DNA from: Rufibacter glacialis
GTDB taxonomy: Bacteria > Bacteroidota > Bacteroidia > Cytophagales > Hymenobacteraceae
Reading direction: 5' to 3'
DNA: 64,000 nt
Assembly (NCBI RefSeq): GCF_008271745.1
Contig: NZ_VKKZ01000022.1
Location: forward strand, 434,001 to 498,000
Below, piece after piece: positions 1-64,000 of this stretch (positions within the stretch are counted from its first letter, which is position 1; each line of letters starts with the position of its first letter). Under the pieces are notes generated by a model. It had not been told where the DNA came from, made no database searches, and saw nothing but the letters and a program-made list of their open reading frames with translations. The position numbers and the translations under genes were made by a program.

Positions 1-126
1 GATAATATGTTAGTCCCCGCTATGTCCGGAAGCTCGAGCCTAAATTTTGGAACAACCTCCGGAACAACCTCCGGAACAACCTCCGGAACAACCTCATCAA
101 AACTTCCAACTAAACCAGGTGGATAG
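1..126 (+). CDS. C-terminal tail of a GTTS-repeat protein (5' end outside window)
   Basis: The frame is open from base 1 to the TAG at 124-126 and gives 41 residues. It ends in four tandem Gly-Thr-Thr-Ser units and then a short basic Pro/Lys-containing tail with a C-terminal Gly-Gly. No domain is visible because the 5' part lies outside the window. The low-complexity Thr/Ser/Gly tail resembles flexible C-terminal linkers. It lies 63 bp upstream of the transglutaminase-like gene on the same strand, so the two could be cotranscribed. The function is unknown. It is supported as coding only by the open frame and by the repeats being in frame, multiples of three and perfect at codon level. Confidence 0.5.
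   Translation, partial: DNMLVPAMSGSSSLNFGTTSGTTSGTTSGTTSSKLPTKPGG
49..96 (+). repeat. Four tandem 12-bp repeats encoding GTTS
   Basis: Units start at 49, 61, 73 and 85. The first three are identical (ggaacaacctcc) and the fourth ends in tca instead of tcc. A 12-bp period keeps the frame, so copy number can change by slippage without a frameshift. It lengthens or shortens the C-terminal tail of the upstream protein. Confidence 0.9.
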
Positions 127-189
127 GTTTTAGAATATGAATTAATTATTATTTACCATTTTTGTTTAATAAAATTTATAATACACATT

Positions 190-1299
190 ATGAGCAATTT
201 TGTGAATACAATGCATATTTTAGGACGGTTTCCTGAGCTTAGTGATAACCAACCATTATTAAATTGGTTAGGAACTTATGGAGGGGATGTTTGGCATGAA
301 ACACCTGTGTCAGATGAAGGATATATTACTGTTATAGTACAATCTAAAAGTAAGCTAAATATTTTTGCTGCTCTGTTGCAGCGCGATATAAGTCGGATTG
401 ATGAAGGTATAATAGATAATAAACTTGTACGTACAGATGATTTTGATCTTACAATTCATGGAGCGCAAGCGGTTCCATCTGGTATGGCTGCACTGATAGT
501 AGGAGCAGAAACAGGAGCATCAAGTACTAATATTCATGCAATAAGGCCAATAGTTGATCTTAGAGTAGATAAGCCTCAAATATCTTGGGAGGTAGAAGTA
601 ATGTCAAATACTACGCTTAAAACCTTTAATATTAATTCTCAACAAGTTCTAACAAAGGTAAATGAGGTCAAATTAAAAAAAAGTGAAAGAATTGAAATTG
701 CAAAGGAGAAAACAAAGCCTACTAGTGATTGGTTAGAAGAAAATGAATGCCACCATGTAACAACATGGAGTTCTTTAGCAAGACAAATGGCAGGTACTGC
801 ATCTACAACCGCCGACCGGGCATTTGCAATTTGGGTCAGTGTTCGCCAAAGAATGGTTTATGATGGTAATATAACTAATATTAGTGAATTTACTTGTTCT
901 GATAATTTAACAATCAATCAAAATGGATGGCGTGGAATATGTGATGAATGGGCAGTTGTCCAAATTACTCTTTTAAGAGCTTTAGGAATTCCTGCTACAT
1001 TAAAATTTTTAATATGGAATAACGGTGATGTCGGACATGCATGCCTTGAATGGAACGATAATGGCAATTGGCGCCATATGGATGCATTATGGAATGCTTT
1101 TGATGATAGGGCAATTTACAGGAAAAACGGTGCTTTAAATGTAACTGTAATGGATGGTACCTCGCCAAGAGATTCGCGTTATGGCGGCCTAGCATGGGGA
1201 GTACTTGACGTTCCAGGTGATCAAAGGTTTTATCCTTATGGAGACTTTATCATCAATCCAACTTACCCGGGAAATCAACGGCCAGGTTACAGTTACTAG
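190..1299 (+). CDS. Transglutaminase-like (papain-fold) protein
   Basis: A 369-aa protein whose C-terminal half (about residues 205-310) carries the transglutaminase-core pattern: Cys251 in GICDEWAV, His283 in GHACLEW and Asp298 in HMDALW, with ordinary spacing for a Cys-His-Asp triad. Members of this superfamily cleave peptides or amides or cross-link Gln and Lys side chains; which applies here cannot be told. Residues 1-180 match no domain I recognise and look like alternating strands, perhaps a substrate-binding module. There is no signal peptide or membrane segment, so a cytoplasmic site is likely. The gene is AT-rich, follows the GTTS-tail gene by 63 bp and precedes a secreted protein and a protease on the same strand. 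The catalytic core is confident; the biological role is not. Confidence 0.75.
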   Translation: MSNFVNTMHILGRFPELSDNQPLLNWLGTYGGDVWHETPVSDEGYITVIVQSKSKLNIFAALLQRDISRIDEGIIDNKLVRTDDFDLTIHGAQAVPSGMAALIVGAETGASSTNIHAIRPIVDLRVDKPQISWEVEVMSNTTLKTFNINSQQVLTKVNEVKLKKSERIEIAKEKTKPTSDWLEENECHHVTTWSSLARQMAGTASTTADRAFAIWVSVRQRMVYDGNITNISEFTCSDNLTINQNGWRGICDEWAVVQITLLRALGIPATLKFLIWNNGDVGHACLEWNDNGNWRHMDALWNAFDDRAIYRKNGALNVTVMDGTSPRDSRYGGLAWGVLDVPGDQRFYPYGDFIINPTYPGNQRPGYSY

Positions 1300-1648
1300 T
1301 TAAGTTAATGTGCAATTTTCAACTTTATAAATTAACCTGTAGCTTCCTAAAGATTATAAGTTAATAGTGCATTTAATCAATTTGCCGAACAGTTCTTTTG
1401 ATGACAATATCAACAAATGAAATTATCCGATAACGCTCTTAACGAATAGAAGTTGCGCTTCCATTTTTGTACTTAGTTGGCTACTAATTAAGCGGTATAA
1501 GTATGTGATTTTTAATATATCAGTGCAATAGGGATAATATGTTTGCTAATTGTGCATTTAGATAGTGTCCATACTGCTGCCTTAGTAATTATGTATTAAG
1601 AAAGTTTTGAGGGCATTCCTTTTTTGTAAAACAGTAAATAAAATAAAA
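1300..1648. other. Intergenic, AT-rich, no feature found
   Basis: About 350 bp of AT-rich sequence between the transglutaminase-like gene and the secreted protein. No ORF with plausible coding character, no clear terminator hairpin and no member of the dispersed palindrome family was found. Confidence 0.6.
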
Positions 1649-3073
1649 ATGAAAACCCTTTATCTGATTTTAATGATAGTTTTAGTTACTAATTTAAATT
1701 CTTTGGGACAAAGTGTGAACAAAATTTTAGAAAACGGGAAACTAATTAAGAGGCAAGAAAAGATATTTTTAGAATATAATAATGGAAAATTATTTTACGA
1801 CTATGGTAAGGTTCCTGTTGATTTCAATCCTTTAACAGATTCAAGTATTTTTTTGATAGATAATACTTCTGTTAATATATGGATCAAATCATTGAATCCT
1901 CTAAAATTTAATAATAAATTTAATATAATTGAAATAGAAGATATAATTGAAAGTAATTACAATGAAGCATTCGGAAAATTAATTAAAGGATTATCAAGCC
2001 TTCTTCCTCCACCTGCAGCAGCTCCACCAGCTCCAGTAACTCCAACCCCTGAACAGCTTGCCTGTGATAATTATACAGATTATCTTATTAAAGGAGTTAA
2101 AAAAATTAATAATTTATTGGATAATAACAATAACAAAAATGTTAATTCAATTTTTAATAAATTAAGTTCATTAACATTTAATCATTCAATTAGTACTGAT
2201 ACATCTTTAATAAACCAAAACATAAAAACATTGATAAAGCAAAATGAAAATATAAAGTTAAGAATACAGAGTTTAAGAGACTCCATTAATATTTTCTCTT
2301 GTTCACCCTCTTTGAAGTTTCAAGAATTTACAGTGAAAACTTTAGTAACTAATATTTTATCTGAAGCTGAATTGGAAAGAATTGTACAAGAAAAGCGATT
2401 TAAAAATCTGAACAAGCTGTCATTGCTTGTAAGAACTACCATTGAAACTGCTAACAAAATAGGGGCTAGTGAACAGTTATATACCCCACTTGAACCAGTT
2501 ACAGCAATTAGAGGGAAAGTTAAATATGCTGTAATTGAAATTAGTAAAGGGGGATTTAAATTAAATAATACGGATATAGAAAAAGCTGAAATCGTTCAAG
2601 CCGAAGAAACTGATAAAATTACTAGCATTCTTGTAATAAGAAAGTTCTTCCGGTTTATACCTGATGTTTCCGCAGGTGTTGCCTTTACTGATATTACCTT
2701 TCCAAAGTTTGGTACAGCAGTAGATGCAAATGGGCGCACCATTATTGCCGATGCAGGCGAAGAGAAGCTTAGGAAAGTTAATGTAAGTGCAATGATTAAT
2801 TTTAATTATTTTGCGCCGGATATAAGGCCTTTATATCCTTTCGCCCAGCTAGGGCTAGGTACTAATTTTGATTATCCTACATTTTTTACTGGTGGTGGAA
2901 TTAACATAGACCGGAGAATCGCTTTATCGGGCGGGTGGGCATCAACTTGGGTAAAACAGCTTAACGAATTAAAAATAGGTGACCCTGTGCCCGGGACAGC
3001 AGATTTGGAGAAAGATATAACTCAAGAGTTCAATTGGTTCAAACCTTACTTCAGTATCCAATTAAAATTTTAG
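1649..3073 (+). CDS. Secreted or outer-membrane protein of unknown function
   Basis: A 474-aa protein when started at the ATG at 1649, which gives a standard signal peptide (Lys, hydrophobic run, cleavage near LGQS). An in-frame ATG at 1607 would put 14 extra polar residues before it. After about 110 residues there is a Pro/Ala-rich linker (LLPPPAAAPPAPVTPTPEQ), then an Asn/Lys-rich helical, probably coiled region. The last ~140 residues are strand-rich with alternating hydrophobic and aromatic residues and end in Phe, as in outer-membrane beta-barrel proteins. The proposal is periplasmic module, linker, then barrel or outer-membrane anchor. I do not recognise the family. Base composition matches the AT-rich neighbours and differs from the core genes to the right. 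Confidence 0.65.
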   Translation: MKTLYLILMIVLVTNLNSLGQSVNKILENGKLIKRQEKIFLEYNNGKLFYDYGKVPVDFNPLTDSSIFLIDNTSVNIWIKSLNPLKFNNKFNIIEIEDIIESNYNEAFGKLIKGLSSLLPPPAAAPPAPVTPTPEQLACDNYTDYLIKGVKKINNLLDNNNNKNVNSIFNKLSSLTFNHSISTDTSLINQNIKTLIKQNENIKLRIQSLRDSINIFSCSPSLKFQEFTVKTLVTNILSEAELERIVQEKRFKNLNKLSLLVRTTIETANKIGASEQLYTPLEPVTAIRGKVKYAVIEISKGGFKLNNTDIEKAEIVQAEETDKITSILVIRKFFRFIPDVSAGVAFTDITFPKFGTAVDANGRTIIADAGEEKLRKVNVSAMINFNYFAPDIRPLYPFAQLGLGTNFDYPTFFTGGGINIDRRIALSGGWASTWVKQLNELKIGDPVPGTADLEKDITQEFNWFKPYFSIQLKF

Positions 3074-4038
3074 TTTCAAGTTCATATTTAGTACCCATGT
3101 CAAGCAAATTATTTAGCGATTATTGAAGTACAAGGTAAAGAATGGAATAGTTTAAAGTTACTTCTGAGTTGATATTTGTATTTTTATTATTTTATAGTTT
3201 TAAACATGGGTACTGATTTAACTTAAATTATCGGAATCTTTAAAGGATTTTAAAAGTGTGTATGCTTTTTCATGATTAGAAAATGTGAATTTAGGTGAAA
3301 GATTGAAATTGTTTCAATTAAGCCTAAGAGTGTTTAATTGTAGTAGGTGCCTCTATGGCTATTAGGGTATAGATACCTGTTTCATTTAATTTTTTTATTA
3401 CAATGTCCCTGTTCCGATTTAAAAAGCATATCAATCGGTATTAAAAAAATGAGATGCCAAATTCAGCTAGATGACTTGTGATTCTTAGGGTCATATGGTC
3501 TGCATTTATTAATTATTATGCACTTGCATAAAATAAGAATGATTTAGTTGAACATACTAAAAATAATATCAAAGAGTTTTAATTTTGTCTAAGTAATTGT
3601 TATTAAAATTGTAATAATAAATTATATATTAGCCTGGTTGCTCCCTCCCAGCTTACCTTTAGTTGTTAAAGGTATATTTCTAAATGTAACAATAAAAAAT
3701 GTTATATTATGGATTGATGATACTTTTGTTGATACTAAAGATGGTGATTATAAAAGTAGCTTTAAAATTTCAGTAATTGAAGTATTTCCCAGACAATTAG
3801 TTTATATTGAATAGGAGGATGAAACTTATGTAAAGCATTAACAAAGAAAAAATTGTTTACAATCAATCGAATTACGTCAATATAATTTTGATTTTATCAG
3901 CATAACTTTCAATGGTTAACTATGAATAATCTATTTGCATTTATCATCATAGAAACTAGCTTTTTGTTTATTGATTATTAGTGAAAATGATGTTTCTTAT
4001 AAATTATAATTAATCTTCTTTAATTTAACTATATAGAT
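3074..4038. other. Long AT-rich gap with a possible gene remnant
   Basis: Nearly 1 kb without an intact gene. On the + strand, 3593-3814 is open for 73 codons, without an ATG, and its second half (from 3671) reads like ordinary protein, with an acidic stretch and an IEVFPRQLVYIE end before a TAG. It may be the 3' end of a lost gene. An AGGAGG-like sequence follows at about 3814 but leads only to a four-codon ORF. Nothing else was recognised. Confidence 0.3.
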
Positions 4039-5313
4039 ATGGAAAATGATTTTACTATGCAATTTGGTAACATCCCAGAAAGAGGCGAGACAACGGGTCG
4101 GTTTTTAGTTTCCTTTGTAGATGGAGGATCAGAGAAGAAGGACATGGACTTGTTAAAAAAAGCAAATTTTAATGTTGCTTCAACTAGTGACTTCAAAGAA
4201 ACTTCAATTTCGTCAGGAAGTATTCCTGATGACAGCAATGGAATTTATTATAAAGAGTTGGGTGTAGCTTTAATTAAAACAGAGCCTTACTCAGATCAAA
4301 TGACCTCTTTATTGACAAATAATCCAAATGGTGACATAATTATGGAACCTGAAAGGGTTATTTATGCTATTAAAAGTTTGGACAAAAAATATTTAGAGGG
4401 ATATTACGATGCTGTTAAACAACTTTATGAAAAGGCACAGGGTAGTCAAGGTTTTCAAGAACAAATTGAAGCCTTAACTGATCAAAAATCTACTTGGGGA
4501 CTATTGGCAACTAATGTACTTGCTTCTAAATATACTGGTAAAGGTGTTAAAATTGCTGTGTTAGACACAGGTTTTTATACTGGACATACAGATTTTATTG
4601 GAAGAGTAGTAGATTCTAGATCTTTCATTCCTGGCGAAGATGTTGAAGATTTAAATGGCCATGGCACTCATTGTATTGGGACTGCTTTGGGTTCTAAACG
4701 TTCTAATCTAGGATCTAGATATGGTATTGCTCATGAAGCTAATATTTTTGTGGGTAAAGTTTTATCAAATGGGGGCAGGGGGACTGATGGAAGTATTCTA
4801 GATGGCATTGAGTGGGCTGTTGAAAATAATTGTAAAATTGTTTCAATGTCTTTAGGCGCTCCATCTTTGGGACAATCTTATTCTCTGATATATGAGGATG
4901 CTGCTAGAAGGGCAAATGCGAAGGGAACCCTAATCATTGCTGCTGCTGGAAATGATAGTGCTCGTAAAAGAGGGAGAGTTATGCCAGTTTCTCATCCGGC
5001 GAGCTGTCCATCCATAATGGCAGTTGGGGCTGTTGACAGCAAGTTCAAGGTTGCAGACTTCTCTAATCATGGCCAAGTAGATATTGCAGCACCTGGAGTT
5101 GATATTTTTAGTTGCTGGAAGTCTCCAGAAAACTCTCATACTATTTCTGGTACTAGTATGGCTACTCCACATGTAGCAGGTATTGCAGCCTTGTATGCCG
5201 AAGCCAATCCCTCAGCTACTGCTTATCAACTTTGGCAAGCCCTAACTGGTAATGCTAAGAGGTTGAATCTGCCAAGCAGCGATGTTGGTGCTGGGTTGGT
5301 TCAAGCTAAATAA
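4039..5313 (+). CDS. S8 (subtilisin-family) serine protease without signal peptide
   Basis: A 424-aa protein. Residues 1-112 resemble an N-terminal I9-like propeptide domain ending in an EPERVIYA strand. The subtilase domain spans about 150-424 with Asp176 (AVLDTG), His208 (NGHGTH), oxyanion Asn305 (AAAGN) and nucleophile Ser373 (GTSMATPHVAG), so all catalytic residues are present. No signal peptide or transmembrane segment is visible at the ATG, which suggests an intracellular protease, unlike most Bacteroidota subtilases. A small I9-like gene begins about 67 bp downstream and may encode a separate inhibitor or chaperone for this enzyme. The AT-rich composition matches the neighbouring genes. 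Enzyme class is confident; substrate and trigger are unknown. Confidence 0.93.
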   Translation: MENDFTMQFGNIPERGETTGRFLVSFVDGGSEKKDMDLLKKANFNVASTSDFKETSISSGSIPDDSNGIYYKELGVALIKTEPYSDQMTSLLTNNPNGDIIMEPERVIYAIKSLDKKYLEGYYDAVKQLYEKAQGSQGFQEQIEALTDQKSTWGLLATNVLASKYTGKGVKIAVLDTGFYTGHTDFIGRVVDSRSFIPGEDVEDLNGHGTHCIGTALGSKRSNLGSRYGIAHEANIFVGKVLSNGGRGTDGSILDGIEWAVENNCKIVSMSLGAPSLGQSYSLIYEDAARRANAKGTLIIAAAGNDSARKRGRVMPVSHPASCPSIMAVGAVDSKFKVADFSNHGQVDIAAPGVDIFSCWKSPENSHTISGTSMATPHVAGIAALYAEANPSATAYQLWQALTGNAKRLNLPSSDVGAGLVQAK

Positions 5314-5380
5314 TTTAAACTTTTTGATCAATGAGAACGTTTTAATGTGTACATTGGTAATCATAAATTCAATTTTCATT

Positions 5381-5623
5381 ATGGGGCTTATGGATCAAGT
5401 AAAAATACAATTTATTGCTTCTATAGATGATGAGCATATGGATCAATTAAATGAGATTGTGCAGCGGTTGGAGAAAAAAGGTTTTTCCATACAGAAAGTA
5501 AGAAAGATTACCGGTACAATTTCTGGTATAGTTGATAGTATGGATAAAATCAGGGAAGCTAAAATTGAAGGGGTGAAAATTATTGACACAGAGAGAGAAT
5601 ACTTTACACAAGGCATATTTTAG
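5381..5623 (+). CDS. Small stand-alone I9-like propeptide/inhibitor protein
   Basis: An 80-aa protein from ATG 5381, or 77 aa from ATG 5390; the open frame reaches back to 5282, but the earlier part reads as AT-rich noise overlapping the end of the protease gene. The predicted pattern is strand, helix (DEHMDQLNEIVQRLEKKG), strand, strand, helix (MDKIREAK), strand, ending in IDTEREYF. That matches the ferredoxin-like fold of inhibitor_I9 domains, whose last strand normally precedes the protease active site. Similar small ORFs beside S8 protease genes are, as far as I recall, sometimes misannotated as ketohydroxyglutarate aldolase. Placement right after the S8 gene suggests it inhibits or helps fold that protease. 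Family assignment is from pattern and context only. Confidence 0.6.
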   Translation: MGLMDQVKIQFIASIDDEHMDQLNEIVQRLEKKGFSIQKVRKITGTISGIVDSMDKIREAKIEGVKIIDTEREYFTQGIF

Positions 5624-5696
5624 CACTTGAATTGACAATTCATCAAGAAAGCTCAATCATTTGATACGGTTAGAGTAAATTTTTTTTGATAATATA

Positions 5697-5744
5697 AAAA
5701 GTAAAAAAGCCTTATTGATTATACAATAAGGCTTTTTTACTTTT
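5697..5744. terminator. Strong bidirectional terminator after the I9-like gene
   Basis: A perfect 21-bp inverted repeat (arms 5697-5717 and 5724-5744, loop attata) whose GC core (gcctta) is flanked by A-runs on the left and T-runs on the right. It can terminate in both directions and closes the protease/I9-like unit. Confidence 0.9.
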
Positions 5745-5960
5745 AAATAACCTGTAAGTTTAAGTATATGTGTATTTTAGTAATTTGTTTTTTATACTGT
5801 AATGAGATATAATTAAATAAGGTGTTGATATTGTTTCTTTGTTACATATATGTAGCTTCCTTTTTAAGTTTATTTTTATTAATATAAGCTGTATTTTTAT
5901 TCTACCTTTCAGTTGCATTAAATATAATCCTTTTTTAATGATTTGAATTTATGCTAAAAT

Positions 5961-7247
5961 GTGAGTGACATTCCTCTCACCAAAGAATTTCATAAATTGG
6001 GCTGGAAATCTCACCTATGGTATAGAGGAAGTGCATATGCCTAAATCATTTAAGCATTATAAGCCTTTGTTAAGAAATCCTCAAAGGTTAGAGCATTAGG
6101 TTCAAGGCATTCTTCCAAATCAATAGCTGATAGTGATGAAGAATTAATTTCATTGCAGAACCGGGCCTCAGAAGTAGCATTTGATACACAAGCACTAACA
6201 TTTACAGTAGAAGCAGGTTTGCGATACTGTGATCTTGCTACCATCTTGTAGGAACAAGATTATGCCGTGCCTAATATGGCTCCTTATCACATATCACTGT
6301 AGTTGGGCTTGTGCCACAGCCACCCATGGTTCAGGCACTCAAAACGGAAATTTGGCTAATTCGTTTTAGCCATTTAGTTTTTCAATGCTGCAGGTAAACC
6401 GATGACTATGTTCCGACAGAAAGTTGGAGAACAGTTCAACGGAGAAGTAGTGGCACTTTGAGGTTTGGGGGTAGTGACCAAGATTACCCTTGACCTACTG
6501 CCTTCCTTTAAAATGATGCAATTTGTACACCGGCATATACATTTGCGATCGCTGCAATATCATTTTTTTTTGGCGATCATGTGGTAAGGGTACAGCGTCA
6601 GTTTGTTCACTGATTGGAGAAACCAGAACCTAAACGAAGTCTGGATCAAAAGTATCGTAGAGGAAGGCCTTTCAGGTGAGGCAGAACCAGAGTTATTCGG
6701 GGCCAGGCTGGCAACCCAGAACATGCACCCCATTAAAAGTGAGTCGGCGGTAAATACCACGGAGCAGATGGGCGTACCCGGCCCCTGGTATGACCGATTA
6801 CCCCATTTCAAGATGGGCTTCAAGCCTAGCGCCGGGAAAGAACTGCAGAGTGAATACTTTGTGCCGGTGGAACATGCTTATGAAGCAATTATCGCTTTGG
6901 AGAGCCTACAGGCCTTCATTTCCCCTTATCTGTTCATCTCTGAGATCAGAACCATCAAAGCAGATGACTTGTGGCTGAGCCCGCAATACAGGCAGACCAC
7001 GGTCGCGTTCCATTTCACCTGGAAGCAGGATTCAGAAGCAGTGATGACACTTCTGCCGTTGATAGAAGAAAAACTGGAGCCATTCCATCCGCGGCCGCAC
7101 TGGGGCAAATTGTTTACCATGTCGCCCAAGGTTCTGCAATATCGGTATGAGCGGCTGGAAGACTTCAAGCAGTTAATCCAGAGGTATGACCCAACCGGGA
7201 AGTTCCGGAATGACTTCCTAGCCCAGAACCTTTATTCTACCACTTAA
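5961..7247 (+). pseudogene. Decayed alditol oxidase-type FAD-dependent oxidase
   Basis: Read across frames, the 1.29 kb encodes nearly the whole of an alditol/xylitol oxidase (VAO family, about 420 aa). In order: NWAGNLTY near 5995, a VRALGSRHS-like FAD-binding strand near 6087, SIADSDEELISL near 6120, TVEAGLRYCDLATI near 6204, CATATHGSGTQNGN near 6310, a region of KITLDLLPSFKMM type near 6480, then an intact frame from about 6577 through the ALO C-terminal domain to TAA 7245-7247. Lesions include frameshifts near 5982, 6080, 6290, 6375 and 6560, TAG at 6249-6251, and a TGA replacing Gly near 6459. Such enzymes oxidise sugar alcohols with O2, giving H2O2. The gene cannot make a full enzyme; only the C-terminal 214 codons remain open. 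Confidence 0.88.
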
Positions 7248-7263
7248 CCAAACCAGGCCAGCA

Positions 7264-7303
7264 GCGTTTAAAGTCCCTTTTTCAGGAAATAGGCTAGAAT
7301 CGC
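7264..7303. repeat. Dispersed GTTTT/AAAAC palindrome, copy 1
   Basis: A degenerate member of the dispersed intergenic palindrome family (outer gcgttta arm, inner ccctttttcaggaaatagg). It lies just after the broken oxidase gene. Confidence 0.5.
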
Positions 7304-7324
7304 CATAGACAAAAAGCAGGCACA

Positions 7325-7359
7325 AAAAAAAGCCTCTCCCAATCGGAGAGGCTTTTTTG
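7325..7359. terminator. Bidirectional terminator between oxidase pseudogene and csp
   Basis: Stem agcctctcc / ggagaggct (7331-7339 and 7345-7353) with loop caatc, A-run on the left and T-run on the right. It serves the + strand pseudogene and the convergent cold-shock gene. Confidence 0.88.
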
Positions 7360-7382
7360 TAATTTGTCTTTATAGCGAAAGA

Positions 7383-7574
7383 CTAAGCGCGCTTAACGTT
7401 GATGGCGTTTAGTCCTTTTCTTCCTTCTTGAAGATCATAGACTACCTCGTCGTTTTCTCTGATTTCATCTACTAATCCAGATACGTGTACGAAGTACTCC
7501 TGATTTGAATTGTTGTCTTTGATAAAACCGAACCCTTTAGAGTCGTTGAAGAATTTTACTGTTCCTTGATTCAT
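7383..7574 (-). CDS. Cold-shock domain protein
   Basis: A 63-aa single cold-shock domain, the usual length for the CspA family. RNP1 is visible as KGFGFI (residues 13-18) and RNP2 as YFVHVS (27-32). It binds single-stranded RNA/DNA and acts as an RNA chaperone in the cytoplasm. The start is set at MNQGTVKFF; an upstream in-frame ATG at 7616 would add 14 residues not seen in the family and would begin at or before the likely transcription start. A TACTTTG box at 7622-7628 (read on the minus strand) fits a Bacteroidota -7 element and would leave a leader of about 40 nt. Confidence 0.95.
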   Translation of the reverse strand: MNQGTVKFFNDSKGFGFIKDNNSNQEYFVHVSGLVDEIRENDEVVYDLQEGRKGLNAINVKRA

Positions 7575-7621
7575 ATTGTTGATTATTATACATCTACTAC
7601 CCGTAAAGGTAGCCATAAGTT

Positions 7622-7628
7622 CAAAGTA
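7622..7628 (-). promoter_or_regulatory. Possible -7 box of the cold-shock gene
   Basis: Read on the minus strand the box is TACTTTG, matching the Bacteroidota TAnnTTTG consensus. The -33 TTG at the expected spacing is not convincing, so the call is tentative. Confidence 0.4.
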
Positions 7629-7921
7629 TCCTAGAAAAAGTAAAATTTATTTTTAAAATCGTTAAATTTTAACGGCTTAATAGGCTGTAGACGAAACTTA
7701 AGGCCCCATCCAATTTGGTCATAACGTGTTCACCAGCTACAGAATAAGACAGAGGAAACGTTGAATTTTGAAGCTGTTTTTCTCTAAATCAGACCCAAAA
7801 AGAAAATTTCAAGGGTTAACCAAATCATAGGCCTTCTGTGGAATAATATTGCCGCCAGAGGCGGGACGGCACCGTAAGATTGAGTATATTTAGTTCATAC
7901 GCGTACCCAATACCAGTTCCC

Positions 7922-8320
7922 ATGAAAACCATAGATAAACTAGCCTGGATTGAAATCCATGACGGGAGAATCCTGAGCACCCGCAGCAAAGGGCGGAGCA
8001 AGTACTACATACCGGGAGGCAAACGCGAGGAAAACGAAAATGATTTTGCCGCGCTGTCCAGAGAAATCAAAGAGGAGTTAGACGTGGACTTGGTAGAGGA
8101 GACCGTGAACTACTTTGGCACGTTCCAGGCCCAGGCCGATAGCCATCCGGAAGGGGTAGAAGTGAAGATGACCTGCTACACCGGGTCCTTCCAGGGTACT
8201 ATTCAACCCGCCAATGAAATAGAAGAGGTGGTCTGGTTGGGTTACGCCGACCGCGAAAAAGTGTCTCCGGTAGACCAGATCATCTTTGACTGGCTCAAAG
8301 AAGAGAAATTGTTGTCTTGA
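7922..8320 (+). CDS. Nudix hydrolase
   Basis: A 132-aa protein from ATG 7922; the open frame extends to 7880, but the extra 14 residues precede the fold. The Nudix box runs from Gly33 to Val55 with Glu39, Arg47, Glu48, Glu51 and Glu52 in the GX5EX7REUXEEXGU pattern; the usual Gly is Asp54 (REIKEELDV), a common variation. Nudix enzymes hydrolyse nucleoside diphosphates linked to another group, using Mg2+. The substrate cannot be read from sequence. It is a single gene with its own surroundings. Confidence 0.92.
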   Translation: MKTIDKLAWIEIHDGRILSTRSKGRSKYYIPGGKREENENDFAALSREIKEELDVDLVEETVNYFGTFQAQADSHPEGVEVKMTCYTGSFQGTIQPANEIEEVVWLGYADREKVSPVDQIIFDWLKEEKLLS

Positions 8321-8349
8321 TGCTAGGCCCTCAATCTCAGGCTTTCCCA

Positions 8350-8384
8350 TTTAGAAGGTGTTTTTAGAAAAGCAGCCTTAAAAT
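8350..8384. repeat. Dispersed palindrome, copy 2
   Basis: A diverged copy, tttagaaggtg / tttttagaaaa / gcagccttaaaa, just after the Nudix gene. Confidence 0.5.
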
Positions 8385-8462
8385 TGATATGAAAGTTTAA
8401 TCCCTTGATATTTCAAACTGCTTTGCTTTCCGGTCCATAGAGATCATTATTGCCTTACAAAT

Positions 8463-8507
8463 AAACCCCGCTCTTATTGGCCATTAACGGCAGCAAGAGC
8501 GGGGTTT
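8463..8507. terminator. Long hairpin A
   Basis: Perfect 13-bp arms aaaccccgctctt / aagagcggggttt (8463-8475 and 8495-8507) around a 19-nt loop. It could terminate the Nudix transcript or be one of a pair of mobile or structural elements with hairpin B. Confidence 0.7.
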
Positions 8508-8714
8508 CATATTTTTGAGGTAAGAAATACTAATTCGCCTGTTCTATCTTATTTGCCCTTGTTGGTGTTCTCACCAATAAGCAGATTAGCGCCTTCCTTT
8601 GGGTTTGTTGGCTCCTGGGAACACCAAAAAAGGCGGCTTAGTTGCCCTTTGATATTCAATCCTAAACAGTCCTGTATCTTGGAAATTGAATAAAAGACAT
8701 GGCTCCCAAATAAT

Positions 8715-8757
8715 AACCCCACCTTTGTCGGCTTCAATTACCAGCAAAGGTGGGGTT
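8715..8757. terminator. Long hairpin B
   Basis: Perfect 13-bp arms aaccccacctttg / caaaggtggggtt (8715-8727 and 8745-8757) around a 17-nt loop, followed by a short T-run. The architecture and loop resemble hairpin A, but the stem bases differ in a paired way. Confidence 0.7.
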
Positions 8758-8937
8758 TTACTTTATAAGAAATGGAAATTCGAACCTGTTTAGTACAGAA
8801 CAAAAATAAACAGCCCAGCCGCCATTGTTGGTGATCCCAGGGGCCAACCATCCAGACGCAGGAGCCTTTCCGCTTGCTGGTGAAAACACGCAGCAAGGGC
8901 AAGAGTTAGTGGCGGTTTCTTTACTAAACAGGCTCTT

Positions 8938-10236
8938 CTAATTCGCCTGTTCAATCTTCACTTTCTTGCCTTTCAGCTTCTCTTTCTGAAGCAGCTGTAC
9001 CGCTTTGGCTAATTTCTGTTTGGCTACCGCAACATAGGCAGCGTTGTCTTGCAGTTCAATGCGGCCCAGGTCATCTTTCAGCAGGTTGCCTTTTTGCAGC
9101 ATCCAGCCTACAATGTCCACTTTGTTGACCTTATCCTTTTTGCCCGCGCTAATGTACACGGTCTCCCAGGGAGAGGCAGGGGGCAGGGCCAGGTTTGAAG
9201 GCAGTTTTTCAAGAGGCGGCACCTCTGACAGGTACGGTGGCTTCTCCTGAGGTTGCAGGAGCAGGTAGCTGGTCCCCTTCGCGTTCATGCGGGCGGTGCG
9301 GCCGTTGCGGTGGGTGAAGTTCTCCTGGTCGGGCACCTGGAAATGGACCACGAACTCCACTTCTGGTATGTCCAGGCCCCGCGCCGCCAGATCCGTGCTG
9401 ACCAGGGTGCGGTAGGTGCCGTTCCGGAACTTCATGAGGGTGCGCTCCCGGTCGGGTTGCTCCAGGCCGCCGTGGAAAATGCCGTGGGGAAGGCCTTTGC
9501 TTCGCAGGAAGTCGCTGACCGCCTCTACTGTTTCGCGCTGGTTGCAGAACACCATGCTGGAGGCCGTGCCTACAGAACACAGCACGTCCAGCAACGCCTG
9601 CATCTTGTTGCCCTTCTGCACTTCCACCGTTTTCACCTGCAAGGCCGGAGCATTGCTGGCGTCCTTCAGGAAGTTCACGGTCACCGGGTTCTTGAGCCGG
9701 GTAAAGGAAGGCACCTGGTGCATGGCCGTGGCCGACACCAGCAGGCGCTTGTCCAGGTTCTGGAGCTGCCCTATGATGTAGGCCATGTCTTCCTGGAAAC
9801 CATATTCCAGGGATTTATCAAACTCATCCAGCACCAGCGTCTTGATAGAAGAAGTGGCGAAGTTCTCTTCCCGCAGATGATAGGCAATGCGGCCCGGCGT
9901 ACCGATCAACAAAGCCGGGGGATTAGCCAGGCTCCGTTTCTCCGGATTGGTAGCGTGTCCGCCGTAGAGGCTATCTACCCGTAGCCCGGTGGCCATGCTG
10001 CGGAATACCTGCTCAATCTGCATAGCCAGTTCCCGGGAAGGCGCCAAAATCAGGGCCTGCACTTCCGGTACCTCGGGCTTCAGGCGGGGCAACACCGACA
10101 GCAGGTACCCTAGGGTCTTGCCAGAACCAGTAGGTGAAAGCAGAATCACATCGCTTTTCTGGGCCGCGGCCAGGGTTTCTTCCTGCATCTGGTTCAGGGA
10201 GGTGATCTTGAGGGTATGGAGGATATTCTGAAGCAT
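8938..10236 (-). CDS. DEAD-box family ATP-dependent RNA helicase (DbpA-like)
   Basis: A 432-aa protein with the full helicase motif set: Q motif around NQMQEETL, motif I SPTGSGKT (34-41), Ia APSREL, Ib TPGRI, motif II DEFD (137-140), III SAT, V STDLAARGLDIPEV and VI HRNGRTARM. Motif II reads DEFD instead of DEAD. The C-terminal ~75 residues, basic and ending in a KGKKVKIEQAN tail, fit a DbpA-type RNA-binding domain, which in DbpA targets 23S rRNA helix 92. The role is therefore probably late 50S ribosome assembly or general RNA unwinding. It is a single gene with a start 11 codons before the Q motif. No operon partner is seen. Confidence 0.92.
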   Translation of the reverse strand: MLQNILHTLKITSLNQMQEETLAAAQKSDVILLSPTGSGKTLGYLLSVLPRLKPEVPEVQALILAPSRELAMQIEQVFRSMATGLRVDSLYGGHATNPEKRSLANPPALLIGTPGRIAYHLREENFATSSIKTLVLDEFDKSLEYGFQEDMAYIIGQLQNLDKRLLVSATAMHQVPSFTRLKNPVTVNFLKDASNAPALQVKTVEVQKGNKMQALLDVLCSVGTASSMVFCNQRETVEAVSDFLRSKGLPHGIFHGGLEQPDRERTLMKFRNGTYRTLVSTDLAARGLDIPEVEFVVHFQVPDQENFTHRNGRTARMNAKGTSYLLLQPQEKPPYLSEVPPLEKLPSNLALPPASPWETVYISAGKKDKVNKVDIVGWMLQKGNLLKDDLGRIELQDNAAYVAVAKQKLAKAVQLLQKEKLKGKKVKIEQAN

Positions 10237-10372
10237 CTTGCATGGTAAATATCCTGCAAAGGTAGCTAATATTCCCGCAGGCTTTTCCGGGAAGGGGAAA
10301 TAGCCGGTAATCCACCCTAAAATGGCAGATTATGTATCTGCGTTCTGGCCCAGGTACCCACGGCGGCGGCTT

Positions 10373-10407
10373 CTTTTGGCTTGTTTTCTTTAAAATACGC
10401 TGGAATC
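10373..10407. repeat. Dispersed palindrome, copy 3
   Basis: The core cttttggcttgttttctttaaaatacgctgg shows the inner TTTT-n-AAAA loop with outer arms partly complementary. Confidence 0.55.
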
Positions 10408-10606
10408 ATCTGGCAAAGCCCGATTTAGTTCGAAGGGGGCCTGCCTGCTGGAGGAGAGGTTATTCAGAAGAAGATGAGATGCCAACCTGGGCGGGCAAAG
10501 TAATACCCCAAGACCCAGGGCAAACCAGTTCCTCAGCAGGAGAAAAATGTACCTAGGCACGCTTCAGGTAACGGAACTCAGCCTGGGAAGGGTGAGGCAG
10601 CATATA

Positions 10607-10644
10607 GGTTTTAGAGAGGGTTTTCAGAAAACAGGCTGGAAATA
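10607..10644. repeat. Dispersed palindrome, copy 4
   Basis: An inner arm gttttcagaaaac with a 2-nt loop is followed by aggctgg, matching the family consensus. Confidence 0.55.
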
Positions 10645-10829
10645 GTAATATTCACGAACCTTTCACGACTCATAAGCCAGAAGAGGACCCTCAGTTAAAG
10701 GCATTTCAGGGTAGGTTCCTACGGGAAAAGAAAACATTTGGTACCTTGGGCTGGGGAACCTTGGCAATTTGAATTCAGCGTGCGTATAGAATGGAGTAGT
10801 TTCTTCGTTTTTAGATAAAAAACAAAAAT

Positions 10830-11258
10830 ATGGCAATCTTCTTCGCATTCATACTGGCGGGCTTTTTAGGATATCTCTACGGCCACCGCATCAGACCCAA
10901 CCTGAAACTCCAGAAAACCCTGAAAGACCTTCAGGAACGGTGCAAGGCCGTGTTGGAAGACGAGAAAAAAGGCGTGTACAAAACCATTGTCACAGATAAC
11001 CAGAAGTCTTCTGAGTTGGTGGTGGAGGTGAAGGAACTGGCGGTGACCGAAGGCGGGCAGGTGAAAGTAGAGTACCTGAGCGCCTTCTACAAGAACCCGG
11101 TGTTCAGGACCCGCAAAGGACCGGAGCTTCTGCAGGAAGTGCACGGCCTGCTGGGCGACTACCTCCCCAGGCATGAGGTAGAATGGTATGAGGTCAATGG
11201 CCGCCACCAGAAGATCAGAGAATTTGTCACTGAGCTGGAGACCGCTCAGAAACCCTAA
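10830..11258 (+). CDS. Small membrane-anchored protein of the TelA operon
   Basis: A 142-aa protein with one N-terminal hydrophobic segment (residues 2-18, MAIFFAFILAGFLGYLYG) followed by a basic, then coiled-coil-like helix (LKLQKTLKDLQERCKAVLE) and a mixed alpha/beta domain. The segment acts as an uncleaved anchor, with the rest probably cytoplasmic. I do not recognise the family. It lies 20 bp upstream of telA on the same strand and is likely the first gene of a four-gene operon. Its position suggests a role like other membrane partners of TelA proteins, but this is inference. Confidence 0.75.
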   Translation: MAIFFAFILAGFLGYLYGHRIRPNLKLQKTLKDLQERCKAVLEDEKKGVYKTIVTDNQKSSELVVEVKELAVTEGGQVKVEYLSAFYKNPVFRTRKGPELLQEVHGLLGDYLPRHEVEWYEVNGRHQKIREFVTELETAQKP

Positions 11259-11278
11259 ATTGGCAAAATAGAACCACC

Positions 11279-12364
11279 ATGGAAAATAAAGATATCGTTC
11301 TGTCAGAGAACAAAGAGCTGATCCAGCAGAAAGCCCTGGAAATCTCCAAGACCATAGATCCCGCCAAGCCCGAGAGCCTCAGTTCCTTTGGAGTGGAAAC
11401 CCAGCGCAAGCTAGGCTACTACTCCAATGAGCTCCTGAGCAAGGTGAAGGCTAAAGACTCTGGAGATGCCGGCGAGGCCATCAATGAACTGCTCACCCAG
11501 ATCAACATGATCAAGGTAGACGAGACGGAGAAACCAGGGTTCTTCTCCCGACTTCCGTTTGTGGGCAAGATCAAAGACAAGACCAAACAGCTGGCCAGCC
11601 AATACAACTCAGTGGCCGAGAACGTAGATGATGTGGTGGTGAAGCTGGAGAAAACCCGTCAGAGCGTCTTGAAAGACTCTACCGGTCTGGAGGTCATGTT
11701 CAAGCAGGTGGTGGAGTACATCCATGAGGTGCGCTCGCTGATAGCTGCCGGCAAGATGAAGATTGACGAGATTGAGAACCAACTCATTCCGCAACTGCAG
11801 TCTGAGGTGGAAAGCAGCGGGCAAGACGAACTGGTGGTGCAGCGCCTGGCTGATATGGTGGCGTTTAAAGACCGTTTAGAGAAAAAGGTGCACGATTTCA
11901 CCTTGTCGCATACGATTGCCACCCAATCCATGCCGCAGATCCGCATGATCCAGACCACCAATGATGTGTTGGCCCAGAAGATCCAGAACTCCATTGTGAC
12001 CGTGATTCCGGTGTGGCGCCAGCAGGTAGCCATTGCCTTGGGCCTGGAGAAACAGCGCAAGGCCCTGGAAATCCAGAAGAAGGTAACTGATACTACCAAT
12101 GAGATGCTGCTCAAGAACTCTCAGTTGCTCAAGACAAATGTGGTCACCGCCGCGCAGGAGAACGAGCGGGGCATTGTGGATTTGGATACCCTTAAAAAGG
12201 TAAACAAAGACATGGTAGAGACCCTGGATGCCGTAATAAAAATCTCTGAGGAAGGAAGCCGCAAACGGGCCGAGGCGGTGAAAGAGCTCGCACAGGTGCA
12301 GGAAGAGCTGAACAGTAAGATCCTGGGCACGCTGGGCAAATCTAAACGCATAGAAATTGAATAA
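11279..12364 (+). CDS. TelA/KlaA-family toxic anion resistance protein
   Basis: A 361-aa, almost entirely helical protein with the TelA family features: a central FFSRLPFVGKIKDK loop (about residues 88-101), repeated helical segments, the conserved VIPVWRQQVAIALGLEKQRKALE block (about 240-262) and a DTTNEMLLKNS helix after it. Family members were first linked to tellurite and colicin resistance and occur in stress operons; the molecular activity is unknown. It lacks signal peptide and membrane segments. It is preceded by a membrane-anchored protein and overlaps the next small gene by one base (taATG), which indicates translational coupling. Confidence 0.92.
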   Translation: MENKDIVLSENKELIQQKALEISKTIDPAKPESLSSFGVETQRKLGYYSNELLSKVKAKDSGDAGEAINELLTQINMIKVDETEKPGFFSRLPFVGKIKDKTKQLASQYNSVAENVDDVVVKLEKTRQSVLKDSTGLEVMFKQVVEYIHEVRSLIAAGKMKIDEIENQLIPQLQSEVESSGQDELVVQRLADMVAFKDRLEKKVHDFTLSHTIATQSMPQIRMIQTTNDVLAQKIQNSIVTVIPVWRQQVAIALGLEKQRKALEIQKKVTDTTNEMLLKNSQLLKTNVVTAAQENERGIVDLDTLKKVNKDMVETLDAVIKISEEGSRKRAEAVKELAQVQEELNSKILGTLGKSKRIEIE

Positions 12365-12540
12365 TGGCCGGAAATATCTCGCCTGAGAAATCCCTGGAAG
12401 GAGTCCTGACGCAGGAGCAGGACTCCCTCTTAGACCTGTATTTAAACAACCTGGACAATTTCTTTGAGAACCAGAAGAACGCCGAGAAAATACAGGTTGA
12501 AATTGAGACGCTCCACCTAAAAAAGATTCTTACTGAATGA
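12364..12540 (+). CDS. 58-codon acidic helical protein, third gene of the TelA operon
   Basis: A small gene easily missed by length cut-offs. ATG 12364 shares its A with the telA stop (TAATG), and its TGA at 12538-12540 overlaps the ATG (12537) of the next gene as ATGA. It encodes 58 residues, acidic and probably two amphipathic helices (DSLLDLYLNNLDNFFENQ and AEKIQVEIETLHLKKIL). The tight overlaps on both sides are the main evidence that it is real and translationally coupled. It may be an adaptor between TelA and the downstream protein. No family is recognised. Confidence 0.8.
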   Translation: MAGNISPEKSLEGVLTQEQDSLLDLYLNNLDNFFENQKNAEKIQVEIETLHLKKILTE

Positions 12541-13364
12541 TAGAGTTCATGCGGACCCTGTTTGGGATGAAAGAAACGGGCAAAAGGAAAGTAGTAGGCG
12601 CGCCCGTTGATTTTGGAGTACAGGAGATAGCGTACATCAATGATTCTACCCGCCGGCTCACGCAGCTGCAGGAGTTGGGGCTGCGGTACAAAGGTACCCC
12701 ACAGGCCGCCAAGATGAAGGCGGTCTATGAGAAGACCAAGAACATCCACACGTACCTGGTGTCCCGGAAGAAGTTCCATGACCTGGAGCTGTTCCACCTG
12801 AAGAACACCGACCATTTCCTTACCACTTTCACCGCCATCCTGGACGTACACCAGAAACATGCCCTCTTGTCACAGGGAGCCACGGGCGCCAGCGGTACCA
12901 TAGAGGTTTCCGCCCAGAAGAGCCAGGTTGAAAGGCTGAAGCGGCTGGAGAAAATCGCCAACCTGCCTGATCTGGTACAGCCAATCACCAATTCAGTTAA
13001 GTTCTACAATGCCGGGGAGGCCAGAACCGCCGTGCCCCGCCTGTACGTGCCAGACATCTCCATCAATACCGTAGAGAAAGTCACGTATTACACCGAAGGG
13101 AAGTCTGAGGAGCTGGTGGCGAAACAGATTGGTTTTACCTCTTCCAAAGACCAGAAAGAAGCCTTCCAGCACCACCTGGCCCTGCGCCTGGGGCTCAAGG
13201 AGGTGTCTTACGTGGGCAATGCCCTGGTCACCATTCCCAACAACAACGGCATCCAACCTACGGGCATTGTGCCTGTCATCCACTGGGAGGGCTTCCTGTA
13301 CGCCCTTAACCTGAACGACTACCGGCTTTTCCCCGTCAGAATCTACCGGAACGGCGGAAAGTAG
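12537..13364 (+). CDS. Hypothetical protein, last gene of the TelA operon
   Basis: A 275-aa soluble protein without signal peptide or membrane segment. The first ~150 residues are helical and basic (KSQVERLKRLEKIANLPDL near 125-143); the last ~110 are mixed and end in a strand-rich part (GIVPVIHWEGFLYALNLNDYRLFPVRIYR) that looks like a small beta domain. The start ATG overlaps the stop of the 58-codon gene. I do not recognise a family. In Firmicutes, TelA is often paired with XpaC; this protein may fill that place, but I see no clear XpaC motif. A long hairpin follows 120 bp downstream. Confidence 0.8.
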   Translation: MIEFMRTLFGMKETGKRKVVGAPVDFGVQEIAYINDSTRRLTQLQELGLRYKGTPQAAKMKAVYEKTKNIHTYLVSRKKFHDLELFHLKNTDHFLTTFTAILDVHQKHALLSQGATGASGTIEVSAQKSQVERLKRLEKIANLPDLVQPITNSVKFYNAGEARTAVPRLYVPDISINTVEKVTYYTEGKSEELVAKQIGFTSSKDQKEAFQHHLALRLGLKEVSYVGNALVTIPNNNGIQPTGIVPVIHWEGFLYALNLNDYRLFPVRIYRNGGK

Positions 13365-13484
13365 AGACCAGGCACCGCCTTGTCTCCTTGATACCAGTTC
13401 TTGGTGGAATAAACCACTTGCTTTGGTAAATCAGTCTGAGAATAGAAAAGGACCATCAATTAGAAAGGGCTACCGCATAAGATT

Positions 13485-13558
13485 GCTCCTACAGAAAAGC
13501 CTCGTTTTGGTGGTGTTTTTAATAAAGCAGCGCCAAAACGAGGCTTTTCTGTAGGAGC
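13485..13558. terminator. 26-bp-stem bidirectional terminator containing a palindrome copy
   Basis: Perfect 26-bp arms 13485-13510 and 13533-13558 around a 22-nt loop, between the convergent TelA operon and the CheB/CheR kinase gene. Its inner part (13503-13540: cgttttgg, ggtgttttt, aataaagcagc, ccaaaacg) is a member of the dispersed palindrome family, here extended by GC-rich arms. Confidence 0.9.
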
Positions 13559-13576
13559 CCTTAGAGGAATGGCAAG

Positions 13577-16500
13577 TTATTTTGGGAGGAACACCCTAAA
13601 CGTGGTGCCTTCGCCTAGATGGCTGTCTACCTCTATTTTGCCGCCGGCATTGTTCAGGATCTTCTTCACCATGTACAATCCAATGCCCGTGCCTTCCACA
13701 TGGTCATGGAAGCGTTGGAACATGGAGAACAGCTGCTCCTGCTGTTCCTGGGGAAGCCCCAACCCGTTGTCTTGCACCTCCAGCACCAGGTACTTCTTCT
13801 GTTCCTGGCACCTCACGGTAATCCTGGGCTCCCGTTCCGGGGACCGGTATTTGATGGCGTTGGAGATCAGGTTATAGACAATGCTGCGCAAATTCTTCTC
13901 AGAGAAGGAGATATAAGGGCATTGGCTTACATCCAGGTCCAGGTGAGCTCCGGCTTCCTTGATCAAAGGGTCCAGGTCAAGGCTTACGTCCTGCACCAGA
14001 TGGGCCAGGTCTACGCTGGTCACATCAGTGCTGTGGTCATTCTGGAGCTTGGTGATCTCGGTGAGGTTACCAATGGTTTTCTTGAAACGCTCAATGGCGC
14101 CCTGCATCATGTTCATGATCTGCTGCACGTCCATCATCTCAAAATCCTCGCGGGGCAGTTCTACCTGCAGTTCCCGTAATAGGGCCTCAATGTTGTGGAT
14201 AGGGGCTTTTAGATCATGGGAGGCAGTGTACACGAAATTGTCAAGGTCATCAATCACGCGCAGCAAGTGGGCATTGGTGTCTTTGAGTTTCATCTGCGTG
14301 TCTTTCAGGTCTGAGAGGTCAATGAAGGAACCCAGCACGCGGTACGGCACCTGGTACTCATTGTGCAGGATGTAGGCCCGGTTGTAGACAAAGGCAAACG
14401 AACCATCGGCGCGGGTAAGCTTGAACTCTTCCACCCATTGGTCCTGACCTGAGTTAATGGCCTCATTGATGCCTTTGATCACCCGCTGCTTGTCTTCGGG
14501 GTGGATTTTCCCAAACCAGGCGTTAATCCCCTTGCCCATTTCCTCGGGTTCGTAGCCTAAGATGGGTTTGAGGGTGTCACTCCACCAGAGCTCGTTGGTG
14601 ATGAGGTTCCAGTCCCAGACCACGTCATTGGTGGCCATGGATACCAGCCGGAAGCGTTCCTGGCTTTCAGATAACTCTTTGGTTCTTTCTGCTACCCGTA
14701 CCTCCAATTCCGTGTTCAGTTTGATAAGGTCTTCCTCGGCCCGTTTCAGGTCTTCATAGGCCATCAGGATCTTCTCCTCACTTATCCGCTTCTCGGTGAT
14801 GTCACCCATGGTGACGGTCAAGCCTTCGCCCATCTGGGCGGCAGCCACCTCATACCAATTGCGCTGACCGTTTATTTCCAGGCCCTGCTCTATGTGCAGG
14901 GGCTGCCCGGTTTCCACCACCTGAACGAATTTTTTGAACAACCCGGATTTCTTTAAAAAAGCCATCTCGTGCAATACGCTCTGGTGCAAGAGTTGGGCTT
15001 GTGATTTCCCTATCAGTTGCTCCGCTTTCCGGTTGAGCATGCTCCACCGGAAATCCACTATTTCCTGTTCCTCATTTCGTTCCGCCTGGAACGCCATGAT
15101 GTTGTTGAGCGAACTGTTCAAGACGCCCTGCACCACATTGCTGAGGGTTTTCATGGTGGTGATTTCCACAAAGCTTAACACCACCCCGTCTTTGGTGCCG
15201 TCATGTTTGAGGTAGGGGATGATCCGCATCAGGAAGTACTTACCCTTGGTAGTCTCCAGTTCCCGCTCTACCTCCGTGGAGGTGTTGTTCACTTTCTGGA
15301 TGTCTTCCAGCCAGCCACTGTACTTCAGGTTATGCGACAGGTGGTGGATGGGTCGGCCTATGTCTAAGTCCATGATGTTGATCAGCTGCATGACCGTGGG
15401 GGTGAATTTCCTGATGGCCAGGTGATGGTCCAGGAAGAGCTGCCCTATGTTGGAGCTTCTGATGTAGTTGTCCAAATCTTCGTTCAGCTCCTGCAGTTCT
15501 TTTATCTTGAGCTGGTGCTCAGAGTTCACCGTATGCAGCTCCTCATTGAGCGACTGCATCTCTTCATTGGAGCTTTGCAGTTCCTCATTGGACGACATGA
15601 GTTCTTCATTGGTTGACTGCAGTTCTTCATTGGAGGTGCTCAGGTCCTGCACGGTCAGATGAAGGCTTTCACGGGCCTCCTTCAATTCGGCCTCTAAAAT
15701 GGAAAGCTGGTGGAAATAATCGGTGTCTGTCTCAGAGACCAAGGAAGGCTGCAGGGTTTTGAGCGAGGGGTTGGCTTTCCCTACCTCCTGGAGCAGCACC
15801 AGCAACACCTTGGGCAGGTCTTTCTCCACGGAGATAGGTTTCACCGTAAGGTTCACCAGCTGGGTTTTTGAACCCAATGCTACCATGACCTGTCTGGAGA
15901 GGGTTTTGTGGGTTTTGAGCACCTTTCTGATCTCCACGCTCAAGGTGACGGCCAGTTCCTTAGGCACCATTTCCAAGAGGTTCAGTTGCAGCCGTTTCTG
16001 GGGTAGTTTCAGGAAACGGTTGAAATCGCCCACGCCGTGCAAAAGGTGGTAGTTGTCATCAATGTAGAGGCCGGTCATCTTCAGGTCATCGGCCACGGCA
16101 TCTAGGAACAGTTCATTGTACTTAAGGGCCTGCGCACTCCGGTAGGTGGTGCCCCGGCCTTCAGAAGAGGCATGGGAGTGATGGCTTACCCCGTAGGTCT
16201 GTTGGATTCCCTTGCTTTCTTTCACCTTCTGGAAAATCTTCCATTTCCGGTCCTTTTCCACGAAGAAGTTCTTCAACTCCCCAATGTGCTCACTTGGGCC
16301 CAGGAACAGGTACCCCTCCAGCTTCAAGGCGTACGGGAACACCGACATTACCTTCTTCTGGAGGTCTGGGTTCAGGTAGATGAGCATGTTGCGGCACGAG
16401 ATAAGGTCTATGCGGCTAAAGGGAGGGTCTTTCTGCAGGTCATGCTGGGCAAACACCACCAGTTGCCGCAGGTCTTCCTTGATGGTGTAGCGGTTGCTCT

Positions 16501-17659
16501 TGAAATGGAAGAACTGCTGCAACCGCTTCTCTGAGATTTCTTTGGCAATGGAGGCCGGATAAACACCCTTAGAGGCCTGCCTGATGGCGCGCTGGTCAAT
16601 GTCCGTGGCGAACAGCTTCACCTGCGGTTCCCGGCCTACTTTCTGAAAACCCTCCTGAAACAGCATGGCAATGGAATAGGCTTCCTCGCCGGTGCTGCAC
16701 GCCGCCACCCACACCTTGATGGTTTCCTCCGGAGGGGTATTGGCAATGATGGTAGGGATTATCTCCTGCTCCAGCACGTCAAAGGCCTCCGGATCCCGGA
16801 AAAAGCGGGTCACGCCAATCAGGAATTCCTGGCAGAGCTGCTTGATCTCAGCAGGGTTCTCATGGATGTAGGTGAGGTACGCTGGCAGGGAGGCCACCTC
16901 CAGCAGGTCCATCCGCTTTTTAAGGCGGCGGTAGATGGTGCCCTGCTTGTAGCTCTTGAAATTGGTTTGGGTATGGGTACAGATGAGGTCCAGGATTTCC
17001 TGGAGTACTTCCTCGTTTTCTATGCTTCCGTCCTGTTCGGTCAGGTTCTGCACCAATGGGAGCTGGCGGGTGTATTCCATGATTTCATGGGGCATGTGCT
17101 CTGGGGCGAAAACATAATCCACGGCCCCGGTGTCAATGGCACTGCGGGGCATGCCGTCAAATTTGGCGGTAGCCGGGTCTTGTACCATCACCATGCCCCC
17201 GGCCGCCTTGATCATCTTCACGCCTTTGGTACCGTCTGTGCCGGTGCCAGAAAGCACGAGGCCAATGGCATACCGGCCCCGGTCCTTGGCCAGGGACTCA
17301 AAAAAGACATCAATGGCGAAGTTAGGCTCCCGGTTCCTGATTTGGTCCACCAGGCGTAACCGGCCATTCTGGAGGGTCAGCTGCTTGCCGCTGGGCAGCA
17401 CATAGATACAGTTGGGGCGGGTGACCATGTCATGCTCCGCTTCCTGCACCCGCATTTGGGTATGCTTAGACAGCAGCTCTGCCATCAGGCTCTTATGGTC
17501 AGGCGACAGGTGCTGGATAATGACAAACGAAAAGCTGGAGTTATTTGGAAAATGGTCAAATAACTTATGAATAGCCTCCAGGCCACCCGCAGAAGCCCCT
17601 ATCCCTACCAGATAATGGTCTGTTTTAGGGGCAGTGGCTGGCTTTTTCAAATTTACCAT
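13577..17659 (-). CDS. CheB-CheR-PAS hybrid with histidine kinase
   Basis: A 1360-aa signalling protein. In order: CheB methylesterase (about 14-190; ASAGGLEAI with the catalytic Ser, His in QHLSPDHKS, Asp in GTGTDGTKG), CheR methyltransferase (about 215-480; SAM-binding VAACSTGEEAYS, ISCRNMLIYL), a long coiled coil of NEELQSxNEE heptads (about 640-740), a CheB/CheR-type PAS, two further PAS/PAC domains, HisKA (H-box YTASHDLKAPIHN, about 1150) and HATPase_c (about 1250-1360; LISNAIKY, DNGLGL, GTGIGLYMVKK). No receiver domain is visible, so phosphate must pass to a separate regulator. All catalytic residues are present. It lies 51 bp after the phytochrome gene on the same strand and is its likely output partner. 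Confidence 0.93.
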   Translation of the reverse strand: MVNLKKPATAPKTDHYLVGIGASAGGLEAIHKLFDHFPNNSSFSFVIIQHLSPDHKSLMAELLSKHTQMRVQEAEHDMVTRPNCIYVLPSGKQLTLQNGRLRLVDQIRNREPNFAIDVFFESLAKDRGRYAIGLVLSGTGTDGTKGVKMIKAAGGMVMVQDPATAKFDGMPRSAIDTGAVDYVFAPEHMPHEIMEYTRQLPLVQNLTEQDGSIENEEVLQEILDLICTHTQTNFKSYKQGTIYRRLKKRMDLLEVASLPAYLTYIHENPAEIKQLCQEFLIGVTRFFRDPEAFDVLEQEIIPTIIANTPPEETIKVWVAACSTGEEAYSIAMLFQEGFQKVGREPQVKLFATDIDQRAIRQASKGVYPASIAKEISEKRLQQFFHFKSNRYTIKEDLRQLVVFAQHDLQKDPPFSRIDLISCRNMLIYLNPDLQKKVMSVFPYALKLEGYLFLGPSEHIGELKNFFVEKDRKWKIFQKVKESKGIQQTYGVSHHSHASSEGRGTTYRSAQALKYNELFLDAVADDLKMTGLYIDDNYHLLHGVGDFNRFLKLPQKRLQLNLLEMVPKELAVTLSVEIRKVLKTHKTLSRQVMVALGSKTQLVNLTVKPISVEKDLPKVLLVLLQEVGKANPSLKTLQPSLVSETDTDYFHQLSILEAELKEARESLHLTVQDLSTSNEELQSTNEELMSSNEELQSSNEEMQSLNEELHTVNSEHQLKIKELQELNEDLDNYIRSSNIGQLFLDHHLAIRKFTPTVMQLINIMDLDIGRPIHHLSHNLKYSGWLEDIQKVNNTSTEVERELETTKGKYFLMRIIPYLKHDGTKDGVVLSFVEITTMKTLSNVVQGVLNSSLNNIMAFQAERNEEQEIVDFRWSMLNRKAEQLIGKSQAQLLHQSVLHEMAFLKKSGLFKKFVQVVETGQPLHIEQGLEINGQRNWYEVAAAQMGEGLTVTMGDITEKRISEEKILMAYEDLKRAEEDLIKLNTELEVRVAERTKELSESQERFRLVSMATNDVVWDWNLITNELWWSDTLKPILGYEPEEMGKGINAWFGKIHPEDKQRVIKGINEAINSGQDQWVEEFKLTRADGSFAFVYNRAYILHNEYQVPYRVLGSFIDLSDLKDTQMKLKDTNAHLLRVIDDLDNFVYTASHDLKAPIHNIEALLRELQVELPREDFEMMDVQQIMNMMQGAIERFKKTIGNLTEITKLQNDHSTDVTSVDLAHLVQDVSLDLDPLIKEAGAHLDLDVSQCPYISFSEKNLRSIVYNLISNAIKYRSPEREPRITVRCQEQKKYLVLEVQDNGLGLPQEQQEQLFSMFQRFHDHVEGTGIGLYMVKKILNNAGGKIEVDSHLGEGTTFRVFLPK

Positions 17660-17710
17660 GGGAAATGGTGTTAAAGTTCTATCTTAAAAGAAACTGGGCA
17701 AGGAGGGTTC

Positions 17711-19267
17711 TCAATATCTTTCCTTGATAATTTTTTCCAAGACAGCACTTCGTAAGGATTCAGCGGCCTCTACTTCTTCTTCCAACCAAGGCAGGGAGGT
17801 ATGTTTCACGGTTTCTTGGTAGGTCGCAAAGGAGTTGCGAGGGTGGTAGGACTTTCCGTCTGGCTCCAACTTAATAGCCTGGTTAGGGTCTCCGCCCCAG
17901 CTTATGGTCTGGAGCACCTCGGCCCTAAAACCCAGGATATAATCCCCCTGGGCGGCATTGATAGGAAGTACAATCAAGCCACTGGCCACGTCTTTGTAGT
18001 CCCGGGCCCGCACGTATTGGTGGGGGAGGGTGTCGGTGGCAAAAAGCTTGTCTGTATTGTTTCGGCGGAGCCAGTAAATCAATTCTTTCAGGTCTTGGGC
18101 CGAAGGCGTTTCCCCACCGGTCCACACAGCTCCCTCAAACAACAGTGCCGCCCCGGAAAGGTTTAGCAGGTTCATAATGGTGGAGGCACCAGACAAAAGG
18201 CCCTCTGAGAGAGAGGCGGTAGTATACAGCTGTTCCAGTAGTTGGGCATGAATGCCCCGCAACTGGGCCCGCAACGTAATGGTGTGCTCCCGCTCTTTCG
18301 CCGCCAGCTGGGCTGATACAATTCCCGCCAGTAAATCCAGCGCCGACCGAATCTCATAACTGGGGTTCATGGGCTGTCTGTGGTGGCAGGAAACCAGGCC
18401 CCACAGTTTGTTGTCCACTATAAAAGGCATTGACATGGAAGCCCTGACTTGCAGGTTGGCCAGGTACTCCAAATGCACGGTGGCCACACTTCTGAGGTTA
18501 CAGTCAGATAGATCGGTGAATTGCTGGGTGAGCGGGTTGATGAGGGGCCTTAGCCGGACGGGGGTGTACTCTCTGGTTGGAATCAGGCGGTAAGGGTTGC
18601 TGTAGTACAAATCCCTTGATTGTTTGGGGACATCAGAGGCCGGGAAACGCAACCCCAGGTAATCATCCATGCCTTCTTCCTTGGCTTGGCCTATGACCAC
18701 CCCGTTCCATTGAGGGTCAAACTGATAGGCCAGCACGCGGTCAAATCCGGTTAGTTTCTTTATTTCCTCTACCGTGATCTGAGCAATTTCCTGGATGTTT
18801 TCCGCCCCTTTTATCAAAGAGGTGAGGTATTTGATTTGCTGGTATAATTCAAGGAAAGAGTCTTTCGCAGAAGAGCTTTGGTTGTCTTCTAGTTCAACCA
18901 ATACATAGTCTTCTCTTGGGTGAACCAAGGCGGTGTAGGCGGCTTCTTTTTCCTCTACCAGGAACGTGAGGCTGAAAGGTACTTTTACCTGGTTCACCTT
19001 TCTCTGCACATGCGTCTTGAAAAGCTCAAACTGCGATGGCGGAAGAATAGCGGAAATAGGCTTGTCCAGGATATCAGAAGCTGGTATGCCCAGCAATTGC
19101 TCCACGTTCTCACTTACTTGTACTAGCCGCAGGCTGTCTTTTTCTAAGGTAAGCAAGACACCGTGGGGTTGGATAAGATTTACTAAATGCAGCGGGATGC
19201 TTCCGCAAAAGTCAGAGTCGTAGTTTTTTTCAATGGTGAAGCTAATGGGGGCCTGCTTTTTTTCCAT
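17711..19267 (-). CDS. Bacteriophytochrome sensory core (PAS-GAF-PHY) lacking a kinase
   Basis: A 518-aa protein. The N-terminal PAS domain (about 20-130) carries Cys21 before the LIQPHG motif, the position of the biliverdin-attaching Cys of bacteriophytochromes. The GAF domain (about 150-330) has PASDVP (209-214 region) and VHLEYLANLQVRASMSMPF. The PHY domain (about 345-500) contains SWGGDP and PRNSF, the tongue residues that contact the chromophore pocket. It therefore should bind biliverdin and switch between red- and far-red-absorbing forms. Unlike standard phytochromes it stops after PHY plus a short helix, with no histidine kinase. The following gene, 51 bp downstream, encodes a histidine kinase hybrid. 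No heme oxygenase gene is in the window. Confidence 0.92.
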   Translation of the reverse strand: MEKKQAPISFTIEKNYDSDFCGSIPLHLVNLIQPHGVLLTLEKDSLRLVQVSENVEQLLGIPASDILDKPISAILPPSQFELFKTHVQRKVNQVKVPFSLTFLVEEKEAAYTALVHPREDYVLVELEDNQSSSAKDSFLELYQQIKYLTSLIKGAENIQEIAQITVEEIKKLTGFDRVLAYQFDPQWNGVVIGQAKEEGMDDYLGLRFPASDVPKQSRDLYYSNPYRLIPTREYTPVRLRPLINPLTQQFTDLSDCNLRSVATVHLEYLANLQVRASMSMPFIVDNKLWGLVSCHHRQPMNPSYEIRSALDLLAGIVSAQLAAKEREHTITLRAQLRGIHAQLLEQLYTTASLSEGLLSGASTIMNLLNLSGAALLFEGAVWTGGETPSAQDLKELIYWLRRNNTDKLFATDTLPHQYVRARDYKDVASGLIVLPINAAQGDYILGFRAEVLQTISWGGDPNQAIKLEPDGKSYHPRNSFATYQETVKHTSLPWLEEEVEAAESLRSAVLEKIIKERY

Positions 19268-19887
19268 GGGGTAGTAGTAGTCTGTAAAAGGCTATAGGTA
19301 CGCGTAAGCGGTCCAGGGGGAAGTGCGCTTCCAGTTTCTGGATGCCCTATGACTTGCTACTACTTTGCTAGGATTTAGAGTAGGGCACCATGGGCGGGTT
19401 CAATTATTTCAAAAGTACGACAGGATTAGGAACTCTAAAAATATTGTGAATTCGCTTCTACGTATCTATCCTAGCCACTGCTGAAGAAAAAAGAATGATT
19501 GCTCCTTTTAAACCTGAGGATCCTCCTGTTTGGGGGCTTCTAATACTGCTCTTACCATAGGTTTGACTTTCTGCTTTGCCAGAAGAAACACAGCTTCCAT
19601 TAAGAAATTTCCCCTTGACCTGACTACCCTAGAAAGTCTAGCCTTCTAAAAGCAGGAATTTTTTATCACCAGTTTTTAGGATTTTATTTTTATCGGCTGT
19701 GCTTTAACAGGAATAGAGGGATTTTTATAATCATGCTTTTTGAAAAAAGTCAAGTAAACTAAGTTTTAATATAATTATATAAATATAAAACATTAACATT
19801 TGATTGAACTTCTCTTGCCGTACTCTGGTTTGCTGGATTATACTATAAATATTAAATAAAAAATTATAAACTAATAAAGCATTCAAG
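19268..19887. other. Divergent intergenic region, no feature found
   Basis: About 620 bp between the phytochrome gene and a secreted-protein gene; the half next to the secreted protein is AT-rich. It must hold two promoters, but none matches the TTTG-N19-TAnnTTTG consensus well (a TTTG at about 19800 with TACTCTG 18 bp later is the nearest). No ORF, terminator or palindrome-family copy was found. Confidence 0.5.
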
Positions 19888-22800
19888 ATGATGGTTAGAG
19901 CCTGCTACCCTGGTTATGTAAACCTTTCTCCAAAAATTTCCCTCTTAATTTTCTTATTTATTACCTCCTTTCATCTATTTGGATCAGCCCAATCACCTAG
20001 TACTTTTGTAGTGGGCGATTACCGAACTGCTTCTACTGGAACCTTAAGCCAAACCGGGGGCACATGTGTTTTAGAGCAGTTTGCTGCTGATGGAACCTGG
20101 AAGCCCGCTTCGTACCCCCTTCCCATAACCAGTACGCTTTTCGTAGAGCATACTGCCCAATTATCAGGTTCTCTCCAGGTGGCTACCCTGTTCATTGCCT
20201 CCCAAAAGACATTTACCATACCAGGGAGTCAAAAGCTGTTGACCACAGCCAAACTTACCATTTCAGATTTAGCGGAACTGGTACAGGAAGGAGAAATAGA
20301 AAACCGGGGAACCTTGCAGTTGCTGGCGGGCTCCAGGTTAAGAATCAAAAACGCAGCTTATAAATCCAGTGCTTTGATTTGGGCAGGCACAGAGGAGATT
20401 GATGCCAATTCTGAAATCAGAATTGAGTCAGCGGAGGCTAATGCCCTTTTGTTCAGTAACACCCAGCTCAGTCCGCAGGCCCATGGCTATTGGTTCGGCA
20501 AAGTGACCCTAGCCCTCCCCAACGCCAATACCCAGTGGCAACTCCTTGATTCTTCGGCACCATTGGCTGCCCAGGGTTTTCAAGCGACCTTAGCCGCTTC
20601 CTCTTCACTTGTTTTTTTGGCGGGCCCCAACCTTTCCCTTCAGTTTGGCCAACACCTCACCTTAGCTGGTGGTAGCTACGTGCTGCAAAACCAAACCAGC
20701 GGAACCGGCAACCTTTCCGTAGCCGGCGACTTAGTCTTGCAACAAGCCACCCTCACCTTTACCCCGGGGCCTACTGCTTCTGTGGTATCCACGCTTGACC
20801 TGAAAGGGAATCTAACCACAGATGCTGCCTCTGTCCTGAACAGCAACAGTACCATTGACGCGAGCAAGAGCGGGATCCGGTTTAACGGAACTTCTTGGCA
20901 AATGCTCCAGGCGGCCGGACCGGTAAACCATGTCTCCTTGACAGTCAAAGGCGGAGCCTTGGTTCGGCTTGGGAGCAACCTCTTACTAAACCCAACCAAT
21001 TCTGTGTATGCCAGTACCTTGGCCGTTGAGAACGGCGGTACGCTGGATTTTGCCACCGATGCTGCGGGGCAGGGCTATCAGGTACAGGGGCAGGGCTACT
21101 TCAGGCTGGAACAGGGCGGCACGTTGTTTGTCACCAGCGCCGCAGGTATCAATGCTACCGGCCTGAGTGGGAACGTACAGGTTTCTGACAGCAGGAGATC
21201 TTTCAACCATTTGGCAACCTATGTCTACAATGGCAAAGTCCCACAACAAACCGGAACCGCTTTCCCCACTACTGCCAGTGGCAAAATCATCATCATAGAC
21301 AATCCTACTACCGTCACCGTCACCAGCAATGTTGGTATTTCCAGTAATACCGGTCAATATCCTCAGGGAGGTAGATTAGAGATCAGGAATGGCACCTTGG
21401 TGGCCACTGCTTCAGGAGATGTGACTGGTAGCGGTAAATTGGTCATGAGTGGTGGGGCCTATCAGATTCACACGTTGAACACCACTGTGCCCCTCCTTTC
21501 AGGAGACTATGAATTAACCGGAGGTACTGTTGAATTGGCTGGTCAGGGAAACCAAATTATAAGAGGAGGAGCGTCTAACATTTACCACAACCTGCTGATC
21601 AGCGGCAAGAATGAACCTGGTATCTCTTCAAAAACCATTTCCACCACTACCACGGTGAATCAGAATTTGACCATTCTACCCAACGCCATTCTGGATATCA
21701 CGAACAAGTCTTTGAAGGGAGATGCGGGTTTAACCATGACCGGCGGCGTGTTCAGGACCAGCAGAACCGGTACCACCTTCCCAGAACTAGACGGGAAAAA
21801 TACACCGTATACCCTCAGTGGCGGCACCATTGAGTTCTATGGGACGATCAACGGCCAACACCAATCCATCAGAGGAACTTATGGATCCTCCCAGAAAGTG
21901 ACCTACCAACATCTGTTGCTCACCGCCGCAGTTGCGAATACGATGAATGAGTCTGGAAACCAGTTGGTTAGTGCCAATTTTGATGTAAGCGGAACGCTCA
22001 CCGTTAAAGCCCCGGCTGTGTTTCAGATAGGCAGTAACCGCGCCGTGGGAGGAACCGGGAACTTCGTGCTGGAACCAGGGGCAACCTTGTTATATGGGTC
22101 TCCGCAGGGAATCACCGCTAGCGGTACGGGGACTTCTGCTGGCAATGTGCGGGTGAGTGGTACCCGGTCTTTTTCTGCCCAAGCCCACTATGGCTTCATT
22201 GGGAACTCTGAGATGGTGACCGGAGAGGCCTTGCCAAGCACAGTGGCCCAACTACTGGTGGCTAAAACCGGCGGCGGCGTTACACTGTCCAAGGCGGTCA
22301 GCGTAAGCCAGGGCATCACCCTGAAAAGCGGAATCGTTAAAACAGAGGGGCATGAGTTGTCTCTCCTGAACCAGGACCCCAATGCTTTGAAAATAGTAGA
22401 TGCCTCTTTATACATCCAGGGTAATTTGAGGCGGGCGGTAGGCAGCAGTGGCACCTATTCCTTCCCGGTAGGAAATTCTGCAGGAAAACGGAATGTAGAC
22501 CTGATATCTAATGGATTAAGCGGAAATGGTTTCCAAAGCATTCTGGTGAACTTTACCCCGCTCTCGCACCACCAGGACCAGGACCTTCAGGTCACGGAAG
22601 AGAGTTTGCGATACGCCTTTTTAGAGAAGGAAGGGGTATGGCAAGTACAACCCAATGCCACGCCTGCCACTGGAAAGTATACCGCCCAGGCTTCTCTGCT
22701 TGGCTTCCCCAATGTATCAGACAACAGGTTCGGGTTGTTGACCCGGCCAATGGGCGCTGCCAGCGGTAAAGAGTGGACTACGGGTGGCGGAACATTAGAG

Positions 22801-23442
22801 CCTGCGGGAAAAGAAGGCCGGACGGTGGTGGGCGGCTATGCCCAACGGAATAACGTGAACGCCTTTGGTCAACTAGCCTTGGGAACAGTGGAAGGTGTGT
22901 TGCCGGTAACTTGGCTGCACGTGAGAGCTGAGTGGAAAAACCTGCAGGTGCAGGTGCAATGGGCCACCGCCATGGAGGTGAACAATGACCGCTTTGAAGT
23001 AGAGGTATCAGAAGATGGAAAGCGGTTCCAGAAAATAGGAACGGTGTCCGGTAAAGGAAACAGCCAAATGGTGCAGCACTATTCTTTTCTTCATACGGCC
23101 AAGAATGCCACTGTCATGTACTACCGCGTGAAGCAGATTGACTATGACGGAAAGTATGAATACAGTAAAGTAGTAGCGGTAAAAGCAGGCGGACCTTCCC
23201 TGGCTTCCATGACCTTGTATCCCAACCCCAGCCAGGATTATTTGTATCTCAGGGGTCTAAGTGTAGAACCTACTGCAGTTATTGAGATTATGGATATCAG
23301 GGGGAACAGAGTAATCCAGGTAAAGCCTGTTCAACACGAGGACGTGCTGGTTATTCCGGTGCAGCATCTGGCGGCTGGTGCCTATCTTCTACGGATCCAG
23401 ACAAACACAACTTTGGTGCAGGAGCGGTTTGTGAAACAGTAG
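19888..23442 (+). CDS. Large secreted repeat-rich protein with type IX sorting domain
   Basis: A 1184-aa protein with a signal peptide (hydrophobic LLIFLFITSFHLFGSAQ, about residues 19-35) and a C-terminal Por secretion system type A sorting domain (about 1105-1184; SMTLYPNPSQDYLYL, DIRGNRVI, AAGAYLLRI). Between them lie about 900 residues of short, Gly/Thr/Ser-rich beta segments with GGTL, GNLTV and ENGGTL-like turns, typical of right-handed beta-helix or adhesin regions. A strand-rich domain with ATAMEVNNDRFEVEVSEDGKRF follows, as often seen just before the sorting domain. It is exported by Sec, then T9SS, and anchored or released at the cell surface. No enzyme motif is seen. The function is likely adhesion or matrix formation. 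Confidence 0.88.
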   Translation: MMVRACYPGYVNLSPKISLLIFLFITSFHLFGSAQSPSTFVVGDYRTASTGTLSQTGGTCVLEQFAADGTWKPASYPLPITSTLFVEHTAQLSGSLQVATLFIASQKTFTIPGSQKLLTTAKLTISDLAELVQEGEIENRGTLQLLAGSRLRIKNAAYKSSALIWAGTEEIDANSEIRIESAEANALLFSNTQLSPQAHGYWFGKVTLALPNANTQWQLLDSSAPLAAQGFQATLAASSSLVFLAGPNLSLQFGQHLTLAGGSYVLQNQTSGTGNLSVAGDLVLQQATLTFTPGPTASVVSTLDLKGNLTTDAASVLNSNSTIDASKSGIRFNGTSWQMLQAAGPVNHVSLTVKGGALVRLGSNLLLNPTNSVYASTLAVENGGTLDFATDAAGQGYQVQGQGYFRLEQGGTLFVTSAAGINATGLSGNVQVSDSRRSFNHLATYVYNGKVPQQTGTAFPTTASGKIIIIDNPTTVTVTSNVGISSNTGQYPQGGRLEIRNGTLVATASGDVTGSGKLVMSGGAYQIHTLNTTVPLLSGDYELTGGTVELAGQGNQIIRGGASNIYHNLLISGKNEPGISSKTISTTTTVNQNLTILPNAILDITNKSLKGDAGLTMTGGVFRTSRTGTTFPELDGKNTPYTLSGGTIEFYGTINGQHQSIRGTYGSSQKVTYQHLLLTAAVANTMNESGNQLVSANFDVSGTLTVKAPAVFQIGSNRAVGGTGNFVLEPGATLLYGSPQGITASGTGTSAGNVRVSGTRSFSAQAHYGFIGNSEMVTGEALPSTVAQLLVAKTGGGVTLSKAVSVSQGITLKSGIVKTEGHELSLLNQDPNALKIVDASLYIQGNLRRAVGSSGTYSFPVGNSAGKRNVDLISNGLSGNGFQSILVNFTPLSHHQDQDLQVTEESLRYAFLEKEGVWQVQPNATPATGKYTAQASLLGFPNVSDNRFGLLTRPMGAASGKEWTTGGGTLEPAGKEGRTVVGGYAQRNNVNAFGQLALGTVEGVLPVTWLHVRAEWKNLQVQVQWATAMEVNNDRFEVEVSEDGKRFQKIGTVSGKGNSQMVQHYSFLHTAKNATVMYYRVKQIDYDGKYEYSKVVAVKAGGPSLASMTLYPNPSQDYLYLRGLSVEPTAVIEIMDIRGNRVIQVKPVQHEDVLVIPVQHLAAGAYLLRIQTNTTLVQERFVKQ

Positions 23443-23478
23443 GTTTTAAGGCTTGTTTTTGAAAAAACGGCTAAAAAG
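23442..23478. repeat. Dispersed palindrome, copy 5
   Basis: ggttttaaggcttg / tttttgaaaaa / acggctaaaaag. It begins inside the stop codon of the secreted protein and runs into the terminator. Confidence 0.65.
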
Positions 23479-23518
23479 AGAGGGCTGCACCAGAATGGTG
23501 CAGCCCTCTCTTTTTAGC
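23470..23518. terminator. 22-bp-stem bidirectional terminator
   Basis: Perfect 22-bp arms 23470-23491 and 23497-23518 with loop agaat, A-rich left and T-rich right ends, between the convergent secreted-protein and purF-like genes. Confidence 0.92.
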
Positions 23519-23566
23519 TATTGAATAACGGACTGGGCCGCTCGGTTCATAAAATCTTCTGGCGAC

Positions 23567-25459
23567 TTAGTAAGCCCGGCCGTTGTTGTTCTCCATGAAG
23601 TTCACGAAGGCTCTATTCACCACTTTCATCCCACCCGGGGTAGGGAAGTTGCCGGTGAAGTACCAGTCGCCAATGTGGTTGGGAATAGCGGCGTGAAGGC
23701 CTTCCACGGTCTGGAAAATCACCTCCACCTCGGCTTTCACGCCAGGGGCTTTCACAATCTGGGCAACTTTAGAGCTGATTTCCTCCAGAGTGAACTGGTC
23801 GTAGAGTTCCTGGACGAAGTTCTTCTCTTTGGCGGCCCCGTTGGCCAGGGCGGTTTGGCATTTTTGGTACACCTCGGTGGCCATTCCTTCGCGCTGATGG
23901 TCTTTGAGCAAGCCCATCATGGCCCTGAACGCCACAAACTCCTTCATCTTAGACATGTCAATGCCGTAGCAGTCTGGGTAGCGAATTTGGGGGGCGCAGG
24001 AAACGATGATGATTTTCTTCGGCCCCAGGCGGTCCAACATCTTGATGATGCTTTTCTCCAGGGTGGTACCGCGCACGATGGAATCATCAATCACCACCAC
24101 GGTGTCAATTCCTTTTTTCACCACCTCATAGGTCGTGTCATAGACGTGGGCAACCAGGTCATCGCGCGAATCATTGTCGGTGATGAAGGTGCGGAGCTTG
24201 GCGTCTTTGATGACCAGTTTCTCTACCCGGGGCTTGAAGGAAAGGATGTTCTCCAGCTTGGTCACATCACCGTTGGCTTCCTCTATGGCCGAGCGGCGGT
24301 AGGTGCGCAGGTAATCTTCCACGCCTTCCATCATGCCCAGGAAAGAAGACTCCGCGGTATTGGGGATGTAGGAGAAAACGGTATTCTCCAAATCGTAGTC
24401 CACAGCTTTCAAGACCTGCGGGCTCAGGAGTTTGCCCAGCATCTTGCGTTCCTGGTAAATCTCGGGGTCATTGCCGCGCGAGAAGTAGATGCGCTCAAAG
24501 CTGCAGGATTTCTTCTCCAAAGCAGGCAAGACCTCTTTCTCAGAGGCTTCGCCGTTCTTACTTATAATTAGCGCATGGCCCGGCGATACTTCCTTGATCT
24601 GGCTGTATTCCACCCCGAAGGCGGTTTTAATAGCCGGTTTCTCCGAAGCGATCACCACGATCTCGTCATCCATGTAATAATATGCCGGCCGGATACCCGA
24701 TGGGTCCCGCACCACGAAGGCGGCGCCGTAGCCCGTGAGCCCTGCCATGGCATACCCGCCGTCAAAGTCCTTGCAGGCCCGGCGCAGAACGCGCTGCAGG
24801 TCCAGGTTTTCTTCAATCAGGGCGGTGATCTCTTCGTTGTTGTGGTCGGGTTTGAAGTAATCAAAGAGGCGCTGGTTTTCCTCGTCCAGGAAGTGCCCGA
24901 TCTTCTCCAGTACTGTCACGGTGTCAATCTTCTGGCGGGGGTGCTGGCCCAGGTCGGTGAGCACGTTGAAGAGCTCGTCAACGTTGGTCATGTTGAAGTT
25001 ACCGGCTACGGCCAGGCTCCGGTTACGCCAGTTGTTCTCGCGCACCATGGGGTGGCAGTTGTCAACGCTGTTCTCGCCGTGGGTGCCGTAACGCAAATGG
25101 CCCAGATACACATCACCCAAAAAGGGGAGATTCTGTCTGAGCCATTCTACATTCTTGGATTCCTGCGGGAACTTGCGCTTCATCTTGCCGTATTTCTCGC
25201 TTATTTTCCCAAAAATAGCGTCAATCGCCTTGGTCTTGACAGACCTATAGCGGGCAATGTATTCGGTGCCGGGGGTAGCATTGATCTTGATGCTGGCAAA
25301 ACCAGCCCCGTCTTGGCCACGGTTATGCTGTTTTTCCATGAGCAGGTACATTTTCTGTACCCCGTACATGGGAGTGCCGTATTTCTCAGTGTAATATTCT
25401 AAGGGTTTGCGGAGGCGGACCAGGGCTATGCCGCACTCATGTTTTATCGCATCACTCAT
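23567..25459 (-). CDS. Amidophosphoribosyltransferase-like protein (PurF family, long form)
   Basis: A 630-aa protein: N-terminal class II glutamine amidotransferase domain with Cys9 following a short leader (MSDAIKHEC), then a phosphoribosyltransferase domain with the PRPP loop VVVIDDSIVRGTTLEKS (about 465-481). PurF transfers glutamine nitrogen to PRPP, giving phosphoribosylamine, the first step of purine synthesis. Standard PurF is about 470-510 aa; this form carries inserts (for example FGKISEKYGKMKRKF near 84-98) and a longer C-terminus. As I recall, Bacteroidota often carry such a long paralogue beside a canonical PurF, so it may not be the only copy. Catalytic residues appear intact. 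Confidence 0.85.
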   Translation of the reverse strand: MSDAIKHECGIALVRLRKPLEYYTEKYGTPMYGVQKMYLLMEKQHNRGQDGAGFASIKINATPGTEYIARYRSVKTKAIDAIFGKISEKYGKMKRKFPQESKNVEWLRQNLPFLGDVYLGHLRYGTHGENSVDNCHPMVRENNWRNRSLAVAGNFNMTNVDELFNVLTDLGQHPRQKIDTVTVLEKIGHFLDEENQRLFDYFKPDHNNEEITALIEENLDLQRVLRRACKDFDGGYAMAGLTGYGAAFVVRDPSGIRPAYYYMDDEIVVIASEKPAIKTAFGVEYSQIKEVSPGHALIISKNGEASEKEVLPALEKKSCSFERIYFSRGNDPEIYQERKMLGKLLSPQVLKAVDYDLENTVFSYIPNTAESSFLGMMEGVEDYLRTYRRSAIEEANGDVTKLENILSFKPRVEKLVIKDAKLRTFITDNDSRDDLVAHVYDTTYEVVKKGIDTVVVIDDSIVRGTTLEKSIIKMLDRLGPKKIIIVSCAPQIRYPDCYGIDMSKMKEFVAFRAMMGLLKDHQREGMATEVYQKCQTALANGAAKEKNFVQELYDQFTLEEISSKVAQIVKAPGVKAEVEVIFQTVEGLHAAIPNHIGDWYFTGNFPTPGGMKVVNRAFVNFMENNNGRAY

Positions 25460-26089
25460 GGTAAAAGGTTTAAAGGCGAAAGCACGGGTTCAATGACTTC
25501 CGGCAGCCAGCTTGCATTCTGAAAGGAGCAGAGCGGGCATGCAAAGGTAATGGGAAAAATACGTAACCTGCTACAGGAAAAACCCTTTTTCTGGCGACCC
25601 ATCCTGCAGTGTCCTGAGACCTATCGGTTCCGGGACCTGCTCTCTTGCCTCTTCCTTTGTAAGATGATAAAGCTCCCCTGAAAAGTGCCACCGGAATTTG
25701 TTGTTGGGTAATGGTGAACTAGCCTTCAGCCCTGGAAGTAAGGAGCCTAGGTTCTTCATCATGGTGTTCTACCAATAAGCCTCCTTTGAGCCTGGGCTTT
25801 TAACAGACCCTGAACTTGGGGAGACAGGATGATATTACAAGGCCGCAGAAGGCTCTTCTTACCTCCAATTTTATCCATAGTATTCGGTGATCAAATTTTC
25901 CTCACTCTCTGCTCATTTTAAGCGTTTTGGCTTTCTTTCCTTAAAAACAGGGCAAAAGAAAGCTGAAGAAAAACCCTTAATCGAGCAGAAGACGGAGGGA
26001 TTCCCGTTTAGGTGGTAGTTTCTGAAAAGTGAGTAGGAAAGGAAGGAGTAGGCGCAGGAGGGCTTCTGAATGTTGCCTACCTTTGCGGC
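25460..26089. other. Divergent gap, one palindrome copy
   Basis: About 630 bp between the purF-like gene and a divergent transporter gene. A dispersed-palindrome copy lies at 25922-25958. Two minus-strand ORFs (25470-25691 and 25571-25762) overlap in different frames and lack coding character. Nothing else was recognised. Confidence 0.55.
25922..25958. repeat. Dispersed palindrome, copy 6
   Basis: gcgttttggctttct / ttccttaaaa / acagggcaaaag, with the family's outer and inner features. Confidence 0.55.
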
Positions 26090-26977
26090 ATGAACAGACA
26101 GTTACAGGTGCATGGCGCCTTGTTTTTGGTAGCCCTTATCTACGGGGCTAATTACAGCATTGCCAAGGAGATCATGCCCCGGTATATTTTGCCTTTCGGA
26201 TTGATTGTGATCAGGGTGGTGAGTGCGGTGCTGGTGTTCGGAAGCCTGTCTTTGTTTGTGGTGAAGGAGAAGGTGCAGAGCAAGAAAGACTGGCTCCGCC
26301 TGATCCTGTGCGGTCTGTTCGGGATCACCATCAACCAACTTTCGTTCTTCAGTGGCCTCAACCTTACCTCGCCCATCAATGCTTCGCTCATCCAGACGGT
26401 TTCGCCGGTGGTGGTGGTGCTGTTGTCCGCTTTCCTGCTGAAGGAACGGATTCAGGTTTTCCGCATGGTAGGCATTCTTCTGGCGGGTCTGGGTGCCTTG
26501 CTGCTCATCTCTGGCAAGGCCGGCAATGCCCAGGGCCATCTGCTGGGCGACCTCCTGATTCTGGTGAACGCGGCCAGCTTTGGGGCCTTTCTGGTGCTGG
26601 TAAAACCTCTGATGCAGCGCTATAATCCTATTACTGTGGTCAGCCGTATTTTCCTGGTGGGTTCGGTGGGGGTTATTCCTTTTGGGCTGGGGCAGGTCAT
26701 TCAACCGGCTTACGGATCCTTCCCGGCAGCCATCTGGGGAGCCATTGCTTTTGTGGTGATAGGCATGACCATTGTGGCGTACCTGTTAAATGTGTGGGCC
26801 ATGAAATACGCCAGCCCGGCGCTGGTGGGGGTGTACATCTATTTGCAACCGGCGTTTGCCATCCTGATCGCCGTAGGCTTGGGCAAAGACGTCTTCACCT
26901 TCCAAAAGGCCCTGTACGCCAGTATGATTTTTGGTGGGGTATACCTGGTGAGTAAGCCGAAAAAGGTAGCTGTTTAG
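26090..26977 (+). CDS. EamA/DMT-family inner-membrane transporter
   Basis: A 295-aa protein with about ten hydrophobic segments in two EamA repeats (about 8-140 and 155-290). The first repeat ends with a typical helix (VGILLAGLGALLLISGKAGN); the second begins with LGDLLILVNAASFGAFLVLVKPL. Members of the drug/metabolite transporter family export amino acids, metabolites or drugs; the substrate is not predictable. A palindrome-family element overlaps the stop codon. An 86-aa gene of unknown role follows 79 bp downstream. Confidence 0.9.
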   Translation: MNRQLQVHGALFLVALIYGANYSIAKEIMPRYILPFGLIVIRVVSAVLVFGSLSLFVVKEKVQSKKDWLRLILCGLFGITINQLSFFSGLNLTSPINASLIQTVSPVVVVLLSAFLLKERIQVFRMVGILLAGLGALLLISGKAGNAQGHLLGDLLILVNAASFGAFLVLVKPLMQRYNPITVVSRIFLVGSVGVIPFGLGQVIQPAYGSFPAAIWGAIAFVVIGMTIVAYLLNVWAMKYASPALVGVYIYLQPAFAILIAVGLGKDVFTFQKALYASMIFGGVYLVSKPKKVAV

Positions 26978-27008
26978 CGGGTGTTTCGTAAAAAATAGTG
27001 CTAAAACG
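26971..27008. repeat. Dispersed palindrome, copy 7 (overlaps a stop codon)
   Basis: tgtttagcgggtgttt / cgt / aaaaaatagtgctaaaacg. The copy includes the last codons and the TAG of the EamA gene, so it may act as a weak terminator or mRNA 3' stabiliser. Confidence 0.65.
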
Positions 27009-27056
27009 ATACCATGGGCCGGACTCACTCGTTCAAGGCAGAACAACTAGTAAAAA

Positions 27057-27317
27057 ATGACCGATCTGAATCCTTACGCCGATGACGCCCTCCACCACCT
27101 TTTTCTGCTGGTAGAAGCCCAGGATGCCACGTGCATGCTCAACCTGGCTGGCCATCCGCTCCGGATCAGGGAGGTGGTTTTCCAGATGGTGGACAACGGG
27201 TGCCGGGTGAGCAAGGTGGAGGCCGACTTTTACAACACGTTTCTCTATGACAAAGAGGTGACGGAGATCTATGACTACCTCACCACCATCATCAAAGTAA
27301 AGTTTGTGAAAGTGTAG
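27057..27317 (+). CDS. Conserved-looking small protein of unknown function
   Basis: An 86-aa soluble protein with good codon usage, predominantly helical in its first half (ADDALHHLFLLVEAQD) and ending in a KVKFVKV strand. There are no cysteine pairs or known motifs. It sits between a transporter gene and aspartase on the same strand, with a palindrome copy directly after its stop. I do not recognise the family. Confidence 0.7.
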   Translation: MTDLNPYADDALHHLFLLVEAQDATCMLNLAGHPLRIREVVFQMVDNGCRVSKVEADFYNTFLYDKEVTEIYDYLTTIIKVKFVKV

Positions 27318-27360
27318 CTGGGTTTTGGCGGCATATTCCGGAAAAGGCTGCCAAAACAGG
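27318..27360. repeat. Dispersed palindrome, copy 8
   Basis: One of the best copies: gttttggcggc / atattccggaaaag / gctgccaaaac. It starts at the first base after the stop codon of the 86-aa gene. Confidence 0.7.
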
Positions 27361-27471
27361 TTAAAAGGGTATGACACTCTTCTCCGGGACAGAGGGCCGG
27401 AGAAAACAAAGTTGCCTGAAATGGGGTAAAGTACAAGATGATGCGCGCATCCGTATTTAAACCTATTGCAC

Positions 27472-28884
27472 ATGGACACCACCTTCAGAACCGAACATGA
27501 TTTTCTGGGAGAAAAAGAGATTCCTAACTCCGTGTATTATGGGGTGCAGACCCTGCGAGCCTTAGAGAATTTCAATATCACCGGCATCACCAACGCCTCA
27601 GAGCCTCTTTTCATTGTCGCCTTCGCCTACGTGAAAAAGGCTGCCGCCATGGCCAACCGCGACCTGGGCGTGCTGGATCCTACAATAGCGGAAGCCATCA
27701 TGTTCGCCTGTGATGAATTGATTGCCGGCAAATACCGCGACCAGTTTGTAACCGACCTTATCCAGGGCGGGGCGGGTACCTCGGTGAACATGAACGCCAA
27801 TGAGGTCATCGCCAACATTGGCTTGGAGTACCTGGGGCACCAGAAGGGGCAATATACCTTCCTGCACCCCAACAACCACGTCAACTGCTCCCAATCCACC
27901 AACGACACCTATCCTACGGCTATCATGATGGCCCTGCACCTGAAAGTGGATGTTTACCTGCAGGCCCTGGTTGCCCTTCAGGAGTCATTCCTGAAAAAGG
28001 CCGAGGAATTCAAAAACGTGCTGAAAATGGGCCGAACCCAGCTGCAGGATGCCGTTCCTATGACGCTGGGCCAGGAGTTTCAGGGGTTTGCCACCACCCT
28101 GGGAGATGACATCAAACACCTGCGGGAAGCCCAATCTAAGCTTACCGAATGTAACATGGGTGCCACCGCCATCGGGACCAGCATCAATGCCCCGGAAGGG
28201 TACCCCGAGCTTTGCACCAAATACCTGGCCCAGATCACCAAACTGCCCATCACCCTGGCCCCCGACCTGGTGGAAGCCACCTCAGACATGGGGGCTTACG
28301 TGCTGGTGTCGGCTATGTTGAAACGGAGCGCCATCAAGATCTCCAAGATATGCAATGACCTGCGCCTGCTTTCCTCGGGTCCGCGCACAGGCCTCAATGA
28401 AATCAAACTACCCCCAATGCAGCCCGGTTCTTCCATCATGCCGGGTAAGGTGAATCCCGTAATTCCGGAGGTAGTGAACCAGACCGCTTTTTATGTGGTA
28501 GGGGCGGATGTGACCATCACCATGGCCGCCGAGGCCGGGCAGTTGCAGTTGAATGTGATGGAGCCGGTCATCGCCTTTAGCCTGTTCACGTCCATGAACT
28601 ACATGATCAACGCTATTAACACGCTTCGTCTCAAATGTATTGATGGGATTGAAGCCAACGTGGAGGTGTGCCGCGAAGAGGTTATGCGCAGCATAAGCAT
28701 TGTCACCGCCCTGAACCCAATCCTGGGGTACGAGACTTCGGCCTCCATTGCCAAAGAAGCCTTGGCCACCGGCAAGTCTATCCATGCTATTGTGGTGCAG
28801 GAAAGGGGCCTGATCACTCAGGAGAAATGGGATGAAATCTATTCATTTGAAAACATGGTCAACCCCGTGTTCATCAATGTGTAG
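27472..28884 (+). CDS. aspA: Aspartate ammonia-lyase
   Basis: A 470-aa protein of the fumarase/aspartase superfamily. It contains the signature GSSIMPGKVNPV (about residue 315), the TNDTYPTA substrate-binding region (about 143-150) and the aspartase-type start TFRTEHDFLGEKEIP. It deaminates L-aspartate to fumarate and ammonia in the cytoplasm, feeding aspartate carbon into the TCA cycle. ATG 27472 is chosen; a TTG at 27466 would add only two residues. The enzyme appears complete. Fumarase is the main alternative, but the GVQT and EHDFLGE features favour aspartase. Confidence 0.93.
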   Translation: MDTTFRTEHDFLGEKEIPNSVYYGVQTLRALENFNITGITNASEPLFIVAFAYVKKAAAMANRDLGVLDPTIAEAIMFACDELIAGKYRDQFVTDLIQGGAGTSVNMNANEVIANIGLEYLGHQKGQYTFLHPNNHVNCSQSTNDTYPTAIMMALHLKVDVYLQALVALQESFLKKAEEFKNVLKMGRTQLQDAVPMTLGQEFQGFATTLGDDIKHLREAQSKLTECNMGATAIGTSINAPEGYPELCTKYLAQITKLPITLAPDLVEATSDMGAYVLVSAMLKRSAIKISKICNDLRLLSSGPRTGLNEIKLPPMQPGSSIMPGKVNPVIPEVVNQTAFYVVGADVTITMAAEAGQLQLNVMEPVIAFSLFTSMNYMINAINTLRLKCIDGIEANVEVCREEVMRSISIVTALNPILGYETSASIAKEALATGKSIHAIVVQERGLITQEKWDEIYSFENMVNPVFINV

Positions 28885-29279
28885 GGAAGCGCTGTTTTTG
28901 TTTTCTTTTTTGTAAAACAAGGCCAAAATAGGTAGAGGAATGGCCTCCGGTGGTCTTTAAGCTTAGATCAGGCATTCTACACTTCTTTTAGGCATTGAAC
29001 AGAAGGTGGTTCCAAGCAAAGAAAGGAGTGGCGAAGAAGATAGGGGAGAAGATGGAGGTGAACGATTAAAGGACAGGTTCCAGAAGGAGGCAAGTGAGTT
29101 CCTTATTCGCCGAAGGGTTATCTCTGGCTCCATTCCTTTGTCATTAAAACTATAAGTTTAGATTTGGGAGAGTTGGGTATTTGTGAAGTTAAGATTCCCG
29201 GAGGAAACCTTAACTGGACTTGAAACTTTATCTTCCCTATGATCCTTATGGGAAAGAACATTCAGTTTGACAGCCTTAC
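28885..29279. other. Gap with one palindrome copy
   Basis: About 395 bp. A palindrome-family copy (28890-28929) lies directly after aspA and could serve as its 3' end. No ORF or clear promoter was found in the remainder. Confidence 0.55.
28890..28929. repeat. Dispersed palindrome, copy 9
   Basis: gctgtttttgttttctttt / ttgtaaaacaaggccaaaat, with the inner TTTTTGTAAAA loop typical of the family. Confidence 0.6.
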
Positions 29280-29531
29280 ATGTTAGAACATTCGCTATTC
29301 CGGAAACTTCCTCCTTGGGTTCAGGCCGAACTGCTCACGCAAAAAGGCGAAGCCCTGGCGTTGCGGCATTTCAATGGATGGTCTATCACCCTGCATCCGT
29401 ATGAAAATACGTTCGTGGAGGTTTGGGCAAAATTTGGGGTAGAGGTAGTGGGAACCTTCCATCAGGCTGTCTCCTACATGGACGTCATAGAGCCTTACCT
29501 CGCTGTCATGCCGGTGCCCGAAGGGACTTAG
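29280..29531 (+). CDS. Small protein of unknown function
   Basis: An 83-aa protein with helix-strand-strand-helix character and Trp-rich strands (GWSITLHPYENTFVEVWAKFG). No signal peptide or metal-binding motif is present. It ends 14 bp before a long perfect hairpin that serves as terminator. It stands alone between aspA and the giant adhesin gene; I do not recognise the family. Confidence 0.7.
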   Translation: MLEHSLFRKLPPWVQAELLTQKGEALALRHFNGWSITLHPYENTFVEVWAKFGVEVVGTFHQAVSYMDVIEPYLAVMPVPEGT

Positions 29532-29545
29532 AATTTTAGATCTTA

Positions 29546-29600
29546 CCCTAAACAGAACAGCCGTTGAGATTACGTATCTCAACGGCTGTTCTGTTTAGGG
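29546..29600. terminator. 25-bp-stem perfect hairpin
   Basis: Arms 29546-29570 and 29576-29600, loop tacgt; ends ccctaaacag / ctgtttaggg. It follows the 83-aa gene on the + strand. Its ends share the cctaaacag motif with the hairpin at 38152-38218. Confidence 0.85.
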
Positions 29601-29637
29601 CAATGTTGAAGGAAATGGAGGGTACAGGTAATTAAAA

Positions 29638-29663
29638 GCCCCTTGCTTGAAGAAGCAAGGGGC
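29638..29663 (-). terminator. Terminator of the MBG/YDG adhesin gene
   Basis: Perfect 11-bp arms gccccttgctt / aagcaaggggc with loop gaag; read on the minus strand it is followed by a TTTT run (aaaa at 29634-29637), just downstream of the adhesin stop. Confidence 0.85.
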
Positions 29664-29685
29664 ATTTAATAGGAGGGCTGGAAGG

Positions 29686-32600
29686 TTATTGTCTCATAAC
29701 GCGCAGGGTTTTCACCTTGTTGCTAGTGGACAATCTGATGATGTATACCCCCACGTTTGATGTTCTGGCATTCCAGGTAGCAGTGATGGTTTCACTGGAT
29801 CCTGCCTTGCCTTTTTGCAGGTGTTTCACCAACGCGCCCTTCATGTCATACACATCCAGGCTGTACTCCTCATTCTGGGTTACGCTGAATTCAACGGTAG
29901 CTTCGTCTGTGAGGGGGTTAGGGTAGGAAGTTAGTTTGGGCTCGGCTTTTGCTGCTTTCTCCGGAGCAGTGGCGATCACAGCTTTAGACGTGGTAGCTAC
30001 AGGGGTGGTTGGGGTGGAGCAAGCCATGGTTCCTCCTCCTTCCACAAACACTTTGCTGGTGGCATTCACTTGTTGTTTTACGGTGTTGCTTCCGGTCCAA
30101 TTGCTGGAGAACCAGATACCGCCCGCTTTCCTGAACAAGGTAATGGCTACCTGCTGATCGCAATTCCTCTGATAAGCTTCCATCTGGAAAGTGGAACCTC
30201 CCTCAATTGCCACAATGGATAAGTCATCCAGTTGTTCCACAATATTGGCTTTGGCACTGAAGTTTCCAGTAGCTGAACCATCTGGGGCTTTGGTTATATT
30301 CAAAGTTGCAATGGCATTGGTGGTGATCAGGTACGTGTGCAATTTGCTATCTAAGGTTCCGTCTGGCTTATAGTAGCTGCGGATCATTACCTTCGCTTTC
30401 CCCTTGGGAGAAGTGCCCGACTTGGTGTATTGGATATCAAACTGGTAGTCCGTGTTCATGCCTTCCTGTCCTTTGAGGTACCCATTGGAATTTTTATTCG
30501 TCATCTGGCTTCCGCCCACAATGAACCCACCCGGTACTGGTTTTGACACGGTGATGATGGCTTGCGCAGTGCTAGGCTGGTTGGTGTAGGCGCCACTTAC
30601 CCCCACGGCCACCTGGTAATCCATAGCGTTATTGGATCCTATGTCAAACTGGACAGTGGCAGTGGCAAAGCCCACCGACCCATCATTCACATCTACCAAG
30701 CCTACCGGCAAGTCTTTGGCACTAGGGATAGGCGTTAACGTGGTACCATTCACGTAATAGAAAGTAACTTTTGCGGCCCTTAAATCACCAGTGGGAGTGT
30801 TCACATCCTTAAGTGAGGCAATAAGGGTAACTGTTGCTTTACTGGAAGTGCTGCTAGTGGTCCAGGCAAAAACATCTCCGGTATAGAAACCTGCATTGAC
30901 ATCCCTGGCAGAGGCATCTCTTGGGGTTACTGTTAGGGCCTTGCTACCATTGCTACCTGAATAATTGCTGTTGGTGGCAGAAAAGGTGGCAGTTAGGTTG
31001 TAGTTGCTAGGTAATTCAGCCACCTGCTTTATCAAGGTTGCTTGAACGGAACCATCTGAAGAACCAGGAACTGGAACAACGGCTACCGTACCATAAATGA
31101 CGCTCCCAATTTTGAATTCAACGGAACCGGTTAAGGCACTGCCTGTATTCAAAGGGGTGATCTTAGCGGTCATGGTCAGGTTATCCATGAATCTTACTTG
31201 ACCGGCGCTGGTAACCAAAGTGGTGGTAGTGCTGGCTTTTGTAATTTGGGCGGTGGTAGAGGTGGTAGGGTTAGGTAAAGTATAGTTACCAGCATCTGCT
31301 CCCCCAGTGATAGCTATGCCATTGATAACTACTGCTTTATTCGTGCCTACTGTTGGGTCAGAGAAGGAGGCTGAAGCATACCCTATATTCAAGGCATCAC
31401 CGGCCACTCTGTTGTCATTAAGTGTGGCAGTAGCGGTGGTAGTACCATCATACACTTTGTCCTTTCCTGTTGCATTTACCATCAGGTCACGGGTGGTAAT
31501 AGTGGCTGTAGTGGTAGCTATTGAAGTTAAGCTGTAGTTCCCTACACCAGTTCCTGCCAGAGAAGCACCCGTTAAGGTTACGGTTTTATTATTGGCAACA
31601 TTCTTATCACTGAAAGCAGCGGAGCCCCCGGTTAAGCTAACCGAAGCTGCATCAGTCGGTATCACGCCATTCAAGGACCGTCCTGTAACCATTGCATTGG
31701 CTAAACCATCATACACTTTGTCGGAAGCCGTGAAGGAGCCGCTGATAAGTTTGGCTGTAATTGCTCCGGAGGCAGCAATGCTAGCCATGCTATAATTCGC
31801 CGCAAGCCCTCCTTCCGTGCCATTGGCTAGTACATAAGAGATGGAAGTAGCTTTGGCAGCACCTACATTGGCATTTTCGAAGTTGGCAGCAACAGGGGTG
31901 ATCACCAATGTCTCTGAATTTACCAATCCTGTTACTACCCCCAAGGACACGGTGCCTGTGGCAGCGGAACCATCATATACCTTTGAAGCAACAGTGGAGG
32001 AGGCTGTCAAGGCTTTCTGGTTGATAGTTGCTGAAGTAGAAGCGGTGGCATTGGCCAGATAGTTGCCGGCATCGTCACCTGATTTGCTTACGGTAGCGGA
32101 TATTCCTTTGGCCGTTCCTGCGTTTTTGTCATTGAATAAGCCATTGGAGGCACTTACCGTTACTTTGTCGCCAGTAACCAATCCGTTGGTAATGGAAGCT
32201 GATACTACGGCACTCGCGTTACCGTCGTACACTTTATCTTGTGCAGAAATACTGATGACAAGGTCCTTCGAAGTGATGTCCGCCAAGGCAGTGGCCACTG
32301 AGGTTAGCCTGTAATTGGCGGCCTGAACTCCAGCCAGAGCTGCGCCAGACAAGGTCACCGTCTTTCCGCTGGCCACGTTCTTGTCTGAGAAGGCAGCTGT
32401 GCCGCCAGATAAAGTGACTGCGTCAGTTCCTTCCACGCCCACCAGTTGCCGGTTGCTAGCAGCCGCATTTGTATTACCGTCATACACTTTGGTTGCAGAT
32501 GCGAACGTGCCTGTAATGTCTTTGGCGGTGATGTTGGCAGTGGCTGTGTTTACGGCAGCCAGGGTGTAGTTGCCCGCGGCAGCGCCAGCCAGGGCGGCTC

Positions 32601-35600
32601 CAGTCAAGGTCACCGTCTTGCCGGTGCCCACATTCTTGTCAGCGAAGGCGGCCGTGCCCCCTGTCAGGGTCACCGCGTCTGATCCTACCAGGCCCCCCAG
32701 GCTGCGGGCGGTCACGGTGGCGTCAGCGGTACCGTCATAGGTTTTGCTGGCCGCCAAGAAGGAACCCGTTACTTCCTTGGCAGTGATAGCGAACTTGTTA
32801 CCGCCGCCCAGGAGGCTCAGGCTGTAATTAGTTCCGGCAGTTAGAGAACCTAGGGTATAGGCGTATTGGCCCACTCCGGCTCCGGCTTCGCGCGCTAAAT
32901 TTCCAGAGAAGCTATTGCCAGTAAGTAGAGACTCGCTTGCGGTGTAAGTGAAGGTGGGATCAGCAGCTCCGTACACCTTCGTTTGGCCAGCGATGGGCGT
33001 TACCGTAATGGCTTTCGGGGTGATGTTGGCCGTAGTGGTAGCGGTGGCAGTGGCCAGCCTGTAGTTACCTGCGGCTGGGCCGGTTAAGGTAAGGCCTGTT
33101 GCTGTCACTGTCTTGCCGTTTCCGGCTGCCGCCGAGGCAAAAGAAGCCGTGCCACTGGTGCCCAGACTCACGTTGCTGGCGTCAGCAGACAGCACCCCAG
33201 CCAATGCACGGGTTAGGACGACGGCAGTAGCGTTACCATCGTACTCTTTGTTGTCTGCCGTGAAGGAGGCGGATACCTCCTTAGCGGTGATGGCGAAAGT
33301 TGCCAGGGGGGAAGCATTGGTCAGGTTCAGGCTATAGTTGATACCAGCCGACAGGGAGCCTAGAGTATAGGCATAGGTCCCCACGTTGTTTCCGGGCTCA
33401 CGGCCCAGAGCACCCGACAGGGTAATTCCAGCTAGTGGCTGCTCACTCAAGGTGTAAGTGAAGGCTTGATCCTCTTCGCCATAGACTTTGGTCAGAGCGT
33501 TCGGCACTACCGTTACCTGCTTGGCGGTGATTTCCCCCGAGGCAGCCAGAGGAGCCATGCTGTAGTTGGCAGCAAGGCCTCCATTGGTCCCATTAGCCAG
33601 TGTGTAACTGATGGATGTGGCTTTGGTAGTACCCACGTTGGCGTCTACGTAGTTGCTGGCTGTAGGAATAATGGCCAGGGTCTCAGAGTCCACTAGCCCC
33701 GAAACGGTACCCAGGGTAACTGAGCCGGCAGCGGCGGAGCCGTTGTAGACTTTAGAGGCTACCGTGGAGGCAGCCGTCAAGGACTTAGCGCCAATGCTGG
33801 CGGAAGTCGAATTCACTGTGGCAAGGCGGTAGTTGCCAGCCGCAGCCCCGGCTAAGGTGGCATCAGAAAGAGTCACTGTTTTAGCCTCTCCCACATTCTT
33901 GTCAGCGAAGGTGGCCGTTCCTCCGTTCAGAGTAACTGCGTCAGAGCCAATTACGCCTATTAGTTGGCGGTTGGTGGCAGCTGCGTCCGGGTTGCCGTCA
34001 TATATTTTGTTAGCCGAAGCGAAAGTTCCGGTGATGTCTTTGGCGGTGATGGCAAACTTGTTACTGCCGTCTAAGCTCAGGCTGTAGTTGGTTCCAGCGG
34101 ACAAATTCCCCAGGGAGTAGGAGTAAGTATTCACGTCCTCCCCAGGTGTGCGTGCCAGCTTAGTAGTTCCGAAGGCGCTTTCGCCCAGACCGGCATTGTT
34201 GCCAAAAGTAAATGTAGGTTCTGGTGTTCCGTAAACTTTGCTTTGATTGGGAATCGGGGTCACCAGCACCGGTTTTGGGTTTATTTCCCCTGTGGTAGCA
34301 AAAGGTGCCATGGCGTAATTAGAGGCTTTTCCACCATTTGCACCATCTGCCAGGATATAGGTAATGGTAGTGGCTTTTGCACTTCCCACGTTGGCATCAC
34401 TGAAATTACTTGCCTGGGGCGTAATGGTTAACGTTTCAGTCCCCACCATACCTGTTACCGCTCCCAGGGAAACTGTGCCCGGAGCAGGAGAGCCGTTGTA
34501 CTCTTTTGAAGCTACTAAGGAAGTAGCTCTTAGGTTTTGAGGTGTGACTATTAAATCAGCAGCATCACTTGTTGTTGTTTGAGAAGGTGTACAAGCAGAT
34601 AACACCACTCTATACTTCCTTCCACTCATTTCAACTCCTGGCTTGGCCAAAGTCAATGTGGAAGTAGTTACTCCAGAATAAATGTCATTATTAGAAATGT
34701 TTGACCAAACAATTGGCGATCCAGTACCTACTTGCCACTGATAGGATTCTACTCCCGTGGCATTTATCGTGAATGTTGCGTTATCACCATACGTCTTTGC
34801 CTGATGTACAGGTTGGCCGCTTGTTAATGTGGTTATGGTTGGGGCATTACAAAGGTTACTTATAATAAAAGGATTACTTAAAGCATTAGTTAACGACGGT
34901 GATCCTGTAACTGAAGCTGTTAAATTATAGGAGCCAGCAGGGGAAACCGTGATATTATTAAATGTTGCCAAACCACTTGAACTAGTGGAAACAGATGTTG
35001 TTCCGCCTAAAGCGCCAGAATTATTTATTGTTAATCCAACAGTTCTAGTGCCAGAAACTGAATTGCCAAATTGGTCTTGAACCTGAGTTGTTAGAGCAGG
35101 TGAAATAGCTACACCAGTATGTGCATTGCTTGGCTGCTGAACAAATGCTAATTTTGATGGTACACCTGCAGTTTGCGTAATTGAGGCTAAACTTGTAGGA
35201 GAAGTAGCACCTGCTATACTTCCATTAAAAGACAATGTAATGGTACCAGTATTCGGAATAGTATTCCCATTTACAGGTCTAATATTAACATTATTGATGA
35301 TAATTATGTCGCTTGTACTAGTACCAATGACTTTAACCGGAATAGTTATTGTTCTTGGAGTATAACTTATAGTTCCAAAACTTGTTATATCACTACTAGT
35401 TCCCGAAGCAGAAACACCACTTTGCTGAAACTCCCAACCGTTTTGTGCCGTCAATACTAATTGAGTAACGTTGGTACTGATATTGCCTCTATTTCCATTA
35501 CCAGGTCCCTCAGAAATACGAACGCTACCATTAGCTGTAGTCCCGATTAAAGTATAAGCTGGTGTAACGGCATCTGCTGCTTTGTCTGCAGAAATATTGA

Positions 35601-36060
35601 GACTTATTGGGAGTGATGAATTCCCACCTACAGAAAGTGCTACATCATCAGTAAAATGGGTTAATGCCAGATAGCCCGTTTGCTTTCCAACCACAGAGAC
35701 ATCAAACGCAACACCCAAATGCCTTAACTCAATTGGATATTCTATTCTCCAATTGCCCATTGCATCCACTACCACCCCATGGAAATCATGCTGATGCTCT
35801 AGGTGATAAGCCGGAGTTTCTTCAAAATGTACATCAACCTGCGTGTCTTTCGTCCAGCCGGTGCCGGTAATGATTGCCACTTCACCAGGAGCATAATCAT
35901 CTTTATCTGATTTGACTGTAGGCACTGGCAGCCCAGCAGCTGCGTAGGCATTTGTTTGGGCGAAAGCACCTCCTGAAAGGAAGAGACTAAAGAACAGGAA
36001 GAGCAGGAGGCCATTACGTCTGCTTTGAGTCCAGGAGAATGGTAGTAGAGTTTCATTCAT
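29686..36060 (-). CDS. Giant MBG/YDG-repeat cell-surface protein with type IX sorting domain
   Basis: A 2124-aa protein. The N-terminal signal peptide ends near GGAFAQ (residue 35). It is followed by a KSDKDDYAPGE strand domain like bacterial surface Ig-like modules, then a Ser/Thr-rich region and an immunoglobulin-like part with NGALGGTTSVST. From about residue 500 to 1530 there are 13 tandem modules of about 75-88 aa. I count ten YDG-type (KxYDGxxxA…GNY) and three MBG-type (TKVYG…FTY…REPG). Two Ig-like repeats follow, then the type A sorting domain (SYPNPLTDEATVEFS, YDMKGALVKHL, GVYIIRLS). It is exported through the T9SS and probably acts in adhesion or biofilm. The first ~500 codons (34.5-36.06 kb) look more AT-rich than the repeats. 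Confidence 0.9.
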   Translation of the reverse strand: MNETLLPFSWTQSRRNGLLLFLFFSLFLSGGAFAQTNAYAAAGLPVPTVKSDKDDYAPGEVAIITGTGWTKDTQVDVHFEETPAYHLEHQHDFHGVVVDAMGNWRIEYPIELRHLGVAFDVSVVGKQTGYLALTHFTDDVALSVGGNSSLPISLNISADKAADAVTPAYTLIGTTANGSVRISEGPGNGNRGNISTNVTQLVLTAQNGWEFQQSGVSASGTSSDITSFGTISYTPRTITIPVKVIGTSTSDIIIINNVNIRPVNGNTIPNTGTITLSFNGSIAGATSPTSLASITQTAGVPSKLAFVQQPSNAHTGVAISPALTTQVQDQFGNSVSGTRTVGLTINNSGALGGTTSVSTSSSGLATFNNITVSPAGSYNLTASVTGSPSLTNALSNPFIISNLCNAPTITTLTSGQPVHQAKTYGDNATFTINATGVESYQWQVGTGSPIVWSNISNNDIYSGVTTSTLTLAKPGVEMSGRKYRVVLSACTPSQTTTSDAADLIVTPQNLRATSLVASKEYNGSPAPGTVSLGAVTGMVGTETLTITPQASNFSDANVGSAKATTITYILADGANGGKASNYAMAPFATTGEINPKPVLVTPIPNQSKVYGTPEPTFTFGNNAGLGESAFGTTKLARTPGEDVNTYSYSLGNLSAGTNYSLSLDGSNKFAITAKDITGTFASANKIYDGNPDAAATNRQLIGVIGSDAVTLNGGTATFADKNVGEAKTVTLSDATLAGAAAGNYRLATVNSTSASIGAKSLTAASTVASKVYNGSAAAGSVTLGTVSGLVDSETLAIIPTASNYVDANVGTTKATSISYTLANGTNGGLAANYSMAPLAASGEITAKQVTVVPNALTKVYGEEDQAFTYTLSEQPLAGITLSGALGREPGNNVGTYAYTLGSLSAGINYSLNLTNASPLATFAITAKEVSASFTADNKEYDGNATAVVLTRALAGVLSADASNVSLGTSGTASFASAAAGNGKTVTATGLTLTGPAAGNYRLATATATTTANITPKAITVTPIAGQTKVYGAADPTFTYTASESLLTGNSFSGNLAREAGAGVGQYAYTLGSLTAGTNYSLSLLGGGNKFAITAKEVTGSFLAASKTYDGTADATVTARSLGGLVGSDAVTLTGGTAAFADKNVGTGKTVTLTGAALAGAAAGNYTLAAVNTATANITAKDITGTFASATKVYDGNTNAAASNRQLVGVEGTDAVTLSGGTAAFSDKNVASGKTVTLSGAALAGVQAANYRLTSVATALADITSKDLVISISAQDKVYDGNASAVVSASITNGLVTGDKVTVSASNGLFNDKNAGTAKGISATVSKSGDDAGNYLANATASTSATINQKALTASSTVASKVYDGSAATGTVSLGVVTGLVNSETLVITPVAANFENANVGAAKATSISYVLANGTEGGLAANYSMASIAASGAITAKLISGSFTASDKVYDGLANAMVTGRSLNGVIPTDAASVSLTGGSAAFSDKNVANNKTVTLTGASLAGTGVGNYSLTSIATTTATITTRDLMVNATGKDKVYDGTTTATATLNDNRVAGDALNIGYASASFSDPTVGTNKAVVINGIAITGGADAGNYTLPNPTTSTTAQITKASTTTTLVTSAGQVRFMDNLTMTAKITPLNTGSALTGSVEFKIGSVIYGTVAVVPVPGSSDGSVQATLIKQVAELPSNYNLTATFSATNSNYSGSNGSKALTVTPRDASARDVNAGFYTGDVFAWTTSSTSSKATVTLIASLKDVNTPTGDLRAAKVTFYYVNGTTLTPIPSAKDLPVGLVDVNDGSVGFATATVQFDIGSNNAMDYQVAVGVSGAYTNQPSTAQAIITVSKPVPGGFIVGGSQMTNKNSNGYLKGQEGMNTDYQFDIQYTKSGTSPKGKAKVMIRSYYKPDGTLDSKLHTYLITTNAIATLNITKAPDGSATGNFSAKANIVEQLDDLSIVAIEGGSTFQMEAYQRNCDQQVAITLFRKAGGIWFSSNWTGSNTVKQQVNATSKVFVEGGGTMACSTPTTPVATTSKAVIATAPEKAAKAEPKLTSYPNPLTDEATVEFSVTQNEEYSLDVYDMKGALVKHLQKGKAGSSETITATWNARTSNVGVYIIRLSTSNKVKTLRVMRQ

Positions 36061-36890
36061 AATATGTAGCGTTGATTAGGTGAGAAGTCTTAGAAGGGAA
36101 TTTTATGTTATGCAAATTTAATTTTACCAATAAAAAATATAGGTATTATTCGATGAAGTGTTGATTTAACTAGTTGAATAATAGTATTCAAAGGATAAGT
36201 ATAACTTATGTGGTATAAATTCTTTTTGATTTTGTAAATCATTCAACCACTGACTATTAGGAATCATTAATCTCCTCCTGGAAGTCACAAAGAAGAAAGA
36301 GGAAATGAAAAGGCTGGGAGGAAAAGTAAACCTTGAGGGTGATCAGGAAAAGCAAAGCTTTACTGATGGGAGGTGAACCAGGTAAAATGTCTCTTAAACT
36401 CTGGGTTTTTACCGCTTTCAAAATATGCATCCTTTGGCCTCCCAATATTTCTATCCTGACAGGTCTGGGAGGAATTTTTACAATTCCTTTCTATATAAAC
36501 CTACCACCTGCGGTAGTGGCGCCACCTCCATTTTTTTAGAATTAGGAAAAATGCTTAAGTATTTATTCCGTGGTTTGTGAAACTCTACTATAGCGCTGCC
36601 TGTTTAAGAAGAGCAAGCAAGAGGAACAGTTCCTACCCTCCAAGATTTTAATGACCTTAGATAGGTATCTTTAGAGGTTCACTTCTTTTCACCTATTCGC
36701 TTTCCTGGTCTTTGCCTACCATTATTGGCAAGAACTGGATGATCATCTGTCCTCATGGAGTTCTTTTTTAACAAAAGGAGGGTAAACAAGTTGCTTATTT
36801 TTTGATTCATGTAATTGCAGAGGTTGAGGCCTGGAATTCCACAGTCATTGATAACCCATTGCTTTTCATCCCTCAATCAATTCCGCATTC
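36061..36890. other. Divergent AT-rich gap, no feature found
   Basis: About 830 bp between the adhesin gene and the desaturase gene. The half next to the adhesin is very AT-rich. Several short ORFs appear (for example 36333-36539), none with coding character. Promoters for both flanking genes should lie here but could not be placed. No palindrome-family copy was found. Confidence 0.5.
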
Positions 36891-38027
36891 ATGTCACAAA
36901 AAGTAAAATTCATCAATAAAAACCAGTCAGCTTTCTTTGCGACTGTCCGGCAGCGGGTAGAAACCTCTTTCAAAGAAAAGGGGCTTTCAAAAAATGGCAA
37001 CGGCGCCATGTGGGGGAAAACCGCCTTCTTTGTCCTAGGCTTCTTTTCTCTGTACTTGCTCATTTTGTCGGGGTGGTTTGGTGCTTGGGCCATGCTGGGC
37101 TTGACCTTGGCCCTGGGGGCTTTTGCGGCCTTTATTGGCTTTAACGTTTGCCATGACGCCATTCATGGATCCTTCTCCCAGCATGCACGCGTCAATAAAG
37201 GCTTGAGTTTCCTTTTCCACTTGGTGGGCGCCAACCCTTACGTATGGAACATCACGCACAACATTGTTCACCACACCTACACCAACATACCGGGCCATGA
37301 TGAGGACATTGAGGTGGCGCCTGGCCTTATCAGGTTAGATGCGAGCGAAAAGGTGAATGGTATTCAGCGGTACCAGCACTTGTACGCCTTTTGGTTGTAT
37401 GGACTAGCCTCGCTTTCCTGGGTTCTCAGAAAAGATTACATCAAGTTCTTCAAAAAGAATATTGGTCAGCATACCGCCCAACACCCAAGAATAGAATACT
37501 TCAACCTGTTCTTTTACAAGATCCTGCACTACGTGATTTTCATTGCCATTCCCTTAGTGGTGTTGAACCTGACGTGGTGGCAAGCTGCCCTGGGGTTCCT
37601 GGTGATGCACATGGCAGAGGGCATGGTGATGGGCTTGGTCTTCCAATTGGCCCACGTGGTAGAAGGAACAGATTTTCCGGTGCCAAATGAACAAGGTAAC
37701 GTGGAAGAGGCCTGGGCCGAGCACCAAATGCGCACCACGGCAAATTTTGCCCCTACCAGCGCCCTAGCTAGTTTCTTCTTAGGCGGGTTGAACCGACAAA
37801 TTGAACACCACCTTTTTCCCAAAGTTTGTCATATTCACTACCCTGCTATTGCGGTGATTGTGCGGCAAACGGCCCAAGAGTTTAACTTGCCTTATATTGA
37901 AAGCCCTACCTTTGTCTCCGCCATCCAGTCCCATTACCGCATGCTAAAAAAGCTAGGTAAAGAAGCCTATCACCTTCAAGCCCAGGAAGAGGAGAGTCAA
38001 AACAGCAAAAGACTTTTCGCTGCCTGA
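36891..38027 (+). CDS. Membrane fatty acid desaturase (acyl-lipid/acyl-CoA type)
   Basis: A 378-aa integral-membrane di-iron desaturase. The three histidine boxes are HDAIH (88-92), HNIVHH (123-128) and NRQIEHHLF near 305. The Q/N-x-x-H-H third box with Gln/Glu before it matches the linoleoyl-CoA (delta-6-like) group. Hydrophobic segments lie at about 45-85 and 190-235. The enzyme would introduce a double bond in membrane fatty acids, for example in adaptation to cold. Start ATG 36891 fits the family. It stands alone, followed by a perfect 32-bp hairpin. Confidence 0.92.
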   Translation: MSQKVKFINKNQSAFFATVRQRVETSFKEKGLSKNGNGAMWGKTAFFVLGFFSLYLLILSGWFGAWAMLGLTLALGAFAAFIGFNVCHDAIHGSFSQHARVNKGLSFLFHLVGANPYVWNITHNIVHHTYTNIPGHDEDIEVAPGLIRLDASEKVNGIQRYQHLYAFWLYGLASLSWVLRKDYIKFFKKNIGQHTAQHPRIEYFNLFFYKILHYVIFIAIPLVVLNLTWWQAALGFLVMHMAEGMVMGLVFQLAHVVEGTDFPVPNEQGNVEEAWAEHQMRTTANFAPTSALASFFLGGLNRQIEHHLFPKVCHIHYPAIAVIVRQTAQEFNLPYIESPTFVSAIQSHYRMLKKLGKEAYHLQAQEEESQNSKRLFAA

Positions 38028-38151
38028 GCCGGGAGTGAACAAAAGGAAAAAAGCGTGGACACTTACGCGTCATTCAAAAACTTGATTTTGTAGAAGTATC
38101 CAAGGTCACCCTCCTGAGGTGGCCATTAATTGATCCGTTTTAACCCTTCCC

Positions 38152-38218
38152 AACACCAGTGCCTCCTGTTTAGGGCTTGTTTTAGGAAAACAAGCCCTAA
38201 ACAGGAGGCACTGGTGTT
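38152..38218. terminator. 32-bp perfect palindrome, 3-nt loop
   Basis: Arms 38152-38183 and 38187-38218 are perfectly complementary with loop agg. It lies between the convergent desaturase and radical SAM genes. The inner part (ggcttgtttt-agg-aaaacaagcc) matches the dispersed palindrome family, extended outward by cctgttta and a further 13 bp. Confidence 0.92.
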
Positions 38219-38270
38219 TTTCACCTACAAAGATCAAAGAGCAAGGGGAAGCCGCTTAATAAAGGGTAAT

Positions 38271-39512
38271 TCAAAGAGTTGGCACTACCAGGCAACCTGA
38301 AAGGCGGATGCTTTCTAAAATAGGGGAGATGTCTTTCTCAAAGGCATTTCCCGCAGGCTTCCGACAGAAGGGGCAAGCATGGAGTTGGCCATCAGTGTCA
38401 ACATAGACATGGCGGTCCGCAGAAGCGGCACAACCGGCCCTTCGGCGTTGCAGGTCATAATACACCACCATGGGTAGGTGATGGTAGGCGGGGTTGTAAT
38501 TCAAGTTGGTGTAAAAATTCTCCAGTAGTTTCTGCTGCTCTACCGGTAACCCCACCGCTTGCCCGGCATAATGCCCTACGGACCTAGGTTCAAGCACTTG
38601 AATAAAAGCGGCTCCTAAACGGCTGGCTAACTGAGCGTACTCCATCAGGTTTTCTTCCGTCACAAAAGATTTGGTGGCACACAAGGAGAAAGCAACCACT
38701 AACTCAGCCTGAGAAGCATGATAGGCAGCTTTTTCCACCCATTCATAGGCAGTGTCAAATTTCCGGAACAGATTGTGAAGAACGGGATCTACGTGGTCCA
38801 GGCTGATGGTTACGCCAGTCAGGCCCGCTTTCTTCAATGCCTTGGCACTCTCCAAAGTAAAAAGGTGACCTGAGGTAAGCACCCAGAAATCAGTGGTGGG
38901 CTGCGCCGCTTGTAATACCGAGAGCAGGGCAGGCACCCTGAGCATAGGTTCACCTCCTGAGAACTGTAGTTGCCCTACTCCCTGTTTCTGGAAATTGTGC
39001 ACCATCTGTTGCAGGTTCTCCACGGTGAGTTTCTCCTTTCCGTTCAGGGCCTCCCACTCAAAGCAATGGTCACACCGGAGGGCGCATTTCTTGGTGATAG
39101 CGATAATGACGTTCTTTAAAACAAAAGGCTTGTTTTGGAAAGGAAGGATCCGGTTGAGTTCAGCCAGGTGATAATCATCAAAGGCGGAAGATGGCCAGCC
39201 CGGCGTATTGTATTCATAGTAGTAGCGACCGCCTACCTTGGCCACCTTCTTCAAGGCGGAATCCCCTAAGTACCGGCGCCTAGTCTTGATCAGGGTGCGC
39301 ATGGCCTTGAAGGCTTTAATAGGGTGTTGGATTTGACCCAGGATAAGCAAAAACAAATGCCACCTAATCCGGCTGATGGCTAAAAAGCTTTGATACCGGT
39401 TAAGAATGACAGGTTTTACCAAAGGTTTCTTCGCTGGTTTTCCCCCTGCCGGATTTAAGTCTAAGGCTTCCTGCTTTGAAGATGCTGCTGGAGAAAGAAT
39501 ATCACTGGGCAT
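38271..39512 (-). CDS. Radical SAM protein with C-terminal Cys cluster (SPASM-like)
   Basis: A 413-aa protein. Cys143, Cys147 and Cys150 (CALRCDHC) bind the radical SAM [4Fe-4S] cluster; SGGEP follows at about 185-189 for SAM binding. The C-terminus has a Cys-rich part (RRRAGCAASADRHVYVDTDG, then LHACPFC), suggesting auxiliary clusters as in SPASM/Twitch proteins that modify peptides or cofactors. Residues 1-100 form a basic N-terminal region with a hydrophobic stretch (WHLFLLILG). Its start overlaps the end of the upstream lipoprotein gene by 11 bp, indicating an operon with it and the outer-membrane protein at 41190. No short precursor peptide gene was found next to it, so the substrate is unknown. 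Confidence 0.88.
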   Translation of the reverse strand: MPSDILSPAASSKQEALDLNPAGGKPAKKPLVKPVILNRYQSFLAISRIRWHLFLLILGQIQHPIKAFKAMRTLIKTRRRYLGDSALKKVAKVGGRYYYEYNTPGWPSSAFDDYHLAELNRILPFQNKPFVLKNVIIAITKKCALRCDHCFEWEALNGKEKLTVENLQQMVHNFQKQGVGQLQFSGGEPMLRVPALLSVLQAAQPTTDFWVLTSGHLFTLESAKALKKAGLTGVTISLDHVDPVLHNLFRKFDTAYEWVEKAAYHASQAELVVAFSLCATKSFVTEENLMEYAQLASRLGAAFIQVLEPRSVGHYAGQAVGLPVEQQKLLENFYTNLNYNPAYHHLPMVVYYDLQRRRAGCAASADRHVYVDTDGQLHACPFCRKPAGNAFEKDISPILESIRLSGCLVVPTL

Positions 39513-41178
39513 GGGCGGTCATGAAAGATTGGTAGTTATTCTCTTGCGCGAACTGCACATACTTCTGACGGGAAAACTCTATGAAATGCCCTGGCTTTTC
39601 AAACGCCCGCAGGGAAACCAGGTTGGGGAGGCCAGTATACTCTCTGATGTGCTCATAATACCCTCTGGTATGCAGGAAAGCAGTCTGTACCTGGTCTTTG
39701 GGCTTCTGAGGAAGGGCAAAGGTGAGTTCAACGGCGTCGCCCACGTTGAATTGCCGCAGATAAACCTGGTCTGTGGCCACTAAAAGGGGCCGCATGTTTT
39801 GGCCTGAACCTTCAAAAGCGCTGGCCGCGGCTATTTTCTGCACCTCCAGGGGGAGAAGGGAGGTGAAATCCATGCCTGCCTGGTCTATCTGCCAGAACAT
39901 GAACCCGCAGGAGAGCCGTACCTGCACCTGTTCCTGGGCGTGGTGGGCCGGTAGGGGAATAACCAGATCACGGCCAGCCAAGGGCCCCACCGGAGGTATC
40001 TTTTCCACCACCTGCCAACCCGTAGGGGTGTTGACTTCTACCAGAAGCGGGATTCCCTGTTCCTGCTGCCACCGGTAAAGCTCCGCCGCTGGTACGTCTT
40101 TCTGCTTTTCGGCCCAGCGGTTGTAGATGCCCCCAAATTGCTTTGTGAATTCCCCGTACAGGTAATCCATCCACAGGGTGTTCTGGGCGTGCAGCACCAG
40201 TTTGGCTTCCTTGGCCCCCGCCGGCTTTGGGAACCGGAGCACCAGGGAATTCAGGTTCACCTGGTGGTTGCTGGCTGACCAGACCGCTGAGTCCTGGGCC
40301 TGTAGTTCCGGCGTGAAATCTGCCCCCCCAGTGGCCACGGCTGAAACCGGGGGAAGGATCTCTTGCAGGGCGTGGGCTTTCCCTTGCTGATCTAGCAGCA
40401 CCTTGACATGGGGGGCATGTTGTACCACCAGGAGTTGAGCTAGGTTGGTGTACTGGCGCTCTTTCAGTTCATTGGTGATCTTTACCTGCACCTTGGATTC
40501 CTGTGCCGCGCTTAAGGGTAAGGGCATATAATCATCCCGCTCCAGCGGCGAAAAGATGGCTCCACCGTAGGTTTCCCCCACAAACTGGTAGCTGTTGCCG
40601 TTTTTCACATACACAAAAGGACAAGAGCTTTTGAGCAACGTTGCTATCACGGCCACAAGGGCAAAGGCCACCGCCAGTCCGCCAATACCGCCCAGCACGT
40701 ACGAGGCAACGGTGGCACCTGTGTCTTTATCGGCGATATCAATCCGTTTCAGGGAGGAGACCGGAATCACTACCTGTTCGTTGGCCAAGGCCATCTCATT
40801 GACGTGAAGGTGCACCACATGCAGGGCCACGCCTTTGCTCTGGTTCTTGTATCGTATAGAGGAATTAGGCTTCACGTTGACAAAAGAAAGTAAATCCTCT
40901 GGTACGCTTTTGACCTTGCCTGTAAGGGTATTTTCCTGTACGGTTAACCCCGTCAATTCCCAGGCATTGGTACCCTGGTGCAGGATAAACCGCTTGTAAT
41001 TGGGCAAACTGGCTACTTTCTCCGCTGACAACTCTTTTTCCTGCTTCAGCCGGTAATAGTTGCAACCCGTGGCCAAAGGCAGAAAAGCGAGTAACACCAG
41101 CCAGGAAATGGCCTGTTTCACCTCTGAAAACCGGAAAACCCCTAAAAACCAAGACGGAGAGTGATTGAATGCTTTCAT
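39502..41178 (-). CDS. Lipoprotein with an internal membrane segment, operon with radical SAM enzyme
   Basis: A 558-aa protein with a lipoprotein signal ending LLAFLPLATGC (Cys39 would be lipidated). A strand-rich domain follows (about 45-150), then a hydrophobic segment (YVLGGIGGLAVAFALVAVIATLL, about 158-180), then SSCPFVYVKNGNSYQFVGETYGGA. Proteins with this last region are often annotated as secreted hypothetical proteins. The C-terminal half has beta and helical parts. It overlaps the radical SAM gene by 11 bp and follows the outer-membrane protein gene by 11 bp, so all three are probably cotranscribed. I do not recognise the family. It may be the substrate or surface partner of the radical SAM enzyme. 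Confidence 0.8.
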   Translation of the reverse strand: MKAFNHSPSWFLGVFRFSEVKQAISWLVLLAFLPLATGCNYYRLKQEKELSAEKVASLPNYKRFILHQGTNAWELTGLTVQENTLTGKVKSVPEDLLSFVNVKPNSSIRYKNQSKGVALHVVHLHVNEMALANEQVVIPVSSLKRIDIADKDTGATVASYVLGGIGGLAVAFALVAVIATLLKSSCPFVYVKNGNSYQFVGETYGGAIFSPLERDDYMPLPLSAAQESKVQVKITNELKERQYTNLAQLLVVQHAPHVKVLLDQQGKAHALQEILPPVSAVATGGADFTPELQAQDSAVWSASNHQVNLNSLVLRFPKPAGAKEAKLVLHAQNTLWMDYLYGEFTKQFGGIYNRWAEKQKDVPAAELYRWQQEQGIPLLVEVNTPTGWQVVEKIPPVGPLAGRDLVIPLPAHHAQEQVQVRLSCGFMFWQIDQAGMDFTSLLPLEVQKIAAASAFEGSGQNMRPLLVATDQVYLRQFNVGDAVELTFALPQKPKDQVQTAFLHTRGYYEHIREYTGLPNLVSLRAFEKPGHFIEFSRQKYVQFAQENNYQSFMTAHAQ

Positions 41179-41189
41179 ATATCAGGAGG

Positions 41190-41981
41190 CTAAAACCGAA
41201 ACCCTACGTGGATGTTGCCGGGTAAGAACACTCTGTTCCTCTCAAAGAGGTAGGGATCCTCATCTGGGGTCCGGAAGAACCGGTACCCCAACCCTAAATC
41301 TGCCCCCACCAGAAACAACTTTGACAAATGGAAATAGGCTCCGCTTTTTAGCGCCAGGCTGACCATGGAGGCATCTGCTTTTTGGGGCTCAGGCTGCATA
41401 GGCCGGTAGTCATAGTAATAGACGGAATAAGACCGGTAGTGGAAGGCTGGGGTAATAAAGTACCTGAACCTTCCCTGACCGCTGGGGTAGAAATTCAGCT
41501 CCAGGCCAATGCCAAAGATCTCATTCTCCCGGAACGAGTTGTCATAAAAGTCACTGTTTGTCCCCATGTCTATAATGAGGGGAACTTTGACCCCAAGTTT
41601 CCCGGAAGAAGAGATCCGTTCATAGGAGAAAGAGAAGTTGCTGAAGATCAGATCCAGCGGATAGAAAGCCAGGATATTCTTCCTGAAATGCGTTTCATAG
41701 TCAAAGGGAAGATCCTGGGTAGAGGTGCCGGTTGGGGTGGCGGCGGGGGAGAAGGTCTTCACTGATCCGTCTGCCATCTGAATAGTCTGGATATCCCTTG
41801 GGCTGATCTGGTACAGGAGAGAGTCTGACGCCCCAAACAGCCGGAAGCGCACCAGAGTAGGGCTGATCTCCAGCACTGTGGCCTTGAGAATTACCCCATC
41901 GGAGCGGGTAATGATATCCTGCCCACGTGCGACCATGGTGAACAGTAAAAGACAAAACACCAAAACCACACCTTTTCCCAT
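41190..41981 (-). CDS. Predicted outer-membrane beta-barrel protein, first gene of the operon
   Basis: A 263-aa protein with a signal peptide (residues about 1-20, GVVLVFCLLLFTMVARGQD). A short domain (TRSDGVILKATVLEISPTLVRFR, then DIQTIQM) comes next, of the type seen in many Bacteroidota surface proteins, followed by a Pro/Thr-rich linker and about eight amphipathic strands that end in Phe. The last aromatic residue is typical of outer-membrane barrels. It is the promoter-proximal gene of the three-gene group with the lipoprotein and radical SAM enzyme. The family is not recognised. Confidence 0.75.
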   Translation of the reverse strand: MGKGVVLVFCLLLFTMVARGQDIITRSDGVILKATVLEISPTLVRFRLFGASDSLLYQISPRDIQTIQMADGSVKTFSPAATPTGTSTQDLPFDYETHFRKNILAFYPLDLIFSNFSFSYERISSSGKLGVKVPLIIDMGTNSDFYDNSFRENEIFGIGLELNFYPSGQGRFRYFITPAFHYRSYSVYYYDYRPMQPEPQKADASMVSLALKSGAYFHLSKLFLVGADLGLGYRFFRTPDEDPYLFERNRVFLPGNIHVGFRF

Positions 41982-42408
41982 CGGCGGAACGGTTTAAGAA
42001 GTACAGGGGGATCAATGCTTCTAATGTAGCTATAAAATATCTAATTAAAAATATATCTTTTATAGGATGTTTTGCCAAAAGTAGGCCTTAAACACAAACC
42101 AAATCCATAGACCACCATTGGAAACAGCAGTAAGGAAGGTGGAGGCAAAGTTTGGTGGAAGAGTCGTGTGGAAGGGAGGCAGGAAGGGTAAAATAGTCCA
42201 GTTTCTTCTGGGAGAAGGCTGGGAAGGAGGGAGGAGCTTTTTATTGAGCAAGATAATCAGCTCGGGTTTCAGGGGCAATTTTAAAAAAATACCTCTGAAA
42301 CCCGAGCCTACCCAAACCCCAGGAGCAAAGGCAAATGGGCGGGCTTTTTATCTAAAGAGTGAGAAGAGGTAGGGAATTGGGTAGGCGGCTACTAATTATT
42401 CAAGCAGC
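41982..42408. other. Gap with one hairpin
   Basis: About 427 bp between the outer-membrane protein gene and the ankyrin gene. It holds a hairpin of the dispersed family (42260-42307). No gene was found; short ORFs here run through the hairpin. Confidence 0.55.
42260..42307 (-). terminator. Hairpin of the dispersed family upstream of the OMP operon
   Basis: Perfect 13-bp outer arms gctcgggtttcag / ctgaaacccgagc (42260-42272 and 42295-42307) with inner gggcaattttaaaaaaatacct. It lies after the ankyrin gene stop as read on the minus strand would place it upstream, so its role as a terminator is uncertain; a regulatory or structural role is equally possible. Confidence 0.6.
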
Positions 42409-43101
42409 TTATTTGGTGGAGTGTTTCGCTTTTTCCAGTACCTCTGCAATGGCGGAGAAATTCCGTTTTTTAGCATGCTGCAGGGCAGTGACTCCGTCAT
42501 TGTCTGGGATATTGACATTGCATCCGGCGTCTACCAAGGTCTGTACGATGGTGACATAGATCTTGCTGCCATCGCCTAGCACCACAGCCTCCATCAAAGC
42601 TGTCCAGCCCAGACGGTTCACGTGGTCTATGGGAAACCCCGGGGTGTGAGCCAATACTTTCACCACCGAAATATGGCCCCTTTCGCAGGCGGGGATAAGG
42701 GCCGTTCCGTGGTACCGATTGAAGACGTCAAACCGGGCCCCATTGGCCAGAAACAGCTTCACCAGATCTGTGTAGCCTGCCGCACCCGCATATAGGAAAG
42801 GACTATCCTGGATATTATCCTGCTGGTTTACGTCTGCGCCATGGGCCACCAGCAATTGCACCATCTTCAGTTGGTTGGTTTGGGTAGCAAGAAGCAGAAG
42901 CGATTTCCCGTCTTCATCTTGGGTGTTGACCGGTGCGCCTTTTTCCAAGGCCGCAGCTACGGCCTCTACCTGCTTGTTTTTGACGGCGTCAATGATGGAA
43001 ACTTGAGCGGAAGGAGTTTTCATGAAGGCTTCTGGAGAACTGGGATGAACAAACATAAGGAGTAGGATAAATAGGAACTGGTACATGGTAAAAGGCATCA
43101 C
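42409..43101 (-). CDS. Secreted ankyrin-repeat protein
   Basis: A 230-aa protein with a signal peptide (about 1-25; FLFILLLMFVHPSSPEA) and about five ankyrin repeats (about 35-225), seen as DEDGKSLLLLATQTNQLKMV, then GADVNQQDN, then HGTALIPACERGHISVV, then DGVTALQHAKKRNFSAI. It probably acts in the periplasm or at the cell surface as a protein-binding module. ATG 43086 (MYQFLF) is a likely alternative start giving a cleaner signal peptide. Small secreted ankyrin proteins are often immunity-type partners of toxins or inhibitors; no toxin gene is adjacent here. It stands alone. Confidence 0.88.
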   Translation of the reverse strand: MMPFTMYQFLFILLLMFVHPSSPEAFMKTPSAQVSIIDAVKNKQVEAVAAALEKGAPVNTQDEDGKSLLLLATQTNQLKMVQLLVAHGADVNQQDNIQDSPFLYAGAAGYTDLVKLFLANGARFDVFNRYHGTALIPACERGHISVVKVLAHTPGFPIDHVNRLGWTALMEAVVLGDGSKIYVTIVQTLVDAGCNVNIPDNDGVTALQHAKKRNFSAIAEVLEKAKHSTK

Positions 43102-43686
43102 TTTCTATCGTTTCTTTAGATTAACATGCTGCCCAAGTAGATTGGGGGCCCCGTAGGTAGGCCTGGGAAAACTGCCAACAAAGGTACTCTGGATAAGGCG
43201 GAGGGCTCTTATGTCCGGGTTTCTTAGGGCTATACCACAAAGGTAAAGGCCCAGCGGCTGGAAAACATTGACTTAAAGCAACACTTTCAAGGCCTGGGAC
43301 TTAATCTGTTGAGCGTGTAAGGAAAAATGGCTGGCAATTGATCCTGGGTTGGTAGAAATGAATACTTGGAAAGCCGCTGGTGCCAGATCACCGGTTGTTC
43401 TTTTTACCAAACCTACCTCCCGAAGGGCTTCTATCCTTCAAGCAGCCAAAGGCCAAAGAAAACCTTTTGGGTGGAGTTAGTTAGTGTTGTTCCTCTTCCA
43501 GGATTATTCATTATTACCTTGTCTTGACGAGTATCCACTGGTTTCACTCTTCTGCCAAAGGTTTGTGTTCGCCTCTAGTCCCGGTAAAGCCTGGGTTAAA
43601 CCTAGACGGTTTCCTGGCTCTTTTTTATAAAGGAGTTTCCTTTGATCTTATTCCCTCTATATTTGTTGAAATCAACCCCTAAGGCT
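43102..43686. other. Divergent intergenic region, no feature found
   Basis: About 585 bp between the ankyrin gene and the cupin gene. No ORF with coding character, hairpin or clear promoter was found. Confidence 0.5.
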
Positions 43687-44118
43687 ATGGAAATCAAAGT
43701 TATACTCTCGTGCGTTTCGGCCTTCCTTTTGGCCATAGGTAATGTTAGCGCGCAGGAAAGGGTGCCTGATCAAAAGGGATATGTGCTGGAACAAGAAGCG
43801 CAGATCGCTAAAAAGCAACCGGGTCCGCATAATGGGGGCGGAGAAACCGTGGCCTACAGTTTCTTTGAGGGAGTTCCTGGTTTTACTACTGCTTTTCGGA
43901 AAAGGGTCCTGAAACCGGGTGCTGCCATTGGGTATCATTTGCAGAAGGAAGATGAGGTGTACTACATTCTGAGCGGCACCGGCCAAATGCAGATGAACGG
44001 TAAAACCTTTCCTGTTAAACCCGGCGATGCCATTTTAACCCGACCAGGGAGTTCTCACGGACTAGCCCCAGACAAAGACACGGATTTAACGGTGCTTATT
44101 GTGTACCAGAAAAAATGA
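43687..44118 (+). CDS. Secreted cupin-domain protein
   Basis: A 143-aa protein from ATG 43687, which gives a signal peptide ([23 protein letters not shown]); ATG 43642 would add 15 residues and spoil it. The cupin barrel spans about 55-140 with [22 protein letters not shown] (first cupin motif, with His and Glu metal ligands) and [15 protein letters not shown] (second motif, His). It probably binds a metal in the periplasm. The reaction is unknown, as cupins are diverse. It stands alone. Confidence 0.85.
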
Positions 44119-44604
44119 GACCGTGGGAGCTACCCAACGGTTTATGGTCCATTTTTGAGATCCTGCACGCAAAAGCTTTCCAAGGAAAAAGACAAGTGAA
44201 CCGGACTTTAAAAAGGTAAACCTGCTCTTGGTCAGTTAGATTATTCTGCCCTTCTAAATTAGAAACAACAGGAGAGAGCAGAGTGAGAGGCGTTTCCGCC
44301 GCGAAATAAGTAAAAGTGCCTCATCCTGCTTTGGAAGCTCCTGATTTTATCCTGAGTATGCCAATGGTTAAGGTAATCCTCTTCCTTCCTGGGTACTGTC
44401 ATTTAACTTATTACCTTCTGTTTTTAGTGGTTATTTAGAAAAAGAATCTGGTATTGAAGCCTAGCGCAGGAAGCACTTTATAAGTTAATCACTGGGTTGG
44501 GCTGTGAAAAACTTAATATATTGGCGCATTCCTTACCAGCTTCTATGGCAAACAACCCATTTTGCAGTAAGTTGCCTATTGCTTTTCACCCTTACCAGAG
44601 TTCC
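44119..44604. other. Intergenic, no feature found
   Basis: About 485 bp between the cupin and acyltransferase genes. An open frame begins at 44497, but its first 36 codons look non-coding, so the acyltransferase start is placed at 44605. Confidence 0.5.
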
Positions 44605-45717
44605 ATGAACATGCTCAAAGTAACCCCGGGGCATCTTGATACCACCCCGGATATTTTACAGACCAAACAGCACTTTGTCATCTTAGATGGATTAAGGGGA
44701 GTAGCAGCTTTGGCCGTAGTGATTTTCCATTTCATGGAATGGATTTACCCAGATTCCAGCAAAAACTTTATTGGGCATGGCTTCTTAGCCGTGGACTTCT
44801 TTTTCTGCTTGTCGGGGTTTGTTATTGGGTACGCTTACAACGACCGACTGGGTAAGATGGGGGTTCTGGAGTTCTTTAAAGCCAGGTTGATAAGGCTTCA
44901 CCCTTTGGTGGTGCTGGGCTCGGTACTGGGGCTGTTGGCTTTTCTCTTTGATCCGTTCGCCGCTTACACAGAAGAGTATGGCACGGGTAAACTTTTGCTG
45001 GTGTTTCTTTGCTCCCTCTTTCTTATCCCCTTACCAGTCATGAAAGACAGGGCCTTCAACCTGTTCAGTCTTAATGCCCTTTCGTGGTCCTTGTTTTGGG
45101 AATACATTGCCAATATAGTGTATGCCTTGGTTCTGTACAGACTCTCGCGTCGTCATTTGGCGGTATTGACTACCTTGGCCGCGGTGGCCCTTTGCCTGGT
45201 TAGTTTTAGGGCCGGAAACCTATTGGGTGGCTGGTCGGGAGAGACTTTCTGGGACGGCTGCGCCAGGGTTTCCTACTCCTTCTCAGCTGGGCTCCTGATT
45301 TACCGTTCTAATTGGGTGATCAAAAACAGACTTGGTTTCCTTGGGCTGGCAGTCTTGCTGTCGCTGGCATTTGTCATGCCCCATTTTAAGTTTAACTGGG
45401 TGGCAGAGGCGTTGGTTGTCCTGTTCTATTTCCCCTTGCTGGTGGCCTTGGGTGCCGGTTCCAGTTTGGCACCAGGCTTAAAAAAACTCTGTGTTTTCTC
45501 CGGAAATATCTCATACCCCCTCTACATGACCCATTACGCCTTTATCTGGATGTTTGGTAACTATTTCACCAAGTACAAACCCGAAGCCGCAGAATTGTTC
45601 CTTATCGTTTCCCTCGGAACTATTCTTTTGTTAGGCGTAGCTTATTTAGTTATGGTAGTGTATGATCTCCCTGTCAGGAAATACCTGAACCGCAAAAGGC
45701 AACAGCCGCAGGGTTAG
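44605..45717 (+). CDS. Membrane acyltransferase (acyltransferase-3 family)
   Basis: A 370-aa protein from ATG 44605; the frame is open from 44497 but the region before VILDGLRG is unlike the family. The N-terminal FVILDGLRGVAALAVVIFHF has the conserved LDGLRG-x-A-x-x-V-x-x-x-H pattern, with the His in the last position. About ten hydrophobic segments follow. Such enzymes move acyl groups onto sugars or lipids at the membrane, in the O-antigen/exopolysaccharide or similar pathways. No glycan operon is adjacent, so the acceptor is unknown. Confidence 0.88.
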   Translation: MNMLKVTPGHLDTTPDILQTKQHFVILDGLRGVAALAVVIFHFMEWIYPDSSKNFIGHGFLAVDFFFCLSGFVIGYAYNDRLGKMGVLEFFKARLIRLHPLVVLGSVLGLLAFLFDPFAAYTEEYGTGKLLLVFLCSLFLIPLPVMKDRAFNLFSLNALSWSLFWEYIANIVYALVLYRLSRRHLAVLTTLAAVALCLVSFRAGNLLGGWSGETFWDGCARVSYSFSAGLLIYRSNWVIKNRLGFLGLAVLLSLAFVMPHFKFNWVAEALVVLFYFPLLVALGAGSSLAPGLKKLCVFSGNISYPLYMTHYAFIWMFGNYFTKYKPEAAELFLIVSLGTILLLGVAYLVMVVYDLPVRKYLNRKRQQPQG

Positions 45718-46058
45718 GAGCCTTTAATAAGGGATAGCCGGGCTTGCCGTGCTGAACCGCAAGAAGTGCTTGAGGAAACAGAGCCACAGGAATAGAACTC
45801 CCATCTAGATTGGCTTTCGCTATTCATAAAAAGGATTCTAAGTCTTCACACCAGCAAGCCTTGTGAAGTGCCTACTGCTGAGCTTCACAGGCTCCACCCC
45901 GGTTACCCACTCTCTATGTTAATCTAAAAATGCTCCATCCCTATTTTTCAAAAACTGTACTAGCCCGCCAAAGGTAGGGGGTACCAGCTGCCGGATTGGT
46001 GGTTTCACCATGCAAGGTATCCCTGGGTTTTTCAGCCTATAAAACAATCCTCCAGACA
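45718..46058. other. Intergenic, one weak hairpin
   Basis: About 340 bp. A bulged inverted repeat (gcct-t-gtgaag / cttcacaggc, about 45857-45892) is present but without a T-run, so it is not called a terminator. Nothing else was found. Confidence 0.45.
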
Positions 46059-46916
46059 ATGAATCTCTCAAAGTATAAATTCTCCATACCTGCTATTCCG
46101 GCAGTGCTACTGGCTATGGTCAGCGTGCAGGGCGGGGCCTCGGTGGCCAAGCACCTCTTCCCGTATTTGGGGGCCAGCGGTACAGCTTCACTTCGTATTG
46201 GGTTTTCGGCCCTTATCTTAATGGCGGTTTTCAGGACCAACCTTTTTCAATTGAATAGAAAACAATGGCTGTACTGCCTGGCCTATGGCACCTGCCTGGG
46301 GGCCATGAACCTGGTCTTTTACTTTGCCATCAAACGCATCCCGCTGGGGCTGGGAGTTACCCTGGAGTTCACCGGACCCTTGGTGCTGGCGCTGTTAAGC
46401 TCTAGGAAACTGCTGGATTTACTCTGGGTGCTGCTGGCGTGCCTGGGCATAGTACTTATTGCCCCCTGGCAGAACGACAACGTAGACGTACTAGGTGTGG
46501 CCCTTGCCTTGTTGGCGGGTGCTTTTTGGGCAGGTTACATTGTGTTGGGCGGGAAGGTTTCCAAACTCATGGTAGGGGGAGATGCTGTAGCCGTGGGAAT
46601 GATTTTCGCCACCGCCTTCGTCCTGCCCTTCGGGATTTTCAGCGGTGGCCTGGTGGCCGTGAACGGTTCCCTGCTGTTGATTGGCGTAGCAGTGGCCCTA
46701 TTGACCAGTGCTATCCCGTTCACGCTGGAAATGGGGGCGCTTAGGCAGCTTTCCCCCAAGACCTTCGGTATTCTGATGAGCTTGCACCCGGCGTTTGGTG
46801 CCCTTTCTGGTTTGCTTTTCCTGGAGGAGTACCTGAGCCTTACGCAATGGCTGTCCATTATCTGTGTCATCATGGCAAGCCTGGGAGCTACTTATTTTTC
46901 CAAAAAGGAACAGTAA
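46059..46916 (+). CDS. EamA-family transporter, RhtA-like amino acid exporter
   Basis: A 285-aa protein from ATG 46059; the frame is open from 45996, but the first 21 residues are not family-like. About ten hydrophobic segments form two EamA repeats. Features such as AMVSVQGGASVAKHLFP near the N-terminus and FTGPLVLALLSSRK, WQNDNVDVLGVALALLAGAFWAGYI and LSPKTFGILMSLHPAFGALSGLLFL are close to RhtA, the threonine/homoserine exporter of E. coli. The export role is inferred from the family; the substrate is uncertain. It is the last core gene before the tRNA-Glu island. Confidence 0.88.
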   Translation: MNLSKYKFSIPAIPAVLLAMVSVQGGASVAKHLFPYLGASGTASLRIGFSALILMAVFRTNLFQLNRKQWLYCLAYGTCLGAMNLVFYFAIKRIPLGLGVTLEFTGPLVLALLSSRKLLDLLWVLLACLGIVLIAPWQNDNVDVLGVALALLAGAFWAGYIVLGGKVSKLMVGGDAVAVGMIFATAFVLPFGIFSGGLVAVNGSLLLIGVAVALLTSAIPFTLEMGALRQLSPKTFGILMSLHPAFGALSGLLFLEEYLSLTQWLSIICVIMASLGATYFSKKEQ

Positions 46917-47087
46917 TCAGGAACTGCTTTCATCCACCGTCTATACCTATGTAGTTTGCTACCAATAACTCTGGCGTAAATTACTTTAGAACTGAAGTTT
47001 ACCCACCGTTACTGATTGGTTCAGGAATAAGCCGGGTCAATACCTTTCATGGTGGAATTCCAAACTTCCAGGCCTCACTGATGGCTA

Positions 47088-47222
47088 TTGCCGGCACAAC
47101 ATCCCCCTTATAATTTGGACTCGCTGCTCGTCTAATTCCGAGGAATTGCTGCGTGGTGCGAGTCCATTTAGCGGAAGGCCTATCTTTTGTTTATAATAGG
47201 CCGTCTGTTGCTTTGCCGGCAA
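47088..47222. ncRNA. Candidate multibranch structured element
   Basis: Three nested inverted repeats: a 9-bp closing stem ttgccggca (47088-47096) / tgccggcaa (47214-47222), hairpin A tggactcgc / gcgagtcca (47116-47124 and 47158-47166), which itself encloses a small aattcc/ggaatt stem, and hairpin B ggcctat / ataggcc (47177-47183 and 47196-47202). A terminator follows at 47260. The layout fits a small structured RNA on the + strand, or a folded-DNA recombination site. It does not match a family I know. It lies on the chromosome side of the island boundary. Confidence 0.35.
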
Positions 47223-47259
47223 GTCTAGGGGAGTAGGGGCTGAATAGGGTCTTGAGCAA

Positions 47260-47291
47260 AAAAGCCGCTCCATTTGCATGAAGCGGCTTTT
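47260..47291. terminator. Terminator, probably ancestral to tRNA-Glu
   Basis: Stem aaaagccgct / agcggctttt (47260-47269 and 47282-47291), usable in both directions. On the minus strand it stands 3 bp past the 13-bp tRNA-end copy, where the tRNA-Glu transcript would have ended before the island inserted. Confidence 0.8.
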
Positions 47292-47293
47292 GA

Positions 47294-47306
47294 AGTAGTC
47301 CGTAGG
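47294..47306. repeat. att site: distal copy of the tRNA-Glu 3' end
   Basis: agtagtccgtagg, identical to 54933-54945 (acceptor-stem end of tRNA-Glu plus 2 bp) and in the same orientation. It marks the distal end of the genomic island. Confidence 0.75.
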
Positions 47307-47462
47307 ATAGAATTATCGAACATTATCCAAAATGATTTGGTGGCTGTGAGTAATTATCTGGAGGTAGGGGAGGAGTGGTAGAGCTCATTTCATTAGTTAT
47401 ATAGGTGTTGTTTATCATAACAGTTGTTATAAGCGGCACTAGTTAGAAAGGCATCTTCGCAA

Positions 47463-47735
47463 GTGGCTGGAGGGAAGGGGAAACAAAGCTTTTTCAGCTC
47501 AAAGCAGAGAAACTTCCCAGGGCTGGCAGTATGCGGCTGGGAGCATACGGAACGTCTCCCGTGCCAGTATAAGGAAAAGGACGGGATAAGAGCCCTCCCC
47601 ACGCCATTTACGCTGCGCCACTCTTTTGCCATGCACCTACTGGTGCAGTGCATGGATCTGCACTACATCCAGGCGGTGCTAGAGGAGTAGGTCCATTAAA
47701 TCAATAAGATCTATACCCACATCTGTTGGTAGACA
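47463..47735 (+). pseudogene. Remnant of a tyrosine recombinase/integrase
   Basis: The C-terminal catalytic part is visible at about 47595-47690: TPFTLRHSFAMHLL then CMDLHYIQAVL, matching the box with HxxR of phage integrases and XerD-like enzymes. The His of HxxR is Phe here (PFTLRHS), the normal LGH is replaced by LEE followed by TAG at 47688-47690, and the KIYTHI part that should follow appears in a shifted frame at about 47706-47723. The N-terminal part is unrecognisable. The enzyme is inactive. Position next to the att copy suggests that this gene, when intact, integrated the island. Confidence 0.7.
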
Positions 47736-47759
47736 AAGGCTATCTTTATGCTTATCCTG

Positions 47760-49073
47760 TTATATTCTCGGCTCCTCAAACATATCTCCATCACTTACAA
47801 AAATTTTGGCCCTGGAATAGTTGCCTGTGTTGTCCTTTATAAATTCAATATGTGCATTGCCATCCAGCACGAAAAGGTTTTTTGAAATATGTGCCAGTTC
47901 AGTGACCTTATCTGCAATCTTACAATAAAGCTTATTGCCATCGCGGTAGATGACCAGCGGTCCATAGGTTCCTGTTAATTGATCAAATTGATCTAAGGGG
48001 AGAGTGAGAAGGTCATTGTTTACGTAAAGTGCATTTATCAGGTATTCCAGTTTTTGTCTCTCTTTCTCATTTTTTGCTGTTGTTTGACGGTCTCTGAATA
48101 CAAGCTCTTGTGCTTTTAAAAGGGCCTTTGTGGCTTCAATTTTAAAATCAGGGATTACACCCGTTCCTTCCCAGTCGGTTTGGGTAACAGAATTTAGTGA
48201 TCGTGCAAATGGGATTGAGATGATAAAGCCCTGTCCTACAGAAAAAGGCTTCGTTGGATGCGCACCACCGCCAGTTACTTCTCCTACAAGGATTGCCCGT
48301 TTAGCATGTTGCATCGCATAACTAAAATCCTCAGCGGCTGAAAAAGTCTTTTTGCTGGTTAAAATATAGATTGGCATGGATAAAGTTAAACCATCTGTTT
48401 TAGCGGGGTCAGCATAATAAAAGGTGGTGTCTCTATTGGAGCGGTTTACCAAATCGTTCATACGGGTCTTTTCTTTAAAAAAGTAACTTTCTAACTGGCT
48501 TACCATACCAGGATAACCACCTCGATTTTCCCTTAAATCAATAATGATAGCACTGGTATTTGCTAAAAATCCCAGTGCTGATGCTATAATTGGTTTCGCC
48601 TCTTCTACATGTTCAACAAATCCGTTCAAGGGAAGATAGCCAATATTACCTGGCAATAGTTCTACTTTCTTAAACAGATAGTTGTTCTCTTTCCAGAACG
48701 CTTTTGATTGCATAATTTCTTCTTCTGTAGGCTCAATTTTGCCCTGGAGTCGGTCCGTTAAGCCAGGATTGAATTCAACAAGCATATGAGGATCACGGTG
48801 TATTTTATAAATGTCAGCTTGTATTTGTTTAGCCAACTTATGAGGATCGTTTGAAAAGGATGAATAGGCTTTATTTTTTGTCTGAATTTGAAGAAACTTT
48901 ATGATCTTTTGAGCCTTGTCAGGAAATACATAATGATTGTCTAAGCTTAAGTTTATCGATTTAATAAGGCGGTCAACTTTTACGGATTGAGTATTGGAGG
49001 CTTGTCCATTGCATAAGTAAGAGGTGCAAAACATTAGCAATAGACTTAAAAAGAATGGTGTGGAGCTTTTCAT
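47760..49073 (-). CDS. S41-family (C-terminal processing type) secreted peptidase
   Basis: A 437-aa protein from ATG 49073, giving a signal peptide (MKSSTPFFLSLLLMFCTSYLCNGQ); an in-frame ATG at 49118 adds 15 residues. The tail-specific protease domain spans about 90-330. The catalytic Ser lies in TFSAAED (SxAE pattern), with AIIIDLRENRGGYPGMVSQL before it, a core S41 motif. GGGAHPTKPFSVGQGFIISIP follows. There is no PDZ domain, as in the retinol-binding-like/tricorn-type members. The final ~70 residues form a strand-rich domain (PLVIYRDGNKLYCKIADKV). It would act on peptides in the periplasm or outside. It is the first intact gene inside the island. Confidence 0.88.
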   Translation of the reverse strand: MKSSTPFFLSLLLMFCTSYLCNGQASNTQSVKVDRLIKSINLSLDNHYVFPDKAQKIIKFLQIQTKNKAYSSFSNDPHKLAKQIQADIYKIHRDPHMLVEFNPGLTDRLQGKIEPTEEEIMQSKAFWKENNYLFKKVELLPGNIGYLPLNGFVEHVEEAKPIIASALGFLANTSAIIIDLRENRGGYPGMVSQLESYFFKEKTRMNDLVNRSNRDTTFYYADPAKTDGLTLSMPIYILTSKKTFSAAEDFSYAMQHAKRAILVGEVTGGGAHPTKPFSVGQGFIISIPFARSLNSVTQTDWEGTGVIPDFKIEATKALLKAQELVFRDRQTTAKNEKERQKLEYLINALYVNNDLLTLPLDQFDQLTGTYGPLVIYRDGNKLYCKIADKVTELAHISKNLFVLDGNAHIEFIKDNTGNYSRAKIFVSDGDMFEEPRI

Positions 49074-49118
49074 GCAATAAATAAATAAATAAGGTGAGAA
49101 TGGTTGTTGCAAAAACAT

Positions 49119-49390
49119 TTCGTTAATCGGTCAAGCAGATACAACTGGCCGGAAAATGGCCGGTGTCACTGTTGTCATTTTAAATTGATATGATTCAAAA
49201 TTGAAGACTGCATTAAACTCCGGAAATTCCATTATTCAGCCAGTCGGATATACTATTTTAATAAGTCAATTTAATGGATGAATTAAATTTGAATAGTTAA
49301 ACAGGTATTTGATATAACATAGAAGTGTTAGCTGCTTTCTTTGAGGTATATTTGACTTTGGGTATAAAACAGCAGCTCTACAATTCAGGA
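49119..49390. other. AT-rich gap upstream of the S41 gene, no feature found
   Basis: About 270 bp between the S41 gene and the LytS-type pseudogene on the opposite strand. It should hold the S41 promoter; none was identified. Confidence 0.4.
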
Positions 49391-50292
49391 TATAAAGGCG
49401 CTTAAGATTAGGCTGAAATCTTTCCTTCATGTACTAGTATGGACCTCTTTGTGCTTATTTGTTTGGCATACCGTCAATACGATAAGCCCTTTCAGAAAAC
49501 AGGACGGAAGTATATACCTTCCACTATTCTGGAGTACCGGTCTGAGTATGGTACTGCTTTATTTGAATGGTTTGTATTTGATTCCCTGGTTTATAAAGGT
49601 ATAGTTTTCTAAAGAAAATACATTTTTTGGGTGATCTTTTTATTTATCACCATTGTCTTTTTTAAACTCAGTTTTTCACCCGCTATACAGCCTCCCGCTT
49701 TTTTAACTGAAAAAGAACCTTTTTTGTCAGAACTCGAAATAAGCACTCGGAGTAAGGCAGTTATCCTCTCCTTATCCATCGGCTATGGGTTAACCAGGCA
49801 GGGATTAAAAATTAGGAGCGTCAACAACACTTAATTCAGGACGATCTTAAAACCCAATTAAAATACTTGAAAGCACAGATCAGTTCGCATTTTATATTTA
49901 ATACCTTAATTATGGTTTTTGCTTCAGCAACTAAGAGTAATGAAGTGGTAACTGCCGATATTATTGAAGAGTTTTCAGGTCTTATGCGCTACGTGTTATA
50001 AGAGAGCAATGAGGATAAGGTCTTTCTTGAAAAAGAGATTCGTTATATTGATAACTCAATGAACCTTCAGCTGCAACGCTTATCACCTGAATTAGCAGGT
50101 CAGGTAAATTACCAGGTAGAAGGAGATTGGCAGAACCGTAAAATAGCTCCTATGATTCTTATTCCATTTATTGATAATGTTTTTAAGCATGGGATTATCC
50201 TTAGTCAAAGATCAGATATTTCCATATCCATATTTTTAAAGGATAATATTTTGACGCAGGAAACTAAAAACGTTAAATCCGATTATTTATAA
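49390..50292 (+). pseudogene. Broken LytS/YehU-type sensor histidine kinase
   Basis: Reading across frames shows membrane segments (for example WTSLCLFVWHT, then PLFWSTGLSMVLLYLNGLYLIPWFI and WVIFLFITIVFFKL), then the His_kinase block LKAQISSHFIFNTLI near 49867-49911 with its H-box His. This is followed by EEFSGLMRY, a TAA at 49998-50000 inside the RYxL-YE motif, LEKEIRYIDNSMNLQLQRL and an N-box-like APMILIPFIDNVFKHGI near 50143-50193. Stops and frameshifts occur at about 49603, 49832 and 49998. The C-terminal ATP-binding part is missing. Members of this family pair with LytTR regulators; none lies next to it. Confidence 0.75.
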
Positions 50293-50386
50293 TAAAGCGA
50301 TTTAAGTCAATCTTGACATAGGAGAGCAGGGCAAGATAGATCGGACCTAGTTATAAGAATACTTCGGCTCTTTGATTACTGTTTTA

Positions 50387-51259
50387 TTACTTGATACCTT
50401 TATCCTGTAGGAAATTCTTAATAATAGAAGCTGCCTTCAAGTAATGTTCTTCTAACACAAAGTGCCCTCCATTCAATAAGCTGATTTGTGCATCTTTAAT
50501 ATCCTTTTTAAAAGCTGTTGCACCTGCCGCGGTGAATAGTTTGTCGTTTTTACCTGAAATCACCAGTGTAGCTGGTTCATGCTCTCTGAAGTAAGCATGC
50601 CAAAATTCATAAAGCTGGAAGTTGCTGCCGTAATTTCTAAACAAAGCAAGCTGAATAGCATCGTTGCCAGGTCTATCCAGGTAATATTGATCTGTGATAA
50701 AGCTATCAGGATTTATTCTGGAATCATCTTCTGCACCATCTGTGTATTGCCATTTTGTGGCCTCAAGGGTAAGGAAGCTTCTAGCCGCCTTTTCTGTCTC
50801 ACCGCTTGGGTTTAGAATGTAAGCGGCTAACGGAGCCAAGGCTTCTCCTAATCCCTCATGGTAGGCATTTGCATTTTGAACTATGAGTGCCTGAATGAGC
50901 TCGGGGCGTTGTGAAGCAATTCTAAGGCCGACAGGACCCCCATAATCCTGCATATAAAGACTGAGCTTTCTTAAACCTAGCGCATCTATAAAGCGATTAA
51001 TGGTAGTAGCGAGGTTATCAAAAGTATAGGTGTACTCCTTGAGGGTGGGTGCACTACTCTGGCCAAAGCCGGGATAGTCCGGGGCGATGAGGTAATAACT
51101 GTCAGACAGGTTTTTCATCAGGTCATTATACATGCGAGATGAAGAAGGAAACCCATGTAGCAGCAGGATAGCCGGCTTGCTTTTGTCACCTGCCTCCCGG
51201 TAAAAAATTTCCAGCCCGTTGATTTCAATCGTTTTGAAAAATAAACTTCCTTGTTCCAT
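50387..51259 (-). CDS. Alpha/beta-hydrolase with Asp nucleophile (haloalkane dehalogenase-like)
   Basis: A 290-aa protein. HGFPSS (35-40) forms the oxyanion loop, and the nucleophile elbow is Gln-Asp105-Tyr-Gly-Gly-Pro-Val-Gly (QDYGGPVG). Asp in place of Ser is typical of haloalkane dehalogenases and epoxide hydrolases. A second acidic residue (GKNDKLF, about 235) and His in NGGHFVLEEH complete the triad. The overall length and HGFPSSSRMYN, DYPGFGQSS and YLDRPGNDAIQL segments fit dehalogenase-like hydrolases of the RsbQ/DhaA type. Signal peptide absent, so cytoplasmic. It is intact within the island; neighbours point to a detoxification or catabolic cassette. Confidence 0.85.
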   Translation of the reverse strand: MEQGSLFFKTIEINGLEIFYREAGDKSKPAILLLHGFPSSSRMYNDLMKNLSDSYYLIAPDYPGFGQSSAPTLKEYTYTFDNLATTINRFIDALGLRKLSLYMQDYGGPVGLRIASQRPELIQALIVQNANAYHEGLGEALAPLAAYILNPSGETEKAARSFLTLEATKWQYTDGAEDDSRINPDSFITDQYYLDRPGNDAIQLALFRNYGSNFQLYEFWHAYFREHEPATLVISGKNDKLFTAAGATAFKKDIKDAQISLLNGGHFVLEEHYLKAASIIKNFLQDKGIK

Positions 51260-51564
51260 AGTGTTTTCTTATTTGAATGAATAGTATTATTGAATCTGTT
51301 CTGTGATACCTTGATGATTACTACTCGGCTTCATGATAGCCTTTGTTTAAGAGATGGCACATTAATCTGTTTGACATCATTCCAACCGCTCCTGGCAGGA
51401 GCATAGAGGAAAGAGTTTTAATTTGTATCCCTAACCATTCCACTGCCTAGATTTACTTTAATTTGCACCCCTTCTTTCCAATCGTCTTCCTAGGTCGCCG
51501 ATCAATATCACCGAATTTCAGTTGGCTTTATTTTAGCACTCTTTTAAAGGCCCTCCATGTTCAG
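51260..51564. other. AT-rich gap, no feature found
   Basis: About 305 bp between the hydrolase start and the thiolase remnant. It should contain the hydrolase promoter. No gene was recognised in it. Confidence 0.4.
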
Positions 51565-51905
<341 letters not shown>

Positions 51906-51914
51906 TTTATTTTG

Positions 51915-52412
51915 CTATTTGCTCAGTTGGAGTACCTGTTCTTCCATTAGGCCAATGATAGGAGGGGTGGCTACACCTAATAGGTTCAGGTAAATGCATA
52001 ATGCTCCCCGATGGTGTATCTCATGCACGAACAGTGCCCTTAAAAAATTCCCCAGCCCAACCTCCTTGCCATCCAGAGATTTAATTTTCCGCTTTAGTGC
52101 CTCATCAGATAATGACTTGAAAATTTCAATTGACTCTAAGTGCATTTGGTTGAAGTATGAAAGGATGTTATCATAACCATCGGCCAGTTCTTTACCACAA
52201 CCCTTATAGTTGGGCTTGTTGCCTATGGCCATCTCCGCAAAAACGTTTCTTTCAATAGAGGCTATATGGCGAACTAAGTCACCAATGGTGAATTTTCCTT
52301 CCATATAGGCCCAGTCCATTCTATCAGCTGGTATTACTTGGACTACTCTGTCTGTTATCTGCCTGGTTTTTTCATAGTAGTTGAGAAAACCCTTGATGTG
52401 CGTTATTTCCAT
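51915..52412 (-). CDS. DinB-family protein
   Basis: A 165-aa four-helix protein of the DinB/YfiT superfamily. Metal-binding His residues are visible in DLVRHIASIERNVF (about 46-59) and HEIHHRG (about 130-136). Members of this superfamily are metal-dependent thiol S-transferases or detoxification proteins; the exact reaction is unknown. A palindromic ACC-N4-GGT site lies 20 bp upstream of the start, matching one upstream of the adjacent TetR gene, so TetR probably controls it. The gene reads toward the thiolase remnant, which was probably its operon partner. Confidence 0.88.
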   Translation of the reverse strand: MEITHIKGFLNYYEKTRQITDRVVQVIPADRMDWAYMEGKFTIGDLVRHIASIERNVFAEMAIGNKPNYKGCGKELADGYDNILSYFNQMHLESIEIFKSLSDEALKRKIKSLDGKEVGLGNFLRALFVHEIHHRGALCIYLNLLGVATPPIIGLMEEQVLQLSK

Positions 52413-52431
52413 TGACTTATAGGTTTATTTT

Positions 52432-52445
52432 ATACCGAACGGTAT
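52432..52445. promoter_or_regulatory. Probable TetR operator upstream of DinB gene
   Basis: ataccgaacggtat: arms ataccg / cggtat around aa, with the core ACCGAACGGT and a following ATATT. A related site (ACCAATCGGT, then ATATT) lies upstream of the TetR gene. Confidence 0.6.
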
Positions 52446-52462
52446 ATTATTTTCCAAAAAAA

Positions 52463-53065
52463 TTAGACTTTCAGGTTGGTAATTATTTTTTCCAGATAGT
52501 TCATTGTAGTCATCAGCTCCGTCTGTCTTTCTGTAACTTTTGCTTGCATGATAGCTCCTTCTATAAGCGATATCAATACAACAGCAAATTCTGTTGGGTT
52601 GGTGTCGGGTTTGATTTCTCCTCTTTGTATTCCCCTCTTGATTTGGTTTTCAATCGAATTTTTCCAAATCAGCAGCGCATTAGATGCCCTCTCTTTTAAC
52701 TTAGGGTGAGTATCGTCCGCCTCAGTCGAAGTATTAAGAATGGGACAGCCAGGCTCTAAGAAAGGGATTTTTAAAAAGTTCCGGTAGACTTTCGGATAAA
52801 CCAATAAGCTTTCGATGGAATTTTCGCTCGCTAGGATTCTTTCCTTGATGTAATGTGTAACACGATTGAAATTATAGTCAAATGCAGCAATAGCAACTTC
52901 GTCTTTATTTCTAAAGTTTCCATATATACTTCCCTTTGAGAGTCCGGTTGCATTTGTCAAATCACTGAGGGAAGTGCCTGCAAAGCCTTTTTTGTTGAAG
53001 ACAGGCGCTGTCTGCTCGATAATGAATTGCTTTGTTCGCTCTGATTTTGAAATTCCTTTCCCCAT
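52463..53065 (-). CDS. TetR/AcrR-family transcriptional regulator
   Basis: A 200-aa protein from ATG 53065; the frame is open to 53095, but MGKGISKSERT is the usual kind of start. The N-terminal HTH (about 10-55) includes TSLSDLTNATGLSKGSIYGNFRNKDEV, the recognition-helix pattern of the family. The C-terminal helical domain binds an unknown ligand. It is transcribed toward the DinB gene, with palindromic sites upstream of both. Autoregulation and control of DinB and the former thiolase are likely. Confidence 0.92.
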   Translation of the reverse strand: MGKGISKSERTKQFIIEQTAPVFNKKGFAGTSLSDLTNATGLSKGSIYGNFRNKDEVAIAAFDYNFNRVTHYIKERILASENSIESLLVYPKVYRNFLKIPFLEPGCPILNTSTEADDTHPKLKERASNALLIWKNSIENQIKRGIQRGEIKPDTNPTEFAVVLISLIEGAIMQAKVTERQTELMTTMNYLEKIITNLKV

Positions 53066-53090
53066 AGGTGACACAAATATACAATAAAAA

Positions 53091-53104
53091 ACCAATCGGT
53101 ATAT
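53091..53104. promoter_or_regulatory. Probable TetR operator upstream of the TetR gene
   Basis: accaatcggtatat: the core ACC-N4-GGT followed by ATATT, like the site upstream of DinB. It lies 26 bp before the TetR start and fits autoregulation. Confidence 0.55.
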
Positions 53105-53131
53105 TTTATTTAAAAAAGTTTGGATAAGTTC

Positions 53132-53400
53132 TCACCTATACGGTGTGGAGTTTACCTGCCAGTCCATGCCAAAGCAAATAAAGCCAAAGGAGAACAGCTT
53201 TTCATTCTTGAGCTGGAACCTGTGCGGCAACTTTCCCTGTGGTGGGGCCATCCATTCATAGAATCCGTCTGCAGGCACAAGGCACCTTTTAGGTGAGAGA
53301 AGGTTCCTTAAAGAAGTTTTCACGTTCAGCGGCAAAGGCCTACCCACATCCTTTGGTGGTAAGACCGTGAATGCCATGGTTGAGATATGAAGGCAGGCGG
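53132..53400 (-). pseudogene. Fragment of an SOS response-associated peptidase (SRAP/YedK)
   Basis: The minus strand encodes the middle of an SRAP protein: PLNVKTSLRNLLSPKRCLVPADGFYEW, then LPHRFQLKNEKLFSFGFICFG. The RCLVPADGFYEW block is highly typical. The N-terminal Cys2 (MCGR) that forms the DNA-protein cross-link and the C-terminal part are missing. It is cut by the neighbouring recombinase remnant on one side and has its own stop near 53132 on the other. Not functional. Confidence 0.75.
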
Positions 53401-53411
53401 ACCTTGACGCC

Positions 53412-54910
53412 GGCAACAAGAAAGTGATCCGTGGCAAGGTGGCCGTGATCTACACCCGTGTCTCCATCTAGGAGCAGGCCGAAACGAACCAGAGCTTGGA
53501 AACCCAGCCCACCAGCTGCGAGTCCTATGCCAAGCACCACGGCTACCAGGTGTTGGGGCACTTAGGAGGCACCTGCGAGAGCGCTAAGTCTGACGAGCGG
53601 AAGGAGTTTAAGCGCATGCTCGACTTTGTCAAAAATAACAAGCACAAGATAGGCTACATCATTGTCCACTTCCACGATCGCTTCTCCCGCTCCGGCACCA
53701 GCGCTGCCTTTATTGCCGATCAGCTCCGCCAGCTGGGCATTTCCCTGTTGGCTGTGGCCCAACCGGTGGACACCTCCACGGCCATGGGCATGCTCATGCA
53801 GCAGCTTTATTTTTCAATGAGTCACCTCGACAACCACCAGCGTAAAGAACGCTATACGGCCGGCATGCTGGCCATGGTGAGGAAAGGCTGCTGGCCGGGC
53901 AAAGCGCCCATGGGCTACGACCTGCTGAAAGCAAATGGAGAGCAGGTGATCAGGCCCAACAAGATAGGTCGACTCATTCGGAAGGCCTTCCACCTGAAGG
54001 CCGAGCAGGGCCTCTCCAACACTGACATCATCAAGCGTCTCAAGGCGCCGGGCCTTTCGCTCCTCAACCAGACGCTCACCAAGATCTTCCGAAACCCCTT
54101 CTACTGCAGCCTCGTCACCCATGCCTGCTAGCCGAAGGGGAGGTGGCCGTGGGACGGCCTGAGCCTTTGATCTTCAGAGAGTTGTTTCTGCGGGTCAACG
54201 GCCTGCAGCAGGAGAACGAGCATGGCTACACCCAGGTAAAGGAGGAAGAGCACTTGCCGCTGCGCCACCACATCAAGTGCGGCACTTGCGGCAAACCGCT
54301 GACAGGCTACATCGTCCGAAAAAAGGAGCTTTTCTACTACAATTGTAACAAGATCGGCTGCCGGCTCAACCGCAACGCCTCGAAAATGCAAAACCTTTAC
54401 CAGGACCTGCTCAAGCATTACCAAGTAACTCCTGTGCTTTTGCCCCAGGTGCAGGAGGCCATGGAGCAGGTGTTCTAGCGCCTCTCCCAGGATTATGCCC
54501 GGGAAGCCCGGCGCCTGCAAGGGCAGCTGTCGGCACTGAACGCAAAGCTGGACACGCTGGAGCGGTGCCATACCTTCGGAGAGATAAAGCGGGAAATCTA
54601 CACCAGGTTCAGCGCAGAGCTCACGGCAGAGGGGCAGGCACTGGAGGATCAGCTGGAAAAACTCGCCGCCCCCATGTTGAACCAGCAAAAGCTGCTGGAA
54701 GCGGCCTTGAATTTAGTGTAAACCTCTCAAAGTCAATGGGTAATTTTAGTGTCACTCAGCGTAGGAGGCTGCAAGCGTTGGTGTTCCCGGAAGGAATCGC
54801 TTATGATTGGGAAAACCGGGCTTATCGAACCAGCAGAGTCAACTCTTTTTTCGGCCTAACGGCGGAGATTTCGCAGGAATTAGGCCAAAAAGAAAAGGGG
54901 AAAAGCAGTT
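53412..54910 (+). pseudogene. Broken large serine recombinase
   Basis: The frame is nearly continuous over about 1.45 kb. It starts with the catalytic VAVIYTRVS (Ser in this motif), then a TAG at 53469-53471, then NQSLETQ and the resolvase core with HFHDRFSRSG (about 53670). QRKERYTAGMLAMVRKGCWPGKAPMGYD follows. After a frameshift near 54125 comes a zinc ribbon HIKCGTCGKPLTGYI (54271-54315). TAG at 54476-54478 and TAA at 54719-54721 interrupt the C-terminal coiled coil. A last frame ends in FFGLTAEISQELGQK and runs into the tRNA. The domains match Bacteroidota recombinases linked to tRNA-located islands. The enzyme is inactive. Confidence 0.8.
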
Positions 54911-54932
54911 TTGAAACTAACTTTTCCCCTTT
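54894..54932 (-). terminator. Terminator downstream of tRNA-Glu
   Basis: Perfect 12-bp stem aaaggggaaaag / cttttccccttt (54894-54905 and 54921-54932) with a 15-nt loop, right at the tRNA 3' end. It replaces the ancestral terminator now at 47260-47291. Confidence 0.8.
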
Positions 54933-54945
54933 AGTAGTCCGTAGG
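54933..54945. repeat. att site within the tRNA-Glu 3' end
   Basis: agtagtccgtagg, the proximal copy, inside the acceptor stem and the start of the T stem (plus 2 bp beyond the tRNA end). The distal copy lies at 47294-47306. Confidence 0.75.
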
Positions 54946-55006
54946 GGAATCGAACCCCTGTTACCAGAATGAAAATCTGGTGTCCTAACCCCTAGACGAA
55001 CGGACC
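54935..55006 (-). tRNA. tRNA-Glu (UUC)
   Basis: On the minus strand, 72 nt fold into a standard cloverleaf: acceptor GGTCCGT pairing with ACGGACT (first pair G-U), anticodon arm ccaga-TTTTCAT-tctgg with anticodon TTC, and T arm aggggTTCGATTcccct. No CCA is encoded. It is the integration site of the island to its left. The gap gene is divergent, 180 bp away. Confidence 0.96.
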
Positions 55007-55123
55007 GTTTTTTCCGTTTTGATGGTGCAAATATAGAAGGCTCTTTTTGATCTGACAAGCATATCTCCCAAAAAAAATGCGTTTAAACGGTAATTGGCTC
55101 AAAATGAGCCGGTAAATTTTTAA

Positions 55124-55153
55124 TTTGTTTTGCCTGCCGGAACATGTAACTTG
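55124..55153 (+). promoter_or_regulatory. Promoter of gap (Bacteroidota type)
   Basis: TTTG at 55124-55127 (-33 box), 19-bp spacer, TAACTTG at 55147-55153 (-7 box). This matches the Bacteroidota TTTG-N19-TAnnTTTG consensus nearly perfectly. Transcription would begin near 55160, leaving a leader of about 25 nt. Confidence 0.7.
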
Positions 55154-55167
55154 CCGGCGATATTTAA

Positions 55168-56181
<1,014 letters not shown>

Positions 56182-56202
56182 ACCCTTTGATAATGCATAG
56201 CT

Positions 56203-56237
56203 AGTGGTGTCGCCTTCCGGCGGCACCACTTTTTTTA
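56203..56237 (+). terminator. Terminator of gap
   Basis: Stem agtggtgtcgcc / ggcggcaccact (56203-56214 and 56219-56230) with one G-T pair and loop ttcc, followed by seven T. Confidence 0.95.
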
Positions 56238-56359
56238 TGTATTTTTGCCAAAACACCCCCTAAACGTCAGCCCACAAAAATGGACCGCCTTTTTTGCCTT
56301 ATTTTATGGCAAAGGGCCTTAAACATGTAGGAGGTGTGGCCAAGACAACCGTACAGCAA

Positions 56360-57265
56360 ATGGAACAGGTGACTGCCCCGGAGAAAGCATATTTTATCCT
56401 CAACCCTAAGTCTGGGGTTCAGAGCAGCATATCAGTACCAGACCTGATTGCCGAACACCTGGATACCGCCCGCTGGTCGCCGGAGATCGTGCTCACCCAG
56501 CATGCTGGCCACGCCACCGACCTTGCGCGACAGGCCGTTGCCGCTGGGGCCCGATTGGTGGTGGCCGTGGGCGGAGACGGTACCGTGAACGAGGTAGCCC
56601 GCGGGGTGAAAGACACTTCTGCTGCCCTGGGCATATTACCCAAAGGCTCCGGCAACGGTTTGGCCCGGCATTTGGGCATCCCGCTGGTACTGCCCCAGGC
56701 CTTGGCCTTGTTGAATGAGCCTACCTTCCACCACATTGACTCCTGCACGATCAACGGGCACCCGTTCTTCTGCACGGCCGGCATTGGGTTTGACGGTCTG
56801 GTAAGCTCTGTCTTTGCGGCCAGCACCAAACGCGGGCTCTCCAGCTATGTGCAGTTGGTGGTGCGCGAGTTCCGGAATTTCAAGTCAGAAACGGCCACGG
56901 TCAGCATCAACGGCCGCGACCTTACCTCAGATTTCTTTGTGGTGGCCTTTGCCAACGCCTCGCAGTACGGCAACAATGCCTACATAGCGCCCAACGCCGA
57001 CATTCAGGATGGTCTGATGGACGTTTGCCTCATCCGGCATGTGGGGGTAGCAGAGGCTATTCAGTTGGGCTTTGGTTTGATGACCAAACAGATTGCGCAT
57101 TCCAACTTAGCAGAATTCCATACCTGTTCCACCGTGCAAGTACAAAGCCCGGAACCCCAGTATTTCCACGCTGATGGGGAATTCATGGGCCAAGCCACGG
57201 AGTTTGAAGTGAAGATGTATCCGAAGTCGTTAGAAGTGATCGCCTCCTTGGGGGCCAAAGCCTGA
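56360..57265 (+). CDS. Diacylglycerol kinase-family lipid kinase
   Basis: A 301-aa protein. After YFILNPKSG (about 11-19) it shows [16 protein letters not shown] (about 73-88, nucleotide-binding GGDGT) and [15 protein letters not shown] (about 94-108). The C-terminal domain contains [31 protein letters not shown], typical of the YegS/BmrU/DgkB fold. Such kinases phosphorylate diacylglycerol, undecaprenol or sphingoid bases. Bacteroidota make sphingolipids, so a sphingosine-kinase-like role is possible. ATG 56360 is preferred because it starts six residues before the first strand; ATG 56306 is an alternative. It is followed after 4 bp by the SUI1-family gene, an operon. Confidence 0.88.
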
Positions 57266-57269
57266 TACC

Positions 57270-57614
57270 ATGAGCAAGAACAAAAAGAACCGCGAGGGGA
57301 TCGTTTTCTCCACCAACCCGGATTTTGAGTACGAATACCAACAGGAGGGAGAAATCCAGACCCTGCCCCCTCAGCAACAGAACCTGCGGGTGCAGCTGGA
57401 CAAGAAAAGCCGGGGCGGCAAACAAGTCACCCTGATCACCGGTTTCGTGGGACAGGACGATGACCTGCAGACGCTGGGCAAAACGCTGAAATCCAAATGC
57501 GGGGTAGGCGGCAGTGCGAAAGACGGAGAAATCACCATCCAGGGTGATTTCAGAGACAAAATCCTGCAACTACTGCTGGACCTGGGCTACAAAGCCAAAA
57601 AAGCCGGTGGCTGA
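57270..57614 (+). CDS. SUI1/eIF1-family translation factor (YciH-like)
   Basis: A 114-aa protein. The C-terminal ~75 residues contain the SUI1 pattern ([15 protein letters not shown] at about 46-60, then [19 protein letters not shown], as in YciH). The N-terminal part is polar and acidic. YciH is the bacterial relative of eukaryotic eIF1 and is thought to reduce initiation at non-standard starts. It is 4 bp after the lipid-kinase gene on the same strand. Confidence 0.9.
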
Positions 57615-57676
57615 TCACCCCTAAACAGGCTTAGTTTCCAGGGGGATAGAGATTCCTAATTCCTAATTCTTAATTC

Positions 57677-58420
57677 CTAATTACTATTTAGGTACTGCAG
57701 CGCCTTCTGCACGTCCTCGGGGGTGTCAATTCCAATGGTGTCCAGTTGGGTCACGGCGGTAACTATCTTGAACCCGTGCTCCAGCCACCGCAACTGCTCA
57801 AGCGACTCGGCTTTTTCCAGGGCAGAAGGAGGGAGTTGGGTGAGTTCTGCCAAGACTGAACTGCGGTACCCGTAAATCCCGATGTGCTTGAAATACCCAT
57901 GGCGGGAAAGCCATTCTTCCTGTTCTGCACCACGCAGGTAAGGGATAGGGTGCCGGCTGAAGTAGAGCGCCTGCTGGTGGGTGCCCACCACTACTTTGGG
58001 GCTGTTCGGGTTGAAGAGCTCTTCAGCAGACACTACCGGTTTGATCAGCGTAGCGATTTGGGCCTCTTTCTGCGAAAAGCAATCCAACACCTTGTTGATC
58101 TGCTCGGGCTGAATAAACGGTTCATCTCCCTGGATATTGACCACCACCTCAAAGGAAGCCTTCAGGTTTGTATAGGCCTCATGGCAGCGGTCGGTGCCGC
58201 TTTGGTGATGGGCCGAAGTCATGGTCACCTTACCCCCGAATCCTTCCACATGGTCCCTGATCCGGTCATCATCAGTGGCCACTACCACTTCCTGCAGGTT
58301 GGCGGCCCGGGCCTGCTCATACACCCGCTGGATCATGGATTTGCCCTCCAGCATAATCAGGGGTTTACCGGGGAAACGGGTAGAGGCGAACCGGGCAGGA
58401 ATGATACCAACAGCTTTCAT
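57677..58420 (-). CDS. kdsB: 3-deoxy-manno-octulosonate cytidylyltransferase
   Basis: A 247-aa enzyme of normal length. The nucleotide-binding start is IIPARFASTRFPGKPL (5-20 region), followed by VVNIQGDEPFIQPEQI (about 93-108), the CTP/Mg2+ motif, and PEDVQKALQYL at the end. It activates Kdo with CTP for lipid A-Kdo synthesis at the inner-membrane stage of lipopolysaccharide assembly. Start ATG 58420 begins MKAVGIIPARF as in the family. It stands alone, convergent with SUI1. Confidence 0.95.
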   Translation of the reverse strand: MKAVGIIPARFASTRFPGKPLIMLEGKSMIQRVYEQARAANLQEVVVATDDDRIRDHVEGFGGKVTMTSAHHQSGTDRCHEAYTNLKASFEVVVNIQGDEPFIQPEQINKVLDCFSQKEAQIATLIKPVVSAEELFNPNSPKVVVGTHQQALYFSRHPIPYLRGAEQEEWLSRHGYFKHIGIYGYRSSVLAELTQLPPSALEKAESLEQLRWLEHGFKIVTAVTQLDTIGIDTPEDVQKALQYLNSN

Positions 58421-58783
58421 AGGAAGTGAGAATTAGAGGCAGAGGTTGTGATTTCAGGATTTCTTACCGGCAAGTTAACCGGATTAAGCTCCAGAAAACA
58501 AACTTTGGCTTTAGAAAGTAAGATTCTGCCCCTAGCAGCTACCGCCAATCTGCCGGGGACAAGGGAAAAAATTATTGTTTGTTTTTGCCTTCTTTATCGG
58601 AAAGGAGAGGGAAAACAGAACAGCTCACCAAACCAAGGAACCTGGAAAAACGGAGGTAAGCCTGGCCTTCTCAGAACTTCGTCCAGTAGGGAAGTGGGCC
58701 AGAGGAAGCGCCGTTTAACGCTTGTTTCCGTAAAAGTACCCGTAAAACGAACCACCTCATAAACTGAACATAACCCTGAAAAC
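58421..58783. other. Gap with palindrome copy
   Basis: About 360 bp between divergent kdsB and the DUF2905 gene. A dispersed-palindrome copy lies at 58712-58749. A 104-codon ORF (58448-58762) runs through it and lacks coding character. Confidence 0.55.
58712..58749. repeat. Dispersed palindrome, copy 10
   Basis: cgtttaacgcttgttt / ccgtaaaa / gtacccgtaaaacg, with the outer cGTTT and AAAACg arms in full. Confidence 0.65.
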
Positions 58784-59008
58784 ATGCAGCCGATTGGGAA
58801 ATACATTATGCTATTGGGCCTGGGCATTGCCCTGGTAGGAGGAATCATCTGGTTGCTGGGCCCTCGGCTGGATTGGTTCGGTCGCTTGCCCGGCGATGTG
58901 CGGGTAAACCGGCCCGGTTTCAAAGTCTTTGCGCCCTTTACCACCATGTTGCTGTTGAGTATCCTCATCAGTTTGGTGCTGTGGGTGATTCGCCGTTTCT
59001 TTGGTTAA
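58784..59008 (+). CDS. DUF2905-family small membrane protein
   Basis: A 74-aa protein with two transmembrane segments (about 8-27 and 50-70) around the hallmark loop GRLPGDVRVNRPGF (about 33-46). The length and loop match DUF2905. Function unknown. No clear operon partner; the next gene begins 83 bp later on the same strand. Confidence 0.92.
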   Translation: MQPIGKYIMLLGLGIALVGGIIWLLGPRLDWFGRLPGDVRVNRPGFKVFAPFTTMLLLSILISLVLWVIRRFFG

Positions 59009-59091
59009 AGATCAAGAAAAGGCCTTGCTAGCCAACTCTTTTTCCCTTTATTAATTAGGCAACCTTGGTTTGGTGGCTTTCCTTTGAATCC

Positions 59092-59856
59092 ATGTTCTTT
59101 CTGCTCTCTAAGCTGCTTCAGTACCTTATCTCCCCTTTGTTATGGATAGTGGCCCTCTTCGTTTTAGGGTTACTTCTGAAAAAGCAGGCCAGAAGCCGCT
59201 TCGCCTTTAAAGCCGGGCTGGTTTTACTGCTGTTTTTCACCAATCCCTTTTTGAGTAATGAAGCCTGGCTGGCTTGGGAACCGGAGCCGGTTTTGATGAA
59301 AGACGTACCGGTGTATGACGCCGGTATTGTGCTGACCGGTGTCACAGAGGTGAACAAATCACCCCATGACCGGGTCCACTACCAAGAGGGCGCCGAACGG
59401 ATACTGGATGCCATCCAGCTCTACAAAATGGGCAAGCTGAAGAAAATCATCATTTCCGGCGGGTCTGGGGCTATCAAAGACGTGGCCAGGACGGAGGCCA
59501 GGAACCTGCAACAGACGGCGCTATATGCAGGCGTCCCCGCCGTCGATATCCTGTTGGAGGAGCGGAGCCGGAATACGCGGGAAAATGCCCAATTCACCAA
59601 GGAGCTGGTGCAGACCCAACCCCGGTTGCAGAAGCTGTTGCTCCTTACCTCGGCGTTTCACATGCGCCGCGCTCAGGGTTGTTTTGAGAAAGTAGGCCTG
59701 AAAACAGACCTCTTCCCCACAGATTTCCGGACCCATGACCGCAGTTTCCATTTAGATGACCTGCTCATCCCTGATCCGGAGGCGCTTCAACAGTGGACTA
59801 AACTACTACACGAGTGGATGGGGTATGTTACCTATAAGGTGCTGGGTTATTCCTGA
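59092..59856 (+). CDS. YdcF/SanA-family (DUF218) membrane protein
   Basis: A 254-aa protein from ATG 59092; an upstream TTG (59065) would add nine residues. Two N-terminal hydrophobic segments (about 5-55) are followed by the DUF218 domain (about 75-235). In it are YDAGIVLTG, KKIIISGGSGA, RSRNTRENAQFT and LLTSAFHMRRAQGCFEKVGL, the typical family motifs. Members are linked to envelope integrity and polysaccharide or peptidoglycan handling. It is convergent with the aldehyde dehydrogenase gene; the ends overlap by 10 bp without a separate terminator. Confidence 0.9.
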   Translation: MFFLLSKLLQYLISPLLWIVALFVLGLLLKKQARSRFAFKAGLVLLLFFTNPFLSNEAWLAWEPEPVLMKDVPVYDAGIVLTGVTEVNKSPHDRVHYQEGAERILDAIQLYKMGKLKKIIISGGSGAIKDVARTEARNLQQTALYAGVPAVDILLEERSRNTRENAQFTKELVQTQPRLQKLLLLTSAFHMRRAQGCFEKVGLKTDLFPTDFRTHDRSFHLDDLLIPDPEALQQWTKLLHEWMGYVTYKVLGYS

Positions 59857-61226
59857 GGTTCACCTACCCAAATGGTTTTCTGGTTCACGAACTCCCTGAT
59901 GCCCAGGTAAGACAACTCCCGCCCGTAACCTGATTTCTTCACGCCCCCAAACGGCAGGGCAGGGTCTGAAGCTACAATGGCATTCACGAAGACGGCGCCG
60001 GCTTCCACTTGCTTGGCCAGTTCCTGCCCGCGTTTCACATCATTGGTCCAGACAGAGCCGCCCAACCCAAAGGGGGAGTCGTTCGCTATCTTCACCGCCT
60101 CTTCAACGTCTTTGGCAATGAACACCAGCGCCACCGGCCCGAAGAACTCCTCTTCATAGGCGGGGTTGCCCGGTTGGATGTCAGTGAGGATGGCGGGGTG
60201 GAAGAGCGCTTTGTCTGGGTCGGGTTGGCCTCCTGGAAGGTAAAGGTGAGCACCGGCGGCCACCGCGCGCTCCACCTGTTGGGTCAGTTCCTGGGCCAGG
60301 TCTACGCGGGCCATGGGGCCGTAGTCAATGTCATCGTCTTCCAGCGGGTTGCCGGTTTTCTTTTTCTGCAGGTTTTTGGAAAAAGCGGCCAGAAACGCCT
60401 CGGCGATGGGTTTCTCCAGAATGAACCGTTTGGCGGCAATACAGCTTTGGCCGGTGTTGATGAGGCGGGCATTAGCCGCCTTCTTGGCCACGGCCTCCAC
60501 ATCAGCGTCGGCTAAGACAATGAAGGCATCTGACCCACCCAATTCCAGCACCGTCTTCTTGATCTCCTGGCCCGCCACGGCGGCTACCTTGGCCCCGGCG
60601 GCTTCGCTGCCGGTGAGGGTGACGGCTTTGATACGGTCATCTTTGATGAGCTGCTCCACCTCCTGAGACCCAATCAGCAACGACTGGAAACACCCTTCGG
60701 GGAACCCCACCTTGTCAAACACCTCCTGAATGGCAAGGGCGCATTGCGGCACGTTGGAGGCGTGTTTGAGCAAGCCCACGTTCCCGGCCATCAGGGCGGG
60801 CGCGGCAAACCGGAACACCTGCCAGAACGGGAAATTCCAAGGCATCACCGCCAGCACCGTACCCAAGGGCTCAAAGGAGATGAAGCTGCGCAGGGCGCTG
60901 GTCCTGATGTCTTCCTCCTGCAGGAATTCCTCGGCATGCTGGGCGTAATAATGGCATACCATGGCACATTTGGTTACTTCGCCGCGCGCTTGCGCCAGCG
61001 GCTTGCCCATTTCCAGGGTGATGATTTTGGCGTAGTAGTCGGTGTTGCCCGCCAGTTCATCACCGGCGCGTTGCATCAGGGTGGCTCTTTGGGAGAAGGT
61101 GGTGGTGCGCCATGCCTGGAAGGCGGTATCTGCCTTCTGAAGCGTCTCCTCAATCTGCTGGGAAGTGGCGGCCTCAAAGGTTTTCTCCACTTTATTCGTG
61201 TATGGATTCAAGGTTTGGATAGCCAT
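59847..61226 (-). CDS. NAD(P)-dependent succinate-semialdehyde/aldehyde dehydrogenase
   Basis: A 459-aa aldehyde dehydrogenase. Catalytic Glu lies in VLELGGSDAF (about residue 228-237) and catalytic Cys in NTGQSCIAAKRFI (about 255-267). MPWNFPFWQVFRFA (about 128-141) is the cofactor-site motif. The GFPEGCFQSLLIG region and overall length fit the GabD/Sad subfamily for succinate semialdehyde, though other aldehydes are possible. Its end overlaps the convergent DUF218 gene by 10 bp. Confidence 0.9.
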   Translation of the reverse strand: MAIQTLNPYTNKVEKTFEAATSQQIEETLQKADTAFQAWRTTTFSQRATLMQRAGDELAGNTDYYAKIITLEMGKPLAQARGEVTKCAMVCHYYAQHAEEFLQEEDIRTSALRSFISFEPLGTVLAVMPWNFPFWQVFRFAAPALMAGNVGLLKHASNVPQCALAIQEVFDKVGFPEGCFQSLLIGSQEVEQLIKDDRIKAVTLTGSEAAGAKVAAVAGQEIKKTVLELGGSDAFIVLADADVEAVAKKAANARLINTGQSCIAAKRFILEKPIAEAFLAAFSKNLQKKKTGNPLEDDDIDYGPMARVDLAQELTQQVERAVAAGAHLYLPGGQPDPDKALFHPAILTDIQPGNPAYEEEFFGPVALVFIAKDVEEAVKIANDSPFGLGGSVWTNDVKRGQELAKQVEAGAVFVNAIVASDPALPFGGVKKSGYGRELSYLGIREFVNQKTIWVGEPQE

Positions 61227-61434
61227 AGTGGTTAAATTAGGGTAATTAGTACTTCTACGGACAAAAAGAAGGAACCTGCTTTCTACTTGTGCGTAAAATA
61301 CCCTGTTCCTAGATGTGCAAGACCGGAGCCCTAAAACATATTTTACCTGACGGTGTTAAAAGGGTTACGTAAAGCAAGGAACTTTCACTTCCCCCTGCTC
61401 AGTCTCCACCGGCCGTATGGCCTAACGATTTTAC

Positions 61435-61983
61435 TTGTTGGACTCAACATTGAATATTTCTTCTGAAGAGGAACTGGTAGCGCGGTTACGGGGGCAAGAC
61501 CAGCGCGCTATCACCCTGCTGTACCGGAACTACTCTGCTGCGCTGTATGGGGTGATCCTGCGGATTGTGAAGCAGGAAGAAGTAGCCGAAGATGTTCTGC
61601 AGGAGAGTTTTGTGAAGATATGGTCGGCTTTTCCCAGCTATGATGAGCAGAAGGGACGGCTCTTTACCTGGATGCTGAACATTTCCCGAAATTTGGCCAT
61701 TGATAAAATCCGGTCAAAACAATACCGCGTAAGTTCAAGAACCCAACCCATGGAAAACACCGTGACTTCCCACATGGTGAGCAGTGACGGCATCAAACCG
61801 GACCACATCGGGTTGCAGGAAATGACCGACCGTTTGAACCCGGATCAAAAAGTAATCATAGATTTGATGTACTTTAACGGATTCACCCAAAGCGAGGTGG
61901 CAGAAGAGCTGAACATCCCGCTGGGAACGGTAAAAACCCGGGCCCGCATGGCCATTAAATTCTTGAGCAAATTAATCAAATAG
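61435..61983 (+). CDS. ECF-type RNA polymerase sigma factor
   Basis: A 182-aa sigma-70-family factor with region 2 (about 26-95; ALYGVILRIVKQEEVAEDVLQESFVKIW, the -10 contact helix) and region 4 (about 122-178; FTQSEVAEELNIPLGTVKTRARMAIKFL, HTH for the -35). Regions 1 and 3 are lacking, as in ECF sigmas. No ATG is near; the start is TTG at 61435 (or the next codon TTG 61438). An anti-sigma gene follows after 2 bp, indicating an operon and control by the anti-sigma. Confidence 0.92.
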   Translation: MLDSTLNISSEEELVARLRGQDQRAITLLYRNYSAALYGVILRIVKQEEVAEDVLQESFVKIWSAFPSYDEQKGRLFTWMLNISRNLAIDKIRSKQYRVSSRTQPMENTVTSHMVSSDGIKPDHIGLQEMTDRLNPDQKVIIDLMYFNGFTQSEVAEELNIPLGTVKTRARMAIKFLSKLIK

Positions 61984-61985
61984 AG

Positions 61986-62825
61986 TTGAATACACAGGAG
62001 TATATAGATTCTGGAGTACTGGAGCTGTACGCAGCCGGCGGGCTCACGCCTCCTGAAAGGGAGGAGGTAGAGCGCATGGCCCAGCAGTACCCAGAAGTGC
62101 ACACCGCCCTGGACGAATGCCTGCAAACCATGGAGGCCTATGCGCTGACCCATGCCAAGCCGCCACGCCCTGAATTGGAAGATCAGATTTTACGTAAATT
62201 ATACCCCGCCCCAACCGCACCGGAAGTGCCGCAGGCGCCCAACGGCAAAGTGCTGCCTTTTACTTCTTCTGCCCCAAGCCTTCAGAAAGAGAAAGAAAAT
62301 ACCCGTTGGTGGCAGATGGCGGCTGCCGTGTTGCTGTTGATCAGCGCCGCTGCCAATGTGTACCTGTACAGTTCCTTGCGCAACACCCGCAGTGAACTGG
62401 TCAGCGCCCGCCAGAGCACCCGCCTGTATGCCCTGCAAGTGAACCAGCTGGAGCACAAGAGTCTTCAGACGGAGAATCTTTTGGGAGTCCTGCGCAATCC
62501 GCAGACCTTGGCCGTGCAACTGAAAGGGGTTCCCCAACACCCTGACGCGCAGGCTACCGTTTTCTGGAACCAGGAGACCAAAGAAGTCTATATGGATCCG
62601 GCCAGGTTACCGGCGGCCCCACAAGGCAAGCAGTACCAGCTTTGGGCGCTGGCCCAGGGTAAACCAGTTGATGCAGGCCTCGTGAGAGCCACTGAACGGG
62701 CCTTGGTTCAAATGAAAGCAGTGGAAGAGGCCCAAGCCTTTGCCGTGACCCTGGAACCGGAAGGGGGCAGTGTGAACCCCACCTTAGAAGAGATGTATGT
62801 GATGGGTACCCATTCGGGCAAATAA
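61986..62825 (+). CDS. Anti-sigma factor (RskA-like), partner of the ECF sigma
   Basis: A 279-aa protein beginning at TTG 61986, 2 bp after the sigma stop. The N-terminal cytoplasmic domain (about 1-80) begins DSGVLELYAAGGLTPPEREEVE, the usual anti-sigma start. One transmembrane helix spans about 110-128 (WWQMAAAVLLLISAAANVYLY). The periplasmic RskA domain (about 170-279) contains QATVFWNQETKEVYMDPARLPAAPQGKQYQLWAL, typical of the family. It should hold the sigma factor at the membrane until a signal releases it. The signal is unknown. Confidence 0.92.
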   Translation: MNTQEYIDSGVLELYAAGGLTPPEREEVERMAQQYPEVHTALDECLQTMEAYALTHAKPPRPELEDQILRKLYPAPTAPEVPQAPNGKVLPFTSSAPSLQKEKENTRWWQMAAAVLLLISAAANVYLYSSLRNTRSELVSARQSTRLYALQVNQLEHKSLQTENLLGVLRNPQTLAVQLKGVPQHPDAQATVFWNQETKEVYMDPARLPAAPQGKQYQLWALAQGKPVDAGLVRATERALVQMKAVEEAQAFAVTLEPEGGSVNPTLEEMYVMGTHSGK

Positions 62826-62891
62826 AACAGGTCAAATAACGCCACTCCTTTAATAGTTTGTCTCTCTTCCTGTAGATCTCTGATTGGAAAA

Positions 62892-62930
62892 GCTTTTTTG
62901 CCCTGTTTTAGAAAATTCGGCCCTGAAACG
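62892..62930. repeat. Dispersed palindrome, copy 11
   Basis: gcttttttgccctg / ttttagaaaa / ttcggccctgaaacg, a degenerate copy between the anti-sigma gene and the arsenosugar gene. Confidence 0.5.
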
Positions 62931-63000
62931 CGTAAATGGGAGAGGAAGGCGTTACAACAGAAACCCATATTCGGTTCATCTCACTTAAAAAAGTGTACCC

Positions 63001-63336
63001 ATGGAAAAAACCTACTACAACCCGGCAGATCTAGGCAAGTTTGGCGCCATTGCTGAATTCCAACCTACCCTGGCCGCTAAGTTTTTTGACTACTACGGCG
63101 AAGTGTTCAAAGAAGGCGCTCTCACTGAACGGGAAAAGGCCTTGATTGCCTTGGCCGTGGCCCATGCCGTGCAGTGCCCTTACTGCATTGATGCCTACAC
63201 CACCGGCTCCCTGGAAAAAGGCGCCGACGAAGCCCAGATGATGGAAGCCATTCACGTAGCCGCCGCCATCAAAGGAGGCGCCGCCCTGGTGCATGGCGTT
63301 CAGATGATGAACAAGGTGAAAGAAGTGATGATGTAA
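63001..63336 (+). CDS. AhpD-like (carboxymuconolactone decarboxylase fold) protein of the arsenosugar locus
   Basis: A 111-aa protein with the CxxC pair of AhpD-like peroxidase-related proteins (Cys59 and Cys62 in QCPYCIDAYT) and GADEAQMMEAIHVAAAIKGGAALVHG, typical of the arsenosugar biosynthesis-associated peroxidase-like family. The gene is followed by arsS on the same strand, which supports that assignment. Its role is probably redox handling in the conversion of arsenic to arsenosugars. Confidence 0.85.
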   Translation: MEKTYYNPADLGKFGAIAEFQPTLAAKFFDYYGEVFKEGALTEREKALIALAVAHAVQCPYCIDAYTTGSLEKGADEAQMMEAIHVAAAIKGGAALVHGVQMMNKVKEVMM

Positions 63337-63342
63337 GGTTTG

Positions 63343-63502
63343 ATTTGGAGATGAGAAGATTTGAAAATTTGAAAATTAGAGGATGTATAAATGATTAAAC
63401 CCTTTGCTCATTTTTAAAACTGCATAATATCCAAATTTGTACATCTCCACATCTTCAAATTTGCACATCTCCACATCTTCAAATCCTCACATCTCCAAAT
63501 TT
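63343..63502. repeat. AT-rich 24-nt tandem and inverted repeats before arsS
   Basis: Two 24-nt units (63441-63464 and 63465-63488, starting acatctccacatcttcaaat) and a partial third unit (63489-63502). A partly complementary copy (63343-63371, atttggagatgagaagattt…) lies 70-130 bp upstream, so a long imperfect hairpin can form between the AhpD-like gene and arsS. Confidence 0.8.
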
Positions 63503-63508
63503 AAGAAC

Positions 63509-64000
63509 ATGAAATCCCTAGCCGCCCAAAATAGCCCTTTCGCTGATGCTGGTTTCCAGCTGGAGGTGCTTCGGCAGCCGCTTCCGCAGGGGACGGTTTT
63601 TCCGGCTTTTGGGCAACGGCTCCTGGACCATGGGTTGTGGCCCCTGAAGCCCTCCCATATTTCCATCTTGCAGGTCAACCTGGGCAAAATGTGCAACCAG
63701 GTCTGCAAACATTGCCACGTAGATGCCGGACCAGACCGCAAGGAGATCATGACCCGGGAAACCATGCAGCTGTGTCTGGAGGTGCTGGCGAAGACCGACA
63801 TTCCGGTAGTGGACCTGACGGGTGGGGCGCCGGAAATGAACCCGCATTTCAGGTGGTTTGTAGAGGAGATTTCTAAATTAGGCCGCCAACTCCTCGTACG
63901 CTGCAACCTCACCATTATCCTCGCCAATCCCAAGTACCATGACCTGCCCGAGTTTTTCCGGCAGCACCGGGTACAGGTGGTATCCTCCCTGCCGTACTTT
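63509..64000 (+). CDS. arsS: Arsenosugar biosynthesis radical SAM protein ArsS (3' end outside window)
   Basis: 164 codons are visible from ATG 63509 to the window end, with the frame still open. Cys62, Cys66 and Cys69 (CNQVCKHC) bind the radical SAM cluster, followed by HVDAGPDRKEIM and LTGGAPEMNPHF, the SAM-binding part typical of this family. ArsS transfers the adenosyl group to dimethylarsenite in arsenosugar synthesis. The AhpD-like protein upstream belongs to the same locus. The C-terminal Cys-rich domain is not in view. Confidence 0.88.
   Translation, partial: MKSLAAQNSPFADAGFQLEVLRQPLPQGTVFPAFGQRLLDHGLWPLKPSHISILQVNLGKMCNQVCKHCHVDAGPDRKEIMTRETMQLCLEVLAKTDIPVVDLTGGAPEMNPHFRWFVEEISKLGRQLLVRCNLTIILANPKYHDLPEFFRQHRVQVVSSLPYF

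Follow-up and report, generated by a model that had tools for sequence, protein, structure and literature searches.

The window analysed here is a stretch of 64,000 bases, corresponding to bases 434001-498000 of the 554,512-base contig NZ_VKKZ01000022.1 of Rufibacter glacialis. Its left end (1-5650) has a GC content of 33%, versus 49% across the remaining window, and carries the AT-rich, co-oriented genes that a sequence-only reading had joined into a single accessory cluster. Each of the open reading frames (ORFs) named in that reading is present, and all are on the plus strand. The features are as follows, with coordinates counted from the first base of the window.

190..1299, plus strand: transglutaminase-like protein, 369 aa (PF01841, Transglut_core, E=2.3e-9); outside the conserved unit
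1649..3073, plus strand: barrel-like protein, 474 aa, predicted to be exported and possibly an outer-membrane protein (signal-like N terminus); outside the conserved unit
4039..5313, plus strand: S8 subtilase, 424 aa, no signal peptide (PF00082, E=1.9e-51)
5390..5623, plus strand: stand-alone I9-like protein, 77 aa (80 aa from start 5381), putative S8 inhibitor (family profile, E=1.4e-12)
5697..5744, strand not assigned: terminator-like 20-bp hairpin 3' of the S8/small-protein pair (pattern match only)

The gene for the small protein starts at 5381 or 5390 and stops at 5623. It is a separate ORF, located beyond the S8 stop codon and in a different reading frame, and it is likewise separate in homologous loci. 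A pattern search found no terminator-like site between the S8 gene and the small gene, while the hairpin 3' of the pair was reported on the minus strand and is followed by a T-run on the plus strand too. The contig extends further to the left, and following it in that direction, as had been proposed, revealed a 174-aa ORF that overlaps the first 126 bases of the window. The encoded protein has a hydrophobic segment as well as a Gly-Thr-Thr-Ser repeat.

The subtilase had been described as having all catalytic residues and no signal peptide, and both points hold. The Asp-His-Ser triad and the oxyanion Asn that characterize the S8 family (MEROPS S8, PF00082) are intact (D176, H208, S373, and N305) and invariant across a 29-member alignment. 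No signal peptide was detected in the window S8, and N-terminal hydropathy was low in 38/38 S8 proteins tested. The protein is laid out as an I9-like cis domain (residues ~17 to 110), a helix (116 to 135), and a subtilisin catalytic domain (~150 to 424), and so has the N-terminal I9 propeptide that is usual, but not universal, in S8 zymogens. The best PDB match of its AF2 model (mean pLDDT, 85) is pro-subtilisin E (3whi_A; Z, 41.7), over 333 residues spanning 20..424, with Z scores of ~40 to subtilisins. In model comparison, the N domain and the catalytic domain align jointly to unprocessed pro-subtilisin E and pro-Tk-subtilisin. The I9-like N terminus that had been read from the sequence is therefore corroborated: as modelled, the window S8 carries its own I9 domain in the pro-subtilisin pose.

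The assignment of the small protein was complicated by weak and misleading Pfam matches (DUF724, GatC), and a family profile was therefore built instead. When constructed without the small protein of the window, this profile still recovers it (E=1.4e-12). The Pfam I9 model (PF05922) does not match the window protein and matches 3 of 26 family members weakly (best, 0.0021); PHROGs gave no match. A PDB sequence search with the family profile yielded weak matches only, with the Tk-subtilisin propeptide (E, ~0.15 to 0.3) among designed proteins. HMM-HMM comparison related the small family to the S8 cis domain with a probability of 78% (P=1.8e-5), versus 0.4% for the catalytic part. A scan of the phylum (395 genomes) found full-length partners in only four genomes, always beside an S8 gene. 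Beyond these full-length partners the scan returned eight weak profile matches, seven of which precede the catalytic domain in an ordinary subtilase and so fall in its propeptide region.

Structural comparison points in the same direction. The AF2 model of the small protein (pLDDT, 87) shows a compact I9 fold whose core is conserved, and its structural matches are headed by subtilisin propeptides; the Tk-propeptide superimposes at 1.6 Å over 59 residues (Z, 8.4), and POIA1 (1itp, 1v5i) is among the matches as well (Z, 7.5; identity, 13%). The top score belongs to NapD (Z, 9.8), but at 4.9 Å, and scores near 7.5 are also reached by RAM or Lrp-type domains, the ferredoxin-like fold being common. 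In the BPN' propeptide, Glu69 and Asp71 are helix-capping residues (PMC6993865). At the matching positions, in what is an alignment of distant sequences, 37 of the 38 members carry at least one acidic residue and 16 carry two; the window protein has Asp and Glu at these two putative capping positions. Its tail (TQGIF) lacks the PPPDS..Q motif common to most members, and some members stop before the motif. Modelling thus produced the fold that had been predicted, and the small protein is supported, by family profile and by model, as a free I9-type propeptide homologue.

Beyond this genome, the gene order is widely conserved in this subtilase subfamily. In 38 of 45 other loci of the subfamily, the S8 gene is followed directly, on the same strand, by a gene whose product the profile confirms as a homologue of the small protein, and 27 of these 38 partners had not been used in building the profile. 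Five more loci have a shorter ORF in the partner position (43/45 in total), whereas no partner was found at any of 69 other subtilase loci taken as a control. The two partnerless cases are locus L049 and the second copy of a tandem at L031. Distances among partners correlate with those among the S8 proteins (r=0.53 for the catalytic domain and 0.60 for the cis domain; 0/2000 permutations), a type of correlation that genes travelling as neighbours show even without interaction. The neighbourhood that the sequence-only reading had proposed to search for is thus conserved as far as the S8 gene and the small gene are concerned. The conserved unit consists of the S8 gene (4039-5313) and the small gene (5390-5623) only and is smaller than the cluster first proposed. 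Because S8 genes with this partner are found across at least eight bacterial phyla, and on plasmids too, the two genes are probably a portable enzyme-plus-inhibitor unit. No description of the bacterial pair was found in the literature searched, which covered few subscription journals, and this does not by itself establish novelty.

We consider it likely, at a probability of roughly 0.7, that the two I9 units divide the work: the one in cis would serve to fold the enzyme, and the one in trans would hold the mature enzyme in check within the cell. Binding, inhibition, maturation, and trigger are steps that we infer. The subtilase would be synthesized as a cytoplasmic protein whose cis I9 domain rests against the catalytic domain, in the pose known from pro-subtilisin, and aids folding. 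At maturation the cis domain may be cut off or displaced, judging from the family. The second gene would then provide a separate I9 protein in trans, capping the mature enzyme in the fashion of a propeptide, with its sheet on two surface helices and the acidic residues near its last strand capping these helices. Its C-terminal tail might lie in or near the active-site cleft. In other words, the intracellular enzyme would stay inactive as long as the inhibitor has not been removed, diluted, or degraded. Stand-alone I9 proteins tested so far inhibit subtilases, and the propeptide tail is dispensable for inhibition (PMC6993865).

Alternatively, the small protein could act as an intermolecular chaperone, supporting the cis domain or taking its place, with inhibition being incidental. 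In mesophilic bacterial subtilases, I9 propeptides act as chaperones as well as inhibitors (PMC10580911); moreover, the partner is similar to the cis domain, and its gene lies directly 3' of the enzyme gene. However, a second folding helper would be redundant, since the S8 protein already has an I9 domain in cis that adopts the zymogen pose in the model, and the characterized stand-alone I9 proteins act as inhibitors (PMC6993865). We therefore regard a folding role in trans as unlikely.

A role in conflict or defence had also been suggested. Conceivably, the pair is a widespread, mobile module in which a lethal cytoplasmic protease is held as an I9-restrained zymogen by a labile inhibitor until a signal, such as inhibitor loss or phage interference, releases it, in the manner of a proteolytic toxin-antitoxin system or an anti-phage suicide switch. 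Pairs are found on plasmids, in Rufibacter in a hotspot of changing cargo, and once beside a recombinase gene (locus L005), and they are sparse (7/395 genomes). The generic PADLOC "subtilase" model matches the S8 protein at 6.2e-29, and the models of the anti-phage protein IetS match more weakly (1.3e-11). These matches reflect the shared catalytic domain, however, as do those to NCBIfam models, of which that for IetS scores 18 against a cut-off of 900; a defence-system label based on them was rejected. The Iet system (IetA plus IetS) was likewise rejected, as no IetA-type ATPase gene adjoins the S8 gene. No recurring defence neighbour was found among the pairs, and an accessory distribution by itself does not demonstrate defence. 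Direct evidence for the suggested function did not emerge: location on plasmids, or within a hotspot of changing cargo, is compatible with a conflict role, and makes it worth considering, but is not specific to it. We think such a switch rather improbable.

It is very doubtful that the entire 5.6-kb cluster forms one system of transglutaminase, barrel protein, protease, and inhibitor, despite the common orientation and low GC content of its genes. The individual descriptions of the two upstream genes stand. The transglutaminase-like protein has an intact Cys-His-Asp core (Cys251, His283, and Asp298), and the barrel-like protein, with a best start at 1649 (ATG), has the hydrophobic, signal-like N terminus (10-mer hydropathy, 3.3) expected of a secreted protein, although Pfam gave no match. 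Their membership in the system, in contrast, does not stand, as homologues of neither were found next to other S8 pairs. No transglutaminase homologue was found in 97 relatives, and the one other full-length homologue is on a Cupriavidus plasmid with no S8 gene nearby. Homologues of the barrel-like protein occur in four relatives, none of them beside an S8 pair. The locus is a hotspot between a response-regulator gene and a NUDIX gene that holds different cargo in six congeners, where members of the barrel-like family reappear with no S8 pair. Gaps of 349 and 965 bases separate the transglutaminase from the barrel gene and the barrel from the S8 gene, respectively. The transglutaminase and barrel-like genes are separate cargo of the hotspot, and a four-to-five-gene system was discarded on the basis of the neighbourhoods in other genomes and the differing cargo. 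Hardly more credible are an unrelated function of the small protein or a role as S8 substrate or precursor peptide of the kind found in ribosomal-peptide clusters: some S8 peptidases do process peptides encoded nearby, and the NCBIfam models PatA and QhpE match via the shared catalytic domain, but the compact fold and conserved core are unlike a leader-core peptide, the profile relatives are propeptides, and no maturase or transporter recurs near the pairs.

Restraint of the mature enzyme by the trans I9 protein thus remains our preferred reading. A conserved bacterial pair with I9 domains in cis and in trans, presumably acting on one enzyme, would show how a cell keeps a cytoplasmic subtilisin, and it offers a small, testable protease-inhibitor system in many culturable bacteria. 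It also raises the question of whether trans inhibitors are born by duplication of a cis propeptide, as the HMM-HMM match hints.

Free propeptide-fold proteins have precedents. The yeast peptidase B inhibitor, Pleurotus POIA1, and Arabidopsis SPI-1 are small proteins of this type that exist outside enzyme precursors (PMC6993865), and the window protein shares with such MEROPS I9 inhibitors a propeptide fold, as modelled, and a separate gene, POIA1 being among its structural matches. The stand-alone inhibitors named as well characterized in that source are eukaryotic, whereas the present pair is bacterial and has the putative inhibitor gene directly behind that of its presumed target; the low identity to POIA1 is a further difference. 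Plasmodium SUB1-ProM, a potent inhibitor, is likewise a stand-alone propeptide-like protein that is encoded beside subtilase genes and resembles the cis propeptide (PMC6993865). However, SUB1-ProM is a protozoan protein with a secretory signal and resides in the parasitophorous vacuole, while the present two-gene unit is bacterial and lacks a signal peptide. Bacillus ISP is a cytoplasmic subtilase under the control of a reported inhibitor, IPI (PMC3901451), an arrangement similar to the one we propose. The fold of IPI is Ig-like rather than I9, and ISP itself is restrained by a short N-terminal pro-peptide with a LIPY/F motif (PMC6220982) that replaces the I9 domain. The window S8 has a full I9-like N domain and no LIPY/F motif in its sequence, and we rejected its classification as a Bacillus-type ISP. 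Its zymogen arrangement is that of secreted subtilases such as subtilisin E and Tk-subtilisin, with which it has the I9 fold in common. In these, the enzyme is exported and I9 is present in cis only, whereas the present unit adds a separately encoded I9 protein.

The sequence-only reading had described four or five co-oriented AT-rich genes as one accessory cluster, and the genes themselves are real: bases 1-5,650 of the window have a GC content of 33%, compared with 49% for the remainder, and hold four ORFs in one orientation, on a contig of 554,512 bases from a genome of 5.3 Mb. The phylum is inferred to be Bacteroidota, as loci from genomes of the same class have neighbouring genes matching those of Chryseobacterium gambrini.

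Features of the AT-rich region (window positions; L002 is a locus that reaches left of the window)
L002:12881-14389 to window 8320: cargo hotspot, from a histidine-kinase/response-regulator pair to a NUDIX gene
190-1299, forward strand: transglutaminase-like protein
from 1649, forward strand: exported barrel-like protein
4039-5313, forward strand: S8 subtilase
5390-5623 (alternative start 5381), forward strand: small protein
5697-5744: strong terminator-like hairpin behind the small ORF

The conserved unit is just the S8 gene and the small gene, the last two of the four. They are separated by 67 or 76 bases, in which no terminator-like site was found. An initial search of relatives gave two close S8 homologues (identity of 54% and 44% within the aligned parts), both with an ORF of 77 to 93 aa directly 3' of S8, although BLAST detected no similarity between the window small protein and the product of the first of these ORFs. 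Plasmid homologues from Methylobacterium, Rhizobium, Hymenobacter, Streptomyces, Palleronia, Vibrio, and Deinococcus likewise each have an ORF of 75 to 87 aa directly 3', annotated as hypothetical. A partner profile seeded with 12 such small proteins was searched against every ORF in the collected loci, 80 of which came from scanning species genomes; subfamily loci (n=45) were those with an S8 score of at least 201 bits with the window S8, and control subtilase loci (n=69) those scoring at most 185 bits. A profile-confirmed partner lay on the same strand within ~170 bases downstream of S8 at 38 of the 45 subfamily loci (27 of these partners not being part of the seed) and at none of the 69 controls. 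Five further subfamily loci (four Chryseobacterium-type and one Vibrio plasmid) have an ORF of 65 to 81 aa at the partner place, beyond the profile's reach; in one, S8 is one of two tandem copies, the other of which has the partner, and one, L049, was without partner. In genome G087 (L025/L031), a small partner gene lies between two tandem subfamily S8 genes, and none was found behind the second copy. When excluded from the profile, the window small protein was still by far the top window ORF (E=1.4e-12). Pair-family loci occur in Bacteroidota, Pseudomonadota, Actinomycetota, Bacillota, Cyanobacteriota, Chloroflexota, Acidobacteriota, and Deinococcota. Among 395 Bacteroidota genomes, 7 carry the S8 subfamily and 4 the full-length partner, which adjoins S8 in all four. 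Partner distances correlate with catalytic-domain distances (r=0.53) and with distances of the cis I9 domain, the N-domain of S8 itself (r=0.60), each value exceeding all 2000 permutations.

The larger cluster is not well supported as one system, since the transglutaminase-like and barrel-like genes are not beside the pair elsewhere. The former was not found among 97 relatives, and near the sole plasmid homologue of its product (Cupriavidus, 40%, full-length, L126:5998-7098) there is no S8; this conjugative plasmid of Cupriavidus taiwanensis is rich in integrases and transposases in that region. None of the four barrel-like homologues in relatives adjoins an S8 pair, and no recurring gene family that would indicate a further partner was found beside pairs. 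The only pair seen in a modification-type neighbourhood is that of the Vibrio plasmid pSEA2 (L037), flanked by a DndB-annotated gene and a DNA cytosine methyltransferase gene. Rather, the four genes adjoin one another because of their landing place, a hotspot of ~8-16 kb with a response-regulator gene on one side and a NUDIX gene on the other; its content differs across six genomes of the genus. The hotspot of three congeners contains the barrel-like family, and that of one encodes a subtilase whose N-terminus is SH3-like and, behind it, an exported protein (L131:2016-5179). Upstream of the transglutaminase-like gene lies a 174-aa ORF (L002:14602-15126; window -399 to 126). Its product has a single hydrophobic stretch and repeats Gly-Thr-Thr-Ser in tandem, and the congeners' hotspot contains no homologue of it. 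At 6603-7247, a lactone-oxidase-like gene (PF04030) is reduced to its C-terminal half, where congeners have an ORF of 424-481 aa; the first half may have been removed when the low-GC region arrived.

Judged by sequence and modelled structure, the small protein is most likely a homologue of the I9 propeptide. PDB matches of its model are mostly subtilisin propeptides, including Tk-propeptide (1.6 A over 59 residues, Z 8.4), pro-subtilisin E, the BPN' propeptide, and POIA1. The fold alone is not decisive, because the top Z (9.8, but at 4.9 A) belongs to NapD, which is also ferredoxin-like. What tips the assignment is the sequence evidence. In 395 genomes the family profile has eight other matches, seven of them preceding the catalytic domain of an ordinary subtilase, at the propeptide position, and Pfam I9 weakly matches three family members. 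In HMM-HMM comparison the family aligns with the S8 N-domain over 65 columns (probability 78%, P=1.8e-5), compared with 0.4% for the catalytic part as control. The helix-capping residues of the BPN' propeptide are Glu69 and Asp71 (PMC6993865); the window protein has Asp and Glu at the matching positions, and 37 of 38 family members have at least one acidic residue there. In most members the sequence closes with a proline-rich tail, PPPDS..Q; the window protein deviates from it and some members lack it. Inhibition of SUB1 does not require the tail (PMC6993865).

In the window S8, all triad residues are intact, as is the oxyanion Asn. The protein was modelled with a mean pLDDT of 85, and both domains jointly match pro-subtilisin E in its unprocessed form (333 residues, Z 41.7); the cis I9 domain is therefore predicted to adopt the zymogen pose. 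A hydrophobic N-terminus of the signal-peptide type was absent from all 38 S8 proteins (maximum 10-mer hydropathy of 1.66, versus 3.32 for the barrel-like protein). For a cytoplasmic enzyme with both a cis and a trans I9, the simplest meaning is probably that the cis domain would fold S8, whereas the separately encoded protein would bind the mature enzyme and restrain it within the cell. The protease-inhibitor guess of the sequence-only reading is well supported by the comparative evidence; binding and inhibition themselves are inferred. A role of the small protein as a trans chaperone is a live rival, also compatible with an I9 homologue encoded next to S8. So is a toxin-like or defence role of the pair; the conflict interpretation proposed earlier is not well supported by the comparison.

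With restraint by the trans protein as the preferred reading, the tested analogues that come closest to it are the stand-alone I9 inhibitors of eukaryotes and malarial SUB1-ProM (PMC6993865). A functional analogue is Bacillus ISP with its inhibitor IPI, which is unrelated (PMC3901451, PMC6220982). The pair varies a known theme: in bacteria, an operon-like arrangement combines I9 in cis with I9 in trans.

Follow-up and report, generated by a model that had tools for sequence, protein, structure and literature searches.

A free-standing phytochrome photosensory core and a CheB-CheR-PAS histidine kinase are encoded by adjacent genes of Rufibacter glacialis, and the best reading of the pair is a two-protein light-regulated kinase, a two-component light sensor in which sensor and kinase reside on separate proteins. 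Coordinates are positions in the window, the whole 64,000-nucleotide stretch that was analysed (contig NZ_VKKZ01000022.1, positions 434,001 to 498,000), and both genes, with all of the domains and sites described below, lie on its reverse strand. The phytochrome gene (17711..19267) encodes 518 amino acids with a PAS_2-GAF-PHY architecture and the kinase gene (13577..17659) encodes 1360 amino acids with a CheB-CheR-coiled coil-PAS-PAS-PAS-kinase architecture according to Pfam; the positions of the open reading frames place 51 bp between the phytochrome stop codon and the kinase ATG. Directly past the kinase stop codon is a strong hairpin (13485..13558; arms of 35 nucleotides that are 91% complementary, loop of four nucleotides), which is probably a terminator between convergent genes.

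The pair is kept at 22 of the 23 loci of the first homologue set, the exception (L024) being a Rhodoferax phytochrome of 30% sequence identity, and of the 18 free-standing phytochromes in 194 genomes sampled evenly across the order, 15 are paired with the kinase. Among 36 copies of the pair examined, from several families of the order, the phytochrome gene precedes the kinase gene in 33 and follows it with an 11-bp overlap in three. The 36 paired phytochromes form one clade with support of 100/100 in a tree that includes 20 fused and three other free-standing phytochromes, and the distances among sensors correlate with the distances among kinases at r = 0.96, a figure that includes shared species history. 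Chance adjacency and a recently broken fusion are ruled out by the conservation, the two gene orders and the single old clade. Since chance does not account for conservation on this scale, the light signal probably travels from one protein to the other, and the original prediction of a signal that crosses from one protein to the other is to this extent borne out by sequence comparison. A fused phytochrome-CheB-CheR protein that might serve as a Rosetta stone was sought among long phytochrome frames (2431 aa in G098; 1295 and 965 aa in G177; 1151 aa in G163; 974 aa in G110; part of the frames of 800 to 1006 aa), and none of those fetched matches the CheB or CheR part. An apparent further split of the kinase in one genome (G091, locus L124) was rejected as a natural arrangement: the two pieces are in different reading frames, and the split is taken to be a frameshift or an assembly error rather than a separate design.

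The sensor consists of PAS_2 (residues 24-127; 18887..19198), GAF (residues 158-319; 18311..18796) and PHY (residues 339-515; 17723..18253) domains, with no further Pfam domain and with only three residues between the PHY domain and the C-terminal end; its top sequence matches in the PDB are phytochromes. The predicted biliverdin attachment site near the N-terminus, Cys21 (19205..19207), is invariant in all 36 copies, as are D212 (within the PASDVP motif), R259, H265 and H295 of the GAF domain and the P, R, S and F of the PRNSF motif (residues 476-480) of the PHY domain. The equivalents of His260 and His290 of DrBphP are present in all 36 copies. Of the bilin-pocket and tongue residues checked, only the His of the IQPHG motif varies among the 36 copies (28 His, 8 Tyr), and the invariance of the Cys and pocket residues argues that bilin is bound. 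A C-terminal kinase domain of the sensor's own is absent according to Pfam, and its score against the BphP kinase family (NF041576) is 282.5 bits, compared to a cut-off of 1040. The original prediction of a phytochrome with these motifs but no output domain, followed 51 bp later by the large kinase, agrees with the frames and domains found.

The partner, predicted to have methylesterase, methyltransferase and kinase domains, indeed has all three. Its CheB domain (residues 18-193; 17081..17608) has the triad S23, H50 and D142, and is followed by CheR_N (residues 219-269) and CheR (residues 283-468) domains that together span 16256..17005, a coil of heptads (residues 678-704; 15548..15628) with the motifs EELQST, EELMSS, EELQSS and EEMQSL that resembles the methylation consensus of methyl-accepting chemotaxis proteins (MCP), a PAS_10 domain (residues 729-834; 15158..15475), a middle PAS-type match (residues 870-958), a PAS_3 domain (residues 1024-1110; 14330..14590), an H box (SHDLKAP) with the predicted phospho-accepting His1148 (14216..14218; present in 36 of 36), and HATPase_c (residues 1254-1359; 13583..13900). 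The catalytic residues of CheB and CheR are present in both domains of this CheB-CheR fusion: the CheB triad is kept in 35 of 35 paired kinases, and so are the CheR motifs apart from one E-to-Q substitution. The H, N, G1 and G2 boxes of a sensor histidine kinase are kept in 36 of 36. The EELxSS coil is conserved among the paired kinases and is present in ten of ten CheB-CheR paralogues examined on contigs without a phytochrome; thus, it is not specific to the phytochrome-kinase system and was rejected as a hallmark of the phytochrome-paired lineage.

In the proposed mechanism, the phytochrome would bind bilin through Cys21 and photoswitch. Having neither the post-PHY helix nor the kinase of ordinary bacteriophytochromes, it must act through protein contact, and would by this contact with the adjoining kinase alter the phosphorylation of His1148. 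The phosphoryl group would most likely pass to a single-domain response regulator. Single-domain receivers are encoded near the pair in eight (L016, L017, L117, L118, L122, L125, L126, L127) of 30 listed neighbourhoods, which leave out L004, L005, L006, L007, L009 and L020, and a receiver domain was confirmed by Pfam in five of the eight. A lone partner regulator could not be singled out in the R. glacialis genome by a profile of the operon-linked response regulators, the matches to which grade into paralogues; the profile also has matches in a genome without a phytochrome (G182). The CheR domain probably methylates glutamates in the EELxSS coil of the kinase itself or in a sister protein, with the CheB domain probably removing the methyl esters again, and this turnover may allow the light response to adapt or its gain to be adjusted. 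Methylation of a sensor kinase helix outside chemotaxis has a precedent in RsbM-RsbK of Bacillus cereus (PMC4574943), although the methyltransferase there is a protein of its own, without a known methylesterase counterpart, and no phytochrome takes part.

The source of the bilin in the clade of Rufibacter, Pontibacter and Adhaeribacter is probably an ABM-fold protein rather than an HO-1-type heme oxygenase. No convincing HO-1-type enzyme was found in any of the 24 pair genomes of this clade (23 pair genomes plus G162), including that of R. glacialis; all 12 pair genomes sampled from outside the clade have a heme oxygenase, encoded directly beside the pair in seven. PF01126 has no match over its cut-off in the 23 pair genomes or in G162, with matches below the cut-off in four of the 23 (E from 0.014 to 0.5); R. 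glacialis has one such match (E of 0.28). Since PF01126 misses divergent heme oxygenases in G082, G150 and G213, it was dropped as sole proof of absence and a profile was built from the order's own enzymes, which gives no match in the 23 genomes or in G162 at E up to 1, and which matches six heme oxygenase-bearing genomes of the same family at 6.2e-44 or better, two of which (G199, G213) contributed rows to it. Each of the 24 genomes encodes one small ABM-fold protein (98-99 aa; G000:C2:76316-76612 in R. glacialis), with the gene no more than 5 kb from a phytochrome in 15 of 23 measured and directly beside the split pair in five, in the place held by heme oxygenase in sister operons. The ABM domain (PF03992) scores 42.6 to 54.9 bits, above the cut-off of 23.1, and the fold is matched by structure comparison. 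We propose from these sequence patterns that the ABM-fold protein replaced heme oxygenase as the chromophore enzyme of the clade; that it supplies the chromophore both to the fused phytochrome kinase and to the two-protein sensor with its self-methylating kinase is a tentative extension.

It is also quite possible that the ABM-fold protein is some other small oxygenase that travels with phytochromes, and that a different enzyme not of the HO-1 type (HugZ, HemS or other) makes the bilin. The catalytic triad of the IsdG family is given as Asn-Trp-His (PMC5557675). The ABM-fold protein shares with IsdG, MhuD and HmuQ the fold and the invariant Trp and His (W65, H75) but has Ser (S6) at the position of the catalytic Asn, which IsdG and MhuD retain, and this Ser is found in 17 of 17 aligned proteins. 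The best NCBIfam match is HmuQ (NF053649), but at 49.7 bits compared to a curated cut-off of 130, and the predicted model, of modest confidence (mean pLDDT 68.7), matches ABM proteins in general without separating heme-degrading from other members. A structure of the MhuD R26S mutant (6ple) has biliverdin bound, according to its title. Against an unrelated oxygenase are the clade-wide exchange of heme oxygenase for the ABM-fold protein, its position in the operons, and its retention in six of six genomes in which the split phytochrome is the only phytochrome; another difference from IsdG, MhuD and HmuQ is that its gene is often beside phytochromes.

Because heme oxygenase is missing from these genomes by both profiles, the phytochrome might instead dispense with bilin or depend on an external supply of it, sensing something else or sensing light only when biliverdin is supplied. 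Three genomes (G061, G118, G136) that encode phytochromes with intact bilin pockets, with neither a heme oxygenase nor the clade's ABM-fold protein found, favour this explanation, but it is unlikely given the invariant Cys and pocket residues of all 36 sensors and the retention by the clade, often beside its phytochromes, of a protein whose fold includes heme-degrading enzymes.

Similarly improbable is an explanation in which the pair is the light input to a single chemotaxis-like array, with light-controlled CheB and CheR domains that methylate its MCP and a kinase that is not self-adapting. Exactly one MCP match is present in each of the 23 pair genomes, and the one chemotaxis-like operon of R. 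glacialis encodes the MCP, a CheY-like receiver, CheB, CheA and CheC but no CheR. A lone CheR of approximately 280 aa is listed for 14 of the 23 genomes; R. glacialis has only a weak match, in a 288-aa frame (28.4 bits), and no CheR other than that of the pair was found in G011. However, the pair is inside a che operon in none of the 30 neighbourhoods read, the MCP has only two motif-like methylation sites (1554 and 1736), and in 17 of the 23 genomes the MCP could be served by a further CheR, which is part of a long frame. The original placement of the pair outside any chemotaxis operon thus holds for its location, but the genome does have a chemotaxis-like operon, the MCP of which the CheR domain of the kinase could still serve.

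A separate phytochrome kinase, which by the original prediction would count against the pair if it had a matching partner signature, does exist: R. glacialis encodes elsewhere another phytochrome, of 756 aa and equipped with a kinase, which belongs to a different, fused lineage in the tree and is not an obvious partner of the split sensor. That the split phytochrome is merely co-transcribed and works with this or other kinases, while the CheB-CheR kinase senses something else, is very unlikely, for although a second phytochrome (frame of 744 to 776 aa) is present in 17 of the 23 pair genomes, the six genomes with no other phytochrome still keep the pair, and adjacency is conserved in both gene orders.

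Like the prototypical BphP with BphO, the two-protein sensor combines a PAS-GAF-PHY core, an N-terminal Cys and the motifs of pocket and tongue with light input to a histidine kinase; unlike it, the kinase is separate and has CheB, CheR and PAS domains, and an HO-1-type heme oxygenase was not found in the Rufibacter/Pontibacter/Adhaeribacter clade. The phylogenetic survey consulted (PMC4422448) took in only fused sensors. Other CheB-CheR fusions with PAS domains, represented by ten paralogues from ten pair genomes, likewise have CheB before CheR and a PAS_10 domain behind an EELxSS coil, but an association with a phytochrome gene sets the lineage described here apart; a table note in PMC8396549 refers to cheBR fusions. 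No description of a phytochrome system fed by an ABM-type enzyme was found in the literature.

A sensor-to-kinase step that crosses a protein interface would be open to study with sensor and kinase handled apart, and the system would link light sensing and methyl-ester adaptation within one kinase. Should the chromophore be a product of the ABM-fold protein, HO-1-type heme oxygenase would no longer be a prerequisite for bilin photoreceptors, the way in which genomes are read for light sensing would change, and phytochrome-based reporters would gain an additional tool for making bilin.

The 518-residue phytochrome of Rufibacter glacialis (17711-19267, minus strand), with PAS_2, GAF and PHY domains, ends three residues past its PHY match, and 51 bp after its reading frame begins that of the 1360-residue kinase (13577-17659, minus strand), with CheB, CheR_N, CheR and HATPase_c domains and PAS-type matches at three places. 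The original prediction, a phytochrome without an output domain followed by a CheB-CheR-PAS-kinase, was borne out for both frames and their domains. The window lies on contig C21 of a 5.32-Mb genome (G000), and the best relatives by phytochrome protein are Rufibacter species, with up to 78% identity. The kinase gene has on its 3' side a strong hairpin with 35-nt arms (13485-13558), beyond which are genes of the opposite strand, one of them encoding TelA. Seven relatives inspected have inverted repeats of different sequence at the same place, whose arms pair perfectly over 13-30 nt.

The phytochrome, used as query against genome contigs, recovered 23 loci; in 22 the phytochrome is followed on the same strand by a CheB-CheR kinase with 61-84% identity, and the exception (locus L024) is a Rhodoferax phytochrome, 30% identical, with only weak kinase-domain matches nearby. 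A sample without the bias of that scan was provided by a PHY search of 194 genomes drawn evenly across the order Cytophagales, 62 of which have PHY. Free-standing phytochromes were defined as frames of 507-550 amino acids, leaving out G118:C125 (504 amino acids, cut by the contig edge), the frameshifted G214, the frameshifted second match of G162 and the partial G183 (430 amino acids). A CheB-CheR kinase adjoins 15 of the 18 free-standing phytochromes of the sample; G115, G138 and G177 lack it and instead have heme oxygenase and small proteins of 141-154 amino acids nearby. Loci L130, L131 and L132 represent another free-standing type, with heme oxygenase, a phytochrome of 503-526 amino acids and proteins of 141-154 amino acids, and no CheB-CheR kinase. 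The window, the 22 loci and 13 more make 36 pairs, G207 of the sample being counted once because its coordinates are identical to L011, apparently the same genome. The phytochrome precedes the kinase in 33 pairs, in one of which (L124) a frameshift interrupts the kinase, and follows it with an 11-bp overlap in three (G125, G164, G176). In a tree of 59 phytochromes, which includes some long-branch rows (two of them among the paired proteins), the 36 paired phytochromes form a single clade with support of 100/100, outside which are 20 fused and three other free-standing phytochromes. The pair is conserved, and the two-protein phytochrome system of the order is real, old and widespread. As for a separate phytochrome kinase elsewhere in the genome, also considered in the original prediction, contig C2 of G000 encodes a second phytochrome of 756 amino acids with its own kinase, of the fused lineage and not an obvious partner for the split phytochrome. 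Such a second phytochrome is present in 17 of the 23 genomes with the split pair, and six (G003, G009, G014, G015, G019, G022) have the split phytochrome only. The second, fused phytochrome of G162 (L137:4113-6175) is broken by a frameshift, and G098 has a phytochrome kinase of 2431 amino acids (L146:1815-9110) adjoining heme oxygenase.

The chromophore-attachment Cys, the Asp of PASDxP, the checked pocket residues (Arg, His, Tyr, Ser) and PRxSF are invariant across the 36 pairs; the His of IQPHG is replaced by Tyr in eight of the 36. The CheB Ser-His-Asp residues are kept in 35/35 kinases (the CheB-CheR part of L124, in another frame, being outside the alignment), as are the CheR motifs except for a single Glu-to-Gln substitution (L122), and the kinase boxes in 36/36; thus methylesterase, methyltransferase and kinase activities are likely, judging from conserved residues. 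After CheR, at kinase residues 678-704, is a heptad coil, EELQST-EELMSS-EELQSS-EEMQSL. Three coil motifs occur in the kinase versus a mean of 0.76 (maximum 4) in 300 random shuffles, so their number by itself is weak, and it is the regular spacing that carries weight. The same coil is present in 10/10 CheB-CheR paralogues inspected; these come from ten different pair genomes and lie on contigs that lack a phytochrome. RsbM acting on RsbK is a precedent for methylating the helix of a sensor kinase (excerpts of PMC4574943). From the intact active sites, the EELxSS-type coil and this precedent, we infer that the phytochrome may act in trans on the CheB-CheR-PAS-kinase, that light would thereby control kinase output, and that CheB and CheR may adapt the kinase through methyl esters. 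Alternatively, though less probably, the CheR of the pair may act on the methyl-accepting chemotaxis protein (MCP), of which there is exactly one match per genome in the R. glacialis genome and its 22 relatives. The R. glacialis MCP (L033:5204-10645) has 1813 amino acids and 13-14 HAMP repeats, and its operon encodes CheB, CheA, CheC and a receiver that by eye is CheY-like, and no CheR. Lone CheR genes (277-285 amino acids) were listed in 14 of the 23 genomes; in G011 the CheR of the pair is the only one found, which is why it may serve the MCP. As for a lone response regulator, single-domain receivers occur near eight of the 30 pair neighbourhoods listed, and none could be named as the partner in the R. 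glacialis genome.

A heme oxygenase, sought on the strength of the original prediction, did not appear in the R. glacialis genome: there is no HO-1-type enzyme by the PF01126 cut-off or by an order-specific profile. None of the 23 pair genomes has a match over the PF01126 cut-off, and the matches below it in four (E 0.014 to 0.5; 0.28 in G000) are mostly short stretches inside longer frames. PF01126 misses divergent enzymes (those of G082, G150 and G213), so the order-specific profile was built, from 11 of the order's enzymes. With an E limit of 1, this profile has no match in the 23 pair genomes, G162 or G182, and it detects 6/6 heme oxygenase-bearing genomes of the same family (6.2e-44 or better), four of them independent of the profile and two (G199, G213) having supplied rows to it. 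Outside the Rufibacter-Pontibacter-Adhaeribacter clade, heme oxygenase is present in 12/12 pair genomes of the order sample, immediately upstream of the split phytochrome in G026, G077, G091 and G199 and immediately downstream in G125, G164 and G176 (Pfam was run on three of these seven). Phytochrome and heme oxygenase go together across the 194 genomes (both in 49, PHY only in 13, heme oxygenase only in seven, the sensitive profile having been applied to 35 genomes, partly outside this sample).

The candidate replacement for heme oxygenase in this clade is a 99-residue ABM-fold protein (L034:11317-11616, equal to G000:C2:76316-76612), encoded divergently from the fused phytochrome and matching PF03992 with 54.9 bits. 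Its best NCBIfam match, at 49.7 bits and well under the cut-off of 130, is the heme-degrading HmuQ, the product of which is biliverdin. A profile built from nine copies (E up to 1e-6) finds exactly one copy per pair genome in all 23 (at 6.5e-47 or better), including 6/6 with the split phytochrome alone, and matches in three of the 194 sample genomes, all with PHY and without heme oxygenase; G182, of the same family and without phytochrome, has neither the ABM protein nor heme oxygenase. In 15 of the 23, no more than 5 kb separates the ABM gene from a PHY domain, the gene being divergent from the second phytochrome in seven, downstream of it in three, after the pair kinase in two (G014, G015) and upstream of the split phytochrome in three (G009, G020, G022), which is the position of heme oxygenase in four sister operons. 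In G003 the ABM gene remains where it is at L034 of R. glacialis, but the fused phytochrome of that locus is missing there (L140). It is not near phytochrome in the other eight, nor in G162. Where it is away from phytochrome (L136, L141, L142, L144, L145), it is often close to paired genes that by eye resemble electron-transfer flavoprotein subunits, and such a gene pair also flanks the phytochrome operon of L117.

IsdG-family enzymes require Asn-Trp-His (excerpts of PMC5557675 and PMC6018153); the ABM protein shares the Trp and His (Trp65 and His75 in 17/17 aligned) but has Ser6 in place of Asn in 17/17. Known IsdG-type enzymes yield bilins other than biliverdin, according to portions of PMC6018153, PMC9393634, PMC5557675 and PMC7242693. 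A solved structure of an MhuD mutant with biliverdin (6ple, by its title) shows that the fold can hold this bilin. The structural matches of the predicted ABM model (pLDDT 68.7) are to ABM proteins generally. Among the 13 PHY-bearing sample genomes that lack heme oxygenase, three have the ABM protein. The ten others are G040, G183, G188, G192 and G200 together with five whose pockets were checked: pocket residues are absent from G110 and G163, and pockets are intact in G061, G118 (fragmented, 7% contaminated) and G136, so other ways of making do without either protein exist. The swap was probably one event in one clade, and the 24-to-12 split between this clade and the other pair genomes is therefore not 36 independent observations; the 23 genomes of these searches were selected for carrying the pair.

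In mainly non-subscription literature, which is weak evidence of novelty, neither ABM, phytochrome and biliverdin together nor HmuQ with biliverdin and phytochrome were found, and excerpts of a paper matching phytochrome with CheB, CheR, PAS and histidine kinase (PMC8396549) do not describe the split pair. Neither an ABM-phytochrome link nor the split pair appears in excerpts on phytochrome, IsdG and biliverdin (PMC6018153, PMC9393634, PMC7242693, PMC12670364) or in those of PMC4422448, PMC4574943, PMC5557675 and PMC2644699; the word bacteriophytochrome is absent from the matches listed in a search by genus name. That the ABM protein may have taken over from heme oxygenase in this clade is the more surprising, and testable, side of the split phytochrome system.
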